Shown: positions 1 through 64,000 of the stretch, piece by piece | Position numbering within the stretch: the first letter of the stretch is position 1 | How the letters are laid out: every line of letters starts with the position of its first letter | Assembly: GCF_003730195.1 (NCBI RefSeq) | Contig: NZ_QWGG01000003.1 | Location: 1-64,000 of the forward strand | Reading direction: 5' to 3' | Length of the DNA stretch: 64,000 nucleotides | DNA from: Halosimplex salinum | Lineage (GTDB): Archaea > Halobacteriota > Halobacteria > Halobacteriales > Haloarculaceae | The notes under the pieces: generated by a model | The model's database searches: none | Told to the model about the DNA's origin: nothing | What the model saw: the letters and a program-made list of their open reading frames with translations, nothing else | Made by a program: the position numbers and the translations under genes

Positions 1-2
1 CC

Positions 3-31
3 GGGATGGGCTCCGCCATGGAGCCCATCCC
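3..31. repeat. Perfect 12-bp stem-loop
   Basis: Positions 3-14 (GGGATGGGCTCC) are exactly complementary to 20-31, with a 5-nt loop. It lies about 85 bp beyond the stop codon of the restriction-modification gene. It could be a terminator for that gene or part of the end of another element lying left of the window. There is no T-run directly after either arm. Confidence 0.6.
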
Positions 32-115
32 TCAGAGCCGCACCGGAACTCTGCTGCCAGTGCATACGGCCCCCATTGAACGCCTCCTACGAGACAGTGA
101 CGAAATCAGCCCGGG

Positions 116-2266
116 CTAAACACATACGGCAAAGGTAAAGACGTAGTCCTCGGGTTGGAACTCCTCGGGTGAGCGTGCGCGCTCGCTCTTGTTGATTCGC
201 TCCCCGGTGAAGATGATGGGGTACGCCTGTGGTGTCTCGAAAACGTCGTAATCACCGAAGTCAATCAGGTAACGGAACTGGAAGTTTTGGGCAAGGTATG
301 GCCGAATCTCCGTCCCGTAACGGTTCGGGATGAACTTGTTCGAGGTGATGAACCCCACCTGACCTTCTTCACGAAGCCAGTCTCCAGCTTTCCGGAAGAA
401 CAGGATGCTGAGGTCGTAGTTCCACTTCGCTACGTCGTAATCGTCGTACTCTGCGCGGGCAGGGCCAGTCGGAACGTTCTGTTTTCGGACGTAGGGCGGG
501 TTCCCAATGACGAAACGGTAATCGCTCCGCGTCTTGAGGCGGTTTGCTTCCCGACGTTCCTCGCGGTATCGTCGCTGTACCTCGCTACTGTGAAGCGCCG
601 TCAGAGACGCCTGATTGTCCGAACGGAGGGAGTCCGTCTGGTAGATGTTGAATCCGTCAAGGGTGTAGTCAGGGTTCTCCTCTTTCGCCGTCTGGTACTT
701 GTCGATGACTTGGAACAGGAGGTTGATTTCCGCGATGTGGCACGCGAACGGGTTAATGTCGAATCCGTGGAGTCGCTGGCGTACAATCTCGATTGTCTCG
801 CCCGCCGGCACGTCTTTCCGGTCAAGCCGTTCGAGGAGACGCCGGGCGGCCCGGACAAGGAATCCGCCACTCCCACACGCGGGGTCTAACAGGTCGTAGT
901 CCTCCCGTTCGAGGGGTTCGTCCGGGGTGTAATCGACGCTGTCCAGAATCAGGTCGATTATCGCGGTCGGCGTGTAGAACTCTCCGAGCTTCTTCCGTTC
1001 TTCCGGGGAGAGGTGTTCTTCGTAGAGGTGGCCGAGTATGTCCCGGTTGACCTCGCTGAAGTCGAAGTGGTTCAAGTGCCACAGCGTTCGCTGTATCACT
1101 TCATCGAGGTCGGAGTCGTCTCGAATCTCCCAATCGAAGATACGGCGAGCGAATAGATGCTCGTAGATTTCGCTCAGTTCCTCGGAGGCCAGCTCGAACA
1201 GGTCAACGTAGTTCCGTTCGACGTACTTCGTGTAGTCGTCCCAAAACTCGAAGTAATCTTCAACACCGCCGTTGCTGACCATCCGGTTGGTGAGTCCTTT
1301 GTCCTCGGCAATCCGGATGAGGAGGAGTTTGTTTAGCTGAACGTACACACTCTCTCGGCAGAACACGAGCTTGTTGTCCTCCAAGTCCTCGTCTTGCCGA
1401 CCGCTGAGGCGAACCCACGTCTCGAAGTCGTTGTGGAACTGAGCGTACTCCTCGTACTCGTCGTTCAGTTTGCTCAACTGCGTTCGGAGTTCCGCGACCT
1501 CCGCTTCGTCGTGGCCGCTTTCCTCCAGTCGCTCGATTTGGTTTTCGAGTTCGTCGCGTTGACTCTCGTACTCCTCGTAGCGGCTCCAATACTGGTCGAA
1601 CGTTTCGGATGCGTAGGGGACGAAATACTCATCGAGGGAGATGCCGAGTACGCGGATGAGTTCGCGGAAGCCTTCGTCTTCGCTAATGTCGGCTGGGTTC
1701 TCGAAGGAGAAGTCCTCGTAGCGGTCGGCGTTTAGGACTTCTTCGCGGCGGAGAGCGGCCAGCTTCTGTAACGACTGTTGCTGTCCGTGGGAGAGGTCTT
1801 CGTGACTTGCCACACGACTGTTGGCCCCGCTAATGGATTTAAAGTCAATCTCGGTAACAAGGCGGGCGCTTACGCCGTGATGGGTGATTGCGTCGGGATG
1901 GGTTGGTTCGCATCGTCGGTAGAGACTGAATGAGTCGATGTTGGTGGAGATGAGGAGGTCGGCATAGGGTGTCTCTGAGGCGTAACGGAAGACTTGGGGG
2001 ACACCTTCGCTAATGTCAACGTCCCGCTTCTTCCCCTCGATGATGATTACCGGCGTTCTATCCTCGTCGTAGAATCGAACGTCGTTCCAGTCGTCCTCTT
2101 GAGCGTACTCGCTATGCTCCCATCCGAGAACGTTACAGAACAGTCGCCGGATGAGTCGAGAACGTAGGTCAAGCTCGCGCCGCTCCCCGTCCTCAATCTC
2201 CTCGTAGAGGGAAGCGTACTCCTCGATGATTTCGTCGATGAAGTCGTCCCCGTGTGTTCCAGTCAT
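116..2266 (-). CDS. Type IIG-like restriction-modification protein, C-terminally shortened
   Basis: This is a fused nuclease and N6-adenine DNA methyltransferase of 716 aa. A PD-(D/E)xK-like nuclease signature (IIIEGKK, about residues 74-80, with acidic residues just before it) is followed by a Glu/Arg-rich coiled coil (about 225-280), the methyltransferase SAM-binding motif DPACGSGG (about 457-464) and the catalytic motif NPPY (about 588). The protein stops soon after the methyltransferase fold. Relatives usually run past 900 residues and end in a target-recognition domain, which is missing here. I chose ATG 2266; a TTG seven codons upstream is possible. No partner gene is seen. It is either a truncated remnant or relies on a separate specificity subunit outside the window. 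Confidence 0.85.
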   Translation of the reverse strand: MTGTHGDDFIDEIIEEYASLYEEIEDGERRELDLRSRLIRRLFCNVLGWEHSEYAQEDDWNDVRFYDEDRTPVIIIEGKKRDVDISEGVPQVFRYASETPYADLLISTNIDSFSLYRRCEPTHPDAITHHGVSARLVTEIDFKSISGANSRVASHEDLSHGQQQSLQKLAALRREEVLNADRYEDFSFENPADISEDEGFRELIRVLGISLDEYFVPYASETFDQYWSRYEEYESQRDELENQIERLEESGHDEAEVAELRTQLSKLNDEYEEYAQFHNDFETWVRLSGRQDEDLEDNKLVFCRESVYVQLNKLLLIRIAEDKGLTNRMVSNGGVEDYFEFWDDYTKYVERNYVDLFELASEELSEIYEHLFARRIFDWEIRDDSDLDEVIQRTLWHLNHFDFSEVNRDILGHLYEEHLSPEERKKLGEFYTPTAIIDLILDSVDYTPDEPLEREDYDLLDPACGSGGFLVRAARRLLERLDRKDVPAGETIEIVRQRLHGFDINPFACHIAEINLLFQVIDKYQTAKEENPDYTLDGFNIYQTDSLRSDNQASLTALHSSEVQRRYREERREANRLKTRSDYRFVIGNPPYVRKQNVPTGPARAEYDDYDVAKWNYDLSILFFRKAGDWLREEGQVGFITSNKFIPNRYGTEIRPYLAQNFQFRYLIDFGDYDVFETPQAYPIIFTGERINKSERARSPEEFQPEDYVFTFAVCV

Positions 2267-2426
2267 AGACAAATCCCTGAATCGCAACTGTTCGATTCAG
2301 AAACAACCCGGTAAGGTAGTGTTTTCGCATCCCCCTATCGGTCGGTTCGGTGGGAGCAGTCGTTTAGACCGATTTGTAGGGAGTTACCCCCCGGAGTTGG
2401 ATGCTGAAGACGCCCCTCCAGAACGC

Positions 2427-2460
2427 AAAAAAAGCCCCGCTGGTGTCACGAGGTGGGGCT
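2427..2460 (-). terminator. Intrinsic-terminator-like hairpin on the minus strand
   Basis: Read on the minus strand, AGCCCC (2460-2455) pairs with GGGGCT (2438-2433), and the stem is followed directly by seven T (2433-2427). It lies about 410 bp downstream of the nearest minus-strand gene (2871) and about 160 bp upstream of the next one (2266), so the RNA that ends here would carry a long untranslated tail or be a separate small RNA. Confidence 0.55.
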
Positions 2461-2615
2461 TACGGGAATCGACGCATCGAGGGGGAGACACGTCCGGTGT
2501 CGTCGTCAGTCGGGAAAAGATGGAGTAGCAGGCTCCCCCATCTTGCGGTGAGTCGAGGGCAACGAACGCACGGTGATTCCTTCTGTGGCCGTACTCTCCG
2601 TGTCTAACTCGAACT

Positions 2616-2705
2616 GTTTTACCGCATCGAGGGGGTGTACTGAAGCCGAGTCTCTTTCGGAGGTACACCGTTCCGGGTTACTCTGCTACGTTTTACCGCA
2701 TCGAG
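2616..2705. repeat. 16-bp direct repeat pair
   Basis: GTTTTACCGCATCGAG occurs at 2616-2631 and again, identical, at 2690-2705, 74 bp apart. A shorter piece (CGCATCGAG) is at 2473, and an inverted relative (CTCGATGCGGT) lies near 4230. Around each full copy there are also related ACTCTCCG and CTAACTC blocks. Protein-binding iterons or remnants of a duplication are possible. The spacing and copy number do not fit a CRISPR array. Confidence 0.6.
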
Positions 2706-2870
2706 TGTCTTTCACTCTCCGAGCCTAACTCTCGGAGGGCCACTTCGGGGAACGTCTCTCGGTGAGCCACCCTCGGTGTGTCGCCACCTCGGGTAGTTCT
2801 GCCCGTGTTTTTCAGGGTATCCACCCTAATGTAATGCTAAGGGGTTTATATACCACCCCTCTCGGAGAGG

Positions 2871-3644
2871 TCATCCGGAGCGACGTGGTTTCCATCCGGG
2901 CTTCTCCGGGTGGAATCCTCTCGGTGGGATGATGTCCGTGAACTCCTGCTCGAAGCGACGATAGACTCGGTCGATGCGGTCGGGATGGAGGCCAAGCTCG
3001 AAGGCGACCTCCTCGAAAATCACATCCTTCGATTTACAGTTGGGGTGTACCTTCCGTTCGTCCGCATACGGTGTCCAGTCGTCATTGTGGACGACGTAGG
3101 CACACACGCAGTACACGAGGAGTTCGAGTTTCATCCCGAATTTCTCGCCGTCAACGTTCGTCGCTCGTGCTTTCGCTTCTTTCATCTGGAGGTCGTTGAG
3201 ATTCAGCTTCCCGCCGATAATCTCCACGAGGTCTTCCCGAAGCGTATGCGTGTGGTACTCGCTGTGTTCCCATTTCGGCCCGTTCTTCTCGCCCCGGTGA
3301 ATCTCCCCGAGCATCCTGAAGTACGCCTCCTTATCGAGCTTCAAGTAGTCCGCCGGCCAACGTTGTTCTCGAACATCGGCGTGGTAGAAGGTCGTCGCAA
3401 AATTCGGGTCGGGCTTGGTGAGGTCGTTGTAGGCCTCCCCGTCGATGCGGATTTCCGCTTTCGCATCCTCCTCGGCTTTGCCGGATAGCGCCCGCTCGAA
3501 GTGTTGTTCCGGGGATTCAGGACTTACTTCGAGCGTTGTGGAGTACGGGTCTTCGGACGATACTCCCCCTTCCATCTCGGGGTCAGTATAGCCGTGTTCA
3601 TCGCACCCCGATTCCGCGTCAGGGTAGTCATACGCTATTGACAT
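2871..3644 (-). CDS. Hypothetical protein of the integrated element
   Basis: A 257-residue protein that I do not recognise. The N-terminal 75 residues are acidic and low in complexity. The rest is Trp/Tyr/His-rich and mostly helical in character, with a hydrophobic stretch ending in LELLVYCVCAYVV (about 172-185) that is too short and too interrupted to be a clear membrane anchor, and a basic C-terminus (PGWKPRRSG). It starts 3 nt after the stop of the small zinc protein gene upstream, so the two are almost surely one transcript. The C-terminal half could be a DNA-binding helical domain, but no named motif supports this. Confidence 0.75.
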   Translation of the reverse strand: MSIAYDYPDAESGCDEHGYTDPEMEGGVSSEDPYSTTLEVSPESPEQHFERALSGKAEEDAKAEIRIDGEAYNDLTKPDPNFATTFYHADVREQRWPADYLKLDKEAYFRMLGEIHRGEKNGPKWEHSEYHTHTLREDLVEIIGGKLNLNDLQMKEAKARATNVDGEKFGMKLELLVYCVCAYVVHNDDWTPYADERKVHPNCKSKDVIFEEVAFELGLHPDRIDRVYRRFEQEFTDIIPPRGFHPEKPGWKPRRSG

Positions 3645-3647
3645 CTC

Positions 3648-3866
3648 TCAATGGAACACGACCTCGTCGGTCAGGTTGGGGTTCCCTCGGTCAAGCCACG
3701 CTTCGTAATCCTCCGCACAGAGGACGCAGAGATGGTAGTTGAACGTATGGCCGCCCGGAGGGTGATGGGCAGACTGGTTCGTATGCTCAATCTCAACGTG
3801 GGCGTCGTAGGTGTCGAATCGGTTGCCGCATCGCTCACAGTATTCGTGATTCTGGTTTCGTAGCAT
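3648..3866 (-). CDS. Small zinc-binding, HNH-like protein
   Basis: This 72-residue protein has an N-terminal CERC knuckle (residues 10-13), a His-rich middle (HVEIEH, HHPPGGH) and a second CVLC knuckle (about 47-50). That layout suits a single zinc site and resembles the ends of HNH nuclease domains. I cannot point to a complete HNH catalytic triad, so nuclease activity is only a possibility; a DNA-binding regulator fits as well. ATG 3866 is the only good start. It is the first gene of a two-gene unit with the 257-residue unknown protein. Confidence 0.75.
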   Translation of the reverse strand: MLRNQNHEYCERCGNRFDTYDAHVEIEHTNQSAHHPPGGHTFNYHLCVLCAEDYEAWLDRGNPNLTDEVVFH

Positions 3867-4302
3867 CGTATCACGAAGGCGAAAAATCAGTACAGCAGTC
3901 GCTCGGTAATCGAGAACTCCCGCAGAAACGCCTTCACTCTATTAGACGGTGTCTGGTGGCTTAATACTGCCGGTTTTCGCAAGATGGCGTCGGGTTTCTT
4001 CAAAAAATACGGGCTTGTTCTCACGTCTCGAACCCCGGGAGTTCGAGTGGAGAACCACCAGCGGAACTCGGCTTTTTTTTTTCGATGGCGCTGGAATGGG
4101 CGCAGATTCCCGGTTGTTTTCATTCTCGTTTCCCCCACATCGAGCGGGGGGCGAAATCAAAATCTGGAACGCTGTTTCAACCACGGAACTCCGGGGGAAA
4201 CGACGTGGAAACCGTACTGGAACAGCACCCCTCGATGCGGTGAACCGCGTAGGTCGGCTTCGACGGCGTCACGGAGTTATCCGCGACGGCGACGACCGAC
4301 CG
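3867..4302. other. 436-bp non-coding stretch with palindrome and T-run
   Basis: The region holds one copy of the 18-bp repeat (3977-3994), a perfect 7-bp stem-loop CTCGAAC/GTTCGAG (4027-4047), and a run of ten T on the plus strand (about 4072-4081) that would end a plus-strand RNA. An 83-residue minus-strand frame at 3887-4138 crosses all of these and looks like no protein. The minus-strand promoter for the gene starting at 3866 must lie in the right-hand part of this stretch or just before the start codon. Confidence 0.5.
3977..3994. repeat. 18-bp direct repeat, copy 1
   Basis: TCGCAAGATGGCGTCGGG matches 5577-5594 at 17 of 18 positions. This copy lies 111 bp upstream of the minus-strand start at 3866; the other lies 69 bp upstream of the integrase start. 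A shared operator for the two transcription units is the simplest reading. Arm-type integrase sites are an alternative. Confidence 0.6.
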
Positions 4303-5508
4303 CTACCAGATTTGTTCGACGGCGTCGTTCCGCGTCTCCGCGTCCGAGTGGAGGTACTTCATCGTCGTGTTGATGCTCTTGTGCCGGAGCTGTTCCTTCG
4401 CGTGATGCGGCCCGACGTGATTCGCCCAATAGGTCGCTACCCCGTGGCGAATTGCGTACCACGAGATATTCTGGTGGGCAGGTATCGGGACGTTCCCCCG
4501 CTCGATGAGTGTGTCCAGCAGGTAGTTACACGAGTCCTTCCCGTACTTCGTCCCGCGCTTCGTCAACCAGAGTTCGTCGCGGTCGGCGTACTTGTCGTAG
4601 GACGCGCGTTCGTCTAACCAGCGTTCCAGCACCGTCGCGGTTCGCTTCTTCAACGAACAGTTCCAATGCCCCTCGTTCTTCGTGGAGTCTTCCTTCGGGA
4701 CGTTGAGTTCGTTGTCTTCGAGATTCACCCACGACACCTTTGCTCGCCCCACCTCGATGGGTCGAAGTCCGGTGTCCAACGTCACCGCAATCATCGAGGG
4801 AACCTTCCACGAGTTCGCCTTTTTGAAGTCTTCCGGCCCGACTTTCTCCTTCGGAACGCCGAACCGTTGCGACAGGTACAGCTTCAACCGCTCGCGTTCC
4901 TCCGAGGACATATCGGTGTGATAGCTTTTCATCGAACCGTAATCGAGCGCGGCTTCGTACAGGGGTTGGAACGCGGCCCGGCGAAGGTACGCGCGTTCGT
5001 CACCGTTCGACTGACTCAGTTGCGGCTTCGGTTCCCACTCGTAATCTGTCCCGTAGACGTGGTTGGTGAACTTGAAGAACCGCTTGATGTCCTTCGCGTG
5101 GTGGAGAACGGTGGAATCTATCATCGAGTCCGTTTGGTTCAGGAGGTCGATGAAGCGGTCTGCGTGTTCGGGCGTGAACTCCGTGGTGTACTTGTCCTCG
5201 TACTTCCAGAGCCAGCGGAACACCGTTTCGAGCTTGTAGTGCGTACTCTTGAGGGTCGTCTTCGACAGCCCTTCACCTTTCTCAGGATGCTTCCCGTAGG
5301 TAGCCAGCCACGTCAGTACCTCCTCTTTGAAGTCGCGGTAGTCGTCCACCATATTCAGCCCGAAGCCTTCGAGGTCTGCTTCGGAGCGTTCGCTTACGAG
5401 CGGGAAGTCGAACTCCACGGGTTCGGGCGTGGGTGGAATCCCGAAGTCGTCGCCGTCGTCGGGGAGGTCGTTGGGAATACTGTCGAGCGGGTCGGGGCGG
5501 TTAGTCAC
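4303..5508 (-). CDS. Tyrosine recombinase / integrase
   Basis: A 401-residue site-specific recombinase that would integrate and excise the element at the neighbouring tRNA-Thr gene. The N-terminal half has a SAM-like core-binding region (about 50-165). The catalytic half shows box I Arg in TGLRPIEVGR (about 246), a Lys-rich beta-hairpin region (KEDSTKNEG), box II as YAIRHG (about 352, Tyr where most family members have His, Arg kept), and the nucleophile Tyr in TTMKYLH (about 384). Its length is normal for archaeal integrases. The start is GTG 5508, overlapped by a 42-codon open frame ending at 5501. A minus-strand TATA-like box lies at 5550-5557. Confidence 0.93.
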   Translation of the reverse strand: MTNRPDPLDSIPNDLPDDGDDFGIPPTPEPVEFDFPLVSERSEADLEGFGLNMVDDYRDFKEEVLTWLATYGKHPEKGEGLSKTTLKSTHYKLETVFRWLWKYEDKYTTEFTPEHADRFIDLLNQTDSMIDSTVLHHAKDIKRFFKFTNHVYGTDYEWEPKPQLSQSNGDERAYLRRAAFQPLYEAALDYGSMKSYHTDMSSEERERLKLYLSQRFGVPKEKVGPEDFKKANSWKVPSMIAVTLDTGLRPIEVGRAKVSWVNLEDNELNVPKEDSTKNEGHWNCSLKKRTATVLERWLDERASYDKYADRDELWLTKRGTKYGKDSCNYLLDTLIERGNVPIPAHQNISWYAIRHGVATYWANHVGPHHAKEQLRHKSINTTMKYLHSDAETRNDAVEQIW

Positions 5509-5629
5509 GCGCGTTCACCCCCGAATCGGGTGACTGCGCGGAGGTGTTCGTTATAGTGTCCTGACAACTAACGAAATCGCAAGACGGCGTCGGGGTTGCC
5601 GTGTAGCGTTTTCGGGCTTTCTTGCGCAT
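5501..5629 (-). CDS. Possible 42-residue basic leader peptide
   Basis: An open frame begins at ATG 5629 with a GGAGAG motif about 11 nt before it, encodes a strongly basic start (MRKKARKRY) and ends in a TAA that overlaps the integrase GTG by 8 nt. Overlap of this kind suggests translational coupling. Against it, the rest of the peptide is low in complexity and the likely integrase TATA box lies inside the frame. I recognise no family, so it may be chance. Confidence 0.2.
   Translation of the reverse strand: MRKKARKRYTATPTPSCDFVSCQDTITNTSAQSPDSGVNARD
5550..5557 (-). promoter_or_regulatory. TATA-like box of the integrase gene
   Basis: On the minus strand the sequence reads ACTATAAC, about 42-49 nt upstream of the integrase GTG, which would give a leader of roughly 17 nt. 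The 18-bp repeat copy 2 lies about 20 bp further upstream. Confidence 0.4.
5577..5594. repeat. 18-bp direct repeat, copy 2
   Basis: TCGCAAGACGGCGTCGGG, one mismatch from 3977-3994, in the same orientation and upstream of the integrase promoter. It sits between the tRNA 3' end and the integrase gene, where operators or integrase arm sites are expected. Confidence 0.6.
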
Positions 5630-5687
5630 ATTTTATTCTCTCCATAGAGAATCGTAAAATGGCGCGAGAAACCGTGAAACGCCGGAA

Positions 5688-5758
5688 GCCTAGGCCGGGA
5701 TTTGAACCCGGGCTCTCGTCCTTACCAAGGACGCGCTTTACCTCTAAGCTACCCAGGC
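5688..5758 (-). tRNA. tRNA-Thr (anticodon GGT)
   Basis: Read on the minus strand, the acceptor arms GCCTGGG and CCTAGGC pair with one G-T wobble, the T stem is CCGGG/CCCGG around TTCAAAT, and the anticodon stem CGTCC/GGACG encloses TTGGTAA, giving anticodon GGT. No intron and no encoded CCA are seen. The 3' end at 5688 is the likely attachment site for the element to its left. Confidence 0.96.
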
Positions 5759-5853
5759 GCGTTTCTCAGTTGCCGCGATTCGTCTTTAGGCGTTTCGATC
5801 CGGGGCCCGCCCTGTTGCCCTCCCACACGGGGACGGCGTCGGCCCGCGCCGGC

Positions 5854-6555
5854 TCAGAACTCGTCGGCCAGCGCCTCGGGCGTGGCCGACGAGAACAGCC
5901 CGTCTGCAACCGGCAGCGGACCGTCGGTTCGGGCAAGCTCGGCGACGTGCGCCCGCAACGCCGCGGTCGCCTCGCCGCCCGCGGCGGCCGCCCCCGCCAC
6001 GGCGGCGAGTTCGAACACGTCGGCCTCCAGGTTCCCGTCGAAGCGCTCGTCGCCGGTCGTCCGGCGCCGCGTCTGGTCGCCGCCGAACGCGCGGACGACC
6101 GCGACGGCCTCCGCTGCGGCCTCCGTGCGGGCGAGCAGGTAGAACCCGCGAGCGACCATCACGTCCGCCACGAGGATGTCCATATCCGCGGCGTCCGCCC
6201 CGGTGGTCGCCGTCGCGTCGGCGGGCATCCCGTCCGTGTCAGGGACCCGCACGTCACCGCCGTCGGTCAGTTCGCCCTCGCGCTCCCACGGCGGGTCCTG
6301 CGAGAGCGTCCGGGTGAGGCGGAGTCCCTCGTAGATGAGCTGGACGCCGGCGCCCCGCTCGGCGACGGCGTCGGTCGACACTGGCTCCGCGTCGGCGTCC
6401 CGGACGCCGACCGCACGGGCGCTCAACACCGTCAACGCGCCCGGTGCCATCGAGCCGTCCTCGAGGCGTTCTCGGATGCGTTCGCGGAGTCGGTCGGGCT
6501 CGACGTCACCGACCGCGTTCAGCGCGGCCCCACGGACCGCCGCGGCTTCCTCCAT
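5854..6555 (-). CDS. Conserved haloarchaeal alpha-helical protein of unknown function
   Basis: A 233-residue, Ala-rich, acidic, mostly helical soluble protein with no signal peptide or membrane segment. A short helical motif with clustered acidic residues (DAADMDILVADVMVARGFYLLA, shown only in part here: DILVADVMVARG, about 128-139) is reminiscent of all-alpha isoprenyl-synthase-like folds, but the DDxxD pairs of working enzymes are not present. It is divergent from the enoyl-CoA hydratase gene. I recognise it only as a protein type common in haloarchaea, possibly one of the numbered DUF families, and give no function. Confidence 0.75.
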   Translation of the reverse strand: MEEAAAVRGAALNAVGDVEPDRLRERIRERLEDGSMAPGALTVLSARAVGVRDADAEPVSTDAVAERGAGVQLIYEGLRLTRTLSQDPPWEREGELTDGGDVRVPDTDGMPADATATTGADAADMDILVADVMVARGFYLLARTEAAAEAVAVVRAFGGDQTRRRTTGDERFDGNLEADVFELAAVAGAAAAGGEATAALRAHVAELARTDGPLPVADGLFSSATPEALADEF

Positions 6556-6684
6556 TGGCGTCGGCTAGCGGAGGCAAGGGCAAAGGCCTTTGGAAACGTC
6601 ACACGGAACGACCCGTATGACACCACCAGCGACCGCGGTCTGTCCGTTCCCCGCCCCACGGCGACCCCGCCCGGAGGCCTCGCC

Positions 6685-7365
6685 GTGATCACCACCGCCA
6701 CCGACGGCGACGTGTGTGTCGTGACGCTCGACCGCCCCGACAGCCGGAACGCGCTCACGCTCGAGGCACTGGACCAACTGGAATCCGCCGTCGAATCGAC
6801 CGACGCACCCGTCGTCTTCCTCCGCGGTGCGGGCTCCGCGTTCTGCGCCGGCGCGGACCTCGACGCGGTGGCCGCGCTCGAAGACCGGGACGCCGCCGAG
6901 GCGTTCGCTCGACGCGGGCAGGCGGTCGCGAGGGCCCTCGCCGAGAGCGAGGCGGTCGTCGTCGCCGGGATCGACGGCGCGGCCCGGGGCGGCGGCGTCG
7001 AGCTCGCGCTGGCCTGCGACGTGCGCGTCGCCACCGAGCGGGCGACGTTCGCCGAGACCGGCGCGAAAATCGGCCTCTTCGGCGCGTGGGGTGGCACCGC
7101 CAGACTCCCCGAGGTCGTCGGTCTCGGCGAGGCGATGGACCTCGCGCTCTCCGGTCGAGTCGTCGACGCCGACGCGGCGCTTCGGATGGGACTCGTCTCG
7201 CGCGTGGTCGCGGACCCGCGGGCCGTGGCCGACGAGATCGCCGCCAACGACCCGGCCGCGCTCCGTGTCGTCACGTCCCGACTGCGCGACGACGCCGACC
7301 GCGAGGTCCGGGAGCGGCGTGAGGCCGAGGCGTTCGCCGACCTGCACGCCGACTTCGAGCGATAG
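6685..7365 (+). CDS. Enoyl-CoA hydratase/isomerase family protein
   Basis: A crotonase-fold enzyme of 226 aa acting on acyl-CoA thioesters. The oxyanion-hole segments are visible as FCAGADLDAV (about 54-63) and ARGGGVELALACD (about 94-106). The second catalytic Glu region appears as GAKIGLFGAWGGTARLP, where typical hydratases have a Glu that is not obvious here, so the exact reaction is open. I chose GTG 6685 because a GGAGG ribosome-binding site lies 8 nt upstream, although the frame stays open for about 1 kb further. It is slightly short for the family (usually about 250 aa). Confidence 0.85.
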   Translation: MITTATDGDVCVVTLDRPDSRNALTLEALDQLESAVESTDAPVVFLRGAGSAFCAGADLDAVAALEDRDAAEAFARRGQAVARALAESEAVVVAGIDGAARGGGVELALACDVRVATERATFAETGAKIGLFGAWGGTARLPEVVGLGEAMDLALSGRVVDADAALRMGLVSRVVADPRAVADEIAANDPAALRVVTSRLRDDADREVRERREAEAFADLHADFER

Positions 7366-7453
7366 GAACGACGTCGCTCGGGGATTCGCAAAGCGTGGTG
7401 TCACCGCACGAACCGAAACCGTTGAAAACGCGGACCACTCAGTGAGGGGTATA

Positions 7454-8092
7454 ATGCCGGACTGCGACTACTGCGGGGAGACGGTCGACGGGGAGGACGC
7501 CTATCTCGACCACCTGGCCGCGGAGCACGAGGGGGAACTGGGGTCGATCGACAGACGTCGCGTCGAGGACCGGACCCCCGGATCGGACGACGGCTTCCCG
7601 CTGGGCCCCGCGGTGCTCGTCGGTCTGCTGGTGTTCTCGGGCGTGCTCGTCGTCTGGGTCACCTTCTTCATGGGATCCGGTGGCGCCGAGGGCCAGAGCC
7701 CGGGTGCCGGGTCAGGCCCCGCCTTCGAGAACTCCGTCTCGCAGCCGTCGAACGTCGGCGGCGCCCACACCCACGGCGGGATCACCGTGACCATCGACGG
7801 CCAGGAACTCGACTTCAGCCGTCAGGAGTACCAGCTACAGGACGACGCGTTCCACTTCGAGAACGGCGACGGGTCGACCTACCACGTCCACGCCGAGGGC
7901 GTCACCCTCGAGTACGCGCTCGAGACGCTCGACATCGGCGTGACCGAGTCGACGCTCTCCTTCGACGGCACGACCTACGACGCGAACGACGGCGACACCG
8001 TCGTCTACGAGGTGAACGGCGAGGAAGTCGACCCCGGATCCTACACGCTGAGCGAGGGCGACGAGGTCCGCGTCGTCGCCGAGTCCGGGTAA
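7454..8092 (+). CDS. Membrane-anchored zinc-finger protein with extracellular domain
   Basis: This 212-residue protein starts with a C2H2-like finger (CDYC at 4-7, HLAAEH at 21-26), has one membrane helix (about 50-72), a Gly/Ser/Pro linker and a C-terminal region of about 120 residues rich in short beta-strand patterns (GGITVTIDGQELDF ... EGDEVRVVAESG). The finger would face the cytoplasm and the beta domain the outside. The outer part has a His pair (AHTHGG) that could bind metal. The family is common in haloarchaea, but I know of no assigned function. The ATG lies just after an AGGGGT stretch. Confidence 0.8.
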   Translation: MPDCDYCGETVDGEDAYLDHLAAEHEGELGSIDRRRVEDRTPGSDDGFPLGPAVLVGLLVFSGVLVVWVTFFMGSGGAEGQSPGAGSGPAFENSVSQPSNVGGAHTHGGITVTIDGQELDFSRQEYQLQDDAFHFENGDGSTYHVHAEGVTLEYALETLDIGVTESTLSFDGTTYDANDGDTVVYEVNGEEVDPGSYTLSEGDEVRVVAESG

Positions 8093-8145
8093 GCGACCTA
8101 TCAGCCGACCTGCCGACCCACCGACCGACTGACCCACAGACCCGC

Positions 8146-8979
8146 TCAGTACAGCGCGTCCGGCCCCGGTGGCGCACGGCGCTTGTGCGCGCTCGCCTCG
8201 TAGAGTTCTCGCACTCGCTCGACCGTCTCCGCGTCGACACCGATCTCGCTCGCCGTCGCAGACGCCGACAGCGGTCCGTCGACGTGGAGCGCGAGCACCG
8301 AATCGAGCGTGTCGTAGTCCATCCCGAGTTCGTCCTCGTCGGTCTGCCCGACCCACATCTCCGCGCTGGCCTCCTTCGCCGCCAGATCCTCGGGCACGCC
8401 GACGTGCCGGGCGAGCTGGCGGACCTGCTGTTTGTAGAGGTTCGCGATCGGGTGACAGTCCACGGCGCCGTCGCCGTACTTCGTGAAGTAGCCCACGAGC
8501 GCCTCGGTCCTGTTGCCCGTCCCGAGAACGATCCCACTCTCGGTGTTCGCGACGAGGTAGTTCAGCACCGCGCGGATTCGCACGTAGAGGTTCCCGGTCG
8601 CCATCCGGTCCTCGTCCGCGTCGGGATAGGCGTCGAGGAACGCGTCGGCGATGGGGTCGATCTCGACCACGTCGTACTCGACGTCAAGCAGTTCGCTCGC
8701 GACGCGCTCCGCGTCGCTCATGTTCGACTCGCGGTTGACCTCGCTGGGCAGCACCAGCGCGTGGACGTTCTCCGCACCGACCGCCTCGACGGCCAGGTGC
8801 GACGTGAGCGTGCTGTCGATCCCGCCGGAGAGGCCCATGACGACCGTGTCCGCGCCGGCCGCCTCGTACTGTTCCCCGATGAAGTCCGTGATGTGCTCGC
8901 GGTGCGCGTCGAGTTCCTCGGTGGAGAGGGACATATCGAGCGGGTCGGTCGCCCGGACGAGTTCCTCGGTCGTAGACAT
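8146..8979 (-). CDS. nadE: NAD+ synthase (ammonia-dependent)
   Basis: The 277-residue protein catalyses the last step of NAD synthesis, amidating deamido-NAD with ATP. The PP-loop signature GLSGGIDST is at about residues 48-56, and the family motifs GTGNRTE (about 155-161) and KYGDGAVD (about 168-175) are present. The length equals the single-domain archaeal and bacterial form, so it should use free ammonia and not glutamine. It is a lone gene on the minus strand, divergent from tRNA-Gly. Confidence 0.95.
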   Translation of the reverse strand: MSTTEELVRATDPLDMSLSTEELDAHREHITDFIGEQYEAAGADTVVMGLSGGIDSTLTSHLAVEAVGAENVHALVLPSEVNRESNMSDAERVASELLDVEYDVVEIDPIADAFLDAYPDADEDRMATGNLYVRIRAVLNYLVANTESGIVLGTGNRTEALVGYFTKYGDGAVDCHPIANLYKQQVRQLARHVGVPEDLAAKEASAEMWVGQTDEDELGMDYDTLDSVLALHVDGPLSASATASEIGVDAETVERVRELYEASAHKRRAPPGPDALY

Positions 8980-9100
8980 GACCGACGGTAGGGTCGGTCG
9001 CGACTAATACCCTCGCGTCGGCCGCGATCGGTGACCGTCCGTCCACTCGCACGAAGCGCTACGTTCAAGTGACCGGGACTGCCAGTTTCACTCGACGGGA

Positions 9101-9171
9101 GCGCCGTTGGTCCAGTGGTAGGACATTAGCTTCCCAAGCTAATAGCCCGGGTTCAATTCCCGGACGGCGCA
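9101..9171 (+). tRNA. tRNA-Gly (anticodon CCC)
   Basis: Acceptor GCGCCGT pairs with ACGGCGC, followed by discriminator A. The anticodon stem TTAGC/GCTAA encloses TTCCCAA, giving anticodon CCC, and the T arm is CCGGG/CCCGG around TTCAATT. No intron is present. A dispersed repeat element starts 5 nt after the tRNA. Confidence 0.96.
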
Positions 9172-9176
9172 TGCTA

Positions 9177-9294
9177 CCATCTTTTTCCGCGCGGGGTTTC
9201 CTCGGTCGCCTCCGGCGACCTGCGGGAACCCCGCACGCAAAAACATGGGTGAAAAAGGCCGGACGACTCGGTCGCTTCGCTCCCTCGCGTCCGG
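9177..9294 (+). repeat. Dispersed two-hairpin intergenic element, copy A
   Basis: The element reads CCATCTTTTTC, then a G+C-rich hairpin (GGGGTTTCC ... GGGAACCCC), then the core CAAAAACATGGGTGAAAAA, then a second hairpin (GGCCGGAC ... GTCCGG). Two more copies occur near 41.0-41.3 kb. This copy follows tRNA-Gly directly, so its T-run may end the tRNA transcript. It has no coding capacity that I can defend. Confidence 0.8.
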
Positions 9295-9312
9295 TACAAT
9301 AGATCCACTCTT

Positions 9313-9362
9313 ACCGCCGCCGCTACCGCACAGCACCGCCGCCGCTACCGCACAGCACCGCC
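9313..9362. repeat. 22-bp tandem repeat, 2.3 copies
   Basis: The unit beginning ACCGCCGCCGCTACCGCACA (22 bp in all) is repeated exactly at 9313-9334 and 9335-9356, followed by a partial third unit. It lies between the dispersed element and the 3' end of the subtilase gene. I see no function. Confidence 0.8.
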
Positions 9363-9401
9363 AAAAGATGAGACGACGAGCCGCCTCCGAACCGCGACCG
9401 C

Positions 9402-11219
9402 TCAGGCCGACACCGACTGCGTCTCGCTGGTCGAGTTGCCGGCCGCGTCGGTGACGGTCAGCACCACGTCGTAGGTGGCGCCGCCGCCCTGCTTGATCTT
9501 GAAGGTATCCGATCCACTGGCCGAGGAGCCCGAGACGTTCGTCGTCGAGGAGTCGACGACGCTCCCGCCTGAGTCGACCACCTCGACGACGACGCTGTCG
9601 AGGTCGCCGTCCGCGTCGGAGACGGCCCAGTCGGCCGTTATCTCCGCGTGCGGATTCGGCGAGCCGGCTTCGGTGACCGAGTAGGAGTCGATAACCGGGG
9701 CGCTACTGCTGGTCCCGCCGCTGGTCGTGAACGACGTGGTGGTCCCGGTGTCGGTGTCGCCGTCACTGGCGTCCGCGACGGCGCGGAACTCGTAGTCGGT
9801 GCCGCCGGAGAGCCCGGACACGTCCTCGCTGTAGCTCCCCGTGGCCGAGAGCGTCTGGGCGCTGGTCGCCGTCCAGCTACTCGCGCCGCTCTCGCGGTAC
9901 TCGAAGTAACAGTCCGACGACGACGCGCCACCGAGGTCGTCGAGCGACCCCGAGAGCGTCGCGGTCGTGTCGCCGACGTTGGACGCCGATCCGGTCGAGA
10001 CGGCGACGCTCGTGTCGCCACCGCTGGAGTCGCCGAGGGCGGCCTCCACGTCGAGCAAGCCCGACCCGGACTCGTTCGCGGCGAGCCCGACGTCCTCTGC
10101 TGAATCGCGGAGTCGCTGGCGGGCTTCGCTGTTGGTGTAGCCGTTGTCCATCAGCTGTGCGCCGGCGCCCGAGACGTGCGGACAGGCCATGCTCGTCCCG
10201 GAGTAGGTGTCGTAGCCGCCGGCGACCGTCGAGTAGATGTCCCCGCCGGGCGCCGCGAGTTCGAGCTCCGGCCCCGTCGAGGAGAAACTCGACAGGCTGT
10301 CGTCGCTGTCGGTCGAGCCGACGGCGACCACGCTGTCGTAGGCGGCCGGATAGCCGACACAGTCGGTGCAGGGGCCGTCGTTGCCCGACGCGGCCACAAG
10401 GAGGACACCGTTGTTCTCCGCGTACTGGCAGGCGTCCTGCAGCGTCTGGTCGCCCGAACTGGCGCCGAGGCTCAGGCTGGCCACGTCCCAGCCCTGGTCG
10501 GCGACGTACTCGACGCCGGCCGCGACGTCCGACAGCGACCCGCTGCCACAGCCGTCGAGCACCTTGACGGCGTGGAGCGTGGCGTCGGTCGAGACGCCGA
10601 CGACCCCCTCGCTGTTGTCGTCAGCGTCGGCGATGCCGGCGCAGTGGGTGCCGTGGTTGTCGTCGTCGTCCCACGGCTCGTTACAGGCGTTGTCGTTCGT
10701 GCTGCCCCCGTAGCGACAGTTACTGACGCTGCCGCAGTCGACGAACGCCTTGCCGGACCCGAGGTTGGCCTGCAGGTCCGGGTGGTCGGAATCGATCCCC
10801 GTGTCGAGAATCGCGAGGTCCGCGCCCCCGTCGCCGTCCGTGCCGTCCCCGCCGGTTTCCCCCTCCGCGTGGACGAGATCCGCGTCGACGCGGTCGATCC
10901 CCCACGGCAGCGTCTGTGCGATCTTCTCGTACGTGCCGTCCGGTTCGACGTAGCGGACGTTCGGGTTGTTCTGGAGCGCCTCGCGCGCCTCCTCCGGGAA
11001 CTTCCCGGCGACGGCCTTCCCCAGGTCCCCGAAGTCGAACTCGCGTTTGACCGACTGCGCCCGTCGCCGCGCCGCGTCGCTCCCTCGTTCGTTGCTCGTC
11101 CCGACGATGTAGTCGTCGTCGGGCGCGTCGCCGGCCGCCTGGCCCGTCGCCGCGACGGTCGCCAGACCCGCACCGGCGGCCTGTAGCACTTCTCGCCGTG
11201 TCGGCGTTTCCTGTGGCAT
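9402..11219 (-). CDS. Tat-exported subtilisin-like serine protease
   Basis: A 605-residue secreted halolysin-type protease. Residues 1-30 form a twin-arginine signal (TRREVLQAAGAG). An I9-like propeptide (about 35-105) is followed by the S8 catalytic domain with Asp139 in AILDTG, His189 in NHGTH, oxyanion Asn280 in SGND, and Ser343 in GTSMACPH. Nine or more Cys residues in the catalytic domain suggest disulfides. The C-terminus has a fibronectin-III-like domain (about 405-500) and a second beta-sandwich (about 505-605). No membrane anchor is seen, so it should be released into the medium. A protease-inhibitor-like gene lies on the opposite strand upstream. Confidence 0.93.
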   Translation of the reverse strand: MPQETPTRREVLQAAGAGLATVAATGQAAGDAPDDDYIVGTSNERGSDAARRRAQSVKREFDFGDLGKAVAGKFPEEAREALQNNPNVRYVEPDGTYEKIAQTLPWGIDRVDADLVHAEGETGGDGTDGDGGADLAILDTGIDSDHPDLQANLGSGKAFVDCGSVSNCRYGGSTNDNACNEPWDDDDNHGTHCAGIADADDNSEGVVGVSTDATLHAVKVLDGCGSGSLSDVAAGVEYVADQGWDVASLSLGASSGDQTLQDACQYAENNGVLLVAASGNDGPCTDCVGYPAAYDSVVAVGSTDSDDSLSSFSSTGPELELAAPGGDIYSTVAGGYDTYSGTSMACPHVSGAGAQLMDNGYTNSEARQRLRDSAEDVGLAANESGSGLLDVEAALGDSSGGDTSVAVSTGSASNVGDTTATLSGSLDDLGGASSSDCYFEYRESGASSWTATSAQTLSATGSYSEDVSGLSGGTDYEFRAVADASDGDTDTGTTTSFTTSGGTSSSAPVIDSYSVTEAGSPNPHAEITADWAVSDADGDLDSVVVEVVDSGGSVVDSSTTNVSGSSASGSDTFKIKQGGGATYDVVLTVTDAAGNSTSETQSVSA

Positions 11220-11253
11220 CCGTGTACTCCACTCCGATACAGAAACGTTAATG

Positions 11254-11261
11254 GTTTATAA
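11254..11261 (-). promoter_or_regulatory. TATA box of the subtilase gene
   Basis: On the minus strand TTATAAAC lies 35-42 nt before the ATG at 11219, predicting a leader of about 10 nt. The surrounding 80 bp are markedly A+T-rich, as expected for a haloarchaeal promoter. Confidence 0.6.
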
Positions 11262-11440
11262 TTTCCCATAATTGATACTGATTCGAAAAGTACGACGAAG
11301 TAACGTGACGAATACCGGTCCGATAATTCGCAAGTAAGCGGTGGTTTTCGTGTCACATCTCGAAGCGTATATTCCATCCGTGAGAGGGGACAGTAGCACT
11401 CTCGATACTGGATTCTAGCGTGAGATCCCGCTCGGCTGCG

Positions 11441-11529
11441 GTGGTCGTCGGGATGGAGGTTCCGTGGTCGGCGGGATGGAGGTTCCGTGGTCGACAGGCT
11501 CGGATTCCGTGGTCGGCAGGTTGGAATCC
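11441..11529. repeat. Degenerate tandem repeat of 21-23 bp, four units
   Basis: Units start GTGGTCG at 11441, 11464, 11487 and 11509 and end in TTCC or ATCC. The first two differ by one base and the others have drifted further. A fifth, weaker unit may follow to about 11550. The array lies in the 399-bp gap between the subtilase and inhibitor-like genes, which otherwise holds only the subtilase promoter. Confidence 0.75.
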
Positions 11530-11618
11530 CGGGGCCAGCAAGGTGGGGCCCCGGGGCCGACGCGATCATGAACCCCGGCCACCGACCGGTTTTTCCAGTG
11601 GGCCGGCGAACGAACGGT

Positions 11619-11951
11619 ATGGAACTTACGGCGACGGTGACCGCCGACGCGGGGCCCGACGAGGTCGAGTTCCGACTGGTCGTGCGCAACGAGAGCGACG
11701 ACCCCGTCGAACTCACGTTCGGGTCCGGCCAGACCGCCGAGTTCGTCGTCAGCGACGACAGCGAGACGGTCTGGCGCTGGAGCGACGACCGACTGTTCAC
11801 CCAGCGGGTTCGCCGGGAGACGCTGGCCCCCGGTGAGTCGGTCGTCGGTGAGGGAGCGTGGACGGACCCCCCGAGCGGAACCTACACCGTCGAAGCGACG
11901 CTGACCGCGACCGACCGTCGGCCGACGGCGAGCGTCGCGTTCGCGGTCTGA
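11619..11951 (+). CDS. BsuPI-type intracellular proteinase inhibitor-like protein
   Basis: A 110-residue single-domain beta-sandwich with the family features: N-terminal strand (MELTATV), a VRNESDDPVELTFGSGQ segment, then the Trp-rich VWRWSDDR, APGES and a closing strand. There is no signal peptide, so it should be cytoplasmic. The family is named after the Bacillus subtilis intracellular protease inhibitor. Here the gene sits head to head with an exported subtilase, which invites a role in restraining protease before export, but the inhibitory activity is inferred only from the family. ATG 11619 is the sensible start. Confidence 0.8.
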   Translation: MELTATVTADAGPDEVEFRLVVRNESDDPVELTFGSGQTAEFVVSDDSETVWRWSDDRLFTQRVRRETLAPGESVVGEGAWTDPPSGTYTVEATLTATDRRPTASVAFAV

Positions 11952-12052
11952 ACGGCTGACCGGGGCGCGCGATTCGCCCGGCGATAGCGCCTCCGTCCCG
12001 TGATCGACGGCGATACTTGGGTTTATGCTGTTCCGACCGAAAGCACTGTCCA

Positions 12053-15000
12053 ATGGTTGGGATCGGACGGATTCTCGTGGTCGGGCGACAGTCGGACGCT
12101 GTCGCGGCGCTCGCCGACGACCTGACGACGGCCGTCGACGGATCGTCCGTGACCACGGCGACGGCAGCGGACCCCGCGGCCGTCGAGAACGCGGAGGACG
12201 CGGACTGTGTCGTTTGGGTGGGCGACGCGACGGCCGAAGCCCTCGGCGAACTCGTCGAGACGGCCGACCGCGCCGGCGCGCCGGTCGTGTTCGTGGCCGA
12301 CGGGAGCGTCTCGCCCGCGGTCGCCTTCGAAGCGGGCGTCGCCGACTACGTCCGTGCGGGCGACGGTCAGGCGGCGGTGCTCGCCCGGCGGATCGACGGA
12401 GCACTGGCGGACTCGCGAAACCCTGCCGACGAAACCCGGACGGCCGCGGACGGGAGCGGCGAGCGCGCGGACGCGCTCCAGACCGCGTCCGAATCGGGGC
12501 CGGCGAGCGCGGAGCGCGTCCTCGAGCGCGTCGACGCGGGCGTCATCGGACTGGACGACGACTGGCGGATCACCTATCTCAACGGCCAGGCCGAGGAGAA
12601 CGTCGGTCAGTCGGCGGCGGAACTCCTCGGCGAGGTCGTATGGGAGGCGTTCCCCGAAGTCGAGGGGACGGTCGTCGAACGCGAGTACCGCGAAGCGCTG
12701 GCGAGTCAGGAGGTTCGGACTTTCGAGACGTACAACGAGGCCGGCGGCGTCTGGCTGGAAGTGACGGTGTTCCCCGCCGCCGACGGCCTGTCGGTGTACG
12801 TGCGCGACGTGTCCGAGAAGATGCGTACGAAGGCCGAACTGGAGCGAAACGAGGAGGCACTGCGCGATCTCCAGCGGCTGGCCTCGTCGCGCGAGTGCTC
12901 GTTCGAGGAGAAGCTCGACCGCGCGCTCGCGGTCGGTTGCGAGCGACTGGACCTCCCGCACGGGTATCTCACCCGGATCGACGGGGAGACCCAGACCATC
13001 GTCGCCTCTCACGGCGACCTGGACACCGAGGCGGGGACATCGGCGCCGCTGAGCGAGGCCTACTGCCGGCGGACGATCGAGTCCGACCGACTCGTGACGC
13101 TCGAACACGCCGCGAGAGAGGGGTGGGGCGACGACCCCGCCTACGAGCGCTACGGGATGGAGTGTTACCTCGGCGGGAAACTGCTGGTCGACGGCGAGCT
13201 CTTCGGGACGCTCTGTTTCGGCTCCGAGGAGCCCCGTGACGTGCCGTTCAGCGACGCCGAGGAGACGTTCATCGAACTGCTCATCGAGTGGATCAGCTAC
13301 GAACTCGAGCGCCGCGAGCACGAACAGGAGCTCGGCCGGTACGAGACGATCGTCAGCTCCGTCGACGACGGCGTCTACGCGCTCGACGACGAGGGGCGGT
13401 TCACGTTCGTCAACCCCGCGATGTGCGAGATCACGGGGTACGAGGCCGAAGAACTCGTCGGCGAACACGTCTCGTTCGTCAAGGACGACGACGCGACCGA
13501 GTCCGCAGTCGCCGCACTGCTGGCCGGCGAGGCGACCGAAGACAGCGTCGAGTCCGTCGTCCAGCGCAAACGCGGGCCGCCGCTCCCCTGCGAGGACAAC
13601 GTGACGGTGCTCACGGACGAGGACGGCACGGTCCGGGGCGTCGTCGGCGTCGTCCGCGACATCACCGAGCAGAAGGCCCAGCGCGAGATGCTCTCGGAAC
13701 TCGTCACGTCGTCGCGGTCGCTCATGCAGGCGCGCGACCGCGAGGAAGTCGCCGAGATGGCCGCGCAGGCCGTCAAGAACGTCCTCGGCTTCGACCTGAA
13801 CGTGGTCCGGCTGTTCGACCGCGAGACCGACCGACTGGAGCCAGCGGGGACGACGGACGCCGTGACCGACTGGGGCATCGAGACGCCGACCTACGCGGTC
13901 GACGAGGGCGGCCCCGGCCGCGCGTTCGTCGACGGCGAGATGGTCGTCGTCGAGGACACGGCGACCGCCGACGACGGCCGCGACCACGACATCGTCCGCT
14001 CGGCCCTGCACATCCCGATGGGCGTCCACGGGACCATCAGCATCGGCGCCGAAGAACCGAGCACGTTCTCGGACGTGGACCGGCGGGCCGCCCAGCTGCT
14101 CGCCACGAGCGCCGCGGCCGCCGCCAACCGCGCCAAGCGCGAGGGGGAGGTCCGCGACGCCCGCGAGCGCGTCGACACGCTCGTCGACCGGATCAACGGC
14201 CTCATCGAGAACACCGTCGAGGTGCTCGTCCAGTCGGGCACCCGCGAGGAGCTCGAACGCGGCGTCGTCGAACAGCTCGTCGCGACCGACCCCTACGCGT
14301 TCGCGTGGATCGGCCAGCCCGACCTCGCCGCCGAGCGCCTCGAAGCCGCAGCGTGGAACGGTGACGTGCCCGCACTCGCCGATGCCGTCGAGGGGCTCTC
14401 GCTCGACCGCTCGGCCGCCCGCGAGGCCGCCGACCCCGCCGCGCTCGCCCTCGACGACGAGAGCATCCAGATCGTCGGCGACCTCGCCGACGCCCCCGAG
14501 GGGAGCGTCCACGCCGCCGCCCACGACGCCGGCCTCGGCTCGATGATCGCCGTCCCGCTCACCTACAAGGACGCCAGCTACGGCGTCCTCTGCGTGTACG
14601 CGCCGACCACGGACGCCTTCGCCGACCGCGAGCAGGTCGTCCTCGGCGCCCTCGGCCGAGCGGTCGCGAACGCCGTCAACGCCATCGAGAGCGGCCGCAT
14701 CCTCTCGACCGATCGCGTCGTCGAACTGGAGTTCACCGTCCAGGACGCGGACCTGCTGTTCGGCCGCCTCTCGGCACAGACCGACGCCGCCCTCGAACTG
14801 ACCGGCTCGGTCCACGAATCGGACGGGAGCGTGCGGCTGTACGTGACGGCGAGCGGCGCGGACCCCGCGGACGTCGAGTCGGTACTCGGTGACGACGACA
14901 CCGTGTCCGAAGTGAGTATCATCGCCGACCACGGCGGCGACGTGCTGTTCGAGGCCGTCGTCGACGACTCGCTCGTCGAACTCCTGGCCGACCACGGCGC

Positions 15001-15382
15001 CGTCACCCGCTCGGTCACCGCCGAGGACGGCCTCGTCCGCTACACGATCGAACTGCCCTACGAGGGCGAGGCCCGCGAACTGTTCGAACTCGTCTCCGAC
15101 CGCTACCAGGGGACCGACCTCGTCGGGTATCACGAGCACGAGCGTCCCGTTCGGACGCGCCAGGAGTTCCGCGAGGCCGTCACCGACCGCTTCACCGACC
15201 GGCAGGAGACCGCGATCCGAACGGCCTACCTCGGCGGCTTCTTCGAGTGGCCCCGCGACGTCGACGGCGACGACCTCGCGGAGTCGATGGACATCACCCG
15301 ACCGACCTACCACCAGCATCTCCGCTCGGCTCAGCGGAAGGTGTTCGACGAACTGTTCGACCCCCACTCCGGGCGGGACTGA
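12053..15382 (+). CDS. Multi-domain PAS/GAF sensor-regulator with Bat-type HTH
   Basis: A 1109-residue cytoplasmic regulator. In order: a receiver-like domain (about 1-120) whose phosphoacceptor pocket looks degenerate; PAS (about 150-255); GAF (about 270-415); PAS (about 420-545, with VRDITEQK at its end); a second GAF (about 550-700); a third GAF (about 715-880); a Bat-type beta domain (about 890-1030); and a C-terminal HTH_10 (about 1050-1105, FTDRQETAIRTAYLGGFFEWP). No histidine kinase core is present, so it should bind DNA directly in response to a ligand, redox state or light, as suggested for bacterio-opsin activator relatives. The target is unknown. ATG 12053 is preferred over an upstream TTG. 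Confidence 0.88.
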   Translation: MVGIGRILVVGRQSDAVAALADDLTTAVDGSSVTTATAADPAAVENAEDADCVVWVGDATAEALGELVETADRAGAPVVFVADGSVSPAVAFEAGVADYVRAGDGQAAVLARRIDGALADSRNPADETRTAADGSGERADALQTASESGPASAERVLERVDAGVIGLDDDWRITYLNGQAEENVGQSAAELLGEVVWEAFPEVEGTVVEREYREALASQEVRTFETYNEAGGVWLEVTVFPAADGLSVYVRDVSEKMRTKAELERNEEALRDLQRLASSRECSFEEKLDRALAVGCERLDLPHGYLTRIDGETQTIVASHGDLDTEAGTSAPLSEAYCRRTIESDRLVTLEHAAREGWGDDPAYERYGMECYLGGKLLVDGELFGTLCFGSEEPRDVPFSDAEETFIELLIEWISYELERREHEQELGRYETIVSSVDDGVYALDDEGRFTFVNPAMCEITGYEAEELVGEHVSFVKDDDATESAVAALLAGEATEDSVESVVQRKRGPPLPCEDNVTVLTDEDGTVRGVVGVVRDITEQKAQREMLSELVTSSRSLMQARDREEVAEMAAQAVKNVLGFDLNVVRLFDRETDRLEPAGTTDAVTDWGIETPTYAVDEGGPGRAFVDGEMVVVEDTATADDGRDHDIVRSALHIPMGVHGTISIGAEEPSTFSDVDRRAAQLLATSAAAAANRAKREGEVRDARERVDTLVDRINGLIENTVEVLVQSGTREELERGVVEQLVATDPYAFAWIGQPDLAAERLEAAAWNGDVPALADAVEGLSLDRSAAREAADPAALALDDESIQIVGDLADAPEGSVHAAAHDAGLGSMIAVPLTYKDASYGVLCVYAPTTDAFADREQVVLGALGRAVANAVNAIESGRILSTDRVVELEFTVQDADLLFGRLSAQTDAALELTGSVHESDGSVRLYVTASGADPADVESVLGDDDTVSEVSIIADHGGDVLFEAVVDDSLVELLADHGAVTRSVTAEDGLVRYTIELPYEGEARELFELVSDRYQGTDLVGYHEHERPVRTRQEFREAVTDRFTDRQETAIRTAYLGGFFEWPRDVDGDDLAESMDITRPTYHQHLRSAQRKVFDELFDPHSGRD

Positions 15383-15474
15383 GTCTGAACGGGTCCGAAG
15401 ACGGACCGGCCGACCGACCGGGGCTCGGTCCGAGAGAGATGGATTGATACGCGGCGGTGTCCTATCGGGGTTCA

Positions 15475-16521
15475 ATGGCCGACGAGTCCGAGGACACCGC
15501 GGCGGTCGACGGCCCGCTGTGGACCGAGACCCACGCGCCGGCGCTCGAAGACCTCCCCCAGCCGGAGGTCCGCGACCACCTCGGCAGCGTCGTCGAAGAG
15601 CCGATGAACCTGCTCGTCCACGGGCCGCCCGGCGCCGGCAAGACCGCCGCCGTCCGGGCGCTCTCCGACGAGCTCCACGACAACGAGGCCGACCTCGTGG
15701 AGATCAACGTCGCCGACTTCTTCGACATGACGAAAAAGGAGGTGAGCCAGGACGAGCGCTTCGCGCAGTTCATCGACTCGAAGCGCCGCCGGGAGTCCTC
15801 GAAGGCCGACCTCATCAACCACGTCCTCAAGGAGTCCGCGAGCTACGCGCCCGTCTCCGGCGACTACAAGACCGTTCTGCTGGACAACGCCGAGGGCGTC
15901 CGCGAGGACTTCCAGCAGGCCCTGCGCCGCGTGATGGAGCAGTACTACGAGGCCACCCAGTTCGTCATCGCGACGCGCCAGCCCTCCGCGCTCATCCCGC
16001 CGATCCGCTCGCGCTGTTTCCCCGTCGCGGTTCGCAAGCCCACCCACGACGAGACAGTCGCGGTGCTGGAGGACATCGTCGAGGCCGAGGGTGCCGACCA
16101 CGACGACGAGGGCATCGAGTACGTCGCCGGCTACGCCGACGGCGACCTCCGCGAGGCGATCCTCGCGGCCCAGACCACCTACGAACAGGAGGGGTCGATC
16201 ACGATGAACAACGCCTACGAGGTGCTGGGGTCGCTGGGCGCAGACGAGCGCGTCCAGGAGATGGTCACCGCCGCCGAGGCCGGCGAGTTCACCGACGCTC
16301 GCTCGACGCTGGACGACCTGCTCGTCGACGAGGGTCACAGCGGCGAGGAAGTGCTGGAGGACGTACTCACGGTCGCTCGCTCCCGGTACTCCGGGCCCGA
16401 CCTCGCTCGCGTCCACAGGCTGGCCGGCGAGATCGACGTGGACCTGCACGAGGGGACCAGCGACCGGATCCACGTCTCGCACCTGCTGGCCGAACTGGGC
16501 GAGTTGCGCGTCGGGGAGTGA
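15475..16521 (+). CDS. rfcC: Replication factor C small-subunit paralogue (RfcC-like)
   Basis: A 348-residue AAA+ clamp-loader protein. Walker A is intact (GPPGAGKT, about 46-53), and the arginine-finger motif IRSRC is kept (about 178-182). The Walker B motif reads LLDNAE where active subunits have LLDEAD, so ATP hydrolysis at this site is doubtful. Haloarchaea carry several small-subunit paralogues (RfcA and RfcC beside large subunit RfcB); RfcA lies at 27606 in this window. The gene is followed at 130 bp by S24e. A subunit with a structural or regulatory place in the pentamer fits the sequence best. Confidence 0.85.
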   Translation: MADESEDTAAVDGPLWTETHAPALEDLPQPEVRDHLGSVVEEPMNLLVHGPPGAGKTAAVRALSDELHDNEADLVEINVADFFDMTKKEVSQDERFAQFIDSKRRRESSKADLINHVLKESASYAPVSGDYKTVLLDNAEGVREDFQQALRRVMEQYYEATQFVIATRQPSALIPPIRSRCFPVAVRKPTHDETVAVLEDIVEAEGADHDDEGIEYVAGYADGDLREAILAAQTTYEQEGSITMNNAYEVLGSLGADERVQEMVTAAEAGEFTDARSTLDDLLVDEGHSGEEVLEDVLTVARSRYSGPDLARVHRLAGEIDVDLHEGTSDRIHVSHLLAELGELRVGE

Positions 16522-16650
16522 GCCGACTCGGTCGTGCCCGTCTCGACCCGCCCTGGACCGGACCCCGACGACGAGTTGTCCCGCGATGCCGTCCGTCACC
16601 CGCTTCGAAATCCTTTTACGCGCTTCGGGGGGAGTATTGGGCAACGAACT

Positions 16651-16965
16651 ATGGACATCGACATCATCGCGGAAGACGAGAATCCGATGTTGCATCGGAC
16701 GGACGTGCGCTTCGAGATGACTCACGACGAGGCGACGCCGTCGCGGCTCTCCGTGCGCGACTCCCTCGCGGCGAAGCTCAACAAGGACGCCGGCGAGGTC
16801 GTCGTCCACGAACTGAACACGAAGTTCGGCATGCGCAAGACCGTCGGCTACGCGAAGGTCTACGACGACGCCGAGTACGCCCGCGACGTCGAGCAGGACC
16901 ACATGCTCGAGCGCAACAAGATCATCGCCGAGGACGGCGAGGCCGAAGAGGCCGAGGAAGCCTGA
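16651..16965 (+). CDS. rps24e: Ribosomal protein S24e
   Basis: A 104-residue small-subunit ribosomal protein with the S24e core ([21 protein letters not shown], recognisable by MLHRTDV and [14 protein letters not shown]) and an acidic Glu/Ala tail typical of halophiles. It is followed one base later by S27ae; the two form a standard archaeal pair. Confidence 0.96.
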
Positions 16966-16966
16966 G

Positions 16967-17101
16967 ATGCCCCGCCACGAACTCTACAACGACGACGGCA
17001 CCACCGAGCGCGAACAGTGCCCCCGCTGTGGCGACAGCTTCCTCGCCGACCACGGCGACCGGAAGCATTGTGGCAAGTGCAGCTATACCGAGTGGGAGTA
17101 G
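16967..17101 (+). CDS. rps27ae: Ribosomal protein S27ae
   Basis: A 44-residue zinc ribosomal protein with two knuckles, CPRC (18-21) and CGKC (35-38), and the family ending SYTEWE. ATG 16967 comes one base after the S24e stop codon. Unlike the eukaryotic version it has no ubiquitin fusion. Confidence 0.95.
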
Positions 17102-17214
17102 GCCTCCGACTTCTCCGCCGTTTTCTCTCCACGTAGCCCCCGCTCCAGCGACCGGACTGTCGACGCGCCCCTCGACAGAAGATTGATACCCGAACCGCCG
17201 GTCGGTGTGCTCGA

Positions 17215-17799
17215 ATGACCGGTCCCTCCGCGAACCCGCGAACGACGGGCGACGGGCCCGCGCCACGGGCTGCCCTCGCCGACGCGCGCGACGATATCTG
17301 GACGGTCCTCGCCGGCGTTCTGGCGTTCCTGTTCGGCACGCTGGCGACGTTCCTGGTCGTCAGGAGCGCCGTCTGGGACGTGTTGAAGGCCGATCTGAAC
17401 ACGAATTCCGCGATCGAGATTATCGCCGTGACGCCGTTCGACGTGATCTTCCTGCAGGCACAGATCGCCGCCACCGTCGGCGTGTTGCTGGCGCTGGAGA
17501 CGGTCTGTTATCTGACTCGCAGTGCGCTCCTCGGCGGGGAGTGGTGGCCGCGCGGTCCGCTCCCCGCAGGAGCGCGAGCGGTCCTCGTCGTCGTCGGCCT
17601 CGCACTGTTCCCGATCGGCGCCGCCCTCGGATACGACCACGTCTTCCCGGTCGTCCTCGATATCCTGGCGAGCCCCGGATCCCGGTGGACGATCGTCCGG
17701 TGGGGCCGCGTTTCCCTGCTGACCGCGGTCGTCTCGGGTATCGCAGTCCAGCTCGCGTTCGTCGGCACCGTTCTCAGCCTGTCGAACTGGCGGCAGTGA
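17215..17799 (+). CDS. Truncated TatC-like membrane protein
   Basis: A 194-residue membrane protein that matches the first two thirds of haloarchaeal TatC: a first helix (about 29-50), the family segment IAVTPFDVIFLQAQI before helix 2 (about 78-104), helix 3 (about 118-140) and helix 4 (about 158-182, after SRWTIVRWGRVS). The sequence then ends at SLSNWRQ, where TatC would continue with two more helices. No downstream frame continues the family. It may be a decayed paralogue or a shortened protein with its own role. Function as a Tat translocase alone is unlikely. Confidence 0.7.
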   Translation: MTGPSANPRTTGDGPAPRAALADARDDIWTVLAGVLAFLFGTLATFLVVRSAVWDVLKADLNTNSAIEIIAVTPFDVIFLQAQIAATVGVLLALETVCYLTRSALLGGEWWPRGPLPAGARAVLVVVGLALFPIGAALGYDHVFPVVLDILASPGSRWTIVRWGRVSLLTAVVSGIAVQLAFVGTVLSLSNWRQ

Positions 17800-17923
17800 C
17801 GCCCGTCCGATACTCGACTCGGCGGGTGACCGGAGGGCCGGTGACGTGCGCGCGTTCGCAGATTCTTGGAAACGGCTGACACATTCATGTCGCCGGCGCT
17901 CGAAGGTCGAAGGGGAGACCAAC

Positions 17924-18682
17924 ATGACAGACTTCGACGGCAAGACTGCGATAGTGACGGGTGCGAGCGGCGGTATCGGCGAGGCGGCGGCGAAACGGTT
18001 CGCCGAGGAAGGCGCGTCGGTCGTCGTCGCGGACGTGAAAGTCGACGAGGGCGAAGCGACCGTGGCCGACATCGAGGACGCGGGCGGGGAGGCGACGTTC
18101 GTCGAGACGGACGTGAGCGACCCCGCCGACGCGGGCGCGATGGTCGACGTGGCGGTCGACACCTACGGCGGACTCGACTTCGCGTTCAACAACGCCGGTA
18201 TCGAGGGGGAGCGCGAGGCGACGAGCGACCAGCCGGTCGACAACTTCGAGCGGGTGATCGACATCAACCTGAAGGGCGTGTTCCTCGGGATGCGCGCGGA
18301 GATCCCAGTCATGCTCGAAGACGGCGGCGGCGCGGTCGTCAACACCTCGTCGATCGCCGGGCGACTCGGCTTCCCGGATATCAGCCCGTACGTCGCGAGC
18401 AAGTTCGGCGTGATCGGTCTGACGAAGACCGCGGCGCTGGAGTACAGCGGCGAGGGCGTCCGCGTCAACGCGGTGTGTCCCGGCGTCATCGACACGCCGA
18501 TGGTCCAGCGCTCCCAGGAGGAGGACCCCGAGATGATGGAGCAGACCGCCGCCGCGACGCCGATCGGTCGGATCGGCGAGCCCGAGGAGATCGGCGACGC
18601 CGCCGTCTGGCTCTGCTCGGAGGAAGCCTCGTTCGTCACCGGCGAGGCGATGACGATCGACGGAGGGTACACGAGTCAGTAG
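17924..18682 (+). CDS. Short-chain dehydrogenase/reductase
   Basis: A 252-residue classical SDR: NAD(P)-binding TGASGGIG (about 13-20), NNAG (about 89-92), catalytic Ser in NTSSIAG (about 142), and YVASK (Tyr about 155, Lys about 159). An Asp after the second strand (VVADVK) favours NAD over NADP. The C-terminal GEAMTIDGGYTSQ is typical of the 3-oxoacyl reductase/glucose dehydrogenase-like group. The substrate cannot be read from the sequence. A GGGGAG ribosome-binding site lies upstream of the ATG. Confidence 0.93.
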   Translation: MTDFDGKTAIVTGASGGIGEAAAKRFAEEGASVVVADVKVDEGEATVADIEDAGGEATFVETDVSDPADAGAMVDVAVDTYGGLDFAFNNAGIEGEREATSDQPVDNFERVIDINLKGVFLGMRAEIPVMLEDGGGAVVNTSSIAGRLGFPDISPYVASKFGVIGLTKTAALEYSGEGVRVNAVCPGVIDTPMVQRSQEEDPEMMEQTAAATPIGRIGEPEEIGDAAVWLCSEEASFVTGEAMTIDGGYTSQ

Positions 18683-18782
18683 TCCGCGCGCAGCGGCGCT
18701 CCGCCGGCCGACCCCGCTGGGGTCGATACCCGTTCGGCTGTCGGAGGGGTCCGCCTACGACGCGTTCCGACCGACTGTCCCG

Positions 18783-19283
18783 CTACCCGTCGAGTCCGTG
18801 GCGCTCCCGGAGGTCGGGGACGCTGTCGGGTTTCACCGCGAGGTCGTACGTCTCGTTCAGTTCGGCGATTTCGCGCCGGACCTCGGCGTCGAGGTCGCCG
18901 TCCTCGGGCACGAGCGCCGCCATCTCCTCGAAGTAACTCGCGAACTCGCCGGGGGCGACGATCTCGAGAAACCGCAACGGCTCGGTGTCGGGGTTCCAGA
19001 ACGTGTGCCAGCGCTCCCGCTCTTTCACGGCGAACTCGCCCGCCGTGACCGTCCGCACCGAGTCGTCCGCCTGAATACCCATCCGGCCCTCGAGGATGTA
19101 GGAGATCTCGTCCTCGTTCTCGTGGCGGTGCAGCGGTGCGGCCAGCGTCTCGGGCGGGAGCGTGTGCTCGACCACCGCGACGCCGCTCTCGCTGTCCGCC
19201 GGCGCGACGCGTAGCGCAGCACCGAGGTTCCCGTCCAGTCCCGCTTCGACCGCGTAGCGGTCCGCGTCGTCTGTCTCGCTCAT
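18783..19283 (-). CDS. Cupin-domain protein
   Basis: A 166-residue single-cupin protein. Motif 1 is HRHENEDEISYILEG (about 50-64) with the expected His, His, Glu ligands, and motif 2 is WHTFWN (about 91-96) supplying the third His. The C-terminal third is helical and highly acidic. A metal-dependent small-molecule enzyme or a sensor are both possible. ATG 19283 was chosen over an upstream start because it gives the standard halophile N-terminus (MSETDD). Confidence 0.85.
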   Translation of the reverse strand: MSETDDADRYAVEAGLDGNLGAALRVAPADSESGVAVVEHTLPPETLAAPLHRHENEDEISYILEGRMGIQADDSVRTVTAGEFAVKERERWHTFWNPDTEPLRFLEIVAPGEFASYFEEMAALVPEDGDLDAEVRREIAELNETYDLAVKPDSVPDLRERHGLDG

Positions 19284-19450
19284 CACCAGCGACGTGTTAC
19301 TCGAGAAACAAAGGCGCGGGGGTGGCGTGGGACGAGGTAGCACGCGTCCGCCACCGCCTCACGTCGGCCCGAGATCGCACGTGGACCGGCGGCGTTCCGG
19401 GATCGAAGTCGTCTTTTCTGCGGGTCGCCGACGGGGACACAGACGAACGG

Positions 19451-21139
19451 ATGGCGGGAACTCAGAGCGGCGACGAAACAGACGTGCGGCGAGTCCTCGG
19501 TATCGAGGGGACCGCCTGGGCGGCCAGCGCCGCCGTCTACGAGGTCGACACCGACGAGGTCGCCATCGAGAGCGACCCCTACCAGCCCGAGAGCGGCGGG
19601 ATCCACCCCCGCGAGGCGGCCGAACACATGAGCGAGGCCGTCCCGTCGGTCGTCGAGACGATGCTGGACGAGGCCGGCGAGCGCGCGGCCGCCGCGGGCG
19701 ACGACCCGGACGCCGCCCCCATCGACGCCGTCGCCTTCTCCCGCGGGCCAGGACTCGGGCCCTGCCTGCGAATCGTCGGGACCGCCGCGCGAGCGGTCGC
19801 ACAGCGCTTCGACGTGCCGCTCGTGGGCGTCAACCACATGGTCGCCCACCTCGAGATCGGTCGTCACCAGTCCGGCTTCGACGCCCCCGTCTGTCTGAAC
19901 GCCAGCGGCGCGAACGCGCACGTCCTCGCGTACCGCAACGGCCGCTATCGCGTGCTCGGCGAGACCATGGACACCGGCGTCGGCAACGCGCTCGACAAGT
20001 TCACCCGTCACGTCGGCTGGTCCCACCCCGGCGGCCCGAAGGTCGAGGCCCACGCGAAGGAAGGAGAGTACGTCGACCTCCCCTACGTCGTCAAGGGGAT
20101 GGACTTCTCCTTCTCGGGGATCATGAGCGCCGCGAAGCAGGAATATGACGACGGAACGCCCGCCGAGGACGTCTGTCGCGGCCTCGAAGAGACCGTCTTC
20201 GCGATGCTGACCGAGGTGAGCGAACGGGCGCTGTCGCTGACGGGGCGGGACGAACTCGTCCTCGGCGGCGGCGTCGGGCAGAACGAGCGTCTCCAGGGGA
20301 TGCTCCGGGAGATGTGCGAGCAGCGCGGCGCCAGCCTGCACGTCCCCGAGGACCGCTTCCTGCGCGACAACGCCGGGATGATCGCCGTCCTCGGGGCGAA
20401 GATGGCCGCCGCGGGCGACACGCTTGCTATCGAAGACTCGGCCATCGACGCCGACTTCCGACCGGACGAGGTGGCCGTGACCTGGCGGTCCGGCGAACCG
20501 GAGGTCGTTCGGACGACGGCCAGCGGACCCGCCGGCGAGACCGCCGAACAGCAGGGTGCCGAGGCGACGGTCACGTTCGAGGACGACCGCGTCGTCAAGC
20601 GACGGAACCCGCGGTCCTACCGCCACCCGGCGCTCGACGAGCGACTGCGGACCGAGCGGACTCGTATCGAGGCCAGACTCACGAGCGAGGCGCGCCGGCA
20701 GGGCGTCCCGACGCCGCTCGTGTGGGACGTCGACACCGAGTCGTCGGCGATCACGTTCCAGCGAGTGGGTGAGTGCGACCTCGACGACGGTCTGACCACC
20801 GAACGGGTGCGCGCCGTCGGACGCCACCTCGCGCGGATCCACGACGCCGGGTTCGTCCACGGCGACCCGACGACCAGGAACGTGCGTGTCGCGCCGGGCG
20901 ACGGGGCCGCCGGCGGTGACCGCGTCTTCCTCATCGACTTCGGCCTGGGGTACCACACGGGCCACGAGGAGGACCACGCGATGGACCTCCACGTCTTCGC
21001 CCAGAGCCTCGCGGGCACGGCCGACGACGCCGACCGTCTGCAGGCCGCCGCCGAGGCGGCCTACCGGCGGACGAGCGAGCGAGCGGATACCGTCCTCGAC
21101 CGACTCCGGGCGATAGAGGGGCGGGGCCGGTACCAGTAG
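19451..21139 (+). CDS. Kae1-Bud32 fusion (KEOPS complex)
   Basis: A 562-residue fusion needed for the t6A37 modification of ANN-decoding tRNAs. The Kae1 part (1 to about 330) carries the metal-binding HMVAH (129-133), GNALDKFTRH, SGANAHV and GGVGQNERL. The Bud32 part (about 345-562) is a small atypical kinase/ATPase with invariant Lys in VVKRRN, catalytic HGDPTTRN (about 470) and LIDFGLG (about 495). Fusion of the two is common in Euryarchaeota. ATG 19451 gives an N-terminus that leads straight into the Kae1 ATPase motif (VLGIEGTAW). Confidence 0.96.
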   Translation: MAGTQSGDETDVRRVLGIEGTAWAASAAVYEVDTDEVAIESDPYQPESGGIHPREAAEHMSEAVPSVVETMLDEAGERAAAAGDDPDAAPIDAVAFSRGPGLGPCLRIVGTAARAVAQRFDVPLVGVNHMVAHLEIGRHQSGFDAPVCLNASGANAHVLAYRNGRYRVLGETMDTGVGNALDKFTRHVGWSHPGGPKVEAHAKEGEYVDLPYVVKGMDFSFSGIMSAAKQEYDDGTPAEDVCRGLEETVFAMLTEVSERALSLTGRDELVLGGGVGQNERLQGMLREMCEQRGASLHVPEDRFLRDNAGMIAVLGAKMAAAGDTLAIEDSAIDADFRPDEVAVTWRSGEPEVVRTTASGPAGETAEQQGAEATVTFEDDRVVKRRNPRSYRHPALDERLRTERTRIEARLTSEARRQGVPTPLVWDVDTESSAITFQRVGECDLDDGLTTERVRAVGRHLARIHDAGFVHGDPTTRNVRVAPGDGAAGGDRVFLIDFGLGYHTGHEEDHAMDLHVFAQSLAGTADDADRLQAAAEAAYRRTSERADTVLDRLRAIEGRGRYQ

Positions 21140-21246
21140 GCCGTTCGATGCCGTCTCACCCCGGACTCCCGGTCTCGGCGCGTTCGCCACCGGTCGTGGT
21201 ATCCGCTACCAGTCAGTTTTAAATGCGAGTCGGCGAACATAGGGGT

Positions 21247-21702
21247 ATGGATCGACCACTGGTCGTCTACGACGACGAGAACACGGAGCTACTGAAAGAG
21301 GCGGGGGAGCTCGCGGGCGGCGTCGACGCGACGCTGACGGTCCTCTCGCTGATGACGGCCGACGAGTTCAGAGAGGCCCGAGAGGCCCTGGACGTCGTCG
21401 CCCAGGAGGAGCACACGAGCTACGACGACAGCGTCGTCATCGACGCGGCCAAGAAACAGGCGCGCGAGGCGGCCAAGGACGTCTTCGAGGACGTCGACGT
21501 CGACTGGAACGTCGTCGGCGCGCGCATCGGCGAGGGCGAGAGCGAGTCCGACCGCATCCTCGAGGTCACGAACAACCGCGACGTGGACCACGTGTTCATC
21601 ACGGGCGAGAAGCGCTCGCCGACGGGGAAGGCCGTCTTCGGCGACCGGGTGCAGGCGATCATCCTCAACTTCGACGGGCCGGTCACGAGCCTCCTCGGCT
21701 AA
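21247..21702 (+). CDS. Universal stress protein family protein
   Basis: A 151-residue single UspA domain: N-terminal strand and acidic loop (LVVYDDENTELLKEA), a helix-rich middle, and a C-terminal stretch with VDHVFITGEKRSPTGKAVFGD that occupies the place of the ATP-binding G-2x-G-9x-G motif, though the spacing is not canonical. The beta-propeller gene starts 39 bp downstream and may be cotranscribed. Confidence 0.85.
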   Translation: MDRPLVVYDDENTELLKEAGELAGGVDATLTVLSLMTADEFREAREALDVVAQEEHTSYDDSVVIDAAKKQAREAAKDVFEDVDVDWNVVGARIGEGESESDRILEVTNNRDVDHVFITGEKRSPTGKAVFGDRVQAIILNFDGPVTSLLG

Positions 21703-21741
21703 CGGAAGACTTACTCCGCCCGACCTTCCTGTCCCGGACAC

Positions 21742-23211
21742 ATGGACGACCAGCAGACCTGGCGCCGGCGAGCAGTCCTCCGTCGCACCGGCGCGGGCGC
21801 GCTCGCCCTCGCGACGCTCGGCGCGACGACCGGCACGGGAACCGCCGCGACCGGCCGCCAGCAGGGGACCGTCTCCGCGACCAGCTGGCCCCAGTTCCAG
21901 GCCGACGCCGTCAACGGGGGCTACACCGAGACGACGGGTCCCAGCGAGGGCTCGGTGGCCTGGCAGTTCGACACCGGCGAGCCCGGACAGCCGACCGTCA
22001 CCCCGGCCGAGGGCGAGACGCCGTCCGACCAGCTACCCGACGACGCGTCGGACAACGTCGTCTCCTCGCCGGCCGTCGTCGACGGCACCGCGTACGTCGG
22101 GAGCAACGCGGGGACGCTCTACGCCTTCGACACCGTCAGCGGCGAGACGGAGTGGACCTACGAAACGGTGGAACGGGAAGAGGTGATGTCCTCGCCGGCG
22201 GTCGTCGACGGCACCGTCTACGTCGGGAGCCACGACGAGCGACTCCACGCCGTCGACGCCGACACCGGCGAGCGCGAGTGGGCGTTCGAGGCCGACGGGA
22301 AGATCTTCGCCTCCCCGAAGTACCACGACGGGACGCTCTACGTCGGCAGCCAGAACGGGACGATGTACGCCGTCGACACCGCGGGCGAAGCGGTGTGGCA
22401 GCAGTCGGTCGCCGACCGCGTCGACTCCAGCGCGGCCGTGGTCGACGACACCCTCTACGTCGGCCTGTGGAACGACGACCACACCGGGAGCGTCGTCGCC
22501 CTCGACACCGCGACGGGCGAACAGGTCCAGAGCTATCCCGCGCGCGGCGAGATCGCCTGCAGCCCGACGGTTTCGGACGACGTCCTCTACTTCGGCGACT
22601 ACGCGCGGGTGTTCTACGCGGTCGACGTCGGCACCGCCGAACTCGAGTGGGGCCGCGAGTTCGACGCTCCGATCCTCGCCTCCCCGGTCGTCGCCGACGG
22701 GACCGTCTACGTCGGGGGGTTCGACAGCGTCCTCCTAGCGATGAACGTCGAGAACGGCGACGTCGAGTGGCGGTTCGTGGCCGACGGCCAGTTCTTCTCC
22801 TCACCGGCGGTCACGCGCGACGCCCTCTACATCGGCAACGGCGACAGCCACCTCTACGCGATCGACCGGGCGACCGGCGAGGAACTGTTCAGCGTCGAGA
22901 CGGGCGAAGCCATCCTCTCCTCGCCGGCGGTCACGGCCGGCGCAGTCTTCTTCGGTAGCAGCGACAGCCGGTTCTACGCCGTCGGCGAGCCCACCGGCGG
23001 CGAGTCCGTGAGCGCGACCCCGCCGGGGAGCACGGACGCTCCCAGCTCCGAAGCGCCGTCCGGCGGCACTGACGGCACGACCAGCGACGACGGCCCCGGC
23101 TTCGGCGTGCTCGGCGCGCTCGGCGGCCTCGGACTCGGGGCGTGGCACCGCTACCGCGCCGGCGGCGACGGCAGCGCCGCGGACGCCGGCGACGACGCGA
23201 CCGGCGAGTGA
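21742..23211 (+). CDS. Tat-exported PQQ-type beta-propeller protein with PGF-CTERM tail
   Basis: A 489-residue exported protein. A twin-arginine signal (TWRRRAVLRRTGAG) with hydrophobic stretch covers residues 1-37. Then come about seven to eight repeats of the kind SSPAVVDGTVYVGS ... LYAFD/AVD, each ending near WxF, which build a propeller. The C-terminus has a Ser/Thr/Gly linker and PGFGVLGALGGLGLGAWHRYR, a PGF-CTERM signal cut and lipid-linked by archaeosortase A. It should sit on the outer face of the membrane. The repeats resemble PQQ enzymes, but no PQQ or metal ligand set is evident, so binding partner is open. Confidence 0.88.
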   Translation: MDDQQTWRRRAVLRRTGAGALALATLGATTGTGTAATGRQQGTVSATSWPQFQADAVNGGYTETTGPSEGSVAWQFDTGEPGQPTVTPAEGETPSDQLPDDASDNVVSSPAVVDGTAYVGSNAGTLYAFDTVSGETEWTYETVEREEVMSSPAVVDGTVYVGSHDERLHAVDADTGEREWAFEADGKIFASPKYHDGTLYVGSQNGTMYAVDTAGEAVWQQSVADRVDSSAAVVDDTLYVGLWNDDHTGSVVALDTATGEQVQSYPARGEIACSPTVSDDVLYFGDYARVFYAVDVGTAELEWGREFDAPILASPVVADGTVYVGGFDSVLLAMNVENGDVEWRFVADGQFFSSPAVTRDALYIGNGDSHLYAIDRATGEELFSVETGEAILSSPAVTAGAVFFGSSDSRFYAVGEPTGGESVSATPPGSTDAPSSEAPSGGTDGTTSDDGPGFGVLGALGGLGLGAWHRYRAGGDGSAADAGDDATGE

Positions 23212-23302
23212 CAGGTCCGCGTCCGCGGCCAGGTCGAGCCCGGTGCCGGGCCGACGGGCTCCGGTGGAAAACGACTTAACGGGGCCGACCGTATCGTGGC
23301 AC

Positions 23303-23581
23303 ATGGTCGACAAGCCCACTTCGGGTTCGCTTTTCGGCATTCCGTACAACTTCGAACAGCCGAGCCTCAAGCGCATGCTCTCGACGTACTGGCAGCCCGG
23401 CGAGGGGATGCTCGTCGAGAAGCCCTTCGGCGTCGGCTACACGCTCAACCTCGCCAGCTGGCGCTCGTGGGTCGTCCTCGCCGTCGCCGGCGCCCTCTGG
23501 TGGCAACAGAGCCAGAGCGCCGGGAAAGCCGACTTCGACGCCGAGGACGAGGAGCCCGTCGAAGTCGTCGTCGAAGACTGA
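23303..23581 (+). CDS. Small conserved protein with one hydrophobic segment
   Basis: A 92-residue protein: conserved N-terminal half (FGIPYNFEQPSLKRMLS, YWQPGEGMLVEKPFGVGYTLN), a short hydrophobic stretch (about 54-66, WVVLAVAGALWW) and an acidic tail. The pattern matches a family found in many haloarchaea and some bacteria (I believe DUF5808). Function is unknown. A single membrane pass is possible. Confidence 0.8.
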   Translation: MVDKPTSGSLFGIPYNFEQPSLKRMLSTYWQPGEGMLVEKPFGVGYTLNLASWRSWVVLAVAGALWWQQSQSAGKADFDAEDEEPVEVVVED

Positions 23582-23746
23582 CGGCGTGACACCCGGATTC
23601 TCTCGGTCCGCTCCGTGAGTAGCGGCCGCTCTCGGGCGATCGAACGGCACAGGATCCGCCGTCCACGGATCGCGTCCGACCCGACCCTTCGAACGCCGGT
23701 CCCCGAAACCAACGCACCTATGACGAATCGAGCGCAGTCCTCGCAC

Positions 23747-24472
23747 ATGACCATCCGGTTCGTCACGACCAACCCCGGGAAGGTGCGCGAGGCCCGGGAG
23801 TACCTCGCGGAGCCGGTCGAACAGCTCGATTTCGACACGCCGGAGATCCAGAGCGCCGACCTCGGCGCCATCGCCGCTCACAAGGCGCGAGCGGCGTACG
23901 AGTACGCCGACGGACCGGTGTTCGTCGACGACGCGGGGCTGTTCATCGACGCCTTCGACGGGTTCCCCGGCCCCTACTCCTCGTACGTCCACGACACCGT
24001 CGGCGTCGAGCGGGTCTGGCGACTCACGAGCGACGAGGAGGACCGCGCCGCAAGTTTCCGCGGTGTCGTCGCCTACTGCGACGGCGAGGAGTTCGAGGCC
24101 ACACCCGAACCAGTCGACCGCGACGACCGCGACGAGGAGCGGTCTCCGAACGAGCGAGCGGGGAGCGAAGCGACCCGAGAGCGGCGCGGACAGGACCTCT
24201 CGGCCGACGACCGCGCGGCCGCGACGACCGACGAACAGGTCCGTTCCGGTGAGGAGGAGGAGACGCTGCCGGTCAAACTCTTCTACGGCGTCGTTCCCGG
24301 GGAGATCGTCGAGCCGCGAGGCGACGGCGGCTTCGGCTACGACCCGATCTTCGAGTACGACGACCGGACCTTCGCGGAGATGGACTCCGAGGAGAAAAAC
24401 GCCGTCTCCCACCGCGGTCGCGCGCTCGCGAAGTTCGCCGACTGGCTCGCCGAGCGCGACACCGTCGAGTAG
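23747..24472 (+). CDS. XTP/dITP diphosphatase (HAM1/RdgB family) with acidic insertion
   Basis: A 241-residue house-cleaning enzyme that hydrolyses non-canonical purine nucleoside triphosphates. The substrate Ser/Thr-Asn-x-x-Lys motif is TTNPGKV (5-11), followed by FVDDAGLFIDAFDGFPGPYSS and the C-terminal GFGYDPIF and SHRGRAL motifs. A hydrophilic insertion of roughly 45-50 residues rich in Arg, Glu and Asp (about 119-166) interrupts the fold where other family members have a short loop. ATG 23747 begins exactly at the family N-terminus; an ATG nine codons earlier is possible. Confidence 0.92.
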   Translation: MTIRFVTTNPGKVREAREYLAEPVEQLDFDTPEIQSADLGAIAAHKARAAYEYADGPVFVDDAGLFIDAFDGFPGPYSSYVHDTVGVERVWRLTSDEEDRAASFRGVVAYCDGEEFEATPEPVDRDDRDEERSPNERAGSEATRERRGQDLSADDRAAATTDEQVRSGEEEETLPVKLFYGVVPGEIVEPRGDGGFGYDPIFEYDDRTFAEMDSEEKNAVSHRGRALAKFADWLAERDTVE

Positions 24473-24542
24473 CGCCGCACCGGCCGTCGCCTCGCTCCCG
24501 CGCCGGCCGTCGCCTGCCTCCCGCCCCGAACCCGCTCGCCCG

Positions 24543-25013
24543 CTACGCCCGCGGGTCGCGGTCGGGGCCCGGGTACTCGCCGTCCTCGACGGCCCCGTAC
24601 AGCGATTCCGGGTCGAACAGCGTCGCGAACGCCCGCGGCTGTTTGACGCTGGTCTCGACGCGCCCGCGGATCGCGGCGCCCGCCGCCGCGGACTGGAGTC
24701 CCTCCTCGAAGGTCAGGACGTGCATCGCGCCGCCGTGGAGCGCCGAGGCGAGCGCGGGGTGGTCGCCGTCGGGGTGGTCGACGGGGTCTCGAAGCGCCTC
24801 GACGCGCTCGCGCCAGTCCGCGGCGAGGTCGTCGTCCGCGAGTTCGGCGACCACCGCCTCGGCGTCGTCGAGGAGGGGCTCGCTGGCGACGAGCGTCACC
24901 CACGAATGAGCGCGGACGTGGTCGAGCGCGTCGCGAGCGGCCCCGCCGACGAGCAGGTCCGCGGCGAGCACGTCCGCGTCGGCGACCACCCGCGCTGGAC
25001 TCGCGTCCGTCAC
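24543..25013 (-). CDS. PIN-like domain protein
   Basis: A 156-residue protein whose pattern suits a PIN-like nuclease fold: an early strand with acidic residues (VVADADVLAADLL, about 9-21), a mid acidic segment (SEPLLDDAEAVV), a further Asp pair (HPDGDHPALASALHGG) and a late strand (MHVLTFEEGL). These are the places where PIN domains put their metal ligands. The start is GTG 25013, overlapping the stop codon of the upstream gene by 4 nt (GTGA), so the two are translationally coupled. An RNase is the first guess, not a demonstrated activity. Confidence 0.7.
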   Translation of the reverse strand: MTDASPARVVADADVLAADLLVGGAARDALDHVRAHSWVTLVASEPLLDDAEAVVAELADDDLAADWRERVEALRDPVDHPDGDHPALASALHGGAMHVLTFEEGLQSAAAGAAIRGRVETSVKQPRAFATLFDPESLYGAVEDGEYPGPDRDPRA

Positions 25014-25177
25014 GACTCCGCGCCTCCGTCGTCGGCCTCGTCGTCACCAGCGTCGCCGCTCGTCGCTCCGTCTCCGTCGCCGCCGTCGCCCGAGCGCCGC
25101 CGCGACACGGCCGTCTGAACGTCGTCGAGCGTCACGTCGTACTCGGCCGCCCGGTCGAACAGGTCGCCCCAGGACAT
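25010..25177 (-). CDS. Small acidic protein coupled to the PIN-like gene
   Basis: A 55-residue protein with a conserved-looking helical head (MSWGDLFDRAAEYDVTLDDVQ) and a low-complexity Gly/Asp/Ser tail. It overlaps the next gene by 4 nt. Size, order and overlap recall antitoxin-toxin pairs, with the small acidic protein in the antitoxin place, but the head matches no antitoxin family I know. A longer start within the same frame cannot be excluded. Confidence 0.65.
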   Translation of the reverse strand: MSWGDLFDRAAEYDVTLDDVQTAVSRRRSGDGGDGDGATSGDAGDDEADDGGAES

Positions 25178-25293
25178 GTCCGAACTGACGGCGCTAACGT
25201 GGGTAAAAGATGCGGGTCGACGCGACGCTGTCCATCGGTGGCGATTCGCGAAAACCGCAGGACCGCGGCGGCGTGTGCCGCTCGTCTGACGGG

Positions 25294-25420
25294 TTTTTAA
25301 ATAAACAGGTCGCCCACCGTCGCGTGGGCGCGCAGCGACGGCCTCGTTTCCCATCCTCCCCACCGCGCGCCCCGATTCCAAGACGCCCCGCGGTCGCGCT
25401 CACCGGTGCGACCGCGTTTT
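25294..25420 (+). other. Candidate small RNA unit: TATA box, hairpin, terminator hairpin
   Basis: Within a 264-bp gap, a TATA-like TTTTTAAATAAA (25294-25305) is followed by a hairpin CCGTCGC/GCGACGG (25317-25323 with 25335-25341) and then by a 9-bp stem CGCGGTCGC/GCGACCGCG (25389-25397 with 25408-25416) ending in four T. Both flanking genes lie on the minus strand, so a plus-strand product would be a separate RNA. The TATA box could serve the minus-strand gene at 25177 as well. The rest of the gap holds nothing I recognise. Confidence 0.3.
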
Positions 25421-25441
25421 CGAGACGGTTTGAACGCCCGG

Positions 25442-26110
25442 TCAGGCGGCGGCTTCCTCGCCGCGGAGGAACGCGCGGATCTCGGGGAGGTCTGCGGGCG
25501 CGGCCATCAGCGCCACGTTGTCCCCGGCCTCGATCTGCGTCTGCGGGAGCGGGATCTCCATCGGTTCGTCGATCCGCCCGTGCGCGTAGATGTGCGCCTC
25601 GCCCTGCAGGTCGACCTCGACGACCCGGCGGCCGACGAGCGGCGACCCCCCCGGGATGGTGACCGTCGCGACCGACAGCTCCTCGGTGAGGTCGGCGAGC
25701 ACGTTGAAGTCACCGCCCAGGAGCGCGGTCTTGGCGCCGGCGGCGCCCAGTCGCTCCGGGTAGATGATATCGTCGACGTCCTCGGCGTACTTCTCGTAGA
25801 TCTCCTGGCGGTAGTCCTCGTCGATGCGGAGCGCCGTCCGGAGTCCGTAGTGCTTCCCGAGCATGCACGCCGAGAAGTTGGTGTTCAGGTCGCCGGTCAG
25901 TGCGCCGACCGCGTCCGCGTCCCTGATGCCCGCTTTCTCCAGGACCGACTCCTCGCTGCCGTCCCCCTCGACGACGGTGAACCCCTCGGACTCGGCGCGC
26001 TCGACCTTCTTCGGGTCGTTGTCGACGATCACGAGGTCGTGACCCTCGCTCTGGAGGATCCGGGCCGTGCGCATCCCGACACGTCCGAATCCGACGATGA
26101 CGAACTTCAT
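25442..26110 (-). CDS. TrkA-family potassium uptake regulator
   Basis: A 222-residue cytoplasmic ring protein that gates Trk/Ktr-type K+ transporters in response to nucleotides. RCK-N (1 to about 130) has the Rossmann motif GFGRVGMRTA (7-16) and the NAD-selecting Asp at strand 2 (VIVDND). RCK-C (about 140-218) closes the protein. The membrane subunit is not adjacent. ATG 26110 begins exactly at the family start MKFVIVG. K+ control is important in salt-in haloarchaea. Confidence 0.92.
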   Translation of the reverse strand: MKFVIVGFGRVGMRTARILQSEGHDLVIVDNDPKKVERAESEGFTVVEGDGSEESVLEKAGIRDADAVGALTGDLNTNFSACMLGKHYGLRTALRIDEDYRQEIYEKYAEDVDDIIYPERLGAAGAKTALLGGDFNVLADLTEELSVATVTIPGGSPLVGRRVVEVDLQGEAHIYAHGRIDEPMEIPLPQTQIEAGDNVALMAAPADLPEIRAFLRGEEAAA

Positions 26111-26192
26111 ACAGTCCGTAGAGCGTCCGTCCTCAAAACTGTACTCCCGGCTGGCGTCTCCCGCCGTCCGCCGCACGCGCTCGCACCCGCGC

Positions 26193-27236
26193 TCAGTGGT
26201 CCCGGATCGACCCCTCGCTGACCGGCGTCTCCGTGACGGCCTCGACGTCGCGGTCGTCGCTATCGGCGCTCCCCCCGGCGTCGGGCCCGTCGGCCTCGAA
26301 CCGAGCGACGCCCACGCCAGCGATGGTCGCGAGCGTCACGACGACGACGGTCGAGACCACCGTGTTCGGAAGCGCGGCCGCGATAGACGCAAACGTCGGC
26401 GCGTCCGGGCCGGCGTTGGCGCTCGCGAGATACCACGTCACCGCTACCCAGGCGACTAGCAGTCCGCCCAGAGCGCCGGTCGCTATCGCGGCGACGAACC
26501 GGCGAGACGCCGCCGCCACCCCGGTCCAGCGGACCGCCAGCGCCCCCAGCGCGAGCCCGCCGCCGACGAGCGCCAGGTCGCCCGCGAGTTGGCCGGCCTG
26601 GAAGTACGTCGTCACGGTCGAACCGATGGTCCCGAACTGCGGAAGCCACGTCGGAACGCCGACGCTGTCGCCAGCGGCCATGGCGAGGTCACCCGCTGAG
26701 TCCAGCGCGTACCCGACCCCGGTGACGACGCTGGCGGCGAGTGCGAACGGGAGCAGTTCCCGCGTCGAAGGGGTTCGCTGGTCGCCCCCGCGGGCCGACG
26801 CGAGCGCGACGCCGGCGAGTGCACTGACGGTGAGGACGCCGGGGACCGCGACCAGCAGCGCCGCCACTACGAGCACGGACAGGAACGGACTCGAACCGGC
26901 CGACCCGCTCGCGACGACGACCCCCACGACCGTCAGGAGCAACGCCGTCGCACCGGCGGCGTAGACGACGCCGACGTACCGCAGGTACGTCCGACCGACG
27001 TCGTGGTGGCTCGCCTCCCGATATCCCAGTGCGAAGGCACCAGCGAGGACGGCGACGCGTCCGAGCGCGAGCGCCGTCTCACGGTAGGCCGTGGTCGTGA
27101 CGGCTGGCGGCCCGAGGCTCGGGAGCCACGCGGGGATCGACCCGTCTGTCAACGCGATCGACGGGAAGAACAGCGACGCGACGGCGAGGACTGTCAGGAC
27201 GGCCGGGAGGAGGACCGTGCGGACCGGGCGGCGCAT
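26193..27236 (-). CDS. Polytopic membrane protein of unknown function
   Basis: A 347-residue Ala/Val-rich membrane protein with about eight predicted helices (roughly 7-28, 53-72, 85-112, 118-146, 160-180, 218-238, 246-270, 290-310) and a hydrophilic acidic tail of about 35 residues. No transporter motif is recognised. It is downstream of nothing and upstream of trkA on the same strand (82 bp), but I would not infer a shared role from that alone. Confidence 0.75.
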   Translation of the reverse strand: MRRPVRTVLLPAVLTVLAVASLFFPSIALTDGSIPAWLPSLGPPAVTTTAYRETALALGRVAVLAGAFALGYREASHHDVGRTYLRYVGVVYAAGATALLLTVVGVVVASGSAGSSPFLSVLVVAALLVAVPGVLTVSALAGVALASARGGDQRTPSTRELLPFALAASVVTGVGYALDSAGDLAMAAGDSVGVPTWLPQFGTIGSTVTTYFQAGQLAGDLALVGGGLALGALAVRWTGVAAASRRFVAAIATGALGGLLVAWVAVTWYLASANAGPDAPTFASIAAALPNTVVSTVVVVTLATIAGVGVARFEADGPDAGGSADSDDRDVEAVTETPVSEGSIRDH

Positions 27237-27368
27237 AGCTACCGTTAGACCGACCGAGTGATAAAACGACGGTTCGTTCACAGGTTCCCGTGAGCCCCTT
27301 CTCGGGAGCGGTTCGGGCAGGTCGCCGCGTCCGTTGCACACAAGAACGACGGGGCCTATCGGTCACGT

Positions 27369-27566
27369 GTGAGCCGACAGATCACCGTCACCGGGATGAG
27401 TTGCGAGGGCTGTGAACAGTCCGTCGAGGACGCGCTCGAAGGCGTCTCGGGTGTCGAGGACGCGACGGCCGACCGCGAGTCCGAGACGGCGACCGTCGAG
27501 GGCGACGCCGACGAGGCGGCGCTGGTGCAGGCGGTCGAGGACGCCGGCTACGAGGCGTCGGCCTGA
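27369..27566 (+). CDS. Heavy-metal-associated (HMA) domain protein, CopZ-like
   Basis: A 65-residue single HMA domain with the metal-binding motif GMSCEGC (9-15), a beta-alpha-beta-beta-alpha-beta pattern and very acidic surface. Such proteins pass Cu(I) to P-type ATPases or regulators; no ATPase gene is adjacent. It starts with GTG 27369. Confidence 0.92.
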   Translation: MSRQITVTGMSCEGCEQSVEDALEGVSGVEDATADRESETATVEGDADEAALVQAVEDAGYEASA

Positions 27567-27605
27567 CGCCCGCGGGACGACTGCGGGAAAACGGAACCGT
27601 ACTGG

Positions 27606-28589
27606 TCAGTCGTTCAGCGCGATGGAGGCGAGCAGCGCCTCTAGCTGGATCCGCTCGTTCGCGCCGGCGGTGATCCGGTACTCGGTCTCGCCGATGCGGT
27701 CGAGCAGGCGGACCGCGGCCTCTTCCTCCAGGTCGAACTCCCACACCGAGCGGTGGAGCTGGTCGATCACGTCGCCGCCGGCGATGCCCTCCTCGGTCAG
27801 CAACCGGTCGAGCGTCGAGCGCGCGGCGGTGAAGTCGCCGTCCAGCGCCTCGACCACCATCTCCCGTATCTCCTCGGGACGGGCGGTCGAGGTGAGCGCG
27901 TAGACGGCCTCCTCGTCGACCACGTCGCCGGTCACCGAGGCGGCCTGCAGGGCGTTGATCGCCTTGCGCATGTCGCCGTCGGCGGCGTAGACGAGCGCGT
28001 CGATGCCCTCCTCGGTGAGTTCGATCCCCTCCTCGCTCGCGATGTGGCGCATCTCCTCGGCGACCGCCTCGTCCGAGAGCGGCGAGAAGCGGAAGACGGC
28101 ACACCGCGACTGGATCGGGTCGATGATCTGGCTGGAGTAGTTACACGAGAGGATGAAGCGGACGTTGTTCGAGAACTGCTCCATCGTCCGGCGGAGCGCC
28201 GACTGCGCGTCGCTCGTCAGCGCGTCGGCCTCGTCGAGGAAGATGATGCGGTAGTTGTACCCGCCGAAGGAGGTGCGCGCGAAGCTCTTGATGCGGTCGC
28301 GCACCACGTCGATCCCGCGCTCGTCGGAGGCGTTGAGTTCGAGGAAGTTCTCCCCCCAGTCGTCGCCGTAGAGCTCTCGCGCGATGGCCGTGGCCGAAGT
28401 GGTCTTCCCGATACCGGCCGGGCCGCTGAACAGCATGTGCGACAGGTCGTCGCGGTCGACGTAGCTCTGGAGGCGCTCGACGATGTCCTCCTGTCCGACG
28501 ATCTCGTCGAGTCGCTGGGGACGGTACTTCTCGATCCAGACTTCCTCCCGACCCGCCCGCGACCCGGACTCCGTGTCGGCCTCGCTCAT
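27606..28589 (-). CDS. rfcA: Replication factor C small subunit
   Basis: A 327-residue AAA+ subunit of the clamp loader that places PCNA on primed DNA. All motifs are intact: WIEKYRPQ at the N-terminus, Walker [10 protein letters not shown] (about 55-63), Walker [11 protein letters not shown] (about 118-127), sensor 1 LSCNYSSQ, arginine finger IQSRC (about 163-167), then the helical collar domain to the end. ATG 28589 was chosen for the acidic MSEADTE start. It is divergent from samp2, with 131 bp between them. Confidence 0.97.
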
Positions 28590-28720
28590 GCCCGGACGGA
28601 GGCGACGGCCGTCCGTAAACCTACCGAGTGGCGACCGACTCGCGCCCCGGACGCGGCGTGGGGCCACCGCCGAACGTCCCGTGACGACACGCTCAAGCCC
28701 GCCCGTCCCGATCTCCGGGT

Positions 28721-28921
28721 ATGCGCGTCACGGTCGCCGTCGCCGGTGAGGACACACGCGAAGTCGAGGTCGAGGAGGGGGCCACCTACGCCGACCTGCT
28801 CGACCCGCTTCCGTACAGCACCCACGAGGTGTCGGTGCTCGTCGACGGCCGCCCCGTCCCCGAGGACGCCCCCGTCGAGACCGAAGAAGTGGAAGTGCTG
28901 CGGCTGGTGAAGGGCGGATGA
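28721..28921 (+). CDS. samp2: Ubiquitin-like small archaeal modifier protein SAMP2
   Basis: A 66-residue beta-grasp protein ending in the diglycine KGG needed for activation by the E1-like UbaA. The residues around [12 protein letters not shown] and VLRLVKGG match Haloferax volcanii SAMP2 closely. In Haloferax this protein serves both in isopeptide conjugation to proteins and as sulfur carrier for tRNA thiolation. No further SAMP-pathway gene is adjacent. Confidence 0.93.
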
Positions 28922-29012
28922 GTCGGTCCGTCCCGCGCGGTCCCGTGAGTCCGCGCCAGCGAGTCGCCCGGTACGACCACGTTTTTGACGTGTGGCCCGC
29001 AATCCAGAGGCG

Positions 29013-29507
29013 ATGAGTGGCTCACAGCCCGCGCCGGAGTTCGAGTTACCCAACGTCGGGCCGGGGCCGGACCCGTGTTCGCTGGCGACGCTCGCCGACA
29101 GGGAGTCGTTCGTCGTCCTCTTCTTCCACCACGACGACGACTGCCCGGAGTGTCGCTCGCAGGCCAAACGCGCGGGCGAGCGGTTCTCGGCTCTCCGAGC
29201 CCGCGACGCCGTCGCCGTCTCCGTCCTCCCGGCGGCCCGCGAGCGCGTCGAGGAGTGGCAGGAGCGCTTCGAGTTGCCCCACCCACTCCTCGTCGACCCC
29301 GACGCGACCGCCGGCGGCGACTACGGCCAGCCCGCGCGACTCACGTTCCTCGAAGAACTCCCGATATTCGGCCGCCTCCCCGCGGTTGCCATCGTCGACG
29401 CGCGCGGGCCCGACCCGGAAGTCGCCTGGACCTACCGCGGCAAGTCGACGTGGGACCACCCCTCGATGACGACCGTCCTCGACGCGCTCGACGGGGTCGC
29501 GGAGTGA
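29013..29507 (+). CDS. Peroxiredoxin-like redoxin (AhpC/TSA family), copy 1
   Basis: A 164-residue thioredoxin-fold protein with a CPEC pair (about 43-46) after the strand FVVLFFHHDDD, in the place of the peroxidatic Cys, and a conserved cis-Pro region (FGRLPAVAIVDARG). The CxxC arrangement is like that of BCP/redoxin relatives that reduce peroxides or disulfides. It shares its whole layout with the protein at 30028, so the two arose by duplication. A GNAT gene follows after 13 bp. Confidence 0.85.
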   Translation: MSGSQPAPEFELPNVGPGPDPCSLATLADRESFVVLFFHHDDDCPECRSQAKRAGERFSALRARDAVAVSVLPAARERVEEWQERFELPHPLLVDPDATAGGDYGQPARLTFLEELPIFGRLPAVAIVDARGPDPEVAWTYRGKSTWDHPSMTTVLDALDGVAE

Positions 29508-29520
29508 CTGGGCGAGAGCG

Positions 29521-29958
29521 ATGCCCCACGACGTGACCGTTCGCCCGGCGACGGGCGAGGACCTGACGGGGATTCTCGGCGTGCTCGACGCCGGCGCGCT
29601 CGCGACGGACGCCGACCGCGTCCGCGCGAGCATCGACCGCGGCGACGCGTTCGTCGCGGTTCGGAGCGATGCCGACGGCGAGCCAGCCACGATCCTCGGC
29701 GCACTGGTCCTCGTGGATGCCGCCGGAGCGGAGCGCTCCGACGGCACCGCCGAGATCGACGCCGTCGCCGTCCGACGAGGGCGGCGCGGACAGGGGATCG
29801 GGCGAGCGCTCGTCCGGGCGGCCGGCGAGCGATACGACCGACTCGTCGCCGAGTTCGACGCGGGCGTGCGACCGTTCTACGAGAACCTGGGGTTCACCGT
29901 GCGGGCCGTCGACGGCGAGGAGCGGTTCCGCGGCTCCATAGACTGCGAGGAGCGGTGA
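29521..29958 (+). CDS. GNAT-family N-acetyltransferase
   Basis: A 145-residue single GNAT domain. The acetyl-CoA pyrophosphate-binding loop is RRGRRGQGIGRAL (about 84-96), and the usual C-terminal VRPFYENLGF strand-helix is present (about 116-125). The acceptor cannot be predicted. It lies between two paralogous redoxin genes on the same strand, 13 bp after the first, so it is probably cotranscribed with it. Confidence 0.88.
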   Translation: MPHDVTVRPATGEDLTGILGVLDAGALATDADRVRASIDRGDAFVAVRSDADGEPATILGALVLVDAAGAERSDGTAEIDAVAVRRGRRGQGIGRALVRAAGERYDRLVAEFDAGVRPFYENLGFTVRAVDGEERFRGSIDCEER

Positions 29959-30027
29959 CAGCGGGCGCCGCCAGTTCGCTGGACCGAGAGCGAGCGTTCA
30001 TGACCTTCGAGACGAAACCAGCGGTCG

Positions 30028-30522
30028 ATGAGTCATCCGCTCGCTGCCCCGGAGTTCCTGCTCGCGAACGCCGGATCGGGGCCGGACCCGTGTTCGCTCG
30101 CGGCGCTCGGGGACGCCGACTTCGTCGTCCTCGTCTTCCTCCGGGACTTCCACTGCGACTGGTGTCGCAAGCAGGTGCGGACGCTGACCGACCGGGACGA
30201 GGATTTCCGGGCGCGGAACGCGGCCGTCGCGGCGGTCCTCCCCGAACCCGCCGAGCGCGCCCGCCAGTGGGTCGACAGGTACGACCCGCCGTTCCCGCTG
30301 CTCACCGACCCGGACGGGACGGTCTGTGACGCCTACGACCAGCCGAGACAGCTCGCCGGGCTCGGGACCGCGAACGACTTCCTCGGCCGCCTCCCCGCGA
30401 TGTTCGTCCTCGACGTGCGCGGCGACGAGCCGCGGTTCGCCTGGGCGCACAGGGGCGACTCGCCGCGGGACCGACCCGACGCGGACGAGGTGTGCGCGAA
30501 ACTCGACGCGCTCCGCGGCTGA
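30028..30522 (+). CDS. Peroxiredoxin-like redoxin (AhpC/TSA family), copy 2
   Basis: A 164-residue paralogue of the protein at 29013, with CDWC (about 44-47) in the active-site position and the matching LGRLPAMFVLDVRGDEP segment. Shared start pattern (APEF.L.N.G.GPDPCSLA) confirms recent common origin. The active-site neighbours differ (DW against PE), which suggests different partners or substrates. Confidence 0.85.
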   Translation: MSHPLAAPEFLLANAGSGPDPCSLAALGDADFVVLVFLRDFHCDWCRKQVRTLTDRDEDFRARNAAVAAVLPEPAERARQWVDRYDPPFPLLTDPDGTVCDAYDQPRQLAGLGTANDFLGRLPAMFVLDVRGDEPRFAWAHRGDSPRDRPDADEVCAKLDALRG

Positions 30523-30550
30523 CCGGGACCGCGAGAACTGCCGACTCGGC

Positions 30551-31981
30551 CTAGACGAGCGGCTCGACCAGCCCGCGCCCGGCGTCGAGCAGTTCGTCCG
30601 CCCGCTCCTGCGAGCCCGCTTCGGCGTAGACGCGGAGTTTCGGCTCCGTGCCGCTGGGCCGCATCAGGAGCCAGGTGCCGTCGGCGAGGAACACTTTGAA
30701 CCCGTCGACGGTGGAGACGGACTCGACGGCCGACCCGGCGAGTTCGTCGGGTAGCGCGTCCTCCAGATCCGCGAGGACGGCGTCCTTGCGGTCGTCCGGG
30801 CAGTCGACGCTGACGCGGTCCTGTACGATGTCGCCGTGGCGGTCGAGCAGGGCGGCGACGCGCTCGTCGTAGCCGGTGTCGGCCGCGATGGCCGCTGCGA
30901 GGAGCGCGACGGCGACGCCGTCCTTGTTCCTGACGTGCGCGGTCAGGCCGAACCCGCCGCTCTCCTCGCCGCCCACCAGCGCGTCGTGCTCGCCCATCGC
31001 CTCGGCGACCCACTTGAACCCGACCGCCGTCTCGTGGACGGCCGCCCCGTGGGCCTCGGCGACGCGGTCGACGATACTGCTCGTCGAGACCGTCCGAACC
31101 ACGTCGTCGCTGGTCACTTCGTCGGCCGACCAGAACTCGCCGTCGAGCAGCGCGTCGTAGGTCGCGGCGAAGAAGAGGTTCGGGTCGAGGACGCCCCGCC
31201 CGGACGTGACGACGGCCACCCGGTCGGCGTCGCCGTCGTTCGCGACACCGAGGTCGGCGTCGGTCTCGGCGACGCGGTCTGCGAGCGGTCCGAGGCGTTC
31301 GCCGGAGGGTTCGGGTGACTCGCCGCCGAACTCGGGGTCGCGGTCACAGCGGCGCCGCTCCACGTCGGCGCCGGCGCCTTCGAGGATGGCGTCGGTCACG
31401 CCGCGGCCGCTCCCGTGCATCGCGTCGTAGACGACAGAGACCCCGGAGAGGTCGGCGTCGACGGCGTCGACGACGTGGTCGGTGTAGGGACTCACGAGGT
31501 CCGTCTCCTCGACGGTCCCCCACTCGTCCTCGGGGAGCGGGTCGGGTTCGGCGAGACGGTCGGCCAGCGCGTCGGTCACCTCGGGGAGGGCGGGGGCGCC
31601 GCCGGCGGGGATGAACTTCACGCCGTTGTACTCGGGGGGGTTGTGCGAGGCGGTGATCATCAGCCCGCCGGCGAGGCCGCGCTCGCGGACCGTCCAGGCG
31701 ACGACCGGCGTCGGCAGGTCGCGTTCGGGGACGAGCACGTTGAAGCCGTTGGCGGCGAACACGCGGGCGAGTTCCTCGGCGAACTCCGGGGAGGTGTCGC
31801 GAGCGTCGTAGCCGACCGCGACCGTCGGCGTCTCGCCGCCGGTGGACTCGTCCGCTCGCTCCTCGCGCAGGTAGGTCGCGACGGCCTGGCCGACCATGCG
31901 CACGCGCGGGGTCGTGAAGGTGTCCAGCGTGGCCCGCCAGCCGTCGGTGCCGAACTCGATGGCGTCGGCGTCTGCTGTCAT
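30551..31981 (-). CDS. Phosphoglucomutase/phosphomannomutase
   Basis: A 476-residue alpha-D-phosphohexomutase interconverting hexose 1- and 6-phosphates. Signature loops: phosphoserine TASHNPPEYNG (about 105-115), metal-binding DGDADRV (about 246-252), sugar-binding GGEESGG (about 337-343) and phosphate-binding RPSGTEPK (about 440-447). The GEESGG loop favours glucose/mannose phosphates over glucosamine. ATG 31981 gives the standard start. The window also has a GlmM-like paralogue at 35511. Confidence 0.94.
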   Translation of the reverse strand: MTADADAIEFGTDGWRATLDTFTTPRVRMVGQAVATYLREERADESTGGETPTVAVGYDARDTSPEFAEELARVFAANGFNVLVPERDLPTPVVAWTVRERGLAGGLMITASHNPPEYNGVKFIPAGGAPALPEVTDALADRLAEPDPLPEDEWGTVEETDLVSPYTDHVVDAVDADLSGVSVVYDAMHGSGRGVTDAILEGAGADVERRRCDRDPEFGGESPEPSGERLGPLADRVAETDADLGVANDGDADRVAVVTSGRGVLDPNLFFAATYDALLDGEFWSADEVTSDDVVRTVSTSSIVDRVAEAHGAAVHETAVGFKWVAEAMGEHDALVGGEESGGFGLTAHVRNKDGVAVALLAAAIAADTGYDERVAALLDRHGDIVQDRVSVDCPDDRKDAVLADLEDALPDELAGSAVESVSTVDGFKVFLADGTWLLMRPSGTEPKLRVYAEAGSQERADELLDAGRGLVEPLV

Positions 31982-32065
31982 GTCCGAAGGCACCGCCGCC
32001 GAGCGGAAAAAGGTGTGTGCGTGGTGTGCTACCACGGTTTTTCGCGGGGCGAGGCGGCCCGTCGC

Positions 32066-32389
32066 TCACCGCACGTCGTCGGCCAGGAGCGACGCGGGGA
32101 GTTCGAGCGACGCGGGCACGCCGCCGTCGGCGAGGAGCCGTTCTTTCTCCGGCCGCGAGCGCTGTTTGATCGCGTACTCGCGGGACATCGCTGCCGACTG
32201 CGAGTCGAACCCCTCGACGTGGACGAGTTCCACGGGCGTGCGCCCGCGGGTGTACTTGGCGCCGTCGCCGGCGTCGTGTTCGCGGACGCGGCGCTCGACG
32301 TCCGTGGTGTAGCCGGTGTAGAACGTGCCGTCGCCACACCGCAGGACGTACACGAAGTAGTCGGGGTCCTGGGTCCGCAGGTCGGTCAT
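32066..32389 (-). CDS. GIY-YIG nuclease domain protein
   Basis: A 107-residue minimal GIY-YIG (UPF0213/YhbQ-type) protein. The two halves of the motif are FVYVLRCGDGTFYTGYT (VYV about 12-14, TGY about 24-26), followed by Arg in VERRVREH, YTRGRTPVELV and Glu in SREYAIK. Such stand-alone proteins are found widely, with DNA-cleaving ability shown for some. It sits between the mutase and a small zinc protein, all on the minus strand. Confidence 0.92.
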   Translation of the reverse strand: MTDLRTQDPDYFVYVLRCGDGTFYTGYTTDVERRVREHDAGDGAKYTRGRTPVELVHVEGFDSQSAAMSREYAIKQRSRPEKERLLADGGVPASLELPASLLADDVR

Positions 32390-32404
32390 CGGGCTGTACG
32401 GGGA

Positions 32405-32554
32405 CTACGCTTCGGGAGCGCGCTCTCTCGCGACTTCGGCGATGCCCGCGTTCGCCGAGCAGCTGGGACAGGCGTGAACCTGCCCGGTCTCGTCGGCGAA
32501 GACGCGAGCGAACTGGTCGGAGACGTGCGCGCTGCAGTGGTCACAGGTTGGCAT
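32405..32554 (-). CDS. Small two-knuckle zinc protein
   Basis: A 49-residue protein with CDHC (4-7) and CPSC (29-32) and the middle VSDQFARVFADETGQVHA. It is clearly related to the 52-residue protein at 36948 (shared ARVF between the knuckles). These belong to a haloarchaeal micro-protein family (I believe DUF7563) of unknown role. It is too short for an enzyme; a regulator or RNA-binding protein is likely. Confidence 0.8.
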   Translation of the reverse strand: MPTCDHCSAHVSDQFARVFADETGQVHACPSCSANAGIAEVARERAPEA

Positions 32555-32678
32555 TCGTTTGGTCCGGCTGTCAACCGGTACCAGCCCCTTCGAATGCCCC
32601 GGATATAACGAGTGTACCAACGCTGTTTGGTGTCACCCGTGTAACCGGGACAGGAGCGCCAGCGCGGGCGTCTAGCGG

Positions 32679-33449
32679 TCACCGTTCGGCCCTCGCGTCG
32701 TCGATCCGACGGGCGATCAGCCCGGCCTGTGCACCGGCGGTGAAGCCGGCGTCGACGTTGACGACCGACAGCGCGGTACAGGACTGGAGCATCCCCGAGA
32801 GGGCCGCCTCGCCCTCGCCCGCGTGGCCGTAGCCCGTCGACACCGGGAGACCGACGATCGGCACGTCGACGAGCCCGGCGAGGACGGTCGGGAGCGCTCC
32901 CTCTCGACCGGCGGCGACGACGAGCACGTCCTGCTCGCGGAGGGTCTCGAGCGAATCCACCACGCGCGCGAGCGAGGCCACGCCCACGTCGTCGACGCGC
33001 TCGACGGTCGCGCCCATCTCCCGGGCGATGGCCGCCGCCTCCCCCGCCGGAATCGCGTCGGAGGTACCCGCCGTCACGACGCCGACGCTGGCATCGAGGG
33101 AGGGCCGTTCGAACTCGGGCGTCGTCGCCACGACGACGCCCGACCGGTCGTCGGCGTCGACGGTCGTCTCGGGGTGCTCCGTCGAGAGCACGTCGCGGAC
33201 GGCCTCGGCGACCGCCTCGTCGGCACGCGTCACGATCGCTCGACCAGTGGTCTCGACCGACGTCGACGCCAGCGCGGCGACCTCCGCCGGGGTCTTGCCG
33301 GTCGCCAGCACCGCCTCGGGGACGCCGCTCCGGGTGGTCCGCGCGGCGTCGAACCGACCGGCCTCCCCGGTCGCGTAGCCCGCGAGTTCAGCTTCCGCCG
33401 CCGCGGGGGAGAGTTCCCCCGCCGCGACCGCTTCGAGTAGTTCGCGCAT
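32679..33449 (-). CDS. larB: LarB-like protein (nickel pincer cofactor synthesis)
   Basis: A 256-residue protein of the LarB/AIR-carboxylase-like family. LarB carboxylates and hydrolyses nicotinic acid adenine dinucleotide to start the nickel pincer cofactor of lactate racemase. The C-terminal two thirds has the PurE-like core: VVTAGTSDAIPAGEAA (about 124-139), VLVVAAGREGALP, VPIVGLPVSTGYG and the closing SVVNVDAGF. The N-terminal third (about 1-95) is the helical part special to LarB. LarC and LarE genes are not in the window. Confidence 0.9.
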   Translation of the reverse strand: MRELLEAVAAGELSPAAAEAELAGYATGEAGRFDAARTTRSGVPEAVLATGKTPAEVAALASTSVETTGRAIVTRADEAVAEAVRDVLSTEHPETTVDADDRSGVVVATTPEFERPSLDASVGVVTAGTSDAIPAGEAAAIAREMGATVERVDDVGVASLARVVDSLETLREQDVLVVAAGREGALPTVLAGLVDVPIVGLPVSTGYGHAGEGEAALSGMLQSCTALSVVNVDAGFTAGAQAGLIARRIDDARAER

Positions 33450-33693
33450 ACCCCCGCTCCGTGTTCGACCCACTTGACCGTCCCCCTCCCGACCGGCTCC
33501 GGGCCGGGGCGCGTTCGGACCTCCCGCAGCGCGCGCGAGCGGTCCCTGCCGCCCGCTGGCCCCGTTTTCGAGCCGTTCTAGCACGAATCCTGCCAAAAAA
33601 TACTTAAACCCACGTCGTTCGCAAGCGCCGTGTTGGCCGGAGCGGCGCTTAGACCCCCATCAAAGCCGGCGAGACTGCGTATAATTGGGAAAG

Positions 33694-33701
33694 TTTATAA
33701 A
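33694..33701 (+). promoter_or_regulatory. TATA box of the histone-fold-like gene
   Basis: TTTATAAA lies 26-33 nt upstream of ATG 33727, so the transcript should be leaderless or nearly so. A second TATA-like stretch (ATACTTAAACC, about 33600-33610) is located 90 bp further up and may start a longer or a separate RNA. The 277-bp gap 33450-33726 holds nothing else I recognise. Confidence 0.65.
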
Positions 33702-33726
33702 CCATCCATTTGTTCAACCGTCTTGT

Positions 33727-33894
33727 ATGGCAGACCTCATTGTCAAGAACTCGGTCAAGGAAGCGCTCGAAGACATGAACGTCTCTCGCGACTTTTACGA
33801 CGCCCTCGACGGGGAAGTCGAAGAACTGCTCGACCGCGCACAGCGCCGAGCCGAAGCGAACGACCGGAAGACGGTCCAGCCGCGCGACCTGTAA
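33727..33894 (+). CDS. 55-residue histone-fold-like protein (DUF1931 type)
   Basis: A short protein with the sequence signs of a histone-fold half: KNSVKEALEDMNVSRDFYDALDGEV, then a charged helix (EELLDRAQRRAEANDRKTVQPRDL) whose RKTVQPRD ending matches the loop-and-strand that closes archaeal histone-type folds. It belongs to what is usually annotated as DUF1931. At 55 residues it is much shorter than bacterial DUF1931 proteins (about 150) or haloarchaeal histone doublets. It may act as a dimer that binds DNA or as a chaperone-like partner of other histone-fold proteins. Confidence 0.85.
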   Translation: MADLIVKNSVKEALEDMNVSRDFYDALDGEVEELLDRAQRRAEANDRKTVQPRDL

Positions 33895-33930
33895 GGTCGA
33901 CGACCTTCAGACTTTTTCGGGGGAATGGCG

Positions 33931-34611
33931 TCACGGCTCGAACACAGTGACGTCAGTCTCCGTTCCGACGTGAACCTCGTCGGCGAAGCCGACGAACAGC
34001 CCGTGCTCCACGACGCCCGGGAGTGCCGACAGGTCCGCCGCCAGCCCGGACGGGTCCGGCATCGCACCGAAATCGCAGTCGAGCACGAGGTTCCCGTTGT
34101 CCGAGACGACGGGGCCGCTCTTGCGGTCCGCCCGGCGGAGTTCCGGCTGGCCGCCGAGGCGGCGGACGGCGTCGGCGACGGTCGCCCTGGCGTCCGGGAG
34201 CACCTCGAGCGGGACCGGGTGGTCGAGTACGTCCACCTCTTTGGTCGGGTCCGCGACGACGAGCAGTCGGTCGGCGGCGGCGTCGACGATCTTCTCGCGC
34301 GCGTGTGCGCCACCGCCGCCTTTCACGAGGTCCGCGTCGGCGAACTGGTCGGCGCCGTCGATCGCCACGTCCACGTCGGCCTCGTCGAGCGTCGTCAGCG
34401 GGATCCCCTCGTCGATCGCGATCTCGCGTGCCTGGAAGGAGGTCGGGACGCCCTCGACGTCGAGTCCGGCGTCGACCTCGCGGCCCAGCGCACGGATGGC
34501 GTGAGCCGCGGTGCTCCCGCTCCCCAGTCCGACGACCGTCCCGTCCTCGACGACGTCCGCCGCACTCTCGCCCGCGCGGCGCTTGGCCGCCTCGCGCTCG
34601 CTCTGGTTCAT
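33931..34611 (-). CDS. rpiA: Ribose-5-phosphate isomerase A
   Basis: A 226-residue enzyme converting ribose 5-phosphate to ribulose 5-phosphate. The family motifs are complete: GLGSGSTA (about 29-36), DVAIDGADQ (about 81-89), KGGGGA (about 96-101, catalytic Lys neighbourhood with Glu in REKI), and a C-terminal GVVEHGLF. The gene ends 37 bp after the convergent histone-fold gene. Confidence 0.96.
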   Translation of the reverse strand: MNQSEREAAKRRAGESAADVVEDGTVVGLGSGSTAAHAIRALGREVDAGLDVEGVPTSFQAREIAIDEGIPLTTLDEADVDVAIDGADQFADADLVKGGGGAHAREKIVDAAADRLLVVADPTKEVDVLDHPVPLEVLPDARATVADAVRRLGGQPELRRADRKSGPVVSDNGNLVLDCDFGAMPDPSGLAADLSALPGVVEHGLFVGFADEVHVGTETDVTVFEP

Positions 34612-34760
34612 ACCCCAGCCATGACCGCCCCCCGGCAAAACGCTACTGGGACCCGCCGTCGGACCCCGGCCCCGCCACTCCACCCCCGAGCCGGTACGGT
34701 CGTCCCCTCGCGACGCACCCGCGACGTACCCTGAAGTAGCTCCGGCGGGGAACGACGAAC

Positions 34761-34943
34761 ATGGGAGACGACTGCACGTACTGCGGGGCGGACGTGACGG
34801 CCCACGACCCGCTGTACCTCGAAGACCGCGACGGCCCGGTCGGGCAGTTCTGCAACTACGCGTGCCTGACGGAACACGTAGAGCGGGAAGGCCTCGTCGT
34901 CGGCGACGCCTGCGAGTGGTCGCCCGACGCGGAGGGCTGTTGA
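34761..34943 (+). CDS. 60-residue Cys-rich zinc-finger protein
   Basis: CTYC (5-8), the turn QFCNYACL (29-36) and a further Cys at 50 and 60. The CxxC ... FCNxxC pattern is like FCS/MYM-type or TRASH-like fingers, which bind metals or protein partners. No other domain is present. It is divergent from rpiA, and a palindrome-rich intergenic region follows. Confidence 0.8.
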   Translation: MGDDCTYCGADVTAHDPLYLEDRDGPVGQFCNYACLTEHVEREGLVVGDACEWSPDAEGC

Positions 34944-34970
34944 CCACCGACGAGTCCGACCCGACGAGTT

Positions 34971-35202
34971 GTTGCGACGAACGTTCGATTACGGTGGTTG
35001 CGACGAACGTTCGATCACGCCCGATGTGGGTGCGCGTTCCCCGCCGATTATACGTCCTATTACATCTGGATTCACACGACTGTTTACTCTCTACCGAGTT
35101 TCACATCCGCGTGAATTCCTACCAACCGTGTGAATAACGGACTCACGCGGACGGACGTACGTCCTTATATTATCAAGTCAGAATAATAGGAACGCTTAAA
35201 CC
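34971..35202 (+). promoter_or_regulatory. Palindrome-dense regulatory region upstream of a zinc-ribbon gene
   Basis: Two 22-bp direct repeats (34971-34992 and 34997-35018, one mismatch) each contain the palindrome CGAACGTTCG. Further on are TTCAC-N6-GTGAA (about 35099-35114), paired TTCACACG (about 35070) and CGTGTGAA (about 35127), and the 12-bp palindrome GGACGTACGTCC (35153-35164). A TATA-like CTTAAACC (35195-35202) lies 24-31 nt before ATG 35226. The 282-bp gap has no gene. Several dimeric repressors or one cooperative regulator could bind here. Confidence 0.55.
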
Positions 35203-35225
35203 GGGCGAAAATGTGTAGTCCGATA

Positions 35226-35354
35226 ATGGCAACACAGCAGTACACCGGCGTCGGGGCGTATCGGTGTCCCGACTGCGACGGCGAGATCGCGTTCGAGCAC
35301 CAGGCGTGGGAGTGCGAGGACTGCGGGTACGCCCCGCGACACGGCGCCGACTGA
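35226..35354 (+). CDS. 42-residue zinc-ribbon protein
   Basis: A micro-protein with two knuckles, CPDC (14-17) and CEDC (30-33), spaced as in a single rubredoxin-like zinc ribbon. Related tiny zinc ribbons are widespread in haloarchaea and some affect biofilm or growth behaviour in Haloferax, but I cannot say which subgroup this is. The TATA-like box at 35195 predicts a leaderless transcript, and the elaborate upstream region suggests tight control. Confidence 0.8.
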   Translation: MATQQYTGVGAYRCPDCDGEIAFEHQAWECEDCGYAPRHGAD

Positions 35355-35510
35355 CCGGCCGCCCGGCCCGATCGAATCGACACCCGCGGTACGCGGCGAA
35401 TCGACGACCGCTGTCAGGCACTCGCTTTTCCCCGGCGGTCGACCCCACTGGGGGTTCGAGCGTCACCGTCGACGGCCGAGTTTTTTGGTCCCCTCCCCCG
35501 ACTCAAAGGT

Positions 35511-36821
35511 ATGTTCGGAACCAGCGGCGTCCGGGGACCGGTCGGCGAAGACGTGACTGCCGAGCTCGCGCTGTCGGTCGGCCGCGCCGTCGGCGTCGAC
35601 GCCGACCGCGTCGTCGTCGGCCGCGACGCCCGCGAGAGCGGGCACCTCCTCGCCGACGCGCTGACCGCCGGCCTCCGGGAGTCCGGCGTCGACGTCGTCG
35701 ACCTCGGGCTGGCGGCCACGCCGACCGTCGCGCGGAGCGTCGGGTGGGAGGACGCCGACGCCGGCGTCGCGATCACCGCCTCGCACAACCCCGCCCCCGA
35801 CAACGGCATCAAGCTCTGGCAGCCCTCTGGACAGGCCTACGACGCCGAGCTACGCGAGCGTATCAGCGCCCGGGTCCGCGACGACGAGGCGGACCTCCAG
35901 CCGTGGGACGGGCTGGGCGACCGGGAGCCTCGTGACGGCACCGAGCGCCACGTCGACGCGCTCGTCGACGCGGTCGACCTCGACGACTCGCTCTCGGTGG
36001 TCGTCGACCTCGGCAACGGCGCCGGCGGCGTCACGGTCGAGGCCCTCCAGCGCCTCGGCTGCGAGGTCGAGACGCTCAACGCCCAGCCCGATGGTTCGTT
36101 CCCCGGTCGGCCGAGCGAGCCCACGCCCGAGAACTGCGAGTCGCTCGCGACGCTCGTGGGGGAGACCGACGCCGACCTCGGGATCGCTCACGACGGGGAC
36201 GCCGACCGGATGCGGTGCGTCGCCGCCGACGGCACGTACCTCTCCGGCGACGTGACCCTCGCCCTGCTCGCCCGCGAGACCGCGACCGACGGCGACCGCG
36301 TCGCCGCGCCGGTCGACACCAGCCTCGCCGTCGACGACCACCTCGCCGACGCCGGCGTGACCGTCGAGCGCACCCCCGTCGGTGACGTGTACGTCGCCGA
36401 GCGCGCGAGCGAGCCCGGCGTCGCCTTCGGCGGCGAGCCGAGCGGCGCGTGGATCTGGCCCGCGGAGACGCTCTGTCCCGACGGGCCGCTCGCCGCCTGC
36501 AAGATCGCCGCGCTGGCGGCCGAGCGCCCGCTCGCCGCGCGACTCGCCGACGTCGACACCTACCCGATCCGCCGGGACTCCGTCGAGACCGACGAGAAGG
36601 CGGCCGTGATGGAGCGGGTGAGCGAACGCGTCCGCGCGGAGTACGACGACGTGACGACGCTGGACGGCGTCCGCGTCGACCTGGGCGACGCCTGGTTCCT
36701 CCTGCGGGCAAGCGGCACGCAACCGATCGTCCGCATCACCGCCGAAGCCCGCGACGCCGAGCGCGCCGAGAGCGTGTTCGACGAGGCGCGGGACCTGCTG
36801 GTCGCTGAAGTCGACGGATAA
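35511..36821 (+). CDS. glmM: Phosphoglucosamine mutase-like enzyme
   Basis: A 436-residue phosphohexomutase likely converting glucosamine 6-phosphate to glucosamine 1-phosphate for UDP-GlcNAc synthesis. Motifs: FGTSGVRG at residues 2-9, phosphoserine TASHNPAPDNG (about 88-98), metal DGDADRM (about 228-234), sugar loop GGEPSGAW (about 306-313) and phosphate site RASGTQPIVRI (about 402-412). The sugar loop differs from the GGEESGG of the paralogue at 30551, in line with a different sugar. Archaeal assignments between GlmM and PMM are often uncertain. Confidence 0.88.
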   Translation: MFGTSGVRGPVGEDVTAELALSVGRAVGVDADRVVVGRDARESGHLLADALTAGLRESGVDVVDLGLAATPTVARSVGWEDADAGVAITASHNPAPDNGIKLWQPSGQAYDAELRERISARVRDDEADLQPWDGLGDREPRDGTERHVDALVDAVDLDDSLSVVVDLGNGAGGVTVEALQRLGCEVETLNAQPDGSFPGRPSEPTPENCESLATLVGETDADLGIAHDGDADRMRCVAADGTYLSGDVTLALLARETATDGDRVAAPVDTSLAVDDHLADAGVTVERTPVGDVYVAERASEPGVAFGGEPSGAWIWPAETLCPDGPLAACKIAALAAERPLAARLADVDTYPIRRDSVETDEKAAVMERVSERVRAEYDDVTTLDGVRVDLGDAWFLLRASGTQPIVRITAEARDAERAESVFDEARDLLVAEVDG

Positions 36822-36947
36822 CGGGACGGCACGTCGCCGGCGCTACCAGGTGACCGAACAGGAGAACCGTCCCGGCGGCGTCTCGGGCATCCCCCCCGGA
36901 TCCCGCCAGGCCGTCTCCCCCCGAAAATTTCGCGACGATACAGGACC

Positions 36948-37106
36948 CTAGCCGCGACGGGTCGAGCGCGCCTCTCGGACGTCGGCCCCGTCGCGGATCT
37001 TGTCCTCACACTGAGGACAGACGCGCGGCGACTCGACTCCGTTGGGCGTGAACACCCGTGCGTAGTCTGCCGTAACGAAGGACCCGCAGTTCTGGCATTC
37101 CGGCAT
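36948..37106 (-). CDS. Small two-knuckle zinc protein, paralogue of 32405
   Basis: A 52-residue protein with CQNC (4-7) and CPQC (30-33). Residues VTADYARVFTPNG align with VSDQFARVFADET of the protein at 32405, so the two share origin. The C-terminus is basic (REARSTRRG), which may favour nucleic-acid binding. Function unknown. Confidence 0.78.
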   Translation of the reverse strand: MPECQNCGSFVTADYARVFTPNGVESPRVCPQCEDKIRDGADVREARSTRRG

Positions 37107-37521
37107 ACGTTAGTGCTGTTCGAGTACTGGACCTTAATGGTTGGTGATTTGGTAGTAGCGTGCACACGCCATCGACGCCCGGTCTGACGGCGTCAGCGTC
37201 GGATTCGCCGCCCGGCATCTCCGGTTTCGCCGAGGGGTACTAGCAGAACAGATGTCCGTCAACAGAGAACATCTGGTCGGCTATAGGGAACGTCGTTCTG
37301 ACAGTCGGTGTCTCCGCTGTCCGAGCACTGGCGAACATCGGTGGCCACGTCGGGCCCATCGGGAGTCGGCCGGTCGTTCTCGAGACCTCGTCCGCACCGC
37401 TTCGCGGTCTCCGGTCGGCCGGGCGGCCGCGCGGCCGGGACGTTCCGACGGAGAGCGGTACGATTATAACCGAGAGACGGGTGACACACGACAACCGGAA
37501 CCCGTCTCCCGGCTCGTTCGC
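37107..37521. other. 415-bp intergenic region with promoter of the ASST-like gene
   Basis: A TATA-like GATTATAAC at 37462-37470 lies 52-60 nt before ATG 37522. An inverted repeat CAGATGT/ACATCTG (about 37248 and 37269) and G+C-rich hairpins fill the rest. A long frame continues upstream of 37522 but has no protein-like features, so I treat the region as non-coding. Confidence 0.5.
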
Positions 37522-38970
37522 ATGGACAGAGATCTCCCCACACTCACGCGCCCGCTGGTCGTCCGTCTCTGCGTGGTCGCCCTCGTCGCGGCACTGCTCG
37601 TGCCCTCCGCGGTCTCGGCGTTCACGCACGAACCGATCGAGCTCCAGCGGGGGACGATAGACGAGCCCGCGAACGGCACCACCGTGATCGCCGTCCAGGG
37701 GTTCAAAGGACGGGGTCAGAACAGTTCGAAGAAGCCCGCGCGACTCGTCGCGGTCGGACCCGAGGGCGACCTCGAGTGGAACTACGAGCCCCAGAGCGAC
37801 GTAACGTGGTTCTACGACGTCGACCCGCTGGACGACGGGACCCTGCTCGTCGTCGGCGCCCGCCGCGACGGCACGACCGTCTTCAAGTACGACCCCGCGA
37901 CCGGCGAGCGGGTGTGGACCGAGCGCCTCGACACCCACGACACCCACGACGTCGACCTGATCAACGGCGACGAGTTGCTCGTCGCGGACATGCGCAACTA
38001 CAACGAGACGAGCGAGCGCAACGAGGACCGGATCTTCGTCTACAACCGCACGACCGACGAGACGGTGTGGGAGTACGAGTTCGAGCGCATCTACGACCGC
38101 GACGACGGCGGCGGCTACACCGGCGACTGGACCCACGTCAACGACGTCGACAAACTCGGGGACGGTCGCTACATGGCCTCGCCGCGCAACATGGACGAGG
38201 TGGTCGTGATCGACCGCGAGAGCAAGGACGTCGAACTCTCGCTGGGCACGCCCGGCGACCACAGCGTCATCTACGAACAGCACAACCCCGACTACCTCGA
38301 GAGCGAGGACGGCACGCCGACGGTCCTCGTCGCCGACAGCGAGAACGACCGCGTCGTCGAGTACGAACTGGCGAACGGGACTGGCCGCGACGCCACCTGG
38401 AACCGAACCTGGAACCTCGGCGTCGACGGCAACCTCAACTGGCCGCGCGACGCCGACCGCCTCCCCGACGGCAACACCCTCGTCACCGACTCGCTCAACC
38501 ACCGCGTGATGGAGGTCACTCCCGAGGGCGAGGTCGTCTGGGAGTACTACGCTCCGTGGGGCACCTACGAGGCCGAACGGATGAACCTGGGCGACGAACC
38601 CGGCGGCCCGACGGTCGCCGACCAGAACGCGACCGGCGGGTACGGCCTGAACGGGAGCGCCGCGCTCACGCCCGGCGCGACCGACCGCGCGACCTTCGCC
38701 GACTGGGTCTCCGGCACGTTCGCCGGGACGCCCCTCTCCGGCCAGGCCGACTGGTTCGCAGAGCGCTGGGCGCACATCGCCCCGTGGATCCGCCCGGTGT
38801 GGATGAACCCCTGGGCGTTCGTCTCCGCCATCGGCGCCGGCCTCCTGACCATCGGCTGGGTCGGCGGCGAAGCCGTCTACCACCGCCGCTGGATCCGCGA
38901 GCGCCTCCGCGCCGGCTACGACCGCCTGCGGTCCACTGGCGAGCAACCGCCCGCCGACTCCGACGACTGA
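37522..38970 (+). CDS. Arylsulfotransferase-like exported beta-propeller protein
   Basis: A 482-residue protein with an N-terminal signal or anchor (about 14-35), a large outer domain built of repeated strands (DVDPLDDGTLLVVG ... FKYDPATGERVW ... HDVDLINGDELLVAD) and one membrane helix near the C-terminus (about 430-450, NPWAFVSAIGAGLLTIGWVGG) followed by a basic cytoplasmic tail. His residues in DTHDTHDVD and NDVDK fit the sulfotransferase (ASST) family, which moves sulfate between phenols without PAPS. Whether it is active as such is unproven. Two further propeller genes occur in the window; the next one begins 49 bp on. Confidence 0.82.
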   Translation: MDRDLPTLTRPLVVRLCVVALVAALLVPSAVSAFTHEPIELQRGTIDEPANGTTVIAVQGFKGRGQNSSKKPARLVAVGPEGDLEWNYEPQSDVTWFYDVDPLDDGTLLVVGARRDGTTVFKYDPATGERVWTERLDTHDTHDVDLINGDELLVADMRNYNETSERNEDRIFVYNRTTDETVWEYEFERIYDRDDGGGYTGDWTHVNDVDKLGDGRYMASPRNMDEVVVIDRESKDVELSLGTPGDHSVIYEQHNPDYLESEDGTPTVLVADSENDRVVEYELANGTGRDATWNRTWNLGVDGNLNWPRDADRLPDGNTLVTDSLNHRVMEVTPEGEVVWEYYAPWGTYEAERMNLGDEPGGPTVADQNATGGYGLNGSAALTPGATDRATFADWVSGTFAGTPLSGQADWFAERWAHIAPWIRPVWMNPWAFVSAIGAGLLTIGWVGGEAVYHRRWIRERLRAGYDRLRSTGEQPPADSDD

Positions 38971-39019
38971 CCGCCCCCGACTCCCGAAAGCATTTGTCGA
39001 CGCGTCGAAAGTATCTGTC

Positions 39020-40321
39020 GTGAAGGAGATCGGTCGACGCCGCGCGCTCGGTGTCCTCGGGAGCGCACTCGCCGGCGGCTGTGTGTCAGGATTCGGGTCC
39101 TCCAGTGGGCCTCGCCGGCAGACGGTGAAGTCGCTCGAGTGGACCGTCGAGGACGGACCGGCGGCGGTGACGGCCGACCCCGACGGCGCCCCCACGCCCG
39201 ATTCGTGGCCGATGGCCGGCTACGACCCCGCCGGGACCGCGGCCGCGCCGGCCGAGAACGCGCCCGACGAGTTCCCACTCGAGCGGACGTGGTCGGAGTC
39301 GACCGGAGATAACCTGCCCACGACGCCCGCTGTCGCCGGAGGGACGCTCCTCGTCTCGACCACGCACGAGGACTCGGCGCTGTTCGCGTACGACCCCGCA
39401 GACGGGACCGAACGGTGGTCGACGACGAGCGGTCGGGTCGGCGGGGTGGCGCCCGCCATCGCCGGGGATACCGCGTTCGTCTCTCGAAACGAGGAGGAGT
39501 CCGGCGAGTACCTCGACGCGGTCGCCCTCTCGGACGGCGAGCGCCGGTGGCGCCGAGCACTGCCTTCGTCGATGCCGGTCCCGCCGGTAGTCGCGGAGGA
39601 CACCGTTTTCACCGGCCACGGACTCGACGCGACCGTCCTCGCGGTCGACGCCGAGTCGGGGGACCTCGGCGTACGACTCGCGCTCTCGGAGCCCAGTACG
39701 GGGATCCGTTGCGTTGCGGTGGCCAACGGTCGCGCGTACGTCGGCGCGGCGGGGTCGAACACCGACTACGATAACCTCGGATGGCTCTTCGCCCTCGACC
39801 CGACCGCGGGCGCGGTGGAGTGGGTCTATCCGGCGGGCGCACCGGTGGCGGACCTCGCGGTCCGGGACGGCACCGTCTACCTGACCGACGGTAACGAGGT
39901 CAGCGCGCTCGACGCGGACGACGGCGAGGTCGAGTGGACCGCCCGGGACGACGTCGACCTCGGCCGCGACGGCCGCCTCGCGGTCACCGAGGACGCCGTC
40001 CTCGTCGGAGAGAGCGAGCGGACGCTCGGGCTTGACGCGTCGTCAGGCGAGACTACGTGGACCGCTCCCGTCGGTGGGTCGGACGTGCTCGCGTGCGCCG
40101 GCGAGACGGTCTTCGCCGCCGGCCCAGTGAGGGACAGCGACTCGTGGGCGCTCGTGGCGTTCGCGGTCGACGACGGACGTGAGCGCCTGTGGCAGGACCT
40201 CGCCGCGCGGCCGACCGGCGGGACTGTCGCCGACGGGGCGGTCTTTCTCGTGACCGAATTCGGGACGGTCCACCGCTTCGGCGCCGGTGACGAATCCGGA
40301 AGTGTCCCGGAAAGTCGGTGA
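39020..40321 (+). CDS. Tat lipoprotein with PQQ-type beta-propeller
   Basis: A 433-residue exported protein starting at GTG 39020. The N-terminus GRRRALGVLGSALAGGC carries a twin-arginine motif and a lipobox, with Cys21 as the lipid site. Propeller repeats follow (LFAYDPADGTERWS, AVDAESGDL, LFALDPTAGAVEW, SALDADDGEVEW, GLDASSGETTW). The gene follows the ASST-like gene at 49 bp on the same strand, so both may act together at the cell surface. Ligand unknown. Confidence 0.87.
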   Translation: MKEIGRRRALGVLGSALAGGCVSGFGSSSGPRRQTVKSLEWTVEDGPAAVTADPDGAPTPDSWPMAGYDPAGTAAAPAENAPDEFPLERTWSESTGDNLPTTPAVAGGTLLVSTTHEDSALFAYDPADGTERWSTTSGRVGGVAPAIAGDTAFVSRNEEESGEYLDAVALSDGERRWRRALPSSMPVPPVVAEDTVFTGHGLDATVLAVDAESGDLGVRLALSEPSTGIRCVAVANGRAYVGAAGSNTDYDNLGWLFALDPTAGAVEWVYPAGAPVADLAVRDGTVYLTDGNEVSALDADDGEVEWTARDDVDLGRDGRLAVTEDAVLVGESERTLGLDASSGETTWTAPVGGSDVLACAGETVFAAGPVRDSDSWALVAFAVDDGRERLWQDLAARPTGGTVADGAVFLVTEFGTVHRFGAGDESGSVPESR

Positions 40322-40406
40322 CTCCAGTCGCCGGTCCACGGCTGTCCCAGCCCGAGCGGGCCGCTCAGGGTAGGCAGACTGCTCGAAGCAATCGACGACC
40401 CCGCCC

Positions 40407-40985
40407 TCAGAACTCGGCCTCGACCGACCCGTCCTCGGAGAGGTCGACGACGCCGTCGAACCGCGCCCGGAGGTCCGCCAGTTCCGCGTCGTCGTGGACG
40501 CCCTTCGCGAGGTGGAACAGCCCGACGGCGTCGTGTTCGTCGAGCAGTTCGAGGATGGCGTCGACCGCTTCGCCCGCCCGTTCGGCGTTGGAGTAGTAGA
40601 TCATCTCCGTCACCGAGTCGAGGCTGACCCGCCGTTTCCCGTCGGTGGATTCGAGGAACGCTCGCGTCTCCTCGACGATCCCGTCCAGGTCGTCCGGCGC
40701 GGAGACGTACTTGACGTTCTCGGACTGGCGGCGCGTGTAGCCCCGTTCGACCGACAGCGCGTCGAGGATGGTCGCCCGGTCCTCGTCCACCTCGTAGTGT
40801 TCGAGCTTCTGGCGTACCTCCCGGGCGGTCGTCCGCGTCGAGATGACCAGCATGTGGTCGGTGTCCGTGCTCAGAAAGTCCGTGTCGATGCGGTCTGTCT
40901 CGCCCGTGCTCGGATGCACGAGGAGGATCCCGGTGCCACCCGGCACCGTGTCCGGCGTGTTGTCGATGGCGAGGCGGTAATCCAT
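40407..40985 (-). CDS. Conserved haloarchaeal protein, possibly RecA/KaiC-like
   Basis: A 192-residue soluble protein. A strand with phosphate-loop-like context (GTGILLVHPSTGETDRID, about 18-35), the segment MLVISTRTTAREVRQKLE (about 44-61) and a late VGLFHLAKGVHDD recall haloarchaeal RecA-superfamily proteins that have lost Walker A. No GKT or GKS is present, so ATP binding is doubtful. Function unknown. A repeat element begins 46 bp upstream of the start codon. Confidence 0.7.
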   Translation of the reverse strand: MDYRLAIDNTPDTVPGGTGILLVHPSTGETDRIDTDFLSTDTDHMLVISTRTTAREVRQKLEHYEVDEDRATILDALSVERGYTRRQSENVKYVSAPDDLDGIVEETRAFLESTDGKRRVSLDSVTEMIYYSNAERAGEAVDAILELLDEHDAVGLFHLAKGVHDDAELADLRARFDGVVDLSEDGSVEAEF

Positions 40986-41031
40986 ATCCCATGAGGCGGC
41001 TGGAGTCGCCTTAAGCCTGCGGGACCGGATC

Positions 41032-41142
41032 CCATCTTTTTCGCCGGGAGATTTCCTCGGTCGCTCCGCTCCCTGCGGGAACCCCCCGGCCAAAAACATG
41101 GGTGAAAAAGGCCGCCTCCGGGGGCTTCGCCCCCTCCGGCGG
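41032..41142 (+). repeat. Dispersed two-hairpin intergenic element, copy B
   Basis: Same plan as copy A: CCATCTTTTTC, hairpin (GGGAGATTTCC ... GCGGGAACCCCCC), core CAAAAACATGGGTGAAAAA, and a strong second hairpin (GGCCGCCTCCGGGGG ... CCCCCTCCGGCGG). It starts 46 bp upstream of the gene at 40407-40985. It and copy C point towards each other across about 96 bp rich in small hairpins (CTCGCTTCGCTCGG, CGCGCGAACGCG). The gap 40986-41344 contains no gene. Confidence 0.8.
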
Positions 41143-41238
41143 TGAAACACCTCGCTTCGCTCGGCGTATGCCAGCGACACTGCCCTCACACCACAACCGC
41201 AGTCGGCATTCGCGCGAACGCGGTGAGCGCGATTCACC

Positions 41239-41343
41239 GAACCCGAGCGGAGCGAGGGTTCGGATTTTTTCACCCATGTTTTTGCCGTGAGGGTGCCCGC
41301 AGCGAACGAAGTGAGCGAGGACACCCGAGCGGGAAAAAGATGG
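41239..41343 (-). repeat. Dispersed two-hairpin intergenic element, copy C (inverted)
   Basis: On the minus strand it reads CCATCTTTTTC, hairpin (CCGCTCGGGTGTCC ... GGGCACCC), the identical core CAAAAACATGGGTGAAAAA and a hairpin CCGAACCCTCG/CGGGTTCGG. It begins one base after the stop codon of the minus-strand gene at 41345, in the place of a terminator, just as copy A follows tRNA-Gly. Confidence 0.8.
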
Positions 41344-41344
41344 T

Positions 41345-41767
41345 CTAGAAGACAGAGTCCGCGGTCGCGGCGCCGACGACGCTGAAGATGGCGCCGACGC
41401 CGACGGCGCGGGCGGTCACCGCGGCCCGCTCGGCCATCGGGAGGTCGCCGAGGAAGGAACTGGGCGCGGTCAGCGTGAGCGCGAGGATGGCGACCGAACC
41501 GTAGGAGACCAGCATGAGCGAGACGAAGCGGATGGGGATGCCGACCACCTCGGCCTCGCTGTCCGGGTCGCGGTCGTCGTCGGCCTCGTAGAGGGCGCCG
41601 TAGCCGATGCCGAAGACGATGGCCACAGTCACCGCGGCGTGACCCCAGCCCATGTTCGTGGCCAGGCCCCACACCTCCTCGGTGACGACGAACGGCCCGG
41701 CGAGCAGGAACCCGCCGACGACCTGCTGGGCCGAGTCGGCGAGCCTGTAGCGCGGCGCCCGTGCCAT
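41345..41767 (-). CDS. Membrane protein of the DUF2391 type
   Basis: A 140-residue membrane protein with about four helices (roughly 14-34, 43-60, 79-104, 116-138). The N-terminal RLADSAQQVVGGFLLAGPFVVTEEVW and the SLMLVSYGSVAILAL helix match the small integral membrane family that I know as DUF2391. Function unknown. The next upstream minus-strand gene (41832) is also a four-helix protein, 64 bp away. Confidence 0.78.
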   Translation of the reverse strand: MARAPRYRLADSAQQVVGGFLLAGPFVVTEEVWGLATNMGWGHAAVTVAIVFGIGYGALYEADDDRDPDSEAEVVGIPIRFVSLMLVSYGSVAILALTLTAPSSFLGDLPMAERAAVTARAVGVGAIFSVVGAATADSVF

Positions 41768-41831
41768 GACCGAAGAATTTTCGGGTATCGACAAAACGCT
41801 GGCGTTTCCGGGGACGGCGGCGACGGACCGG

Positions 41832-42299
41832 TCAGTTCGTCGCGACCGAGCGCGGTCCGCTGGTAGTCGAGGCCACCAGCGACGCGACCACGAACGAACC
41901 GGCGAACAGCGGGACGAAGTACAGCACCTGCGTGAGCGGGTCCGGCGGTGAGACCGTCGCCCCGACGAGGAAGGCGACCACGACCGCCATCGAGTACGCC
42001 CCGGCCAGTCGCTCGCGGCGCGTGGGTGGGTACTCTCTCGGCCCGGAGTCGCCGCGGACGAACCGCACGTACCAGTAGTGGACGACACCGAGGACCACGA
42101 ACATGTAGAGGAACACGTCGAACGTCGACGACCCTTTCGCCCGCGCCTCGCAGTGCGCCCAGTAGGCGAGCACGAACGGCTGGGCGAGGACGACGAGCGC
42201 GGTCAGCCCGACGGCGACCGCTGCCAGCGGCCGGTCGACGAGCAACGAGGAGAGTTGCACGACGCGTCCTACCCCGTCATCGAATATATTTCTTGTCAC
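41832..42299 (-). CDS. Four-helix membrane protein, unknown
   Basis: A 155-residue protein with helices near 26-48, 60-80, 99-116 and 125-145 and a short positively charged loop (RFVRGD ... PTRRERLAG). No family is recognised. It lies in a minus-strand pair with the gene at 41345 and is divergent from the methyltransferase gene. Confidence 0.7.
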   Translation of the reverse strand: MTRNIFDDGVGRVVQLSSLLVDRPLAAVAVGLTALVVLAQPFVLAYWAHCEARAKGSSTFDVFLYMFVVLGVVHYWYVRFVRGDSGPREYPPTRRERLAGAYSMAVVVAFLVGATVSPPDPLTQVLYFVPLFAGSFVVASLVASTTSGPRSVATN

Positions 42300-42385
42300 A
42301 CGGTAGACGCGGGTGGAGGGGGCGACGTGGTGGGGGCGACTGTCGACACAGAACCGTTTTCATCGCGCCGGTCCACCCGTCGATC

Positions 42386-43066
42386 ATGAGCGTCAGCGAG
42401 GAGTTCGACGAGTGGGCGCGGGACGGACGCGACGAGGGCATGGAGGAGCGCCACTGGCGCACCGCCAAGCACGCCCTGTCGCGGATGCCCGTCGAGGAGG
42501 GTGAGACGGTGCTCGACCTGGGCTCTGGGAGCGGCTACGCCGGGCGCGCTCTCAGGGAGACGAACGACGCCGCTCGGTCCTACGGCCTCGACGCCTCGCC
42601 GCAGATGGCCCGCAACGCCCGCGACTACACCGACGACCCGCGATCGGGGTTCCTGAACGGCGACTTCGAACACCTGCCGTTCGCCGACGACAGCGTCGAC
42701 CACTGCTGGTCGATGGAGGCGTTCTTCTACGCACGCGACCCCGACGCCGTGCTCGACGAACTGACCCGGGTGCTCCGCCCGGGCGGGACGTTCTACTGTG
42801 CGGTGAACTACTGGGAGGAGAGCGTCCACACGCACAGGTGGGAGGAACTGGTCGACGTGCCGATGGTCCGCTGGACCGAACGGGAGTACCGCGAACGGTT
42901 CCGAGCAGCGGGGTTCCACGTCGCCGGGCAGGACCGGATCCCCGACACGGAGACGGAGATCCCGCCGGCCGACGCGTTCCCGACCGAGGAGTTCGAGACC
43001 CGCGAGGCGATGGTCGAGCGCTACCGCGAGCACGGCACTCTGCTGACGGTCGGAGTGGTCCCGTAG
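42386..43066 (+). CDS. SAM-dependent class I methyltransferase
   Basis: A 226-residue protein with the Rossmann motif I VLDLGSGSGYAGRAL (about 43-57), an Asp-containing motif II (SYGLDASPQMARNA), FLNGDFEHLPFADDSVD (motif III/IV) and LRPGGTFYC (post-motif). The C-terminal part (WEESVHTHRWEEL ...) does not identify the substrate. It belongs to the UbiE/COQ5-like group by pattern. Confidence 0.88.
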   Translation: MSVSEEFDEWARDGRDEGMEERHWRTAKHALSRMPVEEGETVLDLGSGSGYAGRALRETNDAARSYGLDASPQMARNARDYTDDPRSGFLNGDFEHLPFADDSVDHCWSMEAFFYARDPDAVLDELTRVLRPGGTFYCAVNYWEESVHTHRWEELVDVPMVRWTEREYRERFRAAGFHVAGQDRIPDTETEIPPADAFPTEEFETREAMVERYREHGTLLTVGVVP

Positions 43067-43157
43067 CCACCACACCACCGTGATATCCGCCGGCGAGCGC
43101 CCCGATCCCGGGTAGCTGGGGCCAAACGTTTTGTAGCCCTCGCGTCCACGAGGTGGT

Positions 43158-44312
43158 ATGGCATTGACGCGACGCCAGCAAGTGTTGGGGGTGCTCTTCC
43201 TCGGCGTCGGAGCGCTGACGCTCGGGATCCTGTGGCGGGTGCTCGGGACGGTCTTCTTCGCGATCACGGTCGCGTACGTGCTGTATCCGGTACGGCGGGC
43301 GCTCGTCGCTCGGGGTCTCCACCGGCGCTTCGCCGCGGCCGGGGCGACCGCCGTCGGGTTCCTGTTCGTGGGTGCGGTGTTCACACCGATCGTCTACGCG
43401 GTGTACATCCGACAGTCGGTCCTGCTCGCGTTCTTCCGGACGATCCCGAGCGAACAGCCGGTCACGGCCTTCGGGATGACCTACGTGATCGACGTGAGCG
43501 CGCTGATTACACAGGCGCGCGACACTGTCCTCCAGGTCGCCGTCGACACGGCGAGCGCGGCGCCGGTCCTCGCCCTGAAGGGCTTCCTCTTCGTCTTCCT
43601 GGTGTACGGCCTGCTCCTGCGCCCGGGCAACGTCCGCCGGGCGATGCTGCGACTGGTCCCCGGCGAGTATCACGACGTCGTCCTCTCACTGCACCGCTGT
43701 GTGCGTGACACCCTCTACGCGCTGTACGTCCTCCAGGCGGCGACGGCCCTCGGGACGTTCATCGTGGCCTACGCCGTGTTCTGGCTGCTCGGGTACGACG
43801 CCGCCTTCACCTTCGCCTTCTTCTCGGGGCTCCTCCAGTTCATCCCCGTCATCGGGCCGAGTCTGCTGATCGTCGCCATCGCGGCCGGACAGGCGATCGC
43901 CGGCGAAGTGACCGCCGCGCTCGTCGTCGCCATCGCCGGCCTCGTCCTGATCGGCTTCCTCCCCGACGCACTCATCCGGCCGCGACTGGCCTCGGTCACG
44001 ACGGGGATGTCCGCCAGCCTCTACTTCGTCGGGTTCACGGGCGGGACGCTGAGTCTGGGCATCGTCGGCGTCATCGCCGGCCCGCTGATCGTGGCGCTCC
44101 TCGTCGAGGTCGTCGAGATCATCACGGACGAACGGACGAGCGTCCAGCAGACGTTCGACGGGACCGCGACCGACCCGGACGCGGGACTGGGACCCGACTC
44201 CGGCGCCGACCCGCCCACCGACCTGGACGCGGGGCCGGGATCCGACTCCGGGGCCGACTCGGGGCCCGATCCGGCCACCGATCCGAAGGGTGACGCCGCC
44301 GCCGACGGCTGA
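43158..44312 (+). CDS. AI-2E family transporter (PerM-like)
   Basis: A 384-residue membrane protein with about seven to eight helices up to residue 325, including the family's C-terminal pattern FFSGLLQFIPVIGPSLLIV (about 218-236) and GIVGVIAGPLIVALLVEV (about 298-315). The family exports small molecules or Na+/H+; only some bacterial members export AI-2, so the name should not be taken as function. The last 45 residues are a degenerate repeat of Asp, Pro, Gly and Ala (PDSGADPP, GSDSGADSGPDP), probably an unstructured cytoplasmic tail. Confidence 0.9.
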   Translation: MALTRRQQVLGVLFLGVGALTLGILWRVLGTVFFAITVAYVLYPVRRALVARGLHRRFAAAGATAVGFLFVGAVFTPIVYAVYIRQSVLLAFFRTIPSEQPVTAFGMTYVIDVSALITQARDTVLQVAVDTASAAPVLALKGFLFVFLVYGLLLRPGNVRRAMLRLVPGEYHDVVLSLHRCVRDTLYALYVLQAATALGTFIVAYAVFWLLGYDAAFTFAFFSGLLQFIPVIGPSLLIVAIAAGQAIAGEVTAALVVAIAGLVLIGFLPDALIRPRLASVTTGMSASLYFVGFTGGTLSLGIVGVIAGPLIVALLVEVVEIITDERTSVQQTFDGTATDPDAGLGPDSGADPPTDLDAGPGSDSGADSGPDPATDPKGDAAADG

Positions 44313-44332
44313 CGCAGTCCGGCCGGACTGCC

Positions 44333-45172
44333 CTACTGGCCGGTCTCTAGCTCGCGCCCCGCCGCCTCCCACTCGGTGAGGCTCCCCTCGTAGAAGGCCA
44401 GATCCGGGTAGCCGAGGTGACGGAGGACGGTGTAGGTGTGGCTGATCCGCCGCGCGGTGTTGCAGTAGAGCAGGATACGCCGGTCCCGGTCGATCCCCCG
44501 CTCGTCCAGCAGCGCCTCGATCTCCTCGCGAGGGCGGAGTCCGCGCGTCTCGTCGTCGACGAGTTCGCGCCAGTCCAGTCGGACAGCGCCGGGGATGTGG
44601 CCCTCCTCGAACTCCCACGCCTCGCGGGTGTCGACGACGACCGTCTCCGGGTCGTCCGTGGCGGCCGCAACCTCGTCGATCCCCACGAGCGGCGTCTGTG
44701 CGGGCGGGTCGACGACGTACTCGGAGCGCTCGAACTCGGTGCCCTCGCTCGTGGTCTCGTTGTCGAGGCGCCACGAGGAGAAGTCGCCGTCGAGCAGGTG
44801 CAGTCGGTCGGTCGGGTGACCGTACAGTTCGGCGGTCACGAGGAACCGGGCGGCGAACACGCCGTGGGTGTCGTCGTACGCGACGATCCGGTCCTCGGGC
44901 GTGATCCCCGCCTCCGCCATGAGGTCGGCGAAGACGTCGGCGCCGGGGAGCATTCCCTGGGCGCCGGCGTCCGCGCTGTCGCCGGCGTCCGCGCTGTCGC
45001 TCTCCCCGTCTTCGGCGGCGTGCGTGTCCGCGCGGAAGGTGTCGAACGGGACGTTGACCGCACCGGGGACGTGCCCGATGCCGTCGAACTCCCAGGCGTC
45101 CCGCACGTCGACCACCCTGAGTTCGTCGAGTCGGTCCCCGACCCACTCGGCCGGGACGACGATGTCGTTCAT
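44333..45172 (-). CDS. Two-domain sulfurtransferase (rhodanese), TssB-like
   Basis: A 279-residue thiosulfate/mercaptopyruvate sulfurtransferase. The N-terminal inactive rhodanese domain (about 1-145) has VVDVRDAWEFDGIGHVPGAV. The C-terminal active domain has VVDTREAWEFEEGHIPGAV and the catalytic loop YCNTARRIS with Cys at about 243. An acidic insertion (AEDGESDSADAGDSADAGA in part, about 64-80) loosens the first domain. ATG 45172 was chosen; two upstream ATGs are possible. The divergent gene at 45474 is a second rhodanese pair member. Confidence 0.9.
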   Translation of the reverse strand: MNDIVVPAEWVGDRLDELRVVDVRDAWEFDGIGHVPGAVNVPFDTFRADTHAAEDGESDSADAGDSADAGAQGMLPGADVFADLMAEAGITPEDRIVAYDDTHGVFAARFLVTAELYGHPTDRLHLLDGDFSSWRLDNETTSEGTEFERSEYVVDPPAQTPLVGIDEVAAATDDPETVVVDTREAWEFEEGHIPGAVRLDWRELVDDETRGLRPREEIEALLDERGIDRDRRILLYCNTARRISHTYTVLRHLGYPDLAFYEGSLTEWEAAGRELETGQ

Positions 45173-45440
45173 GTCCCGGTGTCGGGCGAGGGGGCGCTTG
45201 AACATGTCCCTCTCGACCGCTCGGAGGTAGTGGCAAATTTGTCCGGGACGGCCGACCGACAGTCCCGGCATAAACCCGGTGTCGTCCGCGTCGGTCGACC
45301 CCCGGTTCCGGTCGTCGGTCGGCGCGATCGCGCGATCGCGAGTACGATAGAGAGACCGTGAGAACCATAGACGCGGCGAGACGAGGCAACAATCTCCGCT
45401 ATAGTCAGCAAGGGGCGGTACATGCCGAAGGTCCTAGACG

Positions 45441-45448
45441 TATATAGT
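45441..45448 (+). promoter_or_regulatory. TATA box of the tssA-like gene
   Basis: TATATAGT is located 26-33 nt before ATG 45474, predicting a leaderless transcript. The 301-bp gap 45173-45473 between the two divergent rhodanese genes contains another TATA-like CGCTATAGTC near 45403 and no gene. Confidence 0.65.
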
Positions 45449-45473
45449 CGGTAGACCAATGGTTCGATGAATC

Positions 45474-46334
45474 ATGAGCGACTACGCCAAAGACGTACTC
45501 GTCTCCGCGGACTGGGTCGAAGACCACCTCGACGACTTCGAGAGCGACGATCCGGAGTATCGACTCGTCGAGGTCGACGTGGACACGGAGCTGTACGAGG
45601 AGAGCCACGCGCCGGGTGCGATCGGCTGGAACTGGGAGACAGACCTCCAGGACCAGGTCGAACGCGACATCCTCTCGAAGGAGGACTTCGAGGACCTGCT
45701 CGGGAGCCACGGCATCACCGAGGACACCACGGTCGTCCTCTACGGTGACAACGCCAACTGGTTCGCCGCCTACACCTACTGGCAGTTCAAGTACTACGGC
45801 CACGACGACGTGAAACTCCTCGACGGCGGCCGCGACTACTGGGTCGAGAACGACTACCCGCTCACCGACGAGCAGCCGGAGTTCTCCGCGGTCGACTACG
45901 AGGCCTCCGGTCCGCGCGAGTCCATCCGCGCGTACCGCGACGACGTCGAGAACGCCATCGAGAAGGGCCTGCCGCTCGTGGACGTCCGCTCGCCCGAGGA
46001 GTTCTCGGGCGAGGTCCTCGCGCCGCCGGGCCTGCAGGAGACCGCCCAGCGCGGCGGTCACGTCCCGGGCGCCAGCAACATCTCGTGGGCCGCCGTCACC
46101 AACGACGACGGCACCTTCAAGAGCCGCGAGGAGATCGAGGAGCTCTACGCCGCGGAAGGCATCGACGGCGACGAGACGACCGTCGCCTACTGCCGCATCG
46201 GCGAGCGCTCGTCGGTCGCCTGGTTCGCGCTCCACGAACTCGTCGGCTACGACGACGCCATCAACTACGACGGCTCGTGGACCGAGTGGGGCAACCTCGT
46301 GGGCGCCCCGATCGAGAAGGGCGAGGCCGAGTAA
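45474..46334 (+). CDS. tssA: Two-domain sulfurtransferase (rhodanese), TssA-like
   Basis: A 286-residue thiosulfate sulfurtransferase. The N-terminal domain has RLVEVDVDTELYEESHAPGA and LLDGGRDYW; the C-terminal domain has LVDVRSPEEFSGE and the active loop AYCRIGERSS (Cys about 240). The loop after Cys (RIGERS) is of the thiosulfate type. Enzymes of this sort donate sulfane sulfur for detoxification or for cofactor and tRNA thiolation. The gene is divergent from a second rhodanese gene. Confidence 0.93.
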   Translation: MSDYAKDVLVSADWVEDHLDDFESDDPEYRLVEVDVDTELYEESHAPGAIGWNWETDLQDQVERDILSKEDFEDLLGSHGITEDTTVVLYGDNANWFAAYTYWQFKYYGHDDVKLLDGGRDYWVENDYPLTDEQPEFSAVDYEASGPRESIRAYRDDVENAIEKGLPLVDVRSPEEFSGEVLAPPGLQETAQRGGHVPGASNISWAAVTNDDGTFKSREEIEELYAAEGIDGDETTVAYCRIGERSSVAWFALHELVGYDDAINYDGSWTEWGNLVGAPIEKGEAE

Positions 46335-46532
46335 GCGAAGTGCACGAGGCCTCGAATCGGAGCGGCGAGCGCCTGCGAGCCGCGGAGAAGGGCGAGTAGG
46401 CGTAGTCCAGCGGTCGACGGCTGCACTCACGGGAAAGCGCTCACACCTCGATTTTTTCGACACCACGCCGACCAGTGACCGGTCCGGTCAGCTGACACAA
46501 CGGTTTTCGGCCGGCCGGTCGAACGGCCCGCC

Positions 46533-46760
46533 ATGGAACTGTCTGCCCTCCGAGAGCCGCTCACCCGGACGGAGACCGCGGGACTGCTCGCCGTCGCGGC
46601 CGTCGTCGGCGTCATCCTGGGACCGGGCGCGATAACGCTGGCCGACGGCGAGTCGGTCGTACTGACGGGAATCTCGGTGATGGCGATGGGGACGCTCGCG
46701 TTCGTCGTCGGTGCGCTCGCGCTGGTCGCGGCCAGAGCCGCGAGAACGGAGTCGGAGTGA
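46533..46760 (+). CDS. Small two-helix membrane protein
   Basis: A 75-residue protein with two hydrophobic helices (about 16-36 and 43-67) and a short charged start. No family is recognised. It is convergent with the gene at 46762 (stop codons 1 bp apart). The gap before it (46335-46532) contains only a run of six T after CCTCGA, which could end the tssA transcript. Confidence 0.65.
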   Translation: MELSALREPLTRTETAGLLAVAAVVGVILGPGAITLADGESVVLTGISVMAMGTLAFVVGALALVAARAARTESE

Positions 46761-46761
46761 G

Positions 46762-47553
46762 CTACATCGACTGCGTGAGAACATAGCGCTTCCGGGCGTC
46801 GGCTTCGTCCTGGACGACGGCCAGCGGCCCGCCCGGGACGACCTGGAGCGTCACCGGCCCCGAACAGACGCGGGCGATCGCCGCGAGGCCCTCGCCGTAG
46901 CGGTTCTCGCAGTCGGGCCCCGAGACGGTGGCGGGGAGCGCGCCCCGTCCGCGCATCGTGTCGCCGACGACCGCGAGACGGAACTGCTCGTCGGCGACGA
47001 CCACCGGGACGCTCTCCGACCCGACGATGTCCGTCGCCTCGACGAGCCGTTCGAGGGTCTCGCCGGTCGTCTCGACGCGCGTCGGCGCGGGCGCTCCGTC
47101 GTGGACGAACGCGCGGTCCTCGAAACACTCGGGGCGGCCGGTCGAGAGGTCCGGGTCGACGGTGTCGCTGGGGAGCGGGCCGACCTCGACGCAGTCGTCG
47201 CCGTTCTCGAGTTCGATGGCGCGGGCGACGCGCTGCTCGGCGTCGCCGCGGAAGGTGGCGGTGACCGTGCCGTCCTCGAACCAGTCGAGCCAGCGGAGCG
47301 TGGCTTCGGTGCCCAGCGCGGCCAGAAACGGCTCGTCCGGGGCCGAGAGCGAGTCGAAGGCGGCGGCGTCGTACCGGGCGTGGAACGTCGGCCCGTGGCC
47401 GCCGGTCGGCGTCGTCGCTTCGAGGCCCCCGGCCGACACCGAGAGCCGAACGACGCGATAGAACGGGTCCCGCACGTCGGCGGTCAGCGACGTTTCGCGG
47501 ACGAGTCGACGGAGGTCGTCGGTCGACCCCCGGAGCGTCGCGAGTCGGTCCAT
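46762..47553 (-). CDS. Conserved haloarchaeal protein, possibly PCNA-like fold
   Basis: A 263-residue soluble acidic protein. The pattern of short amphipathic strands, the N-terminal VVRLSVSAGGLEATTP and the C-terminal CSGPVTLQVVPGGPLAVVQ recall the two-domain beta-rich clamp fold, where SADGL and a strand ending near the C-terminus are usual. Length also agrees (PCNA is about 245-250). The PCNA motifs for partner binding are not clear. It may be a clamp-like paralogue or an unrelated beta protein. Confidence 0.6.
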   Translation of the reverse strand: MDRLATLRGSTDDLRRLVRETSLTADVRDPFYRVVRLSVSAGGLEATTPTGGHGPTFHARYDAAAFDSLSAPDEPFLAALGTEATLRWLDWFEDGTVTATFRGDAEQRVARAIELENGDDCVEVGPLPSDTVDPDLSTGRPECFEDRAFVHDGAPAPTRVETTGETLERLVEATDIVGSESVPVVVADEQFRLAVVGDTMRGRGALPATVSGPDCENRYGEGLAAIARVCSGPVTLQVVPGGPLAVVQDEADARKRYVLTQSM

Positions 47554-47676
47554 GCACCTCCATGGACGTGCTGGTCCATAACTGCCAGTGGTGACTCCCG
47601 GACGGCGGACCGCTCGACGCCGGACCCGATCGTACGGTCACGGAGCGTCACGCTCATCTGTCGCGACGGGGGAGGG

Positions 47677-48174
47677 ATGAGCGTGACCCGCCACGCCGTG
47701 CAGACGGCAGTACACGCCGGGACCCTCCTCGCGGTGACCGGCGTCGTCGCCTGGCTGACGGGGACGCCCTTCGTCTTCCCGAGTCTCGGGCCGACGGCGT
47801 ACCTGCTGGCGACCCAGCGGACGCTCGCCCGCGACCGGCTGGCGCGGGTGATCGCCGGTCACACCGTCGGCGTCGCCGCCGGACTGGCGTCGTACCGGCT
47901 GCTCGCCCACGGGATCGTCGTCACGGCGGACCTGGCGCCTCGGTCGCCCGCCCTCGCGGCCGTCGTCGCCAGCGGCGTCCTCGCGCTGGCGCTGACCAGC
48001 GCCGCGATGCTGGTTCTCGACACCGTCCACCCGCCCGCCTGCGCGACGACGCTCATCGTCTCGCTCGGGCTCCTGGGGACCGTCCGCGAGGGACTGCTCA
48101 TCGTCGTCGCCGTCTGCGTGCTCGTGGGCGCCCACGTCGTGACGACTCACGCCACGCCCGATACGGCGACGTGA
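47677..48174 (+). CDS. HPP-family membrane protein
   Basis: A 165-residue integral membrane protein with four to five helices. The name-giving motif HPPA is at about residues 118-121 (LDTVHPPACATTL), and FPSLGPTAY (about 33-41) is typical of the N-terminal part. HPP proteins have been linked to nitrite transport in chloroplasts; in archaea the role is unknown. ATG 47677 has a GGGAGGG stretch just upstream. Confidence 0.9.
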   Translation: MSVTRHAVQTAVHAGTLLAVTGVVAWLTGTPFVFPSLGPTAYLLATQRTLARDRLARVIAGHTVGVAAGLASYRLLAHGIVVTADLAPRSPALAAVVASGVLALALTSAAMLVLDTVHPPACATTLIVSLGLLGTVREGLLIVVAVCVLVGAHVVTTHATPDTAT

Positions 48175-48219
48175 CTGCCGAGGAGAACCTTCATACGAGC
48201 GGACCGTCTTCGCCAACGT

Positions 48220-49140
48220 ATGGAAGAGACCCTTCGCGAGTCGCTGGAGTCCGACGACGCGCTCGGGGACGCGGCCGCCGTCGTCCTCGACCGCGCGGAG
48301 TCGGGCGACGGGACCGTGGCGTGGGCCGACGTGAGCGACGCGGTGCCGGCCGAACAGTGGGGTCGGCTGCTGGAATCCGGCGTGCTGGTGGCGACCGAGG
48401 GCGGATTCGTCCTCGACGACCCCGACGCCCTGCGGACGGCCGTGGGTGACCGCGACCCGGCGACGGGCGCTGCCGAAGACGGCGGTGACGGAACCGACGA
48501 ATCGGCCGGCGGCTGGTCGACGGCCGACAAACTGGCCGGCGTCGCGGCGCTCGCGCTGATGGCGAGCTACCAGGTGCCGATGGCCCGCGACGCGGTCGGG
48601 AGCACGGCGCACCTGCTGTTCGGACCGGTCGAGGCAGTCCTGCCGTTCGGCGCGACCGTCGCACTGCTGGCGGTCGCCACGACGGTCGTCTCGACGACGC
48701 TCCGCCGTCGACTGACGGACGAGAACCCGCAGGAACGGCTCAAGGCGCGGATGGACACCGTCAAGGAGCGCCTGGAGGCCGCCCGCGAGCGCGGCGACGA
48801 CGAGGCGGTCGAACGGCTGCAGTCCCGCCAGCAGGAACTGCTGGTCGAGCAGGTCGGCGCGATGAAGCAGATGGTCCGCCCGATGGTCTGGGGGATGCTC
48901 GTGACGATCCCCGTGTTCCTCTGGATCACGTGGCTCACCGTCAACCCCGCCGCGGCGATCACCCCGGCGGCCCAGGTGCTCCCGCTCGCCGGTCGCGTCG
49001 TCTGGACCGCTCGCCTCGTCGGACCGCTCCACGTCTGGACGGTCTGGTACATCGCGTGGTCGATCCTCTCGGCGCTTGCCGGCAAGCGCGTCGCGAAGAG
49101 AGTTCGGCCGGTCGTCGCCGACTACCGGTCGGCGTTCTGA
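48220..49140 (+). CDS. DUF106 (EMC3/TMCO1/YidC-like) membrane insertase-like protein
   Basis: A 306-residue protein of the archaeal Ylp1 type. The N-terminal 100 residues are soluble and acidic with a winged-helix-like look (VSDAVPAEQWGRLLESGVLV). Then come a membrane helix (about 125-155), a charged coiled coil (about 165-215, RLKARMDTVKERLEAARERG) and the hallmark MKQMVRPMVWGMLVTIPVFLW in part (about 222-240) followed by a last helix region (about 265-290). The coiled coil between helices is the family's signature. Homology to YidC/EMC3 makes a role in membrane-protein insertion likely. Confidence 0.85.
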   Translation: MEETLRESLESDDALGDAAAVVLDRAESGDGTVAWADVSDAVPAEQWGRLLESGVLVATEGGFVLDDPDALRTAVGDRDPATGAAEDGGDGTDESAGGWSTADKLAGVAALALMASYQVPMARDAVGSTAHLLFGPVEAVLPFGATVALLAVATTVVSTTLRRRLTDENPQERLKARMDTVKERLEAARERGDDEAVERLQSRQQELLVEQVGAMKQMVRPMVWGMLVTIPVFLWITWLTVNPAAAITPAAQVLPLAGRVVWTARLVGPLHVWTVWYIAWSILSALAGKRVAKRVRPVVADYRSAF

Positions 49141-49185
49141 TCGGCCGCGGTCGTCGCTCGCCGGGTCCGTCTCCGAGCGCGGTGG

Positions 49186-50160
49186 CTACTCGTGCCCGAT
49201 GACGGGCTGGGGCTCGTACGGTTCTTCGAGGTAGGCCACGTCCGAGGCCGACAGCGAGAGTTCGAGCGCCTCGACGGCCTGTTCGAGGTGTTCGACGCTC
49301 GTCGTTCCGACGATGGGCGCGTCGACGTAGTCGTTCTGGTACTGCCAGGCCAGCGCGACCTGGGCCATCGTCACGCCGTGGTCCGCGGCCAGTTCCTGCA
49401 CGCGCTCGTTGATCTCCCTCCCGCCGCCGCGCTCGTACTCCGGCGTCGGGTTGTGGAAGTTCTCCGGGTCGCCGCGGTTCGTCCGCTCGAGGTCGTCGAA
49501 CGGTCGGGCGAGGAACCCCTGCCCGAGCGGTCCCCACGGCACGACACCGATGTCGTTGGCGTCACACAGCGGGAGCATGTCGCGCTCCTCCTCCCGGTAG
49601 GCGACGTGGTAGTGGTTCTGCATCGTCTCGTAGCTGATCAGGTCCTCGCGCTCGCTGGCGGCGAGCTGTTCGGCCAGCTGGTAGGCCCACATCGACGAGG
49701 TGCCGGCGTGGCGGATCTTCCCCCGGCGCTGCGCGTCGTCGAGCGCCCGCAGCGTCGTCTCGGGCGGCGTCTCCGGGTCGACCCGGTGGGTCTGGTAGAG
49801 GTCGATCGTGTCGACGCCGAGCCGCTCGCGGCTGGCGTCGAGTTCCTGCTCGATGGTCTTCCGGGAGAGCCCCGACGCGTTCGGCGTGTCCTCGCCCACG
49901 GGGAAGCGGACCTTCGTCGCGATCACCTGCTCGTCGCGGTCGTAGTCAGCGAGCACGTCGCCCAGTATCTCCTCGCTCTCGCCGTCGGAGTAGGCGTTGG
50001 CGGTGTCGAAGAAGTTGACGCCCAACTCGAGTGCGCGCTCGATGATCTCGCGGCCCTCCGCCTCGTCGAGCATCCACGGTTCCTCGCTACCGAAGCTCAT
50101 ACAGCCCAGACAGACCTGCGAGACCTCCATCCCGGTCGAACCGAGTGTGGTGTACTCCAT
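49186..50160 (-). CDS. Aldo/keto reductase
   Basis: A 324-residue (beta/alpha)8 NADP-dependent oxidoreductase. The catalytic tetrad is visible: Asp and Tyr in NFFDTANAYSDG (about 49-60), Lys in VIATKVRF (about 84) and His in LYQTHRVD (about 125). The C-terminal cofactor segment is APIVGTTSVEHLEQAVEAL (about 284-302). By pattern it belongs to the YajO/potassium-channel-beta-like group that reduces small aldehydes and ketones. Confidence 0.94.
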   Translation of the reverse strand: MEYTTLGSTGMEVSQVCLGCMSFGSEEPWMLDEAEGREIIERALELGVNFFDTANAYSDGESEEILGDVLADYDRDEQVIATKVRFPVGEDTPNASGLSRKTIEQELDASRERLGVDTIDLYQTHRVDPETPPETTLRALDDAQRRGKIRHAGTSSMWAYQLAEQLAASEREDLISYETMQNHYHVAYREEERDMLPLCDANDIGVVPWGPLGQGFLARPFDDLERTNRGDPENFHNPTPEYERGGGREINERVQELAADHGVTMAQVALAWQYQNDYVDAPIVGTTSVEHLEQAVEALELSLSASDVAYLEEPYEPQPVIGHE

Positions 50161-50285
50161 GTGCGATCGCTGGTGGGAAACACGCAAAAGCCTGCTCGTC
50201 GCGGTACGGCGTTCCGGGACCCGCGCGCCGGAGTCGACCCGGCCGAGACGATGGTTACAAGCCGCGGCCGTTCGATTCCTCGGAC

Positions 50286-50900
50286 ATGGAACCACAGGAG
50301 TTCGTCGAGACCGTCCGCGACGAGAACGCGACGCCGCTCTCGCGGCTGGGCTCCTCGAAGGCGCTGTACGCCGACACCGAGGGCGAGATGGACGAGGAGA
50401 GCGTCCTGCAGTCGACGGCCGACCGCGCACACTACGCGGCCGAGACGTTCGACGAGTGGGCCGACGAGGCGGAGGGCGACGTCGCCGACCTGTTCGCCGA
50501 CGCGGCGGCGACCGAGCGCGACCACGCCGACGCGGCCGCCGACGAGGGCGACGAGTACGAACCGGGCGAGGCCCCGGCCGTACAGGAGCACCTCCGCACC
50601 GTCGACGGGACGGCCGAGCGCCTCGGCGCGTTCGTCGGCTGGGCGCTCGCGGCGAGCAACAACGCCGACCAGGTCGTGGGCTTCTTCGTCGGCCAGGCCA
50701 GTCCGCGGACGGCGAGCACGTTCCGCGCGTTCGGCGACGACTACGACGGCTACGTCGAACGGGCGAGCGACCTGCTCGCGTCGGCCGAGGGCGACTGGGA
50801 CGCCGCGCTCGAAGCCGCCGGCGAAGCGGTCGAAGCCGACTACGACGACTACTTCGAGACGCTCGAATCGCTCGGCGTCAATCCGAAGCCCGTCTGCTGA
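50286..50900 (+). CDS. Conserved haloarchaeal helical protein, possibly ferritin/rubrerythrin-like
   Basis: A 204-residue, strongly acidic, almost fully helical protein. Repeated ExxH-like spacing (about 46-49 RAHYAAE, 75-78 ERDHADA) is like that of ferritin-like four-helix bundles, though the full EXXH pairs are not complete. It has no signal or membrane segment. Some annotation pipelines call relatives transcription antitermination or rubrerythrin-like proteins; I cannot decide. Confidence 0.7.
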   Translation: MEPQEFVETVRDENATPLSRLGSSKALYADTEGEMDEESVLQSTADRAHYAAETFDEWADEAEGDVADLFADAAATERDHADAAADEGDEYEPGEAPAVQEHLRTVDGTAERLGAFVGWALAASNNADQVVGFFVGQASPRTASTFRAFGDDYDGYVERASDLLASAEGDWDAALEAAGEAVEADYDDYFETLESLGVNPKPVC

Positions 50901-50942
50901 ACTGTTTCTTCGATCGCGAGTTCCGTTTTCTATCGTATGAGT

Positions 50943-50952
50943 AATTATTTTT
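50943..50952 (+). promoter_or_regulatory. TATA-like promoter of the calcium-repeat protein gene
   Basis: AATTATTTTT lies 25-34 nt before GTG 50977 in an A+T-rich patch, predicting a near-leaderless transcript. Confidence 0.5.
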
Positions 50953-50976
50953 ACGCAGGGGGTTCAGCTAGCGGCC

Positions 50977-52266
50977 GTGCGACGGGTCCTGGCGATGGCG
51001 TTGCTGGGCATGGTCGTCGTCGCGGGCGTGGGGGCGCTGGGGGCGAGCGCGGTCGACGACGTCGACGATACGCACGCGACGCCGAACGGGTCAGCCGACA
51101 GTTCGTCCCCGCTTGGGGGTACGAACGGGAGCGACGCGCTTCTCGAGAAGATTGACCAGTGGGGATTCGGAGCGGGACCCGCCGGGAGCGGCACGGACGG
51201 AGGGGCGGCGGACGAAACCGGTCCCACGGCCGAACGAGCGCCCATCGGCGCGAACGGCAGCGAACCGGTGTCGCCGGAGTCGGGCGGTTCGAACGCGAGC
51301 GCGGACAGTCTCGACTCCGACGGCGACGGACTCTCCGACGTGAGAGAGCGCGACGTCGGTACCGAGCCGTTCGACCCCGACACCGACGGCGACGGGCTGG
51401 CCGACGGGCACGAACTGGACATCGGGACGGACCCGCTCGACCCCGACACCGACGGCGACGGCGTCTCCGACGCCCGCGAACTCGAACGGGGGACCAGCCC
51501 GAAGTCCATCGACGCCGACGCAGACGGCCTCACCGACGAGCGCGAACTCGACCTCGGGACGGACCCCTTCGACCCCGACACCGACGACGACGGCCTCGGC
51601 GACTGGCAGGAGGTGAACGTCGGGACGGACCCGCTCGACCCCGACACGGACGGTGACCGCCTGCTCGACGGCTGGGAGTACGCCGAGGAGACGGCCGCGG
51701 GGGCGGCGCTCCCCGACAGCGACCCGCTGGCGATGGATCTCTACGTCCAGGTCGACTACGTCCGCGGCGTCGACACAGAGTCCGAGGCGTTCTACGACCG
51801 CATCGAGTCGGAGTTCGAGGAGATGCCCATCCGCCGCCCGAACGAGACCGGGATCGACGTCCACGTCCGCGAGGGCGGCTACATCAACGACACCGCCGCC
51901 TACACCGGTGAGAACTTCCGGTCGCTGAAAGACGAGTACTACGGCGACCGGCTCGGCGCCCGCGCGGGCGTCTACCACCACGTCGTCGTGACGGAGTTCG
52001 CCACCGACGAGGTCGGCTACGGCGACGTCGGCGGCCGCTTCTCCGTGGTCGACGCCGACGCGGCCACCGAGACCAGACGCCACGTCGTCGTCCACGAACT
52101 CCTCCACAACGTCGTCGGCCGCATCGAGGCCCCGGGCGCGTGCGACGACGACCCCCACCACTACTGCGACGGCGGCTGGCTCACCCCGCGTATCACGCCC
52201 GGGGAGAACGAGTACCTCCCCGGCCCCCTCGCCGGCGAGATCGAACGCGAAGGCTTCCAGCCCTGA
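50977..52266 (+). CDS. Secreted calcium-repeat protein with HExxH metallopeptidase motif
   Basis: A 429-residue protein starting at GTG 50977 with a Sec-type signal (1 to about 26). After a Gly/Ser-rich linker come six thrombospondin-type-3-like Ca-binding repeats (about 110-235; SDGDGLSD, TDGDGLAD, TDGDGVSD, ADADGLTD, TDDDGLGD, TDGDRLLD). The C-terminal domain (about 245-429) has HELLH at residues 373-377, the zinc and catalytic motif of many metallopeptidases, with several Cys and His close by (ACDDDPHHYCDGG). The third zinc ligand is unclear. It should be secreted or surface-bound. Confidence 0.8.
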   Translation: MRRVLAMALLGMVVVAGVGALGASAVDDVDDTHATPNGSADSSSPLGGTNGSDALLEKIDQWGFGAGPAGSGTDGGAADETGPTAERAPIGANGSEPVSPESGGSNASADSLDSDGDGLSDVRERDVGTEPFDPDTDGDGLADGHELDIGTDPLDPDTDGDGVSDARELERGTSPKSIDADADGLTDERELDLGTDPFDPDTDDDGLGDWQEVNVGTDPLDPDTDGDRLLDGWEYAEETAAGAALPDSDPLAMDLYVQVDYVRGVDTESEAFYDRIESEFEEMPIRRPNETGIDVHVREGGYINDTAAYTGENFRSLKDEYYGDRLGARAGVYHHVVVTEFATDEVGYGDVGGRFSVVDADAATETRRHVVVHELLHNVVGRIEAPGACDDDPHHYCDGGWLTPRITPGENEYLPGPLAGEIEREGFQP

Positions 52267-52275
52267 ACAGGGCCT

Positions 52276-52638
52276 TCACCGGGCGTTCGGCCCTCGTTCC
52301 TGGGGCTGTGCCTGCTGTGCTTGCCCCTGCGGCGCGGACCGGTTTCGCTGTTGCTGTGGCTGGGGTTGTGACTGTTGCTGGGACTGAGACTGTGACTGAG
52401 GCTGTTGCTGTTGCTGTGGCTGGGGCTGAGGCTGGCCCGGTCCCATCTGCGGCGTCACACCCTCCGGCAGGACGTACCAGAGCCGATTGTGCGGGACGAA
52501 CCCGACCTGCTGGGCCTCCTTGGTGTCGTAGCGCTCGCGTTCCCGCTGTTTCTCGGTCCCGTAGAGGACGAGTCCGTACTCGTTCACCTCGTATCGCGCG
52601 CACTCGAAGACCGTGCCGTCGGTACAGTATACTTGCAT
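52276..52638 (-). CDS. Small conserved protein with Gln-rich tail
   Basis: A 120-residue protein. The first about 65 residues form a conserved-looking beta domain (MQVYCTDGTVFECARYEVNEYG, VGFVPHNRLWYVLP). The rest is a low-complexity tail of Gln, Pro and Ser (PQPQPQQQQQPQSQSQSQ and similar), due to short CTGTTG/CTGGGG-type repeats in the DNA. ATG 52638 was chosen because the conserved part starts there. It is convergent with the metallopeptidase-like gene (9 bp apart). The head may be a ligand- or RNA-binding module. Confidence 0.75.
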   Translation of the reverse strand: MQVYCTDGTVFECARYEVNEYGLVLYGTEKQRERERYDTKEAQQVGFVPHNRLWYVLPEGVTPQMGPGQPQPQPQQQQQPQSQSQSQQQSQPQPQQQRNRSAPQGQAQQAQPQERGPNAR

Positions 52639-52707
52639 CGCTCTCGTTTGGGTCGCCGGGCGGTTGAACCTGCTGTCGACCCGGGTCGCCGGAAGGTTTA
52701 CTTTTGT

Positions 52708-52723
52708 TCCCACTCGAGTGGGA
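52708..52723. promoter_or_regulatory. Operator palindrome of the vapBC module
   Basis: TCCCACTCGAGTGGGA is a perfect 16-bp palindrome that ends 3 bp before the antitoxin ATG (52727). An A+T-rich TTTACTTTTGTT precedes it as likely TATA region. Antitoxins of this type usually repress their own operon by binding such sites, here overlapping the transcription start. Confidence 0.7.
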
Positions 52724-52726
52724 CAC

Positions 52727-52984
52727 ATGGCGGCAGAGGAACGACGGGTCGACGAGAAGGGGCGAGTGACGATCCCACAGTCGGTGCGAGAGTCGCTCGG
52801 GATCGAACCGGGCGAAGAGGTGACAGTGTCGGTCGACGACGGGAGCGTCGTCATCAGACCGAGAGTCACGCGCGAAGAGTTCGTCGAGACCATGACCGGC
52901 GTCATCACGGAGGAGACGCGCGCCGACGACGCAGAAGCGATCGACCCGCGAGACCTGAAAGAGGACTGGACGAGCGATCTGTAA
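52727..52984 (+). CDS. vapB: AbrB/MazE-type antitoxin (VapB)
   Basis: An 85-residue protein with an N-terminal SpoVT/AbrB swapped-hairpin domain (RRVDEKGRVTIPQSVRESLGI, GEEVTVSVDDGSVVI) and a C-terminal region (about 48-85) for toxin binding. It is followed directly by the PIN toxin gene, whose ATG overlaps the TAA stop by one base. Confidence 0.92.
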   Translation: MAAEERRVDEKGRVTIPQSVRESLGIEPGEEVTVSVDDGSVVIRPRVTREEFVETMTGVITEETRADDAEAIDPRDLKEDWTSDL

Positions 52985-53403
52985 TGGTCTGTCTCGACGC
53001 GAACGTCTGGATCTACTTCCTCGACGGGACGCTAGAGGAACACGACGCCGTCGTCGACGACGTGCGTCGCGTACTGACCGACGAGCCCGTGTTCACGACG
53101 GCCGTCCTCCAGATGGAAGTCGTCCACTACCTGACGAACCAGATCGCAGAGAGCGACAGCAAAACCGAGCGGTTTCTCTCCCTGGAAGACGTTACGACCG
53201 CAGATCTGACCAGTGACGACGTGGCGGCGGCGACGGATTTACTGGCGACACACGGTGAAGTGGGCATCGGCGGGCGTGACGCGACAGTCGTAGCCGCGAT
53301 GGACCGGTACGACGTGAGTCAGTTGTGGACCCACGACGAGGGACTGGTGCGACTGGGCGACCGCGTCCCGTGGCTCGACGTGACCGACCCCGTCGAGTCG
53401 TAG
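52984..53403 (+). CDS. vapC: PIN-domain toxin (VapC)
   Basis: A 139-residue ribonuclease toxin. PIN acidic residues are Asp5 in CLDANVWIY, Glu in MEVVHYL (about 44), Asp in GRDATVVAAMDRY (about 100 and 108) and a late Asp in WTHDEGL. The gene overlaps vapB by 1 bp (TAATG), so synthesis is coupled. VapC toxins cut tRNAs or rRNA when freed from the antitoxin. Confidence 0.93.
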   Translation: MVCLDANVWIYFLDGTLEEHDAVVDDVRRVLTDEPVFTTAVLQMEVVHYLTNQIAESDSKTERFLSLEDVTTADLTSDDVAAATDLLATHGEVGIGGRDATVVAAMDRYDVSQLWTHDEGLVRLGDRVPWLDVTDPVES

Positions 53404-53471
53404 CGAGTCGACGCTAGCCGTCCGCCACGATCACCGCGCTCGCGGGTCGCTCCGCTCCCTGCTCGCTATCC

Positions 53472-53496
53472 GTGGTCCTCACTCCGTTCGGACCAC
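53472..53496. repeat. 7-bp stem-loop downstream of vapC
   Basis: GTGGTCC (53472-53478) pairs with GGACCAC (53490-53496). It lies in the 140-bp gap between vapC and uvrB, beside another C/G-rich hairpin (GGGTCGCTCCGCTCCC). No T-run follows. It does not carry the core of the dispersed element. Confidence 0.5.
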
Positions 53497-53543
53497 GCAC
53501 CCCAAACACACCCCTCAAGTCCCTTCGGACCTAGCCCCGTACA

Positions 53544-55604
53544 ATGAGCGACACCGAGGGCCCCCTGTCACCGGACAGACCGGACGCCGAGAGCGACTTC
53601 CGCGTCGAGGCCCCCTTCGAACCGGCGGGCGACCAGCCCGAGGCCATCCGGCAACTCGCCGAGGGCTTCCGCCAGGGGATGGACAAGCAGACCCTGCTCG
53701 GCGTCACCGGGTCGGGGAAGACCAACACCGTCTCGTGGCTGATCGAGGAGATACAGAGCCCGACGCTCGTCATCGCCCACAACAAGACGCTTGCCGCGCA
53801 GCTGTACGAGGAGTTCCGGGAGCTGTTCCCCGACAACGCCGTCGAGTACTTCGTCTCCTACTACGACTACTACCAGCCGGAGGCCTACGTCGAGCAGACC
53901 GACACCTACATCGACAAGGACGCCTCCATCAACGACGAGATCGACCGCCTGCGCCACTCCGCAACCCGCTCGCTACTCACGCGTGACGACGTGATCGTCG
54001 TCGCCTCGGTGTCCGCGATCTACGGCCTGGGCGACCCGCAGAACTACGTCGACATGAGCCTCGAACTCGAGGTCGGCCAGGGGATCGACCGCGACGAGGT
54101 GCTCTCGCGGCTGGTCGACCTGAACTACGAGCGCAACGACGTGGACTTCACGCAGGGCACCTTCCGCGTCCGGGGCGACACCCTCGAGATATATCCGATG
54201 TACGGCCGGTACGCGGTTCGGGTCGAGTTCTGGGGGGAGGAGATCGACCGGATGCTCAAGGTCGACCCGCTGGAGGGCGAGGTGAAGTCGACCGAGCCCG
54301 CGGTGTTGATCCACCCGGCCGAACACTACTCGATCCCCGAGCAGCGCCTCCAGCGCGCCATCGAGGAGATCGAGGAGCTCAAGGAGGAACGAGTGCGCTA
54401 CTTCGAGCGCAACGGCGACCACGTCGCCGCCCAGCGCATCGAGGAGCGCACCACCTTCGACCTGGAGATGATGCGCGAGACCGGCTACTGCTCGGGCATC
54501 GAGAACTACTCCGTCCACCTCTCCGAGCGTGACTCGGGCGACGCGCCCTACACGCTCGTCGACTACTTCCCCGACGACTTCCTCACAGTCATCGACGAGT
54601 CCCACCAGACGATCCCCCAGATCAAGGGGCAGTTCGCGGGCGACCGCTCGCGCAAGGAGTCGCTGATCGACAACGGGTTCCGCCTCCCCACGGCGTACGA
54701 CAACCGCCCGCTCACCTTCGAGGAGTTCGGGGAGAAGACCGACAAGACGCTGTACGTCAGCGCGACGCCGAGCGACTACGAACGCGAGGAGAGCGACCAG
54801 GTCGTCGAACAGATCGTCCGGCCCACCCACCTCGTGGACCCGGCCGTCGAGGTCTCCCCGGCCGAGGGCCAGATCGACGACCTGCTGGACCGGATCGACG
54901 ACCGCGTCGAGCGCGAGGAGCGCGTGCTCGTCACGACGCTCACCAAGCGGATGGCCGAGGACCTCACCGAATACCTCGAGGAGGCCGGCGTCGCCGTCGA
55001 GTACATGCACGACGAGACCGACACGCTCGAACGTCACGAGCTCATCCGCTCGCTCCGACTGGGCGAGATCGACGTGCTCGTCGGGATCAACCTCCTCCGG
55101 GAGGGGCTGGACATCCCCGAGGTCTCGCTCGTCGCCATCCTCGACGCCGACCAGGAGGGGTTCCTCCGCTCGGAGACGACGCTCGTCCAGACGATGGGGC
55201 GGGCGGCCCGGAACGTCAACGGCGAGGTCGTCCTCTACGCCGACGACCCGAGCGACGCGATGCACTCGGCCATCGAGGAGACCAACCGACGTCGGGAGAT
55301 CCAGGAGGCGTACAACGAGGAACACGGCTTCGAACCGACGACGATCGAGAAGGAGGTCGGCGAGTCCTCGCTGCCGGGGTCGAAGACCGACACCGGGAGC
55401 GCCGCGTCGCTCGACCCCGAGGACGACGAGGAAGCCGCCCGGGCCATCGAGCGCCTCCAGGACCGCATGGAGGAGGCCGCCGACAACCTCGAGTTCGAAC
55501 TCGCCGCCGACATCCGCGACCGCATCCACGAACTGCGCCAGGAGTACGACCTCGCCGGCGACGGCGAGGAGGGCGTCGTCCCCGAACCCGTCGACGAGTT
55601 CTGA
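53544..55604 (+). CDS. uvrB: Excinuclease ABC subunit B
   Basis: A 686-residue nucleotide-excision-repair helicase-like protein. Motif [11 protein letters not shown] (about 52-61), the DNA-handling beta-hairpin [10 protein letters not shown] (about 107-116), DESHQT (motif II, about 351-356), motif IV-VI region ([19 protein letters not shown]) and the C-terminal UVR domain that contacts UvrC (about 640-675, [17 protein letters not shown]). Haloarchaea acquired UvrABC from bacteria. UvrA and UvrC genes are not in the window. Confidence 0.98.
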
Positions 55605-55719
55605 GCGGTCGGCGGTGACCCCGCTCGGGTGACCGATCGGACGGACGTGGCCACCAACTGGGACGCGTGCGACAAGATATTTGTCGGGCGAGCGAGACCA
55701 ACCGACAGAGGTCCGCTGG

Positions 55720-58389
55720 ATGGACGACACTACCCCGCACTCAGACGACACACGCCCCGCATCGACGCGGCGGCGATTCCTCGCCGGCCTGACCGCGACC
55801 GGCGTGGCCGGGTCGGCGCTGGCCGCCTCCGCCGCTGGCGAACAGACACCGTCGGATCGAGGGGCGAGCGCCGCGGCCAGCCGGTGGCCCATGTTCGCCT
55901 ACGACGCCGCGAACACGGGTCACAGCAGCGCGAACGCTCCGAGGTCCGGTATCGCGGTCCGCTGGAATCGAGCGATCGACGCGACCGGCGAACCGACGTT
56001 CGACAGGACGAACGCGTACGTACGGAGCTCCGACGGGAGCCTGTACGCGCTCGACCGTTCGACCGGCGAGACGAGCTGGCGCTACCGGACCGACGCCGCG
56101 AACGACTCCCCGACGACGGCGGCCGTCGCCGGCGGGACGGCCTTCTTCGACGACGGCGCCGCGGTCACTGCGATCAGGACGAACTCCCAGGAGCAGTTCT
56201 GGCGCACCGAACTCGACGACAGCGTCTCGGCGCCCGTGACCGTGACCAGCGACCGCGTCCTCGTCGGCACCGACGCCGGCACGCTCTACTCGCTCAGCAG
56301 GGACGCGGGCAGCGAGCGCTGGACGTTCGAGACGAGCGACGGGATCGCGGCCGCAGCAGCCTACAACGGCAGCAGAGTGATCGTCGCCGCGGCCGACGGC
56401 ACCGTCACTGCCCTCGACGGCACGAGCGGGAACTCCCGCTGGGAGTTCGAGACCGACGCCCCGACCGAAGCGATCACGCCTGTCGCGAGAGGCGATCAGG
56501 TGTTCGTCGGCGATGCGGACGGCGCCATCTACGCGCTCGACAGTACTGACGGCCGCGTGCGCTGGCGGTCCGACCTCGGTAGCGGGGTCGTCGACGGGGC
56601 GGCCGTCACGCAGAACACGGTGTTCGTGCCGACGGCGGACGGGACGCTCCACGTGCTGAACACGAGCCAGGGGAGCAAGCGCTGGAGCGTCGACCTCGGC
56701 GCCGCGCCGGCCCGGAAGCCGGTCGTCACCGACGACGCCGTCTACGTCGCCACCGCCGAGGACACCGTCTCCTCGTACCCTCGAAACCAGGGCGAGGAGA
56801 ACTGGCGAGCGGAGCTCCCGGTCGACGACCCGCACCTCTCCGTGGTCGACGGCGTGGTCGCCGTCGTCGGCGGACTCTACGTGGCAATCGAGAACGGGTC
56901 CCAGACCGAGATCACTCGCGGGTCGTTCGACACGGTCACGAACCGGTGGCGGTACGAGACCGACGGTCTCGCGACGGGGACGCCCGCGCTGACCGAGACG
57001 GCGCTGTACGCGAGCGACGACGCGGACGCCTGCTACGCGATCGATCCGACCGAGGGGACCGAACAGTGGCGCTTCGAGGCCGAACACCAGGTGACGGGAC
57101 CGGCCGCCGACGCCGACGGCATGTACGTCGGCACCGACGACAGTACGGTCCTGGCGCTCGACGCCGAAGACGGGACCGAGCGCTGGTCGTTCGAGACGGA
57201 CGACCCGGTACCGGCGGCGCCCGTTCGCTGGCGAGACCTGGTGATCGCCCTCGACAACGGAGGCCGACTCTACGCCCTCGACGCCGGCGACGGGAGCCAG
57301 CGCTGGACGGGCCGTGTCGACAAGGGCGGGACGCGGCCCGCCATCGGCGGCGACCGGGTGTACGCCAGTTCCCCCAGCGGTGTCGTCTCGGCGTTCGACG
57401 CCGGTTCGGGGCAGGAACAGTGGGGCTTCCGCGCGAGCGCGACGATCGCCGAACCCGCCGCCGCCGACGGGACCGCGTACGTCGGCGACAGGAACGGCCG
57501 GTTCTACGCGCTCGACGCCCGCAAGGGCGAAACACAGTGGTCGATTGAACTCGGCTCGGCCGTCAGGGCGGCGCCGACCGTCACGAGCGACACGGTCTAC
57601 GTCGGGACGGTCGACGGGACGCTCCACGCGTACGACCTCGACGGGAATCGCCGCTGGCGGGCCGACGCCGGCGAGTCCGTCCGCGCGAAACCGGGAGTGG
57701 CCGGCGACCTGGTCACCGTCGGGAGCGAGGACGAACGCCTCTACGCGTTCGACGCCGGGGACGGGAGCCAGCGCTGGTCGTACGACACCGGCGCACCGCT
57801 CCGGTCGACGGCGGTCTTCGGCAACGACTCCGTCTACGTCGCGAGCGCAGAGGTCGCCGCGCTCGACCCGCCGGGGACCGTCCAGACGCCGACGCCGACG
57901 GCGACACCGAGTGACACGCAGACGCCGACCCCGACGGCGACGGCGACGCCGACCGACACGCCCGGCGAAACGCCGACGGCCACCGACGGCCGCTCACCGA
58001 CGCCCACCCGGACGCCGACGGCGACGCCGACCGACACGCCCGGCGGAACGCCGACGCCGACCACCGTGCCGGGCGAACCGGTCAGCACGACGGCCTCGCC
58101 AGCCGCCGAAGAGACGACCGCCGCGACCGCGACGGCGACACCACCCGCGACGCCGACGGCGACGACCACCGGCGGCGGGACCGGCGGTGGTGGCGGCGGA
58201 GACGGTCCGCTCGACGATCTCGGACTCTCACAGGACTGGGTTCCCTACGCCGGTGCCGGCGCGCTCGCCGCGCTGGTCGGGCTTGGCGCGGCCGTCAAGC
58301 GCTTCGGCGGCGGCAGCGGTGGGACGACCGGCGGCCAGGGAGCAGACGCCCTCGACTGGGGCGGCGGCCTCGACGACGACGACAAGTAA
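55720..58389 (+). CDS. Large Tat-exported PQQ-type beta-propeller protein with membrane anchor
   Basis: An 889-residue exported protein. The N-terminal Tat signal is TRRRFLAGLTATGVAGSALA (about 17-36). Some fourteen or more propeller repeats follow (LYALDRSTGETSW, VTALDGTSGNSRW, YALDSTDGRVRW, and so on), enough for two propellers. A Thr/Pro-rich linker (TPTPTATPSD..., about 725-830) with a Gly run precedes a C-terminal helix (VPYAGAGALAALVGLGAAV, about 845-863) and a short acidic tail. Length and Thr/Pro stalk suggest a surface protein, probably O-glycosylated. Ligand unknown. Confidence 0.86.
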   Translation: MDDTTPHSDDTRPASTRRRFLAGLTATGVAGSALAASAAGEQTPSDRGASAAASRWPMFAYDAANTGHSSANAPRSGIAVRWNRAIDATGEPTFDRTNAYVRSSDGSLYALDRSTGETSWRYRTDAANDSPTTAAVAGGTAFFDDGAAVTAIRTNSQEQFWRTELDDSVSAPVTVTSDRVLVGTDAGTLYSLSRDAGSERWTFETSDGIAAAAAYNGSRVIVAAADGTVTALDGTSGNSRWEFETDAPTEAITPVARGDQVFVGDADGAIYALDSTDGRVRWRSDLGSGVVDGAAVTQNTVFVPTADGTLHVLNTSQGSKRWSVDLGAAPARKPVVTDDAVYVATAEDTVSSYPRNQGEENWRAELPVDDPHLSVVDGVVAVVGGLYVAIENGSQTEITRGSFDTVTNRWRYETDGLATGTPALTETALYASDDADACYAIDPTEGTEQWRFEAEHQVTGPAADADGMYVGTDDSTVLALDAEDGTERWSFETDDPVPAAPVRWRDLVIALDNGGRLYALDAGDGSQRWTGRVDKGGTRPAIGGDRVYASSPSGVVSAFDAGSGQEQWGFRASATIAEPAAADGTAYVGDRNGRFYALDARKGETQWSIELGSAVRAAPTVTSDTVYVGTVDGTLHAYDLDGNRRWRADAGESVRAKPGVAGDLVTVGSEDERLYAFDAGDGSQRWSYDTGAPLRSTAVFGNDSVYVASAEVAALDPPGTVQTPTPTATPSDTQTPTPTATATPTDTPGETPTATDGRSPTPTRTPTATPTDTPGGTPTPTTVPGEPVSTTASPAAEETTAATATATPPATPTATTTGGGTGGGGGGDGPLDDLGLSQDWVPYAGAGALAALVGLGAAVKRFGGGSGGTTGGQGADALDWGGGLDDDDK

Positions 58390-58532
58390 CCCGAGGACCG
58401 ATTTTCGCGCGTACACCCACTCGAGGAGCGACCGGTGTCCCGTCGCACCGAACGTTCCGTATCGCGCTCAGTAGTTTATGGCCAGTGCACGTCGACTTGT
58501 ACCCGGACGGAGAGAGACCATCGAAACGAGCC

Positions 58533-59345
58533 TCAGACGGCGTCGGGACCCATTTCGCGGTCGCACGTGACGCTATCGCCGACGGAGAGCGTCGCGGGCG
58601 CGCCGGGGACGCGGGTGTTGACCATCAGGCGGTAGAAGTGGTCGTACCAGTCGCGGTCGACCCACGGGGGCAGCGTCGCCTCGCGTCGTTCGAGGAACCG
58701 CTCGCGGAACCCCGTATCTCCCTCGCCGGTGTCGGGGTCGCGGGTCGGGACGACGCATCGCTGGCAGGGGTTGACTCCGTCGAAGTCGACGCCGCCGACG
58801 GAGAACGGAACCGTCGACTCGCGGTCGGCGTAGAGGCGGTCCTCCCAGAACTCGGGGGCGTCGACGATCAGGTTCGGCCGGAACCGTCGACGCAGTTCGG
58901 CGGCGTCGACTGCGGGTCGCCCCGCGGCCCCGTCGAACCAGGACGCGACGGCGTCGAGGGTCCCGGTCGAGACGAGTGTCGGTCCGCCGGCATCCGTGTC
59001 GTCGGGGAATCCCTGTTCGTCGTCTCGACGGACGGTCACCTCGTACCCGAAGAAGTCGGTCAACCAGGACTCCAGCGCCCCGCGGTCTGCGTCGAGGTCG
59101 AAGCGGATCCAGTCGTCGGTCCCCTGTTCCCGGAGGCGGAGTCGGTCGGTCTCGAGGTCGTACGACGAGCGGAGTCGGTGGACCCGTCGCTCGTTCTTGC
59201 CGTTGACGTAGTCGCCGTCGGCGTCGACCATCGCGTACCGACGATCCGGCGCGAGCGCACCCGAATCGGCGAGTCGCGCTTCGTCGACCAGTTCGGGATC
59301 GAGCGACTTCACGGGATAGACGCGGATCTCGGAGAGCGTGGGCAT
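58533..59345 (-). CDS. MOSC-domain protein (mARC/YcbX-like)
   Basis: A 270-residue molybdenum-cofactor-sulfurase C-terminal-type protein. The N-terminal beta-barrel domain starts IRVYPVKSLDPELVDEA (about 7-23). The MOSC domain carries RFRPNLIVD (about 154-162) and the conserved Cys segment NPCQRCVVPTRDP (about 201-213), the Mo-cofactor-binding site in mARC-type enzymes. YcbX and mARC proteins reduce N-hydroxylated compounds with help from a ferredoxin-type partner, which is absent here as a fusion. Confidence 0.92.
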   Translation of the reverse strand: MPTLSEIRVYPVKSLDPELVDEARLADSGALAPDRRYAMVDADGDYVNGKNERRVHRLRSSYDLETDRLRLREQGTDDWIRFDLDADRGALESWLTDFFGYEVTVRRDDEQGFPDDTDAGGPTLVSTGTLDAVASWFDGAAGRPAVDAAELRRRFRPNLIVDAPEFWEDRLYADRESTVPFSVGGVDFDGVNPCQRCVVPTRDPDTGEGDTGFRERFLERREATLPPWVDRDWYDHFYRLMVNTRVPGAPATLSVGDSVTCDREMGPDAV

Positions 59346-59442
59346 ACGGCGACTTCGCCGGCCGCGTCCCTCTCGATTGCGGTTTCCGCGAGTCATGCCG
59401 GTGGACGAACGTGTGAGGGGCGCTCGAGACGAGGGCCGGCGG

Positions 59443-60087
59443 TCAGGATTCGCCGACGATGGCCGTGAGAACGGCTGATTCGGCGCGTCGGAGCAGTTCG
59501 CCGGCGGTGCTGTGGGCGCAGTCGATCGCGGCTGCGACGTCCGCGACCGACCCGGACCGGGGCACGTCGTAGTACCCGACGGCGACGGCGGCCTCGATCG
59601 CCGTCCGCTGGCGCTCGGTCAGTGTGGCCGGGGCGGACCACTGCTGGAACTGACGGGCGCGCACGATCTCCGTCGGGAACTGGTCCGATAGCTCGGCGTA
59701 GAAGGCGCCGAGCGCGTCGGTCTCGCCGACGGCCTCGAACCGGACGGCACCGCTGGCCTCGAACCGGACCGGCGGCACGAAGACGACGTTCGACTCGGCG
59801 ACCAGGTCGACGACCGGCCCGGGGAGTTCGTAGTCGCTCTGGCGGACGAACGCGTACGTCCCGCCGTCTCCCGCGACGAGATGCGTCCGTGTGGTCGACT
59901 CGACCCCGCCGAGCACGTCCGCCACCGCCGCCCGCTCCGCGTCGAACCACGTCAGCGTCGTCACCTCGGCCGTCGGCCCCCATATCAGCAGATCCGCACG
60001 AGTCACCGGACCACCGCTCATCATCCGCCGGTGGAACGGATGCGCGGCCTCGGGCGGGTACGTCGTCTCGAACGTGACCTGTCGCAT
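59443..60087 (-). CDS. Bat-like HTH regulator
   Basis: A 214-residue DNA-binding protein of the HTH_10 type without PAS or GAF parts. The N-terminal about 150 residues form the beta-rich Bat-like sensory domain (VTFETTYPPEAAHPFHRR at the start), and the C-terminal HTH_10 (about 155-210) has LTERQRTAIEAAVAVGYYDVPR and the recognition helix CAHSTAGELLRRAE. It is divergent from two alpha/beta hydrolase genes, which are its most likely targets. Confidence 0.88.
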   Translation of the reverse strand: MRQVTFETTYPPEAAHPFHRRMMSGGPVTRADLLIWGPTAEVTTLTWFDAERAAVADVLGGVESTTRTHLVAGDGGTYAFVRQSDYELPGPVVDLVAESNVVFVPPVRFEASGAVRFEAVGETDALGAFYAELSDQFPTEIVRARQFQQWSAPATLTERQRTAIEAAVAVGYYDVPRSGSVADVAAAIDCAHSTAGELLRRAESAVLTAIVGES

Positions 60088-60106
60088 CGTGCGGACCCTC
60101 GGAGCC

Positions 60107-60116
60107 ATTATAAAAG
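60107..60116 (-). promoter_or_regulatory. TATA box of the Bat-like gene
   Basis: On the minus strand TTTTATAATG (60116-60107) lies 20-29 nt before the ATG at 60087, so its transcript would be leaderless. Read on the plus strand the same A+T patch lies 54-63 nt upstream of the hydrolase ATG 60170, so a shared promoter region is possible. Confidence 0.55.
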
Positions 60117-60169
60117 ACCGTACTGATCCGGGGGAAACTTCTGCCGGCCGACGCGAGTACGGTCAAGTG

Positions 60170-61084
60170 ATGCCCACCGTCGAACCGGTCGACAGCGGCG
60201 GCGGAGTCGACGGACGTTCCGACGGATCGTCCGAGACCGAGAGCGCCGAGACCGTCGAATACGGGGGCGAGGGACGACGACTGTGCTACGCGGAGTACGG
60301 CGACCCGAACGGCGAACCACTGATCTTCCTCCACGGGACGCCCGGATCGCGCGTGCTGGGAGCGCTGTACGACGAGGCGGCCACGACACAGGGCGTCCGG
60401 GTTATCGCACCCGACAGGCCGGGGTTCGGGCGGTCGAGCCCGTGGCCGGGCCGTCGCGCGACCGATGTCGACGGGTGGGCCGAGCCGCTACTGGCGGAGG
60501 CCGACGTCTCGACCGCCCGCGTCGTCGCGTTTTCGGGCGGATCGGCGGATGCACTGGCGCTGGCCGCCACTCGCGGCAGCCTCGTCGAACGGGTCGACCT
60601 CGTCTCGGGGGCACCGCCGCCGTCGGTCGCCGCCGAGACGCCCCGTCTTCAGCGGGGCCTCGGTCGAGTCGCCGCGCGGACGCCCGCTCTCCTCGCCGCC
60701 GGCTTCCGCGGACAGGCGTGGCTGGCCGCGCGCGGGTCACCGTCGACGGTGATCGGACAGTACACCGAGGATCCCGCCGAGATACCCGAAACCGACGCCG
60801 AGCTGGTGGCCCGGGACTTCGTCGAAAGCTGCCGAGAGTCACGGAACGGGGTGGTGACGGAACTCGCCTGGGTGGTCGACGACTGGGGGGTTTCGGTAGG
60901 TGACGTCGACTGTCCAGTTCGTCTCTGGCACGGCGAGCGCGACGAAAACGTCCCCGTCGGCGACGCGGAGCGACTGAGCGACCGGCTCCCGGACGGGCGG
61001 CTGACGACGCTGGACGCCGACCACCTGACTGCGCTCCTGTCGAGTCCGGATCTCGTTCTCGGTCCCGTCGGCCCCCGAGATTGA
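60170..61084 (+). CDS. Alpha/beta hydrolase, nucleophile elbow AFSGG
   Basis: A 304-residue protein of the alpha/beta-hydrolase fold: oxyanion HGTPGSR (about 55-61), DRPGFGRSSP (about 83-92), nucleophile Ser in VVAFSGGSAD (about 124, Ala where most family members have Gly) and the late Asp/His (GERDENVP about 263 and DADHLT about 286). The first about 30 residues are acidic and low in complexity. It is followed after 25 bp by a second hydrolase, so both likely form one unit. Substrate unknown. Confidence 0.85.
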   Translation: MPTVEPVDSGGGVDGRSDGSSETESAETVEYGGEGRRLCYAEYGDPNGEPLIFLHGTPGSRVLGALYDEAATTQGVRVIAPDRPGFGRSSPWPGRRATDVDGWAEPLLAEADVSTARVVAFSGGSADALALAATRGSLVERVDLVSGAPPPSVAAETPRLQRGLGRVAARTPALLAAGFRGQAWLAARGSPSTVIGQYTEDPAEIPETDAELVARDFVESCRESRNGVVTELAWVVDDWGVSVGDVDCPVRLWHGERDENVPVGDAERLSDRLPDGRLTTLDADHLTALLSSPDLVLGPVGPRD

Positions 61085-61109
61085 TTGATGCGGCGGGCGA
61101 CCCGTCGGT

Positions 61110-61961
61110 ATGGTCGACCGAACGCACGAGACCGCTGTCGTCGACGGCCACCGCCTCCACTACGTCGCCGCCGGAGCGGCCGACGCGCCGACACTGCTCC
61201 TCCTGCACGGCGGGATCATCGACGCCGCCTACGTGAGCTGGGGCGCCGTGATCGAACCGCTGGGCCGCGAGTACCGCGTCCTCGCGCCCGATCTCCTGGG
61301 ATACGGCCGGAGTGCCAAACCCGACGTGACCTACTCGCTCGCCACGCACGTCGACGTGGTCGAGTCGTTCGTGGACACGGTGGGTCTCGACTCCCCCGCC
61401 GTCGCCGGCATCTCCATGGGCGGCGGGATCGCGTTCGGACTCGCCCTCCGCTCGCCCGACCTCGTCGATCGGCTGGTGGCTATCGACAGCTACGGTCTCG
61501 GCCGCGAACTCGCGAACGGTCGGCTCACGGCCCTGCTCTCCGGGACCGAACTGCCGAACAGGCTCGCTATCGCGATCATGCGCCGGAGTCGCGGATTCAC
61601 GAAGGCGAGTCTGGGTAACATCGTCCACGACACCGACCGCCTGTCGGCCGACGCGGTCGACGCGGTCTGGGAGGAGACCAAACGGCCCGGCGTGGGCAGG
61701 GCGTACCGGAGCTTCAGAGCCGCCGAAGTCACGAGCGACGGGTACCGGACGGACTTCACCGACCGGCTGGACGACCTCGACGTTCCGACGTGCTTGCTCC
61801 ACGGCGAACACGACGAGGTGTTCCCACACCGCTGGAGCGAGCGCGCGGCCGCCCGGATCCCGGACAGCGAGTTCCGCCTCCTGGCGGACTGCGCCCACTG
61901 GGCGCCGCGGGAGCGACCCGACGTCGTGGTCGAACTGATCTCCGAATTCCTCCCGCAGTGA
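61110..61961 (+). CDS. Alpha/beta hydrolase
   Basis: A 283-residue alpha/beta-hydrolase: HGGIIDA (about 33-39), DLLGYGRSAKP (about 61-71), nucleophile Ser in AGISMGGG (about 100), Asp in GEHDEVFP (about 231) and His in DCAHWAPRE (about 260). The motif GxSxG is intact. It may hydrolyse esters or C-C bonds; no specific family member is evident. The 258-bp gap after it (61962-62219) contains no gene that I can support. Confidence 0.88.
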   Translation: MVDRTHETAVVDGHRLHYVAAGAADAPTLLLLHGGIIDAAYVSWGAVIEPLGREYRVLAPDLLGYGRSAKPDVTYSLATHVDVVESFVDTVGLDSPAVAGISMGGGIAFGLALRSPDLVDRLVAIDSYGLGRELANGRLTALLSGTELPNRLAIAIMRRSRGFTKASLGNIVHDTDRLSADAVDAVWEETKRPGVGRAYRSFRAAEVTSDGYRTDFTDRLDDLDVPTCLLHGEHDEVFPHRWSERAAARIPDSEFRLLADCAHWAPRERPDVVVELISEFLPQ

Positions 61962-62219
61962 CCGACCGGGAGCCGCCGATTTCTCCGCATTCACGACCGG
62001 ACGACCGCGTTTCTCCGTTCTCCGAAGTCGCCCTCGTTCAGCCCCAGCCGACTGGCATAAATCGAATGTCGCGATATGAAATCAGCACCGCGGCGGGAAC
62101 CGGAGCCTGCGCTACGGGCGGTCGAAACGTCTGGATTCCCCAGGAAGAATCGGCGAGCGCGCCCTCGAACCGGCAGATTCCGACCGATCGAACGGCGAGG
62201 CCGTTCGTGACGGGAGCGG

Positions 62220-63545
62220 CTACAGCGCGTCGAGGAAGGCGTCGACGGCGCCGCTCTCGGGGTGGCAGTGGCAGTAGGTGCCCAGCGTCCGGTACTCGGT
62301 GAGGCCGTCCCGACTGTCGGCGATGCCGTCGCCGCGTTCCACGTCGAAGGCGAAGCGGGCGTCGGAAGCGGGGTCGGCTATGGAGTAGTGGAACTCGTGG
62401 CCCCGCCGCGTTTCGCCGGTGTCCGCGGTGAGCGTGTCCGCCGTCGCGACGAGTTCGACGTGGTCGAGCGCCTGGTACCGGTCGTGCATCTGCACGTCCG
62501 CGGGGAGGACACCGGCCATCTCGTGCGTGTCGCCGTCGACAGTCGTGAGCGACTCCGAGAGCGCCATCAGCCCGCCGCACTCCCCGAGGACGGGGAGGCC
62601 GTCGGCGGCGCGGTCGGCGAGAGTGTCGAGCGCCGGGCTCTCCGCGAGCGCGGCGGCGTGGCGCTCTGGATACCCGCCGGGGAGGTAGACGCCGTCGCAG
62701 TCGGGCAGGTCCTCGCCGTTCGCGGGTTCGAAGGTGACGAGTTCACCCCGGTCGCGGACCCGTTCGAGCGTCGCCGGGTAGACGAAACAGAACGCCTCGT
62801 CGCGCGCGACGGCGATCCGGGGGCGAGCGGAGTCCTCGGTCGTAGTTCGTCCGGGCGCCTGCTCCGCGGAGTCCGGTTCCGGCTCTGGCGGCGTCCGAGC
62901 CACCTCACGCAGACGATCCGTCCGGAGGTGTTCGGCTGCGGCGTCCAGCGCCTCGGCGTCGATCGGCGCCTCCTCGCCCATGTGGAGACCGAGGTGACGG
63001 TCGGGGATCGCCAGGTCGTCGCTGGGCGGGATCCGGCCGAAGTAGGTCATCCCCTCCGGGAGCGCGCCGCGGATCCCCTCGGCGTGGCGGCCGCCGTGGG
63101 CGCGCTGGGCGACGACGCCCGCCACGTCGACGTCCCGGCCAGCGGTTCGAGCGTACTCCCGGAAACCTAGCGCCGTCGCGGCGACGCTCTCCATCCCGGC
63201 GCTGGCGTCGACGACGAGCACGACGGGGAGGTCGAGCGTCTCGGCGACCATCGCGGTGCTGGAGCCGTCGCCGTCGTAGAGACCCATGACGCCCTCGACG
63301 ACGCAGATGTCGCCGTCACCGCGGTGGTAGTTGCGACGCAGACCGTCGGGGCCCTGCAACCAGCGGTCGAGCGTTCGGGAGGGGCGCCCCGCGACGCGTT
63401 CGTGGTGGCTCGGGTCGATGAAGTCAGGGCCGGCCTTCGCCGGCTGGACGGCGATCCCCTCCCGGTCGAGCGCCCGGACGGTCGCGAGCGTCGCCACGGT
63501 CTTCCCGACGCCCGAACTCGTCCCGCCGAGGACGAACCCATTCAC
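62220..63545 (-). CDS. cbiA: Cobyrinic acid a,c-diamide synthase
   Basis: A 441-residue cobalamin-synthesis enzyme that amidates the a and c side chains using glutamine and ATP. The N-terminal ATPase domain has the deviant Walker A GTSSGVGKT (8-16) and AGPDFIDPSHH (about 38-48). The C-terminal triad-type glutamine amidotransferase domain has the nucleophile Cys in LGECGGLMAL (about 321) and the His motif RGHEFHYS (about 383-390). It overlaps the upstream cbiE-like gene by 4 nt, so a cbi operon on the minus strand continues past the window edge. Confidence 0.94.
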   Translation of the reverse strand: MNGFVLGGTSSGVGKTVATLATVRALDREGIAVQPAKAGPDFIDPSHHERVAGRPSRTLDRWLQGPDGLRRNYHRGDGDICVVEGVMGLYDGDGSSTAMVAETLDLPVVLVVDASAGMESVAATALGFREYARTAGRDVDVAGVVAQRAHGGRHAEGIRGALPEGMTYFGRIPPSDDLAIPDRHLGLHMGEEAPIDAEALDAAAEHLRTDRLREVARTPPEPEPDSAEQAPGRTTTEDSARPRIAVARDEAFCFVYPATLERVRDRGELVTFEPANGEDLPDCDGVYLPGGYPERHAAALAESPALDTLADRAADGLPVLGECGGLMALSESLTTVDGDTHEMAGVLPADVQMHDRYQALDHVELVATADTLTADTGETRRGHEFHYSIADPASDARFAFDVERGDGIADSRDGLTEYRTLGTYCHCHPESGAVDAFLDAL

Positions 63546-64000
63546 GAGCCCTCTCCTCGCGAGTCCGCCCCTCCCGAGCCGCCTCCTCCCGAGTCTGCCG
63601 TCTCCGCCCGGACGACGAGCACCGAGAGGTCGGAGAACGGCGTCTCGTCCGGGCCGGAGCCGCCCGCGTGAGTCGCCAGTTCTCCGAGAGACGTCCGCGT
63701 GACGGCCTCGTCGTCGTGCGTCAGTCGCTCGTACACCAGCGCGGTCAGCGAGTCGCTCGCGCCGGCATCGAGCAGGTCGGCGGCGACGTCACCGGGCATC
63801 ACGTCGTAGGGTCGCGGGAGGACGAGCAGGTGACGCTCGCCGGCGTCCGCGCGGAGGCGTTCGCGGTCGGCGGCGAGGTCGCCGCGCTTGTGGAGCGTGA
63901 CGAACGTCGAGTCCTCCATAGGAGTCCGAGCGCGACTGGCCGCGATCTGGAGCGAGGAGATGCCCGGGATCACACGGACCGGTCGGTCGACCGCTCGCTC
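63542..64000 (-). CDS. cbiE: Cobalt-precorrin-7 (C5)-methyltransferase, CbiE-like (partial)
   Basis: Only the C-terminal 152 residues are in the window. VRVIPGISSLQIAASRA, then WED-like FVTLHKRGDL and a SAM-methylase tetrapyrrole-family C-terminal strand with YERLTHDDE and SDLSVLVVRAET match CbiE. It would methylate C-5 of the corrin ring. The last residues are a Gly/Ser/Glu tail. Its stop codon overlaps the cbiA start (ATGA). The N-terminus lies past position 64000. Confidence 0.8.
   Translation of the reverse strand, partial: ERAVDRPVRVIPGISSLQIAASRARTPMEDSTFVTLHKRGDLAADRERLRADAGERHLLVLPRPYDVMPGDVAADLLDAGASDSLTALVYERLTHDDEAVTRTSLGELATHAGGSGPDETPFSDLSVLVVRAETADSGGGGSGGADSRGEGS

Follow-up and report, generated by a model that had tools for sequence, protein, structure and literature searches.

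The analyzed window, a 64,000-nucleotide stretch of the Halosimplex salinum genome, contains three copies of an intergenic element that belongs to a haloarchaea-wide family. Judging from their sequence, the family members probably act as bidirectional transcription terminators or insulators with rapid hairpin turnover. The elements share a covarying structure, lie at gene boundaries and occupy orthologous sites in related species, and their hairpins turn over and are shared between copies.

Copies in the window

A sequence-only reading of the window had described a 19-base core between two hairpins. The core, CAAAAACATGGGTGAAAAA, is indeed exact in all three window copies, with 0 matches in 100 shuffles, and CCATCTTTTTC stands upstream of hairpin 1 in 3/3 of them. 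Copy 1 is located on the + strand, where its 5' arm CCATCTTTTTC (9177..9187), carrying T5C on that strand, begins 5 nt past the tRNA-Gly gene (9101..9171, +); the same arrangement is found in H. aquaticum and H. pelagicum. The arm is followed by a type A hairpin 1 (9188..9237) with UCCUCG...UGCGGG and the fixed U.G wobble, by the core (9238..9256), whose AAAAA/ATGG pairs with the arm and whose opposite strand reads TTTTTC...TTTTTG, and by hairpin 2 (9257..9294). Copy 2, also on the + strand, is composed of the arm CCATCTTTTTC (41032..41042), situated 46 nt ahead of the start codon of gene 40407-40985 (-), a type A hairpin 1 (41043..41090), the core (41091..41109), hairpin 2 (41110..41142) and a block of TGAA, hairpin 3 and ATGCC (41143..41172). 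In copy 3, on the - strand, the arm CCATCTTTTTC (41333..41343) lies 1 nt past the TAG stop of gene 41345-41767 (-), and the type A hairpin 1 (41285..41332), core (41266..41284), hairpin 2 (41237..41265) and TGAA, hairpin 3 and ATGCC (41205..41236) follow.

As first noticed, copies 1 and 3 directly follow a gene, at 5 nt and 1 nt, respectively; copy 2 follows no gene and adjoins the promoter of gene 40407-40985. Hairpins 1 and 2 of the window copies form as first noted, at z -1.65 to -4.67 on the first-read strand and z -3.9 to -6.3 on the opposite one. The third hairpin (TGAA-stem-AYGY), 3' of hairpin 2, occurs in many copies, among them 2 and 3, and is missing from copy 1 and its two orthologues.

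Architecture and base pairing

The element is intergenic, measures about 105-170 bp and follows the consensus N-N-A-(C)C-TTTTT-C, hairpin 1, (C)AAAAA-nn-T-N'-N'-nnn-AAAAA, G-hairpin 2, TGAA, hairpin 3, AYGY. The arm and core had been regarded as fixed and single-stranded; together they form an outer stem, in which CCAT/TTTTT of the arm pairs with AAAAA/ATGG of the core with C.C mismatches, so that pairing within the hairpins alone gives an incomplete picture. The arm-core triplet covaries as CCA/TGG, CGA/TCG, GGA/TCC, GCA/TGC, GTA/TAC and GAA/TTC, all but CCA/TGG coming from other genera, and the arm variant CCACC is matched by CGTGG (5 copies, with GCG) or GATGG (5 copies, with GGC). Nothing inside the element pairs with the second A5 of the core.

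Hairpin 1 occurs as three types: A (UCCUCG...UGCGGG), B (a plain hairpin) and C (longer); the U.G pair of type A is kept in 60/69 copies. Watson-Crick pairs at six anchored stem positions amount to 82-113/129, as opposed to 41-70 with shuffled partners. When 35 type A copies are aligned, 92.3% of the cells pair, compared with 79.7% after shuffling and 44-56% after sliding. The stems vary yet keep pairing, as had been claimed: the same 35 copies contain 123 two-sided, doubly compensated changes against 41 in shuffles, and only 3 one-sided changes. The strand of the folded form is indicated differently by two measures, with fold energies better on the opposite strand in 108/135 copies and lower-stem mismatches (13 G.U vs 41 A.C) revealing no preference for the sense strand.

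Symmetric UC/UC internal loops recur in the stems of most copies; on the other strand they are tandem G.A mismatches. A mini-hairpin in the core (CA-TGGG-TG) fits CATGGGTG, CGTGGGCG and CCTGGAGG and fails in TCTGGACC and CCTGGACT, and is thus not general. A coding reading (MGEK from ATGGGTGAAAAA) was ruled out, because the hairpins are freely variable and the copies are intergenic, with 1/126 inside a predicted gene.

Distribution among haloarchaea

The exact core has 28 matches in the 5.07 Mb genome, plus about 25-26 with 1-3 mismatches, and the reversed core pattern has 1. The proposal of a dispersed family under structural constraint is supported. The exact core was also detected in Halosimplex, Halovenus, Halarchaeum, Halorhabdus, Salinibaculum and haloarchaeal MAGs, and tens of copies are present in each of eight Halosimplex genomes (8/8). 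A covariance model built from the 35 type A copies matches 51/59 genomes of Halobacteriales, spanning its families; the per-genome copy counts of this search are to be read as "at least", 60 candidates per genome having been scored. In a phylum sample, the model matches 11/15 genomes inside Halobacteriales and 0/85 outside. The possibility that only the three window copies exist and that no relative has them is excluded by the genomic core matches and by the 51/59 relatives.

Position at gene boundaries

Positions were counted using gene calls from a home-made finder based on codon usage. In 56/75 copies the 5' edge comes 0-5 nt after a co-oriented stop codon, and in 22/51 it is spaced 37-41 nt from a divergent start codon; at the divergent starts, the AT profile places BRE/TATA immediately outside the element edge. 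Genes for tRNAs (Gly, Pro, Arg) stand in for the stop codon at several loci. The 3' side is loosely placed relative to genes. Among nine genomes of other genera, the edge is -2 to 6 nt from the stop in 23/35 copies, and the start spacing of about -40 is not clearly repeated (2/23 at 40-42), in part owing to a finder that had been trained on Halosimplex and overlooks tRNAs.

By spacer type, 126 copies divide into 43 convergent, 57 tandem and 26 divergent, and the 366 background spacers of >=100 nt into 55, 192 and 119, respectively. In the H. salinum genome, the upstream genes include those for EF-2, ProRS, an AAA ATPase, the thermosome, PTH2, CDP-archaeol synthase, an SdhA-type flavoprotein and the beta subunit of a TPP/PFO-type oxidoreductase, and among the promoters abutted by the element are those of HisRS, a cytidylate-kinase-like protein and a DEAD helicase. 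After some stops the 5' arm is doubled or tripled, ACCATCTNGTT-ACCATCTTTTTC (L001, L018, L019, L051, L064, L083; L314); the upstream arm lacks the T5 run, as if it were the footprint of an earlier element.

Orthologous sites and hairpin exchange

Orthologous sites were mapped by one flank, mapping by both flanks having given a single site. In 67 cross-genome copy pairs the 5' flank is shared up to the element edge, with a median flank identity of 88.7%. Hairpin 1 similarity at orthologous sites is 0.34 (57 comparable pairs), against 0.35 for random pairs from the same genome, and the hairpin 1 type differs in 32/67 orthologous pairs. An occupied orthologue was identified for 24/48 of the genome's own copies, from a few per cent of each relative's genome; the relatives' loci had been chosen by the presence of the exact core, and empty sites are therefore under-sampled in this count.

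Protein look-ups, which are free of this bias, revealed an intact copy at the EF-2 gene end in 3/7 Halosimplex genomes and copies of other subfamilies (CGA/TCG, GTA/TAC) in other genera. The ProRS gene end, where orthologous loci were recognized by position, has a similar subfamily mixture, once in the opposite orientation. At these two gene ends several relatives have no copy, so no single site is essential, and the mixed occupancy indicates that sites are kept, decayed and refilled. Copy 2 is kept at the promoter of the orthologue of gene 40407-40985 in H. aquaticum, and CCATCT-like remnants occupy the same place in other species.

At the tRNA-Gly site, hairpin 2 is similar among three species (0.83-0.93) and hairpin 3 is absent in all; the hairpin 1 of window copy 1 differs from those of its orthologues (0.46-0.47). 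Within one genome, sites that are unrelated, flanks included, can carry an identical hairpin 1, often together with a different hairpin 2. Hairpin 1 looks like a cassette that turns over inside a retained element, and it is swapped between copies, probably via ectopic gene conversion or template switching at the short identical arms.

Predicted function and alternative explanations

A transcript arriving in one direction would reach CTTTTTC (T5C) about 5-15 nt past the stop codon, and one arriving in reverse would run through hairpin 3 and hairpin 2 before reaching a pair of T5 tracts spaced 8 nt apart (TTTTTCACCCATGTTTTTG). At promoters, the element could halt the read-through of the upstream gene just ahead of BRE/TATA, and could also halt divergent upstream transcripts. 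T5C is a strong terminator in Haloferax, with 95% termination measured in vivo, and a T-stretch plus TC is seen at the intergenic termination sites there (PMC7237163). Within <=80 nt past stops in the H. salinum genome, 40 T5 runs were counted vs 11 A5 runs, the T5 mostly followed by C. The terminator-like character suggested earlier is supported by T5C on both strands at gene ends, from which termination is predicted. The second A5 of the core, conserved without a partner, needs another reason, and the opposite-strand T5 supplies one.

A bidirectional terminator or insulator accounts for the convergent, tandem and promoter-side positions, and the convergent share (43/126 copies vs 55/366 background spacers) speaks for it. 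The 26/126 copies between divergent genes, least expected for a plain gene-end terminator, count against it and would be explained only if upstream antisense transcripts need stopping. A further point against it is that T-tract termination in archaea needs no elaborate hairpins. With tens of copies for about 5 Mb, the element is not the general terminator.

We consider it possible, although rather unlikely, that the element is a selfish mobile repeat without a transposase (REP/MITE/PATE/SMR-like), whose T-tracts are incidental and whose edges seem exact for the sole reason that insertions into genes and promoters were lost. Genomes do carry tens of copies each, some in tandem arrays; one genome has three identical copies within a longer repeat; different subfamilies and both orientations occur at the same ProRS or EF-2 gene end; and hairpin 1 can be identical at unlinked sites. 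However, neutral loss would not produce edges clustered 0-5 nt from stops and around -40, occupied sites are common to species and genera, and the copies are without terminal inverted repeats, short target duplications (repeats of about 10 bp or more were tested) and a transposase within 4 kb. The strong compensatory changes in stems, the arm-core triplet covariation and the better folding of the opposite strand (108/135 copies) would suit a structured 3'-UTR or regulatory RNA, acting in stability or protein binding with the folded RNA as the functional form. This appears improbable, given that G-U intermediates are nearly absent (3 one-sided vs 123 two-sided changes), that lower-stem mismatches show no sense-strand preference (13 G.U vs 41 A.C), and that many copies are found ahead of promoters or in divergent spacers. 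Compensation without G-U steps, palindromic arms and an edge identical at stops and promoters point towards a DNA-level structure, such as a cruciform or a nucleoid-protein binding site at boundaries, with pairing upheld by template switching and symmetry instead of selection on RNA; the fixed mismatches and the U.G wobble (60/69 type A) are unexpected in a pure DNA palindrome, and the T5/A5 conservation would stay unexplained, and we regard this explanation as very improbable.

Beyond the bidirectional terminator or insulator that we favor, we can only speculate, and think it unlikely, that the elements form a new class of transcription-boundary element, in which a dedicated mechanism would place or keep them at unit edges (stop +0-5 or outside BRE) and swap the hairpin cassette, with the outer triplet as a subfamily pairing key. 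For haloarchaea, the element would amount to a portable insulator with a selected position and a free sequence. It would also serve as a clean natural test of whether T-tracts suffice for archaeal termination or structure contributes as well, and the near-total hairpin turnover at ~89% identical flanks allows hairpin exchange or template switching to be measured directly in polyploid archaea.

Comparison with known repeats and terminators

CTTTTTC lies at the 5' edge, 0-5 nt past the stop in 56/75 copies, as in T-stretch terminators, and a hairpin followed by a U-tract is present on the opposite strand (hairpin 2, T5) and absent on the first-read strand. Bacterial bidirectional intrinsic terminators have a hairpin and then a U-tract on one strand and T-tracts on both. 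The element resembles them in these respects; unlike them, it has the T-tract before the hairpin on its other strand, and it is met by archaeal RNA polymerase. Like the T5C terminators of Haloferax volcanii (PMC7237163), it carries T5 and then C soon after the stop, and it has T5C on both of its strands; the difference is that the T5C of this predicted terminator is embedded in a conserved two-to-three-hairpin repeat with arm-core pairing.

The suggested REP/MITE label is not supported, as the listed copies lack the GTAG/CGTC tag, terminal inverted repeats and Y1 or TnpB genes within 4 kb. The GTAG/CGTC tetranucleotide beside a 20-40 bp palindrome is absent, the element edges being CCAYC... 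and AYGYT, and no terminal inverted repeats were found between 5' CCAYCTTTTTC and 3' AYGYTCAGTA. Neither of the two Y1 genes in the genome, sought as a linked RAYT/Y1 transposase, adjoins a listed copy, and the nearest TnpB is about 4 kb from one. The GTAG/CGTC families with RAYT (PMC3733652) are likewise dispersed extragenic palindromes with a fixed unpaired tag; the element differs from REP in its missing GTAG/CGTC tag, larger size, lack of a linked RAYT and unconserved stem sequence. Above the Rfam gathering score, tRNAs alone match in the window, and at a low threshold the best matches of copies 2 and 3 are far under the cut-offs. A literature search with partial journal coverage returned no paper matching the element.

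The nearest described haloarchaeal repeats, in the part of the literature available to us, are the SMRs and PATEs of Haloquadratum walsbyi (PMC3119063). As far as the accessible text of that source goes, they are similarly haloarchaeal, palindromic and transposase-free, about 110 bp long and present in up to about 50 copies. Unlike the element, SMRs have terminal inverted repeats and target IS605/PATEs, and PATEs are described as sharing IS605 ends; siting at stop codons or promoter edges does not feature in that text. The same text reports unrelated sequences at identical positions, as deletion-coupled insertions, and these may be the same phenomenon at strain level.

Duplications and related repeats

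For 13/142 copies, the element is flanked by direct repeats of about 30-98 bp that exceed the control maximum. These repeats duplicate the 3' end of the neighboring gene, usually with part of the element, and resemble tandem duplications; the other copies have no flanking repeat above control in a test covering repeats of about 10 bp or more. Where a duplicate lies beside the arm, one extra base occurs exactly 4 nt from the edge at about nine independent loci (left flanks of L138, L139, L147, L149, L034, L120, L079, L031 and L102). One genome (G020) contains three identical GTA/TAC copies (L220, L224, L228) embedded in a longer repeat whose inverted ends, ACTGCYCASTA / TANTGRGCA, are imperfect; this repeat may be a MITE carrying the element. 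The same genome holds a tandem array of ten copies repeating every 171 bp (L250, G020:C1:2703788-2705428). Four loci (L130, L131, L133, L145) carry another module downstream, GTCAGAGC...GCTCTGAC, in place of the usual hairpin 2, and an 8-mer of this module occurs 25 times in 0.82 Mb.
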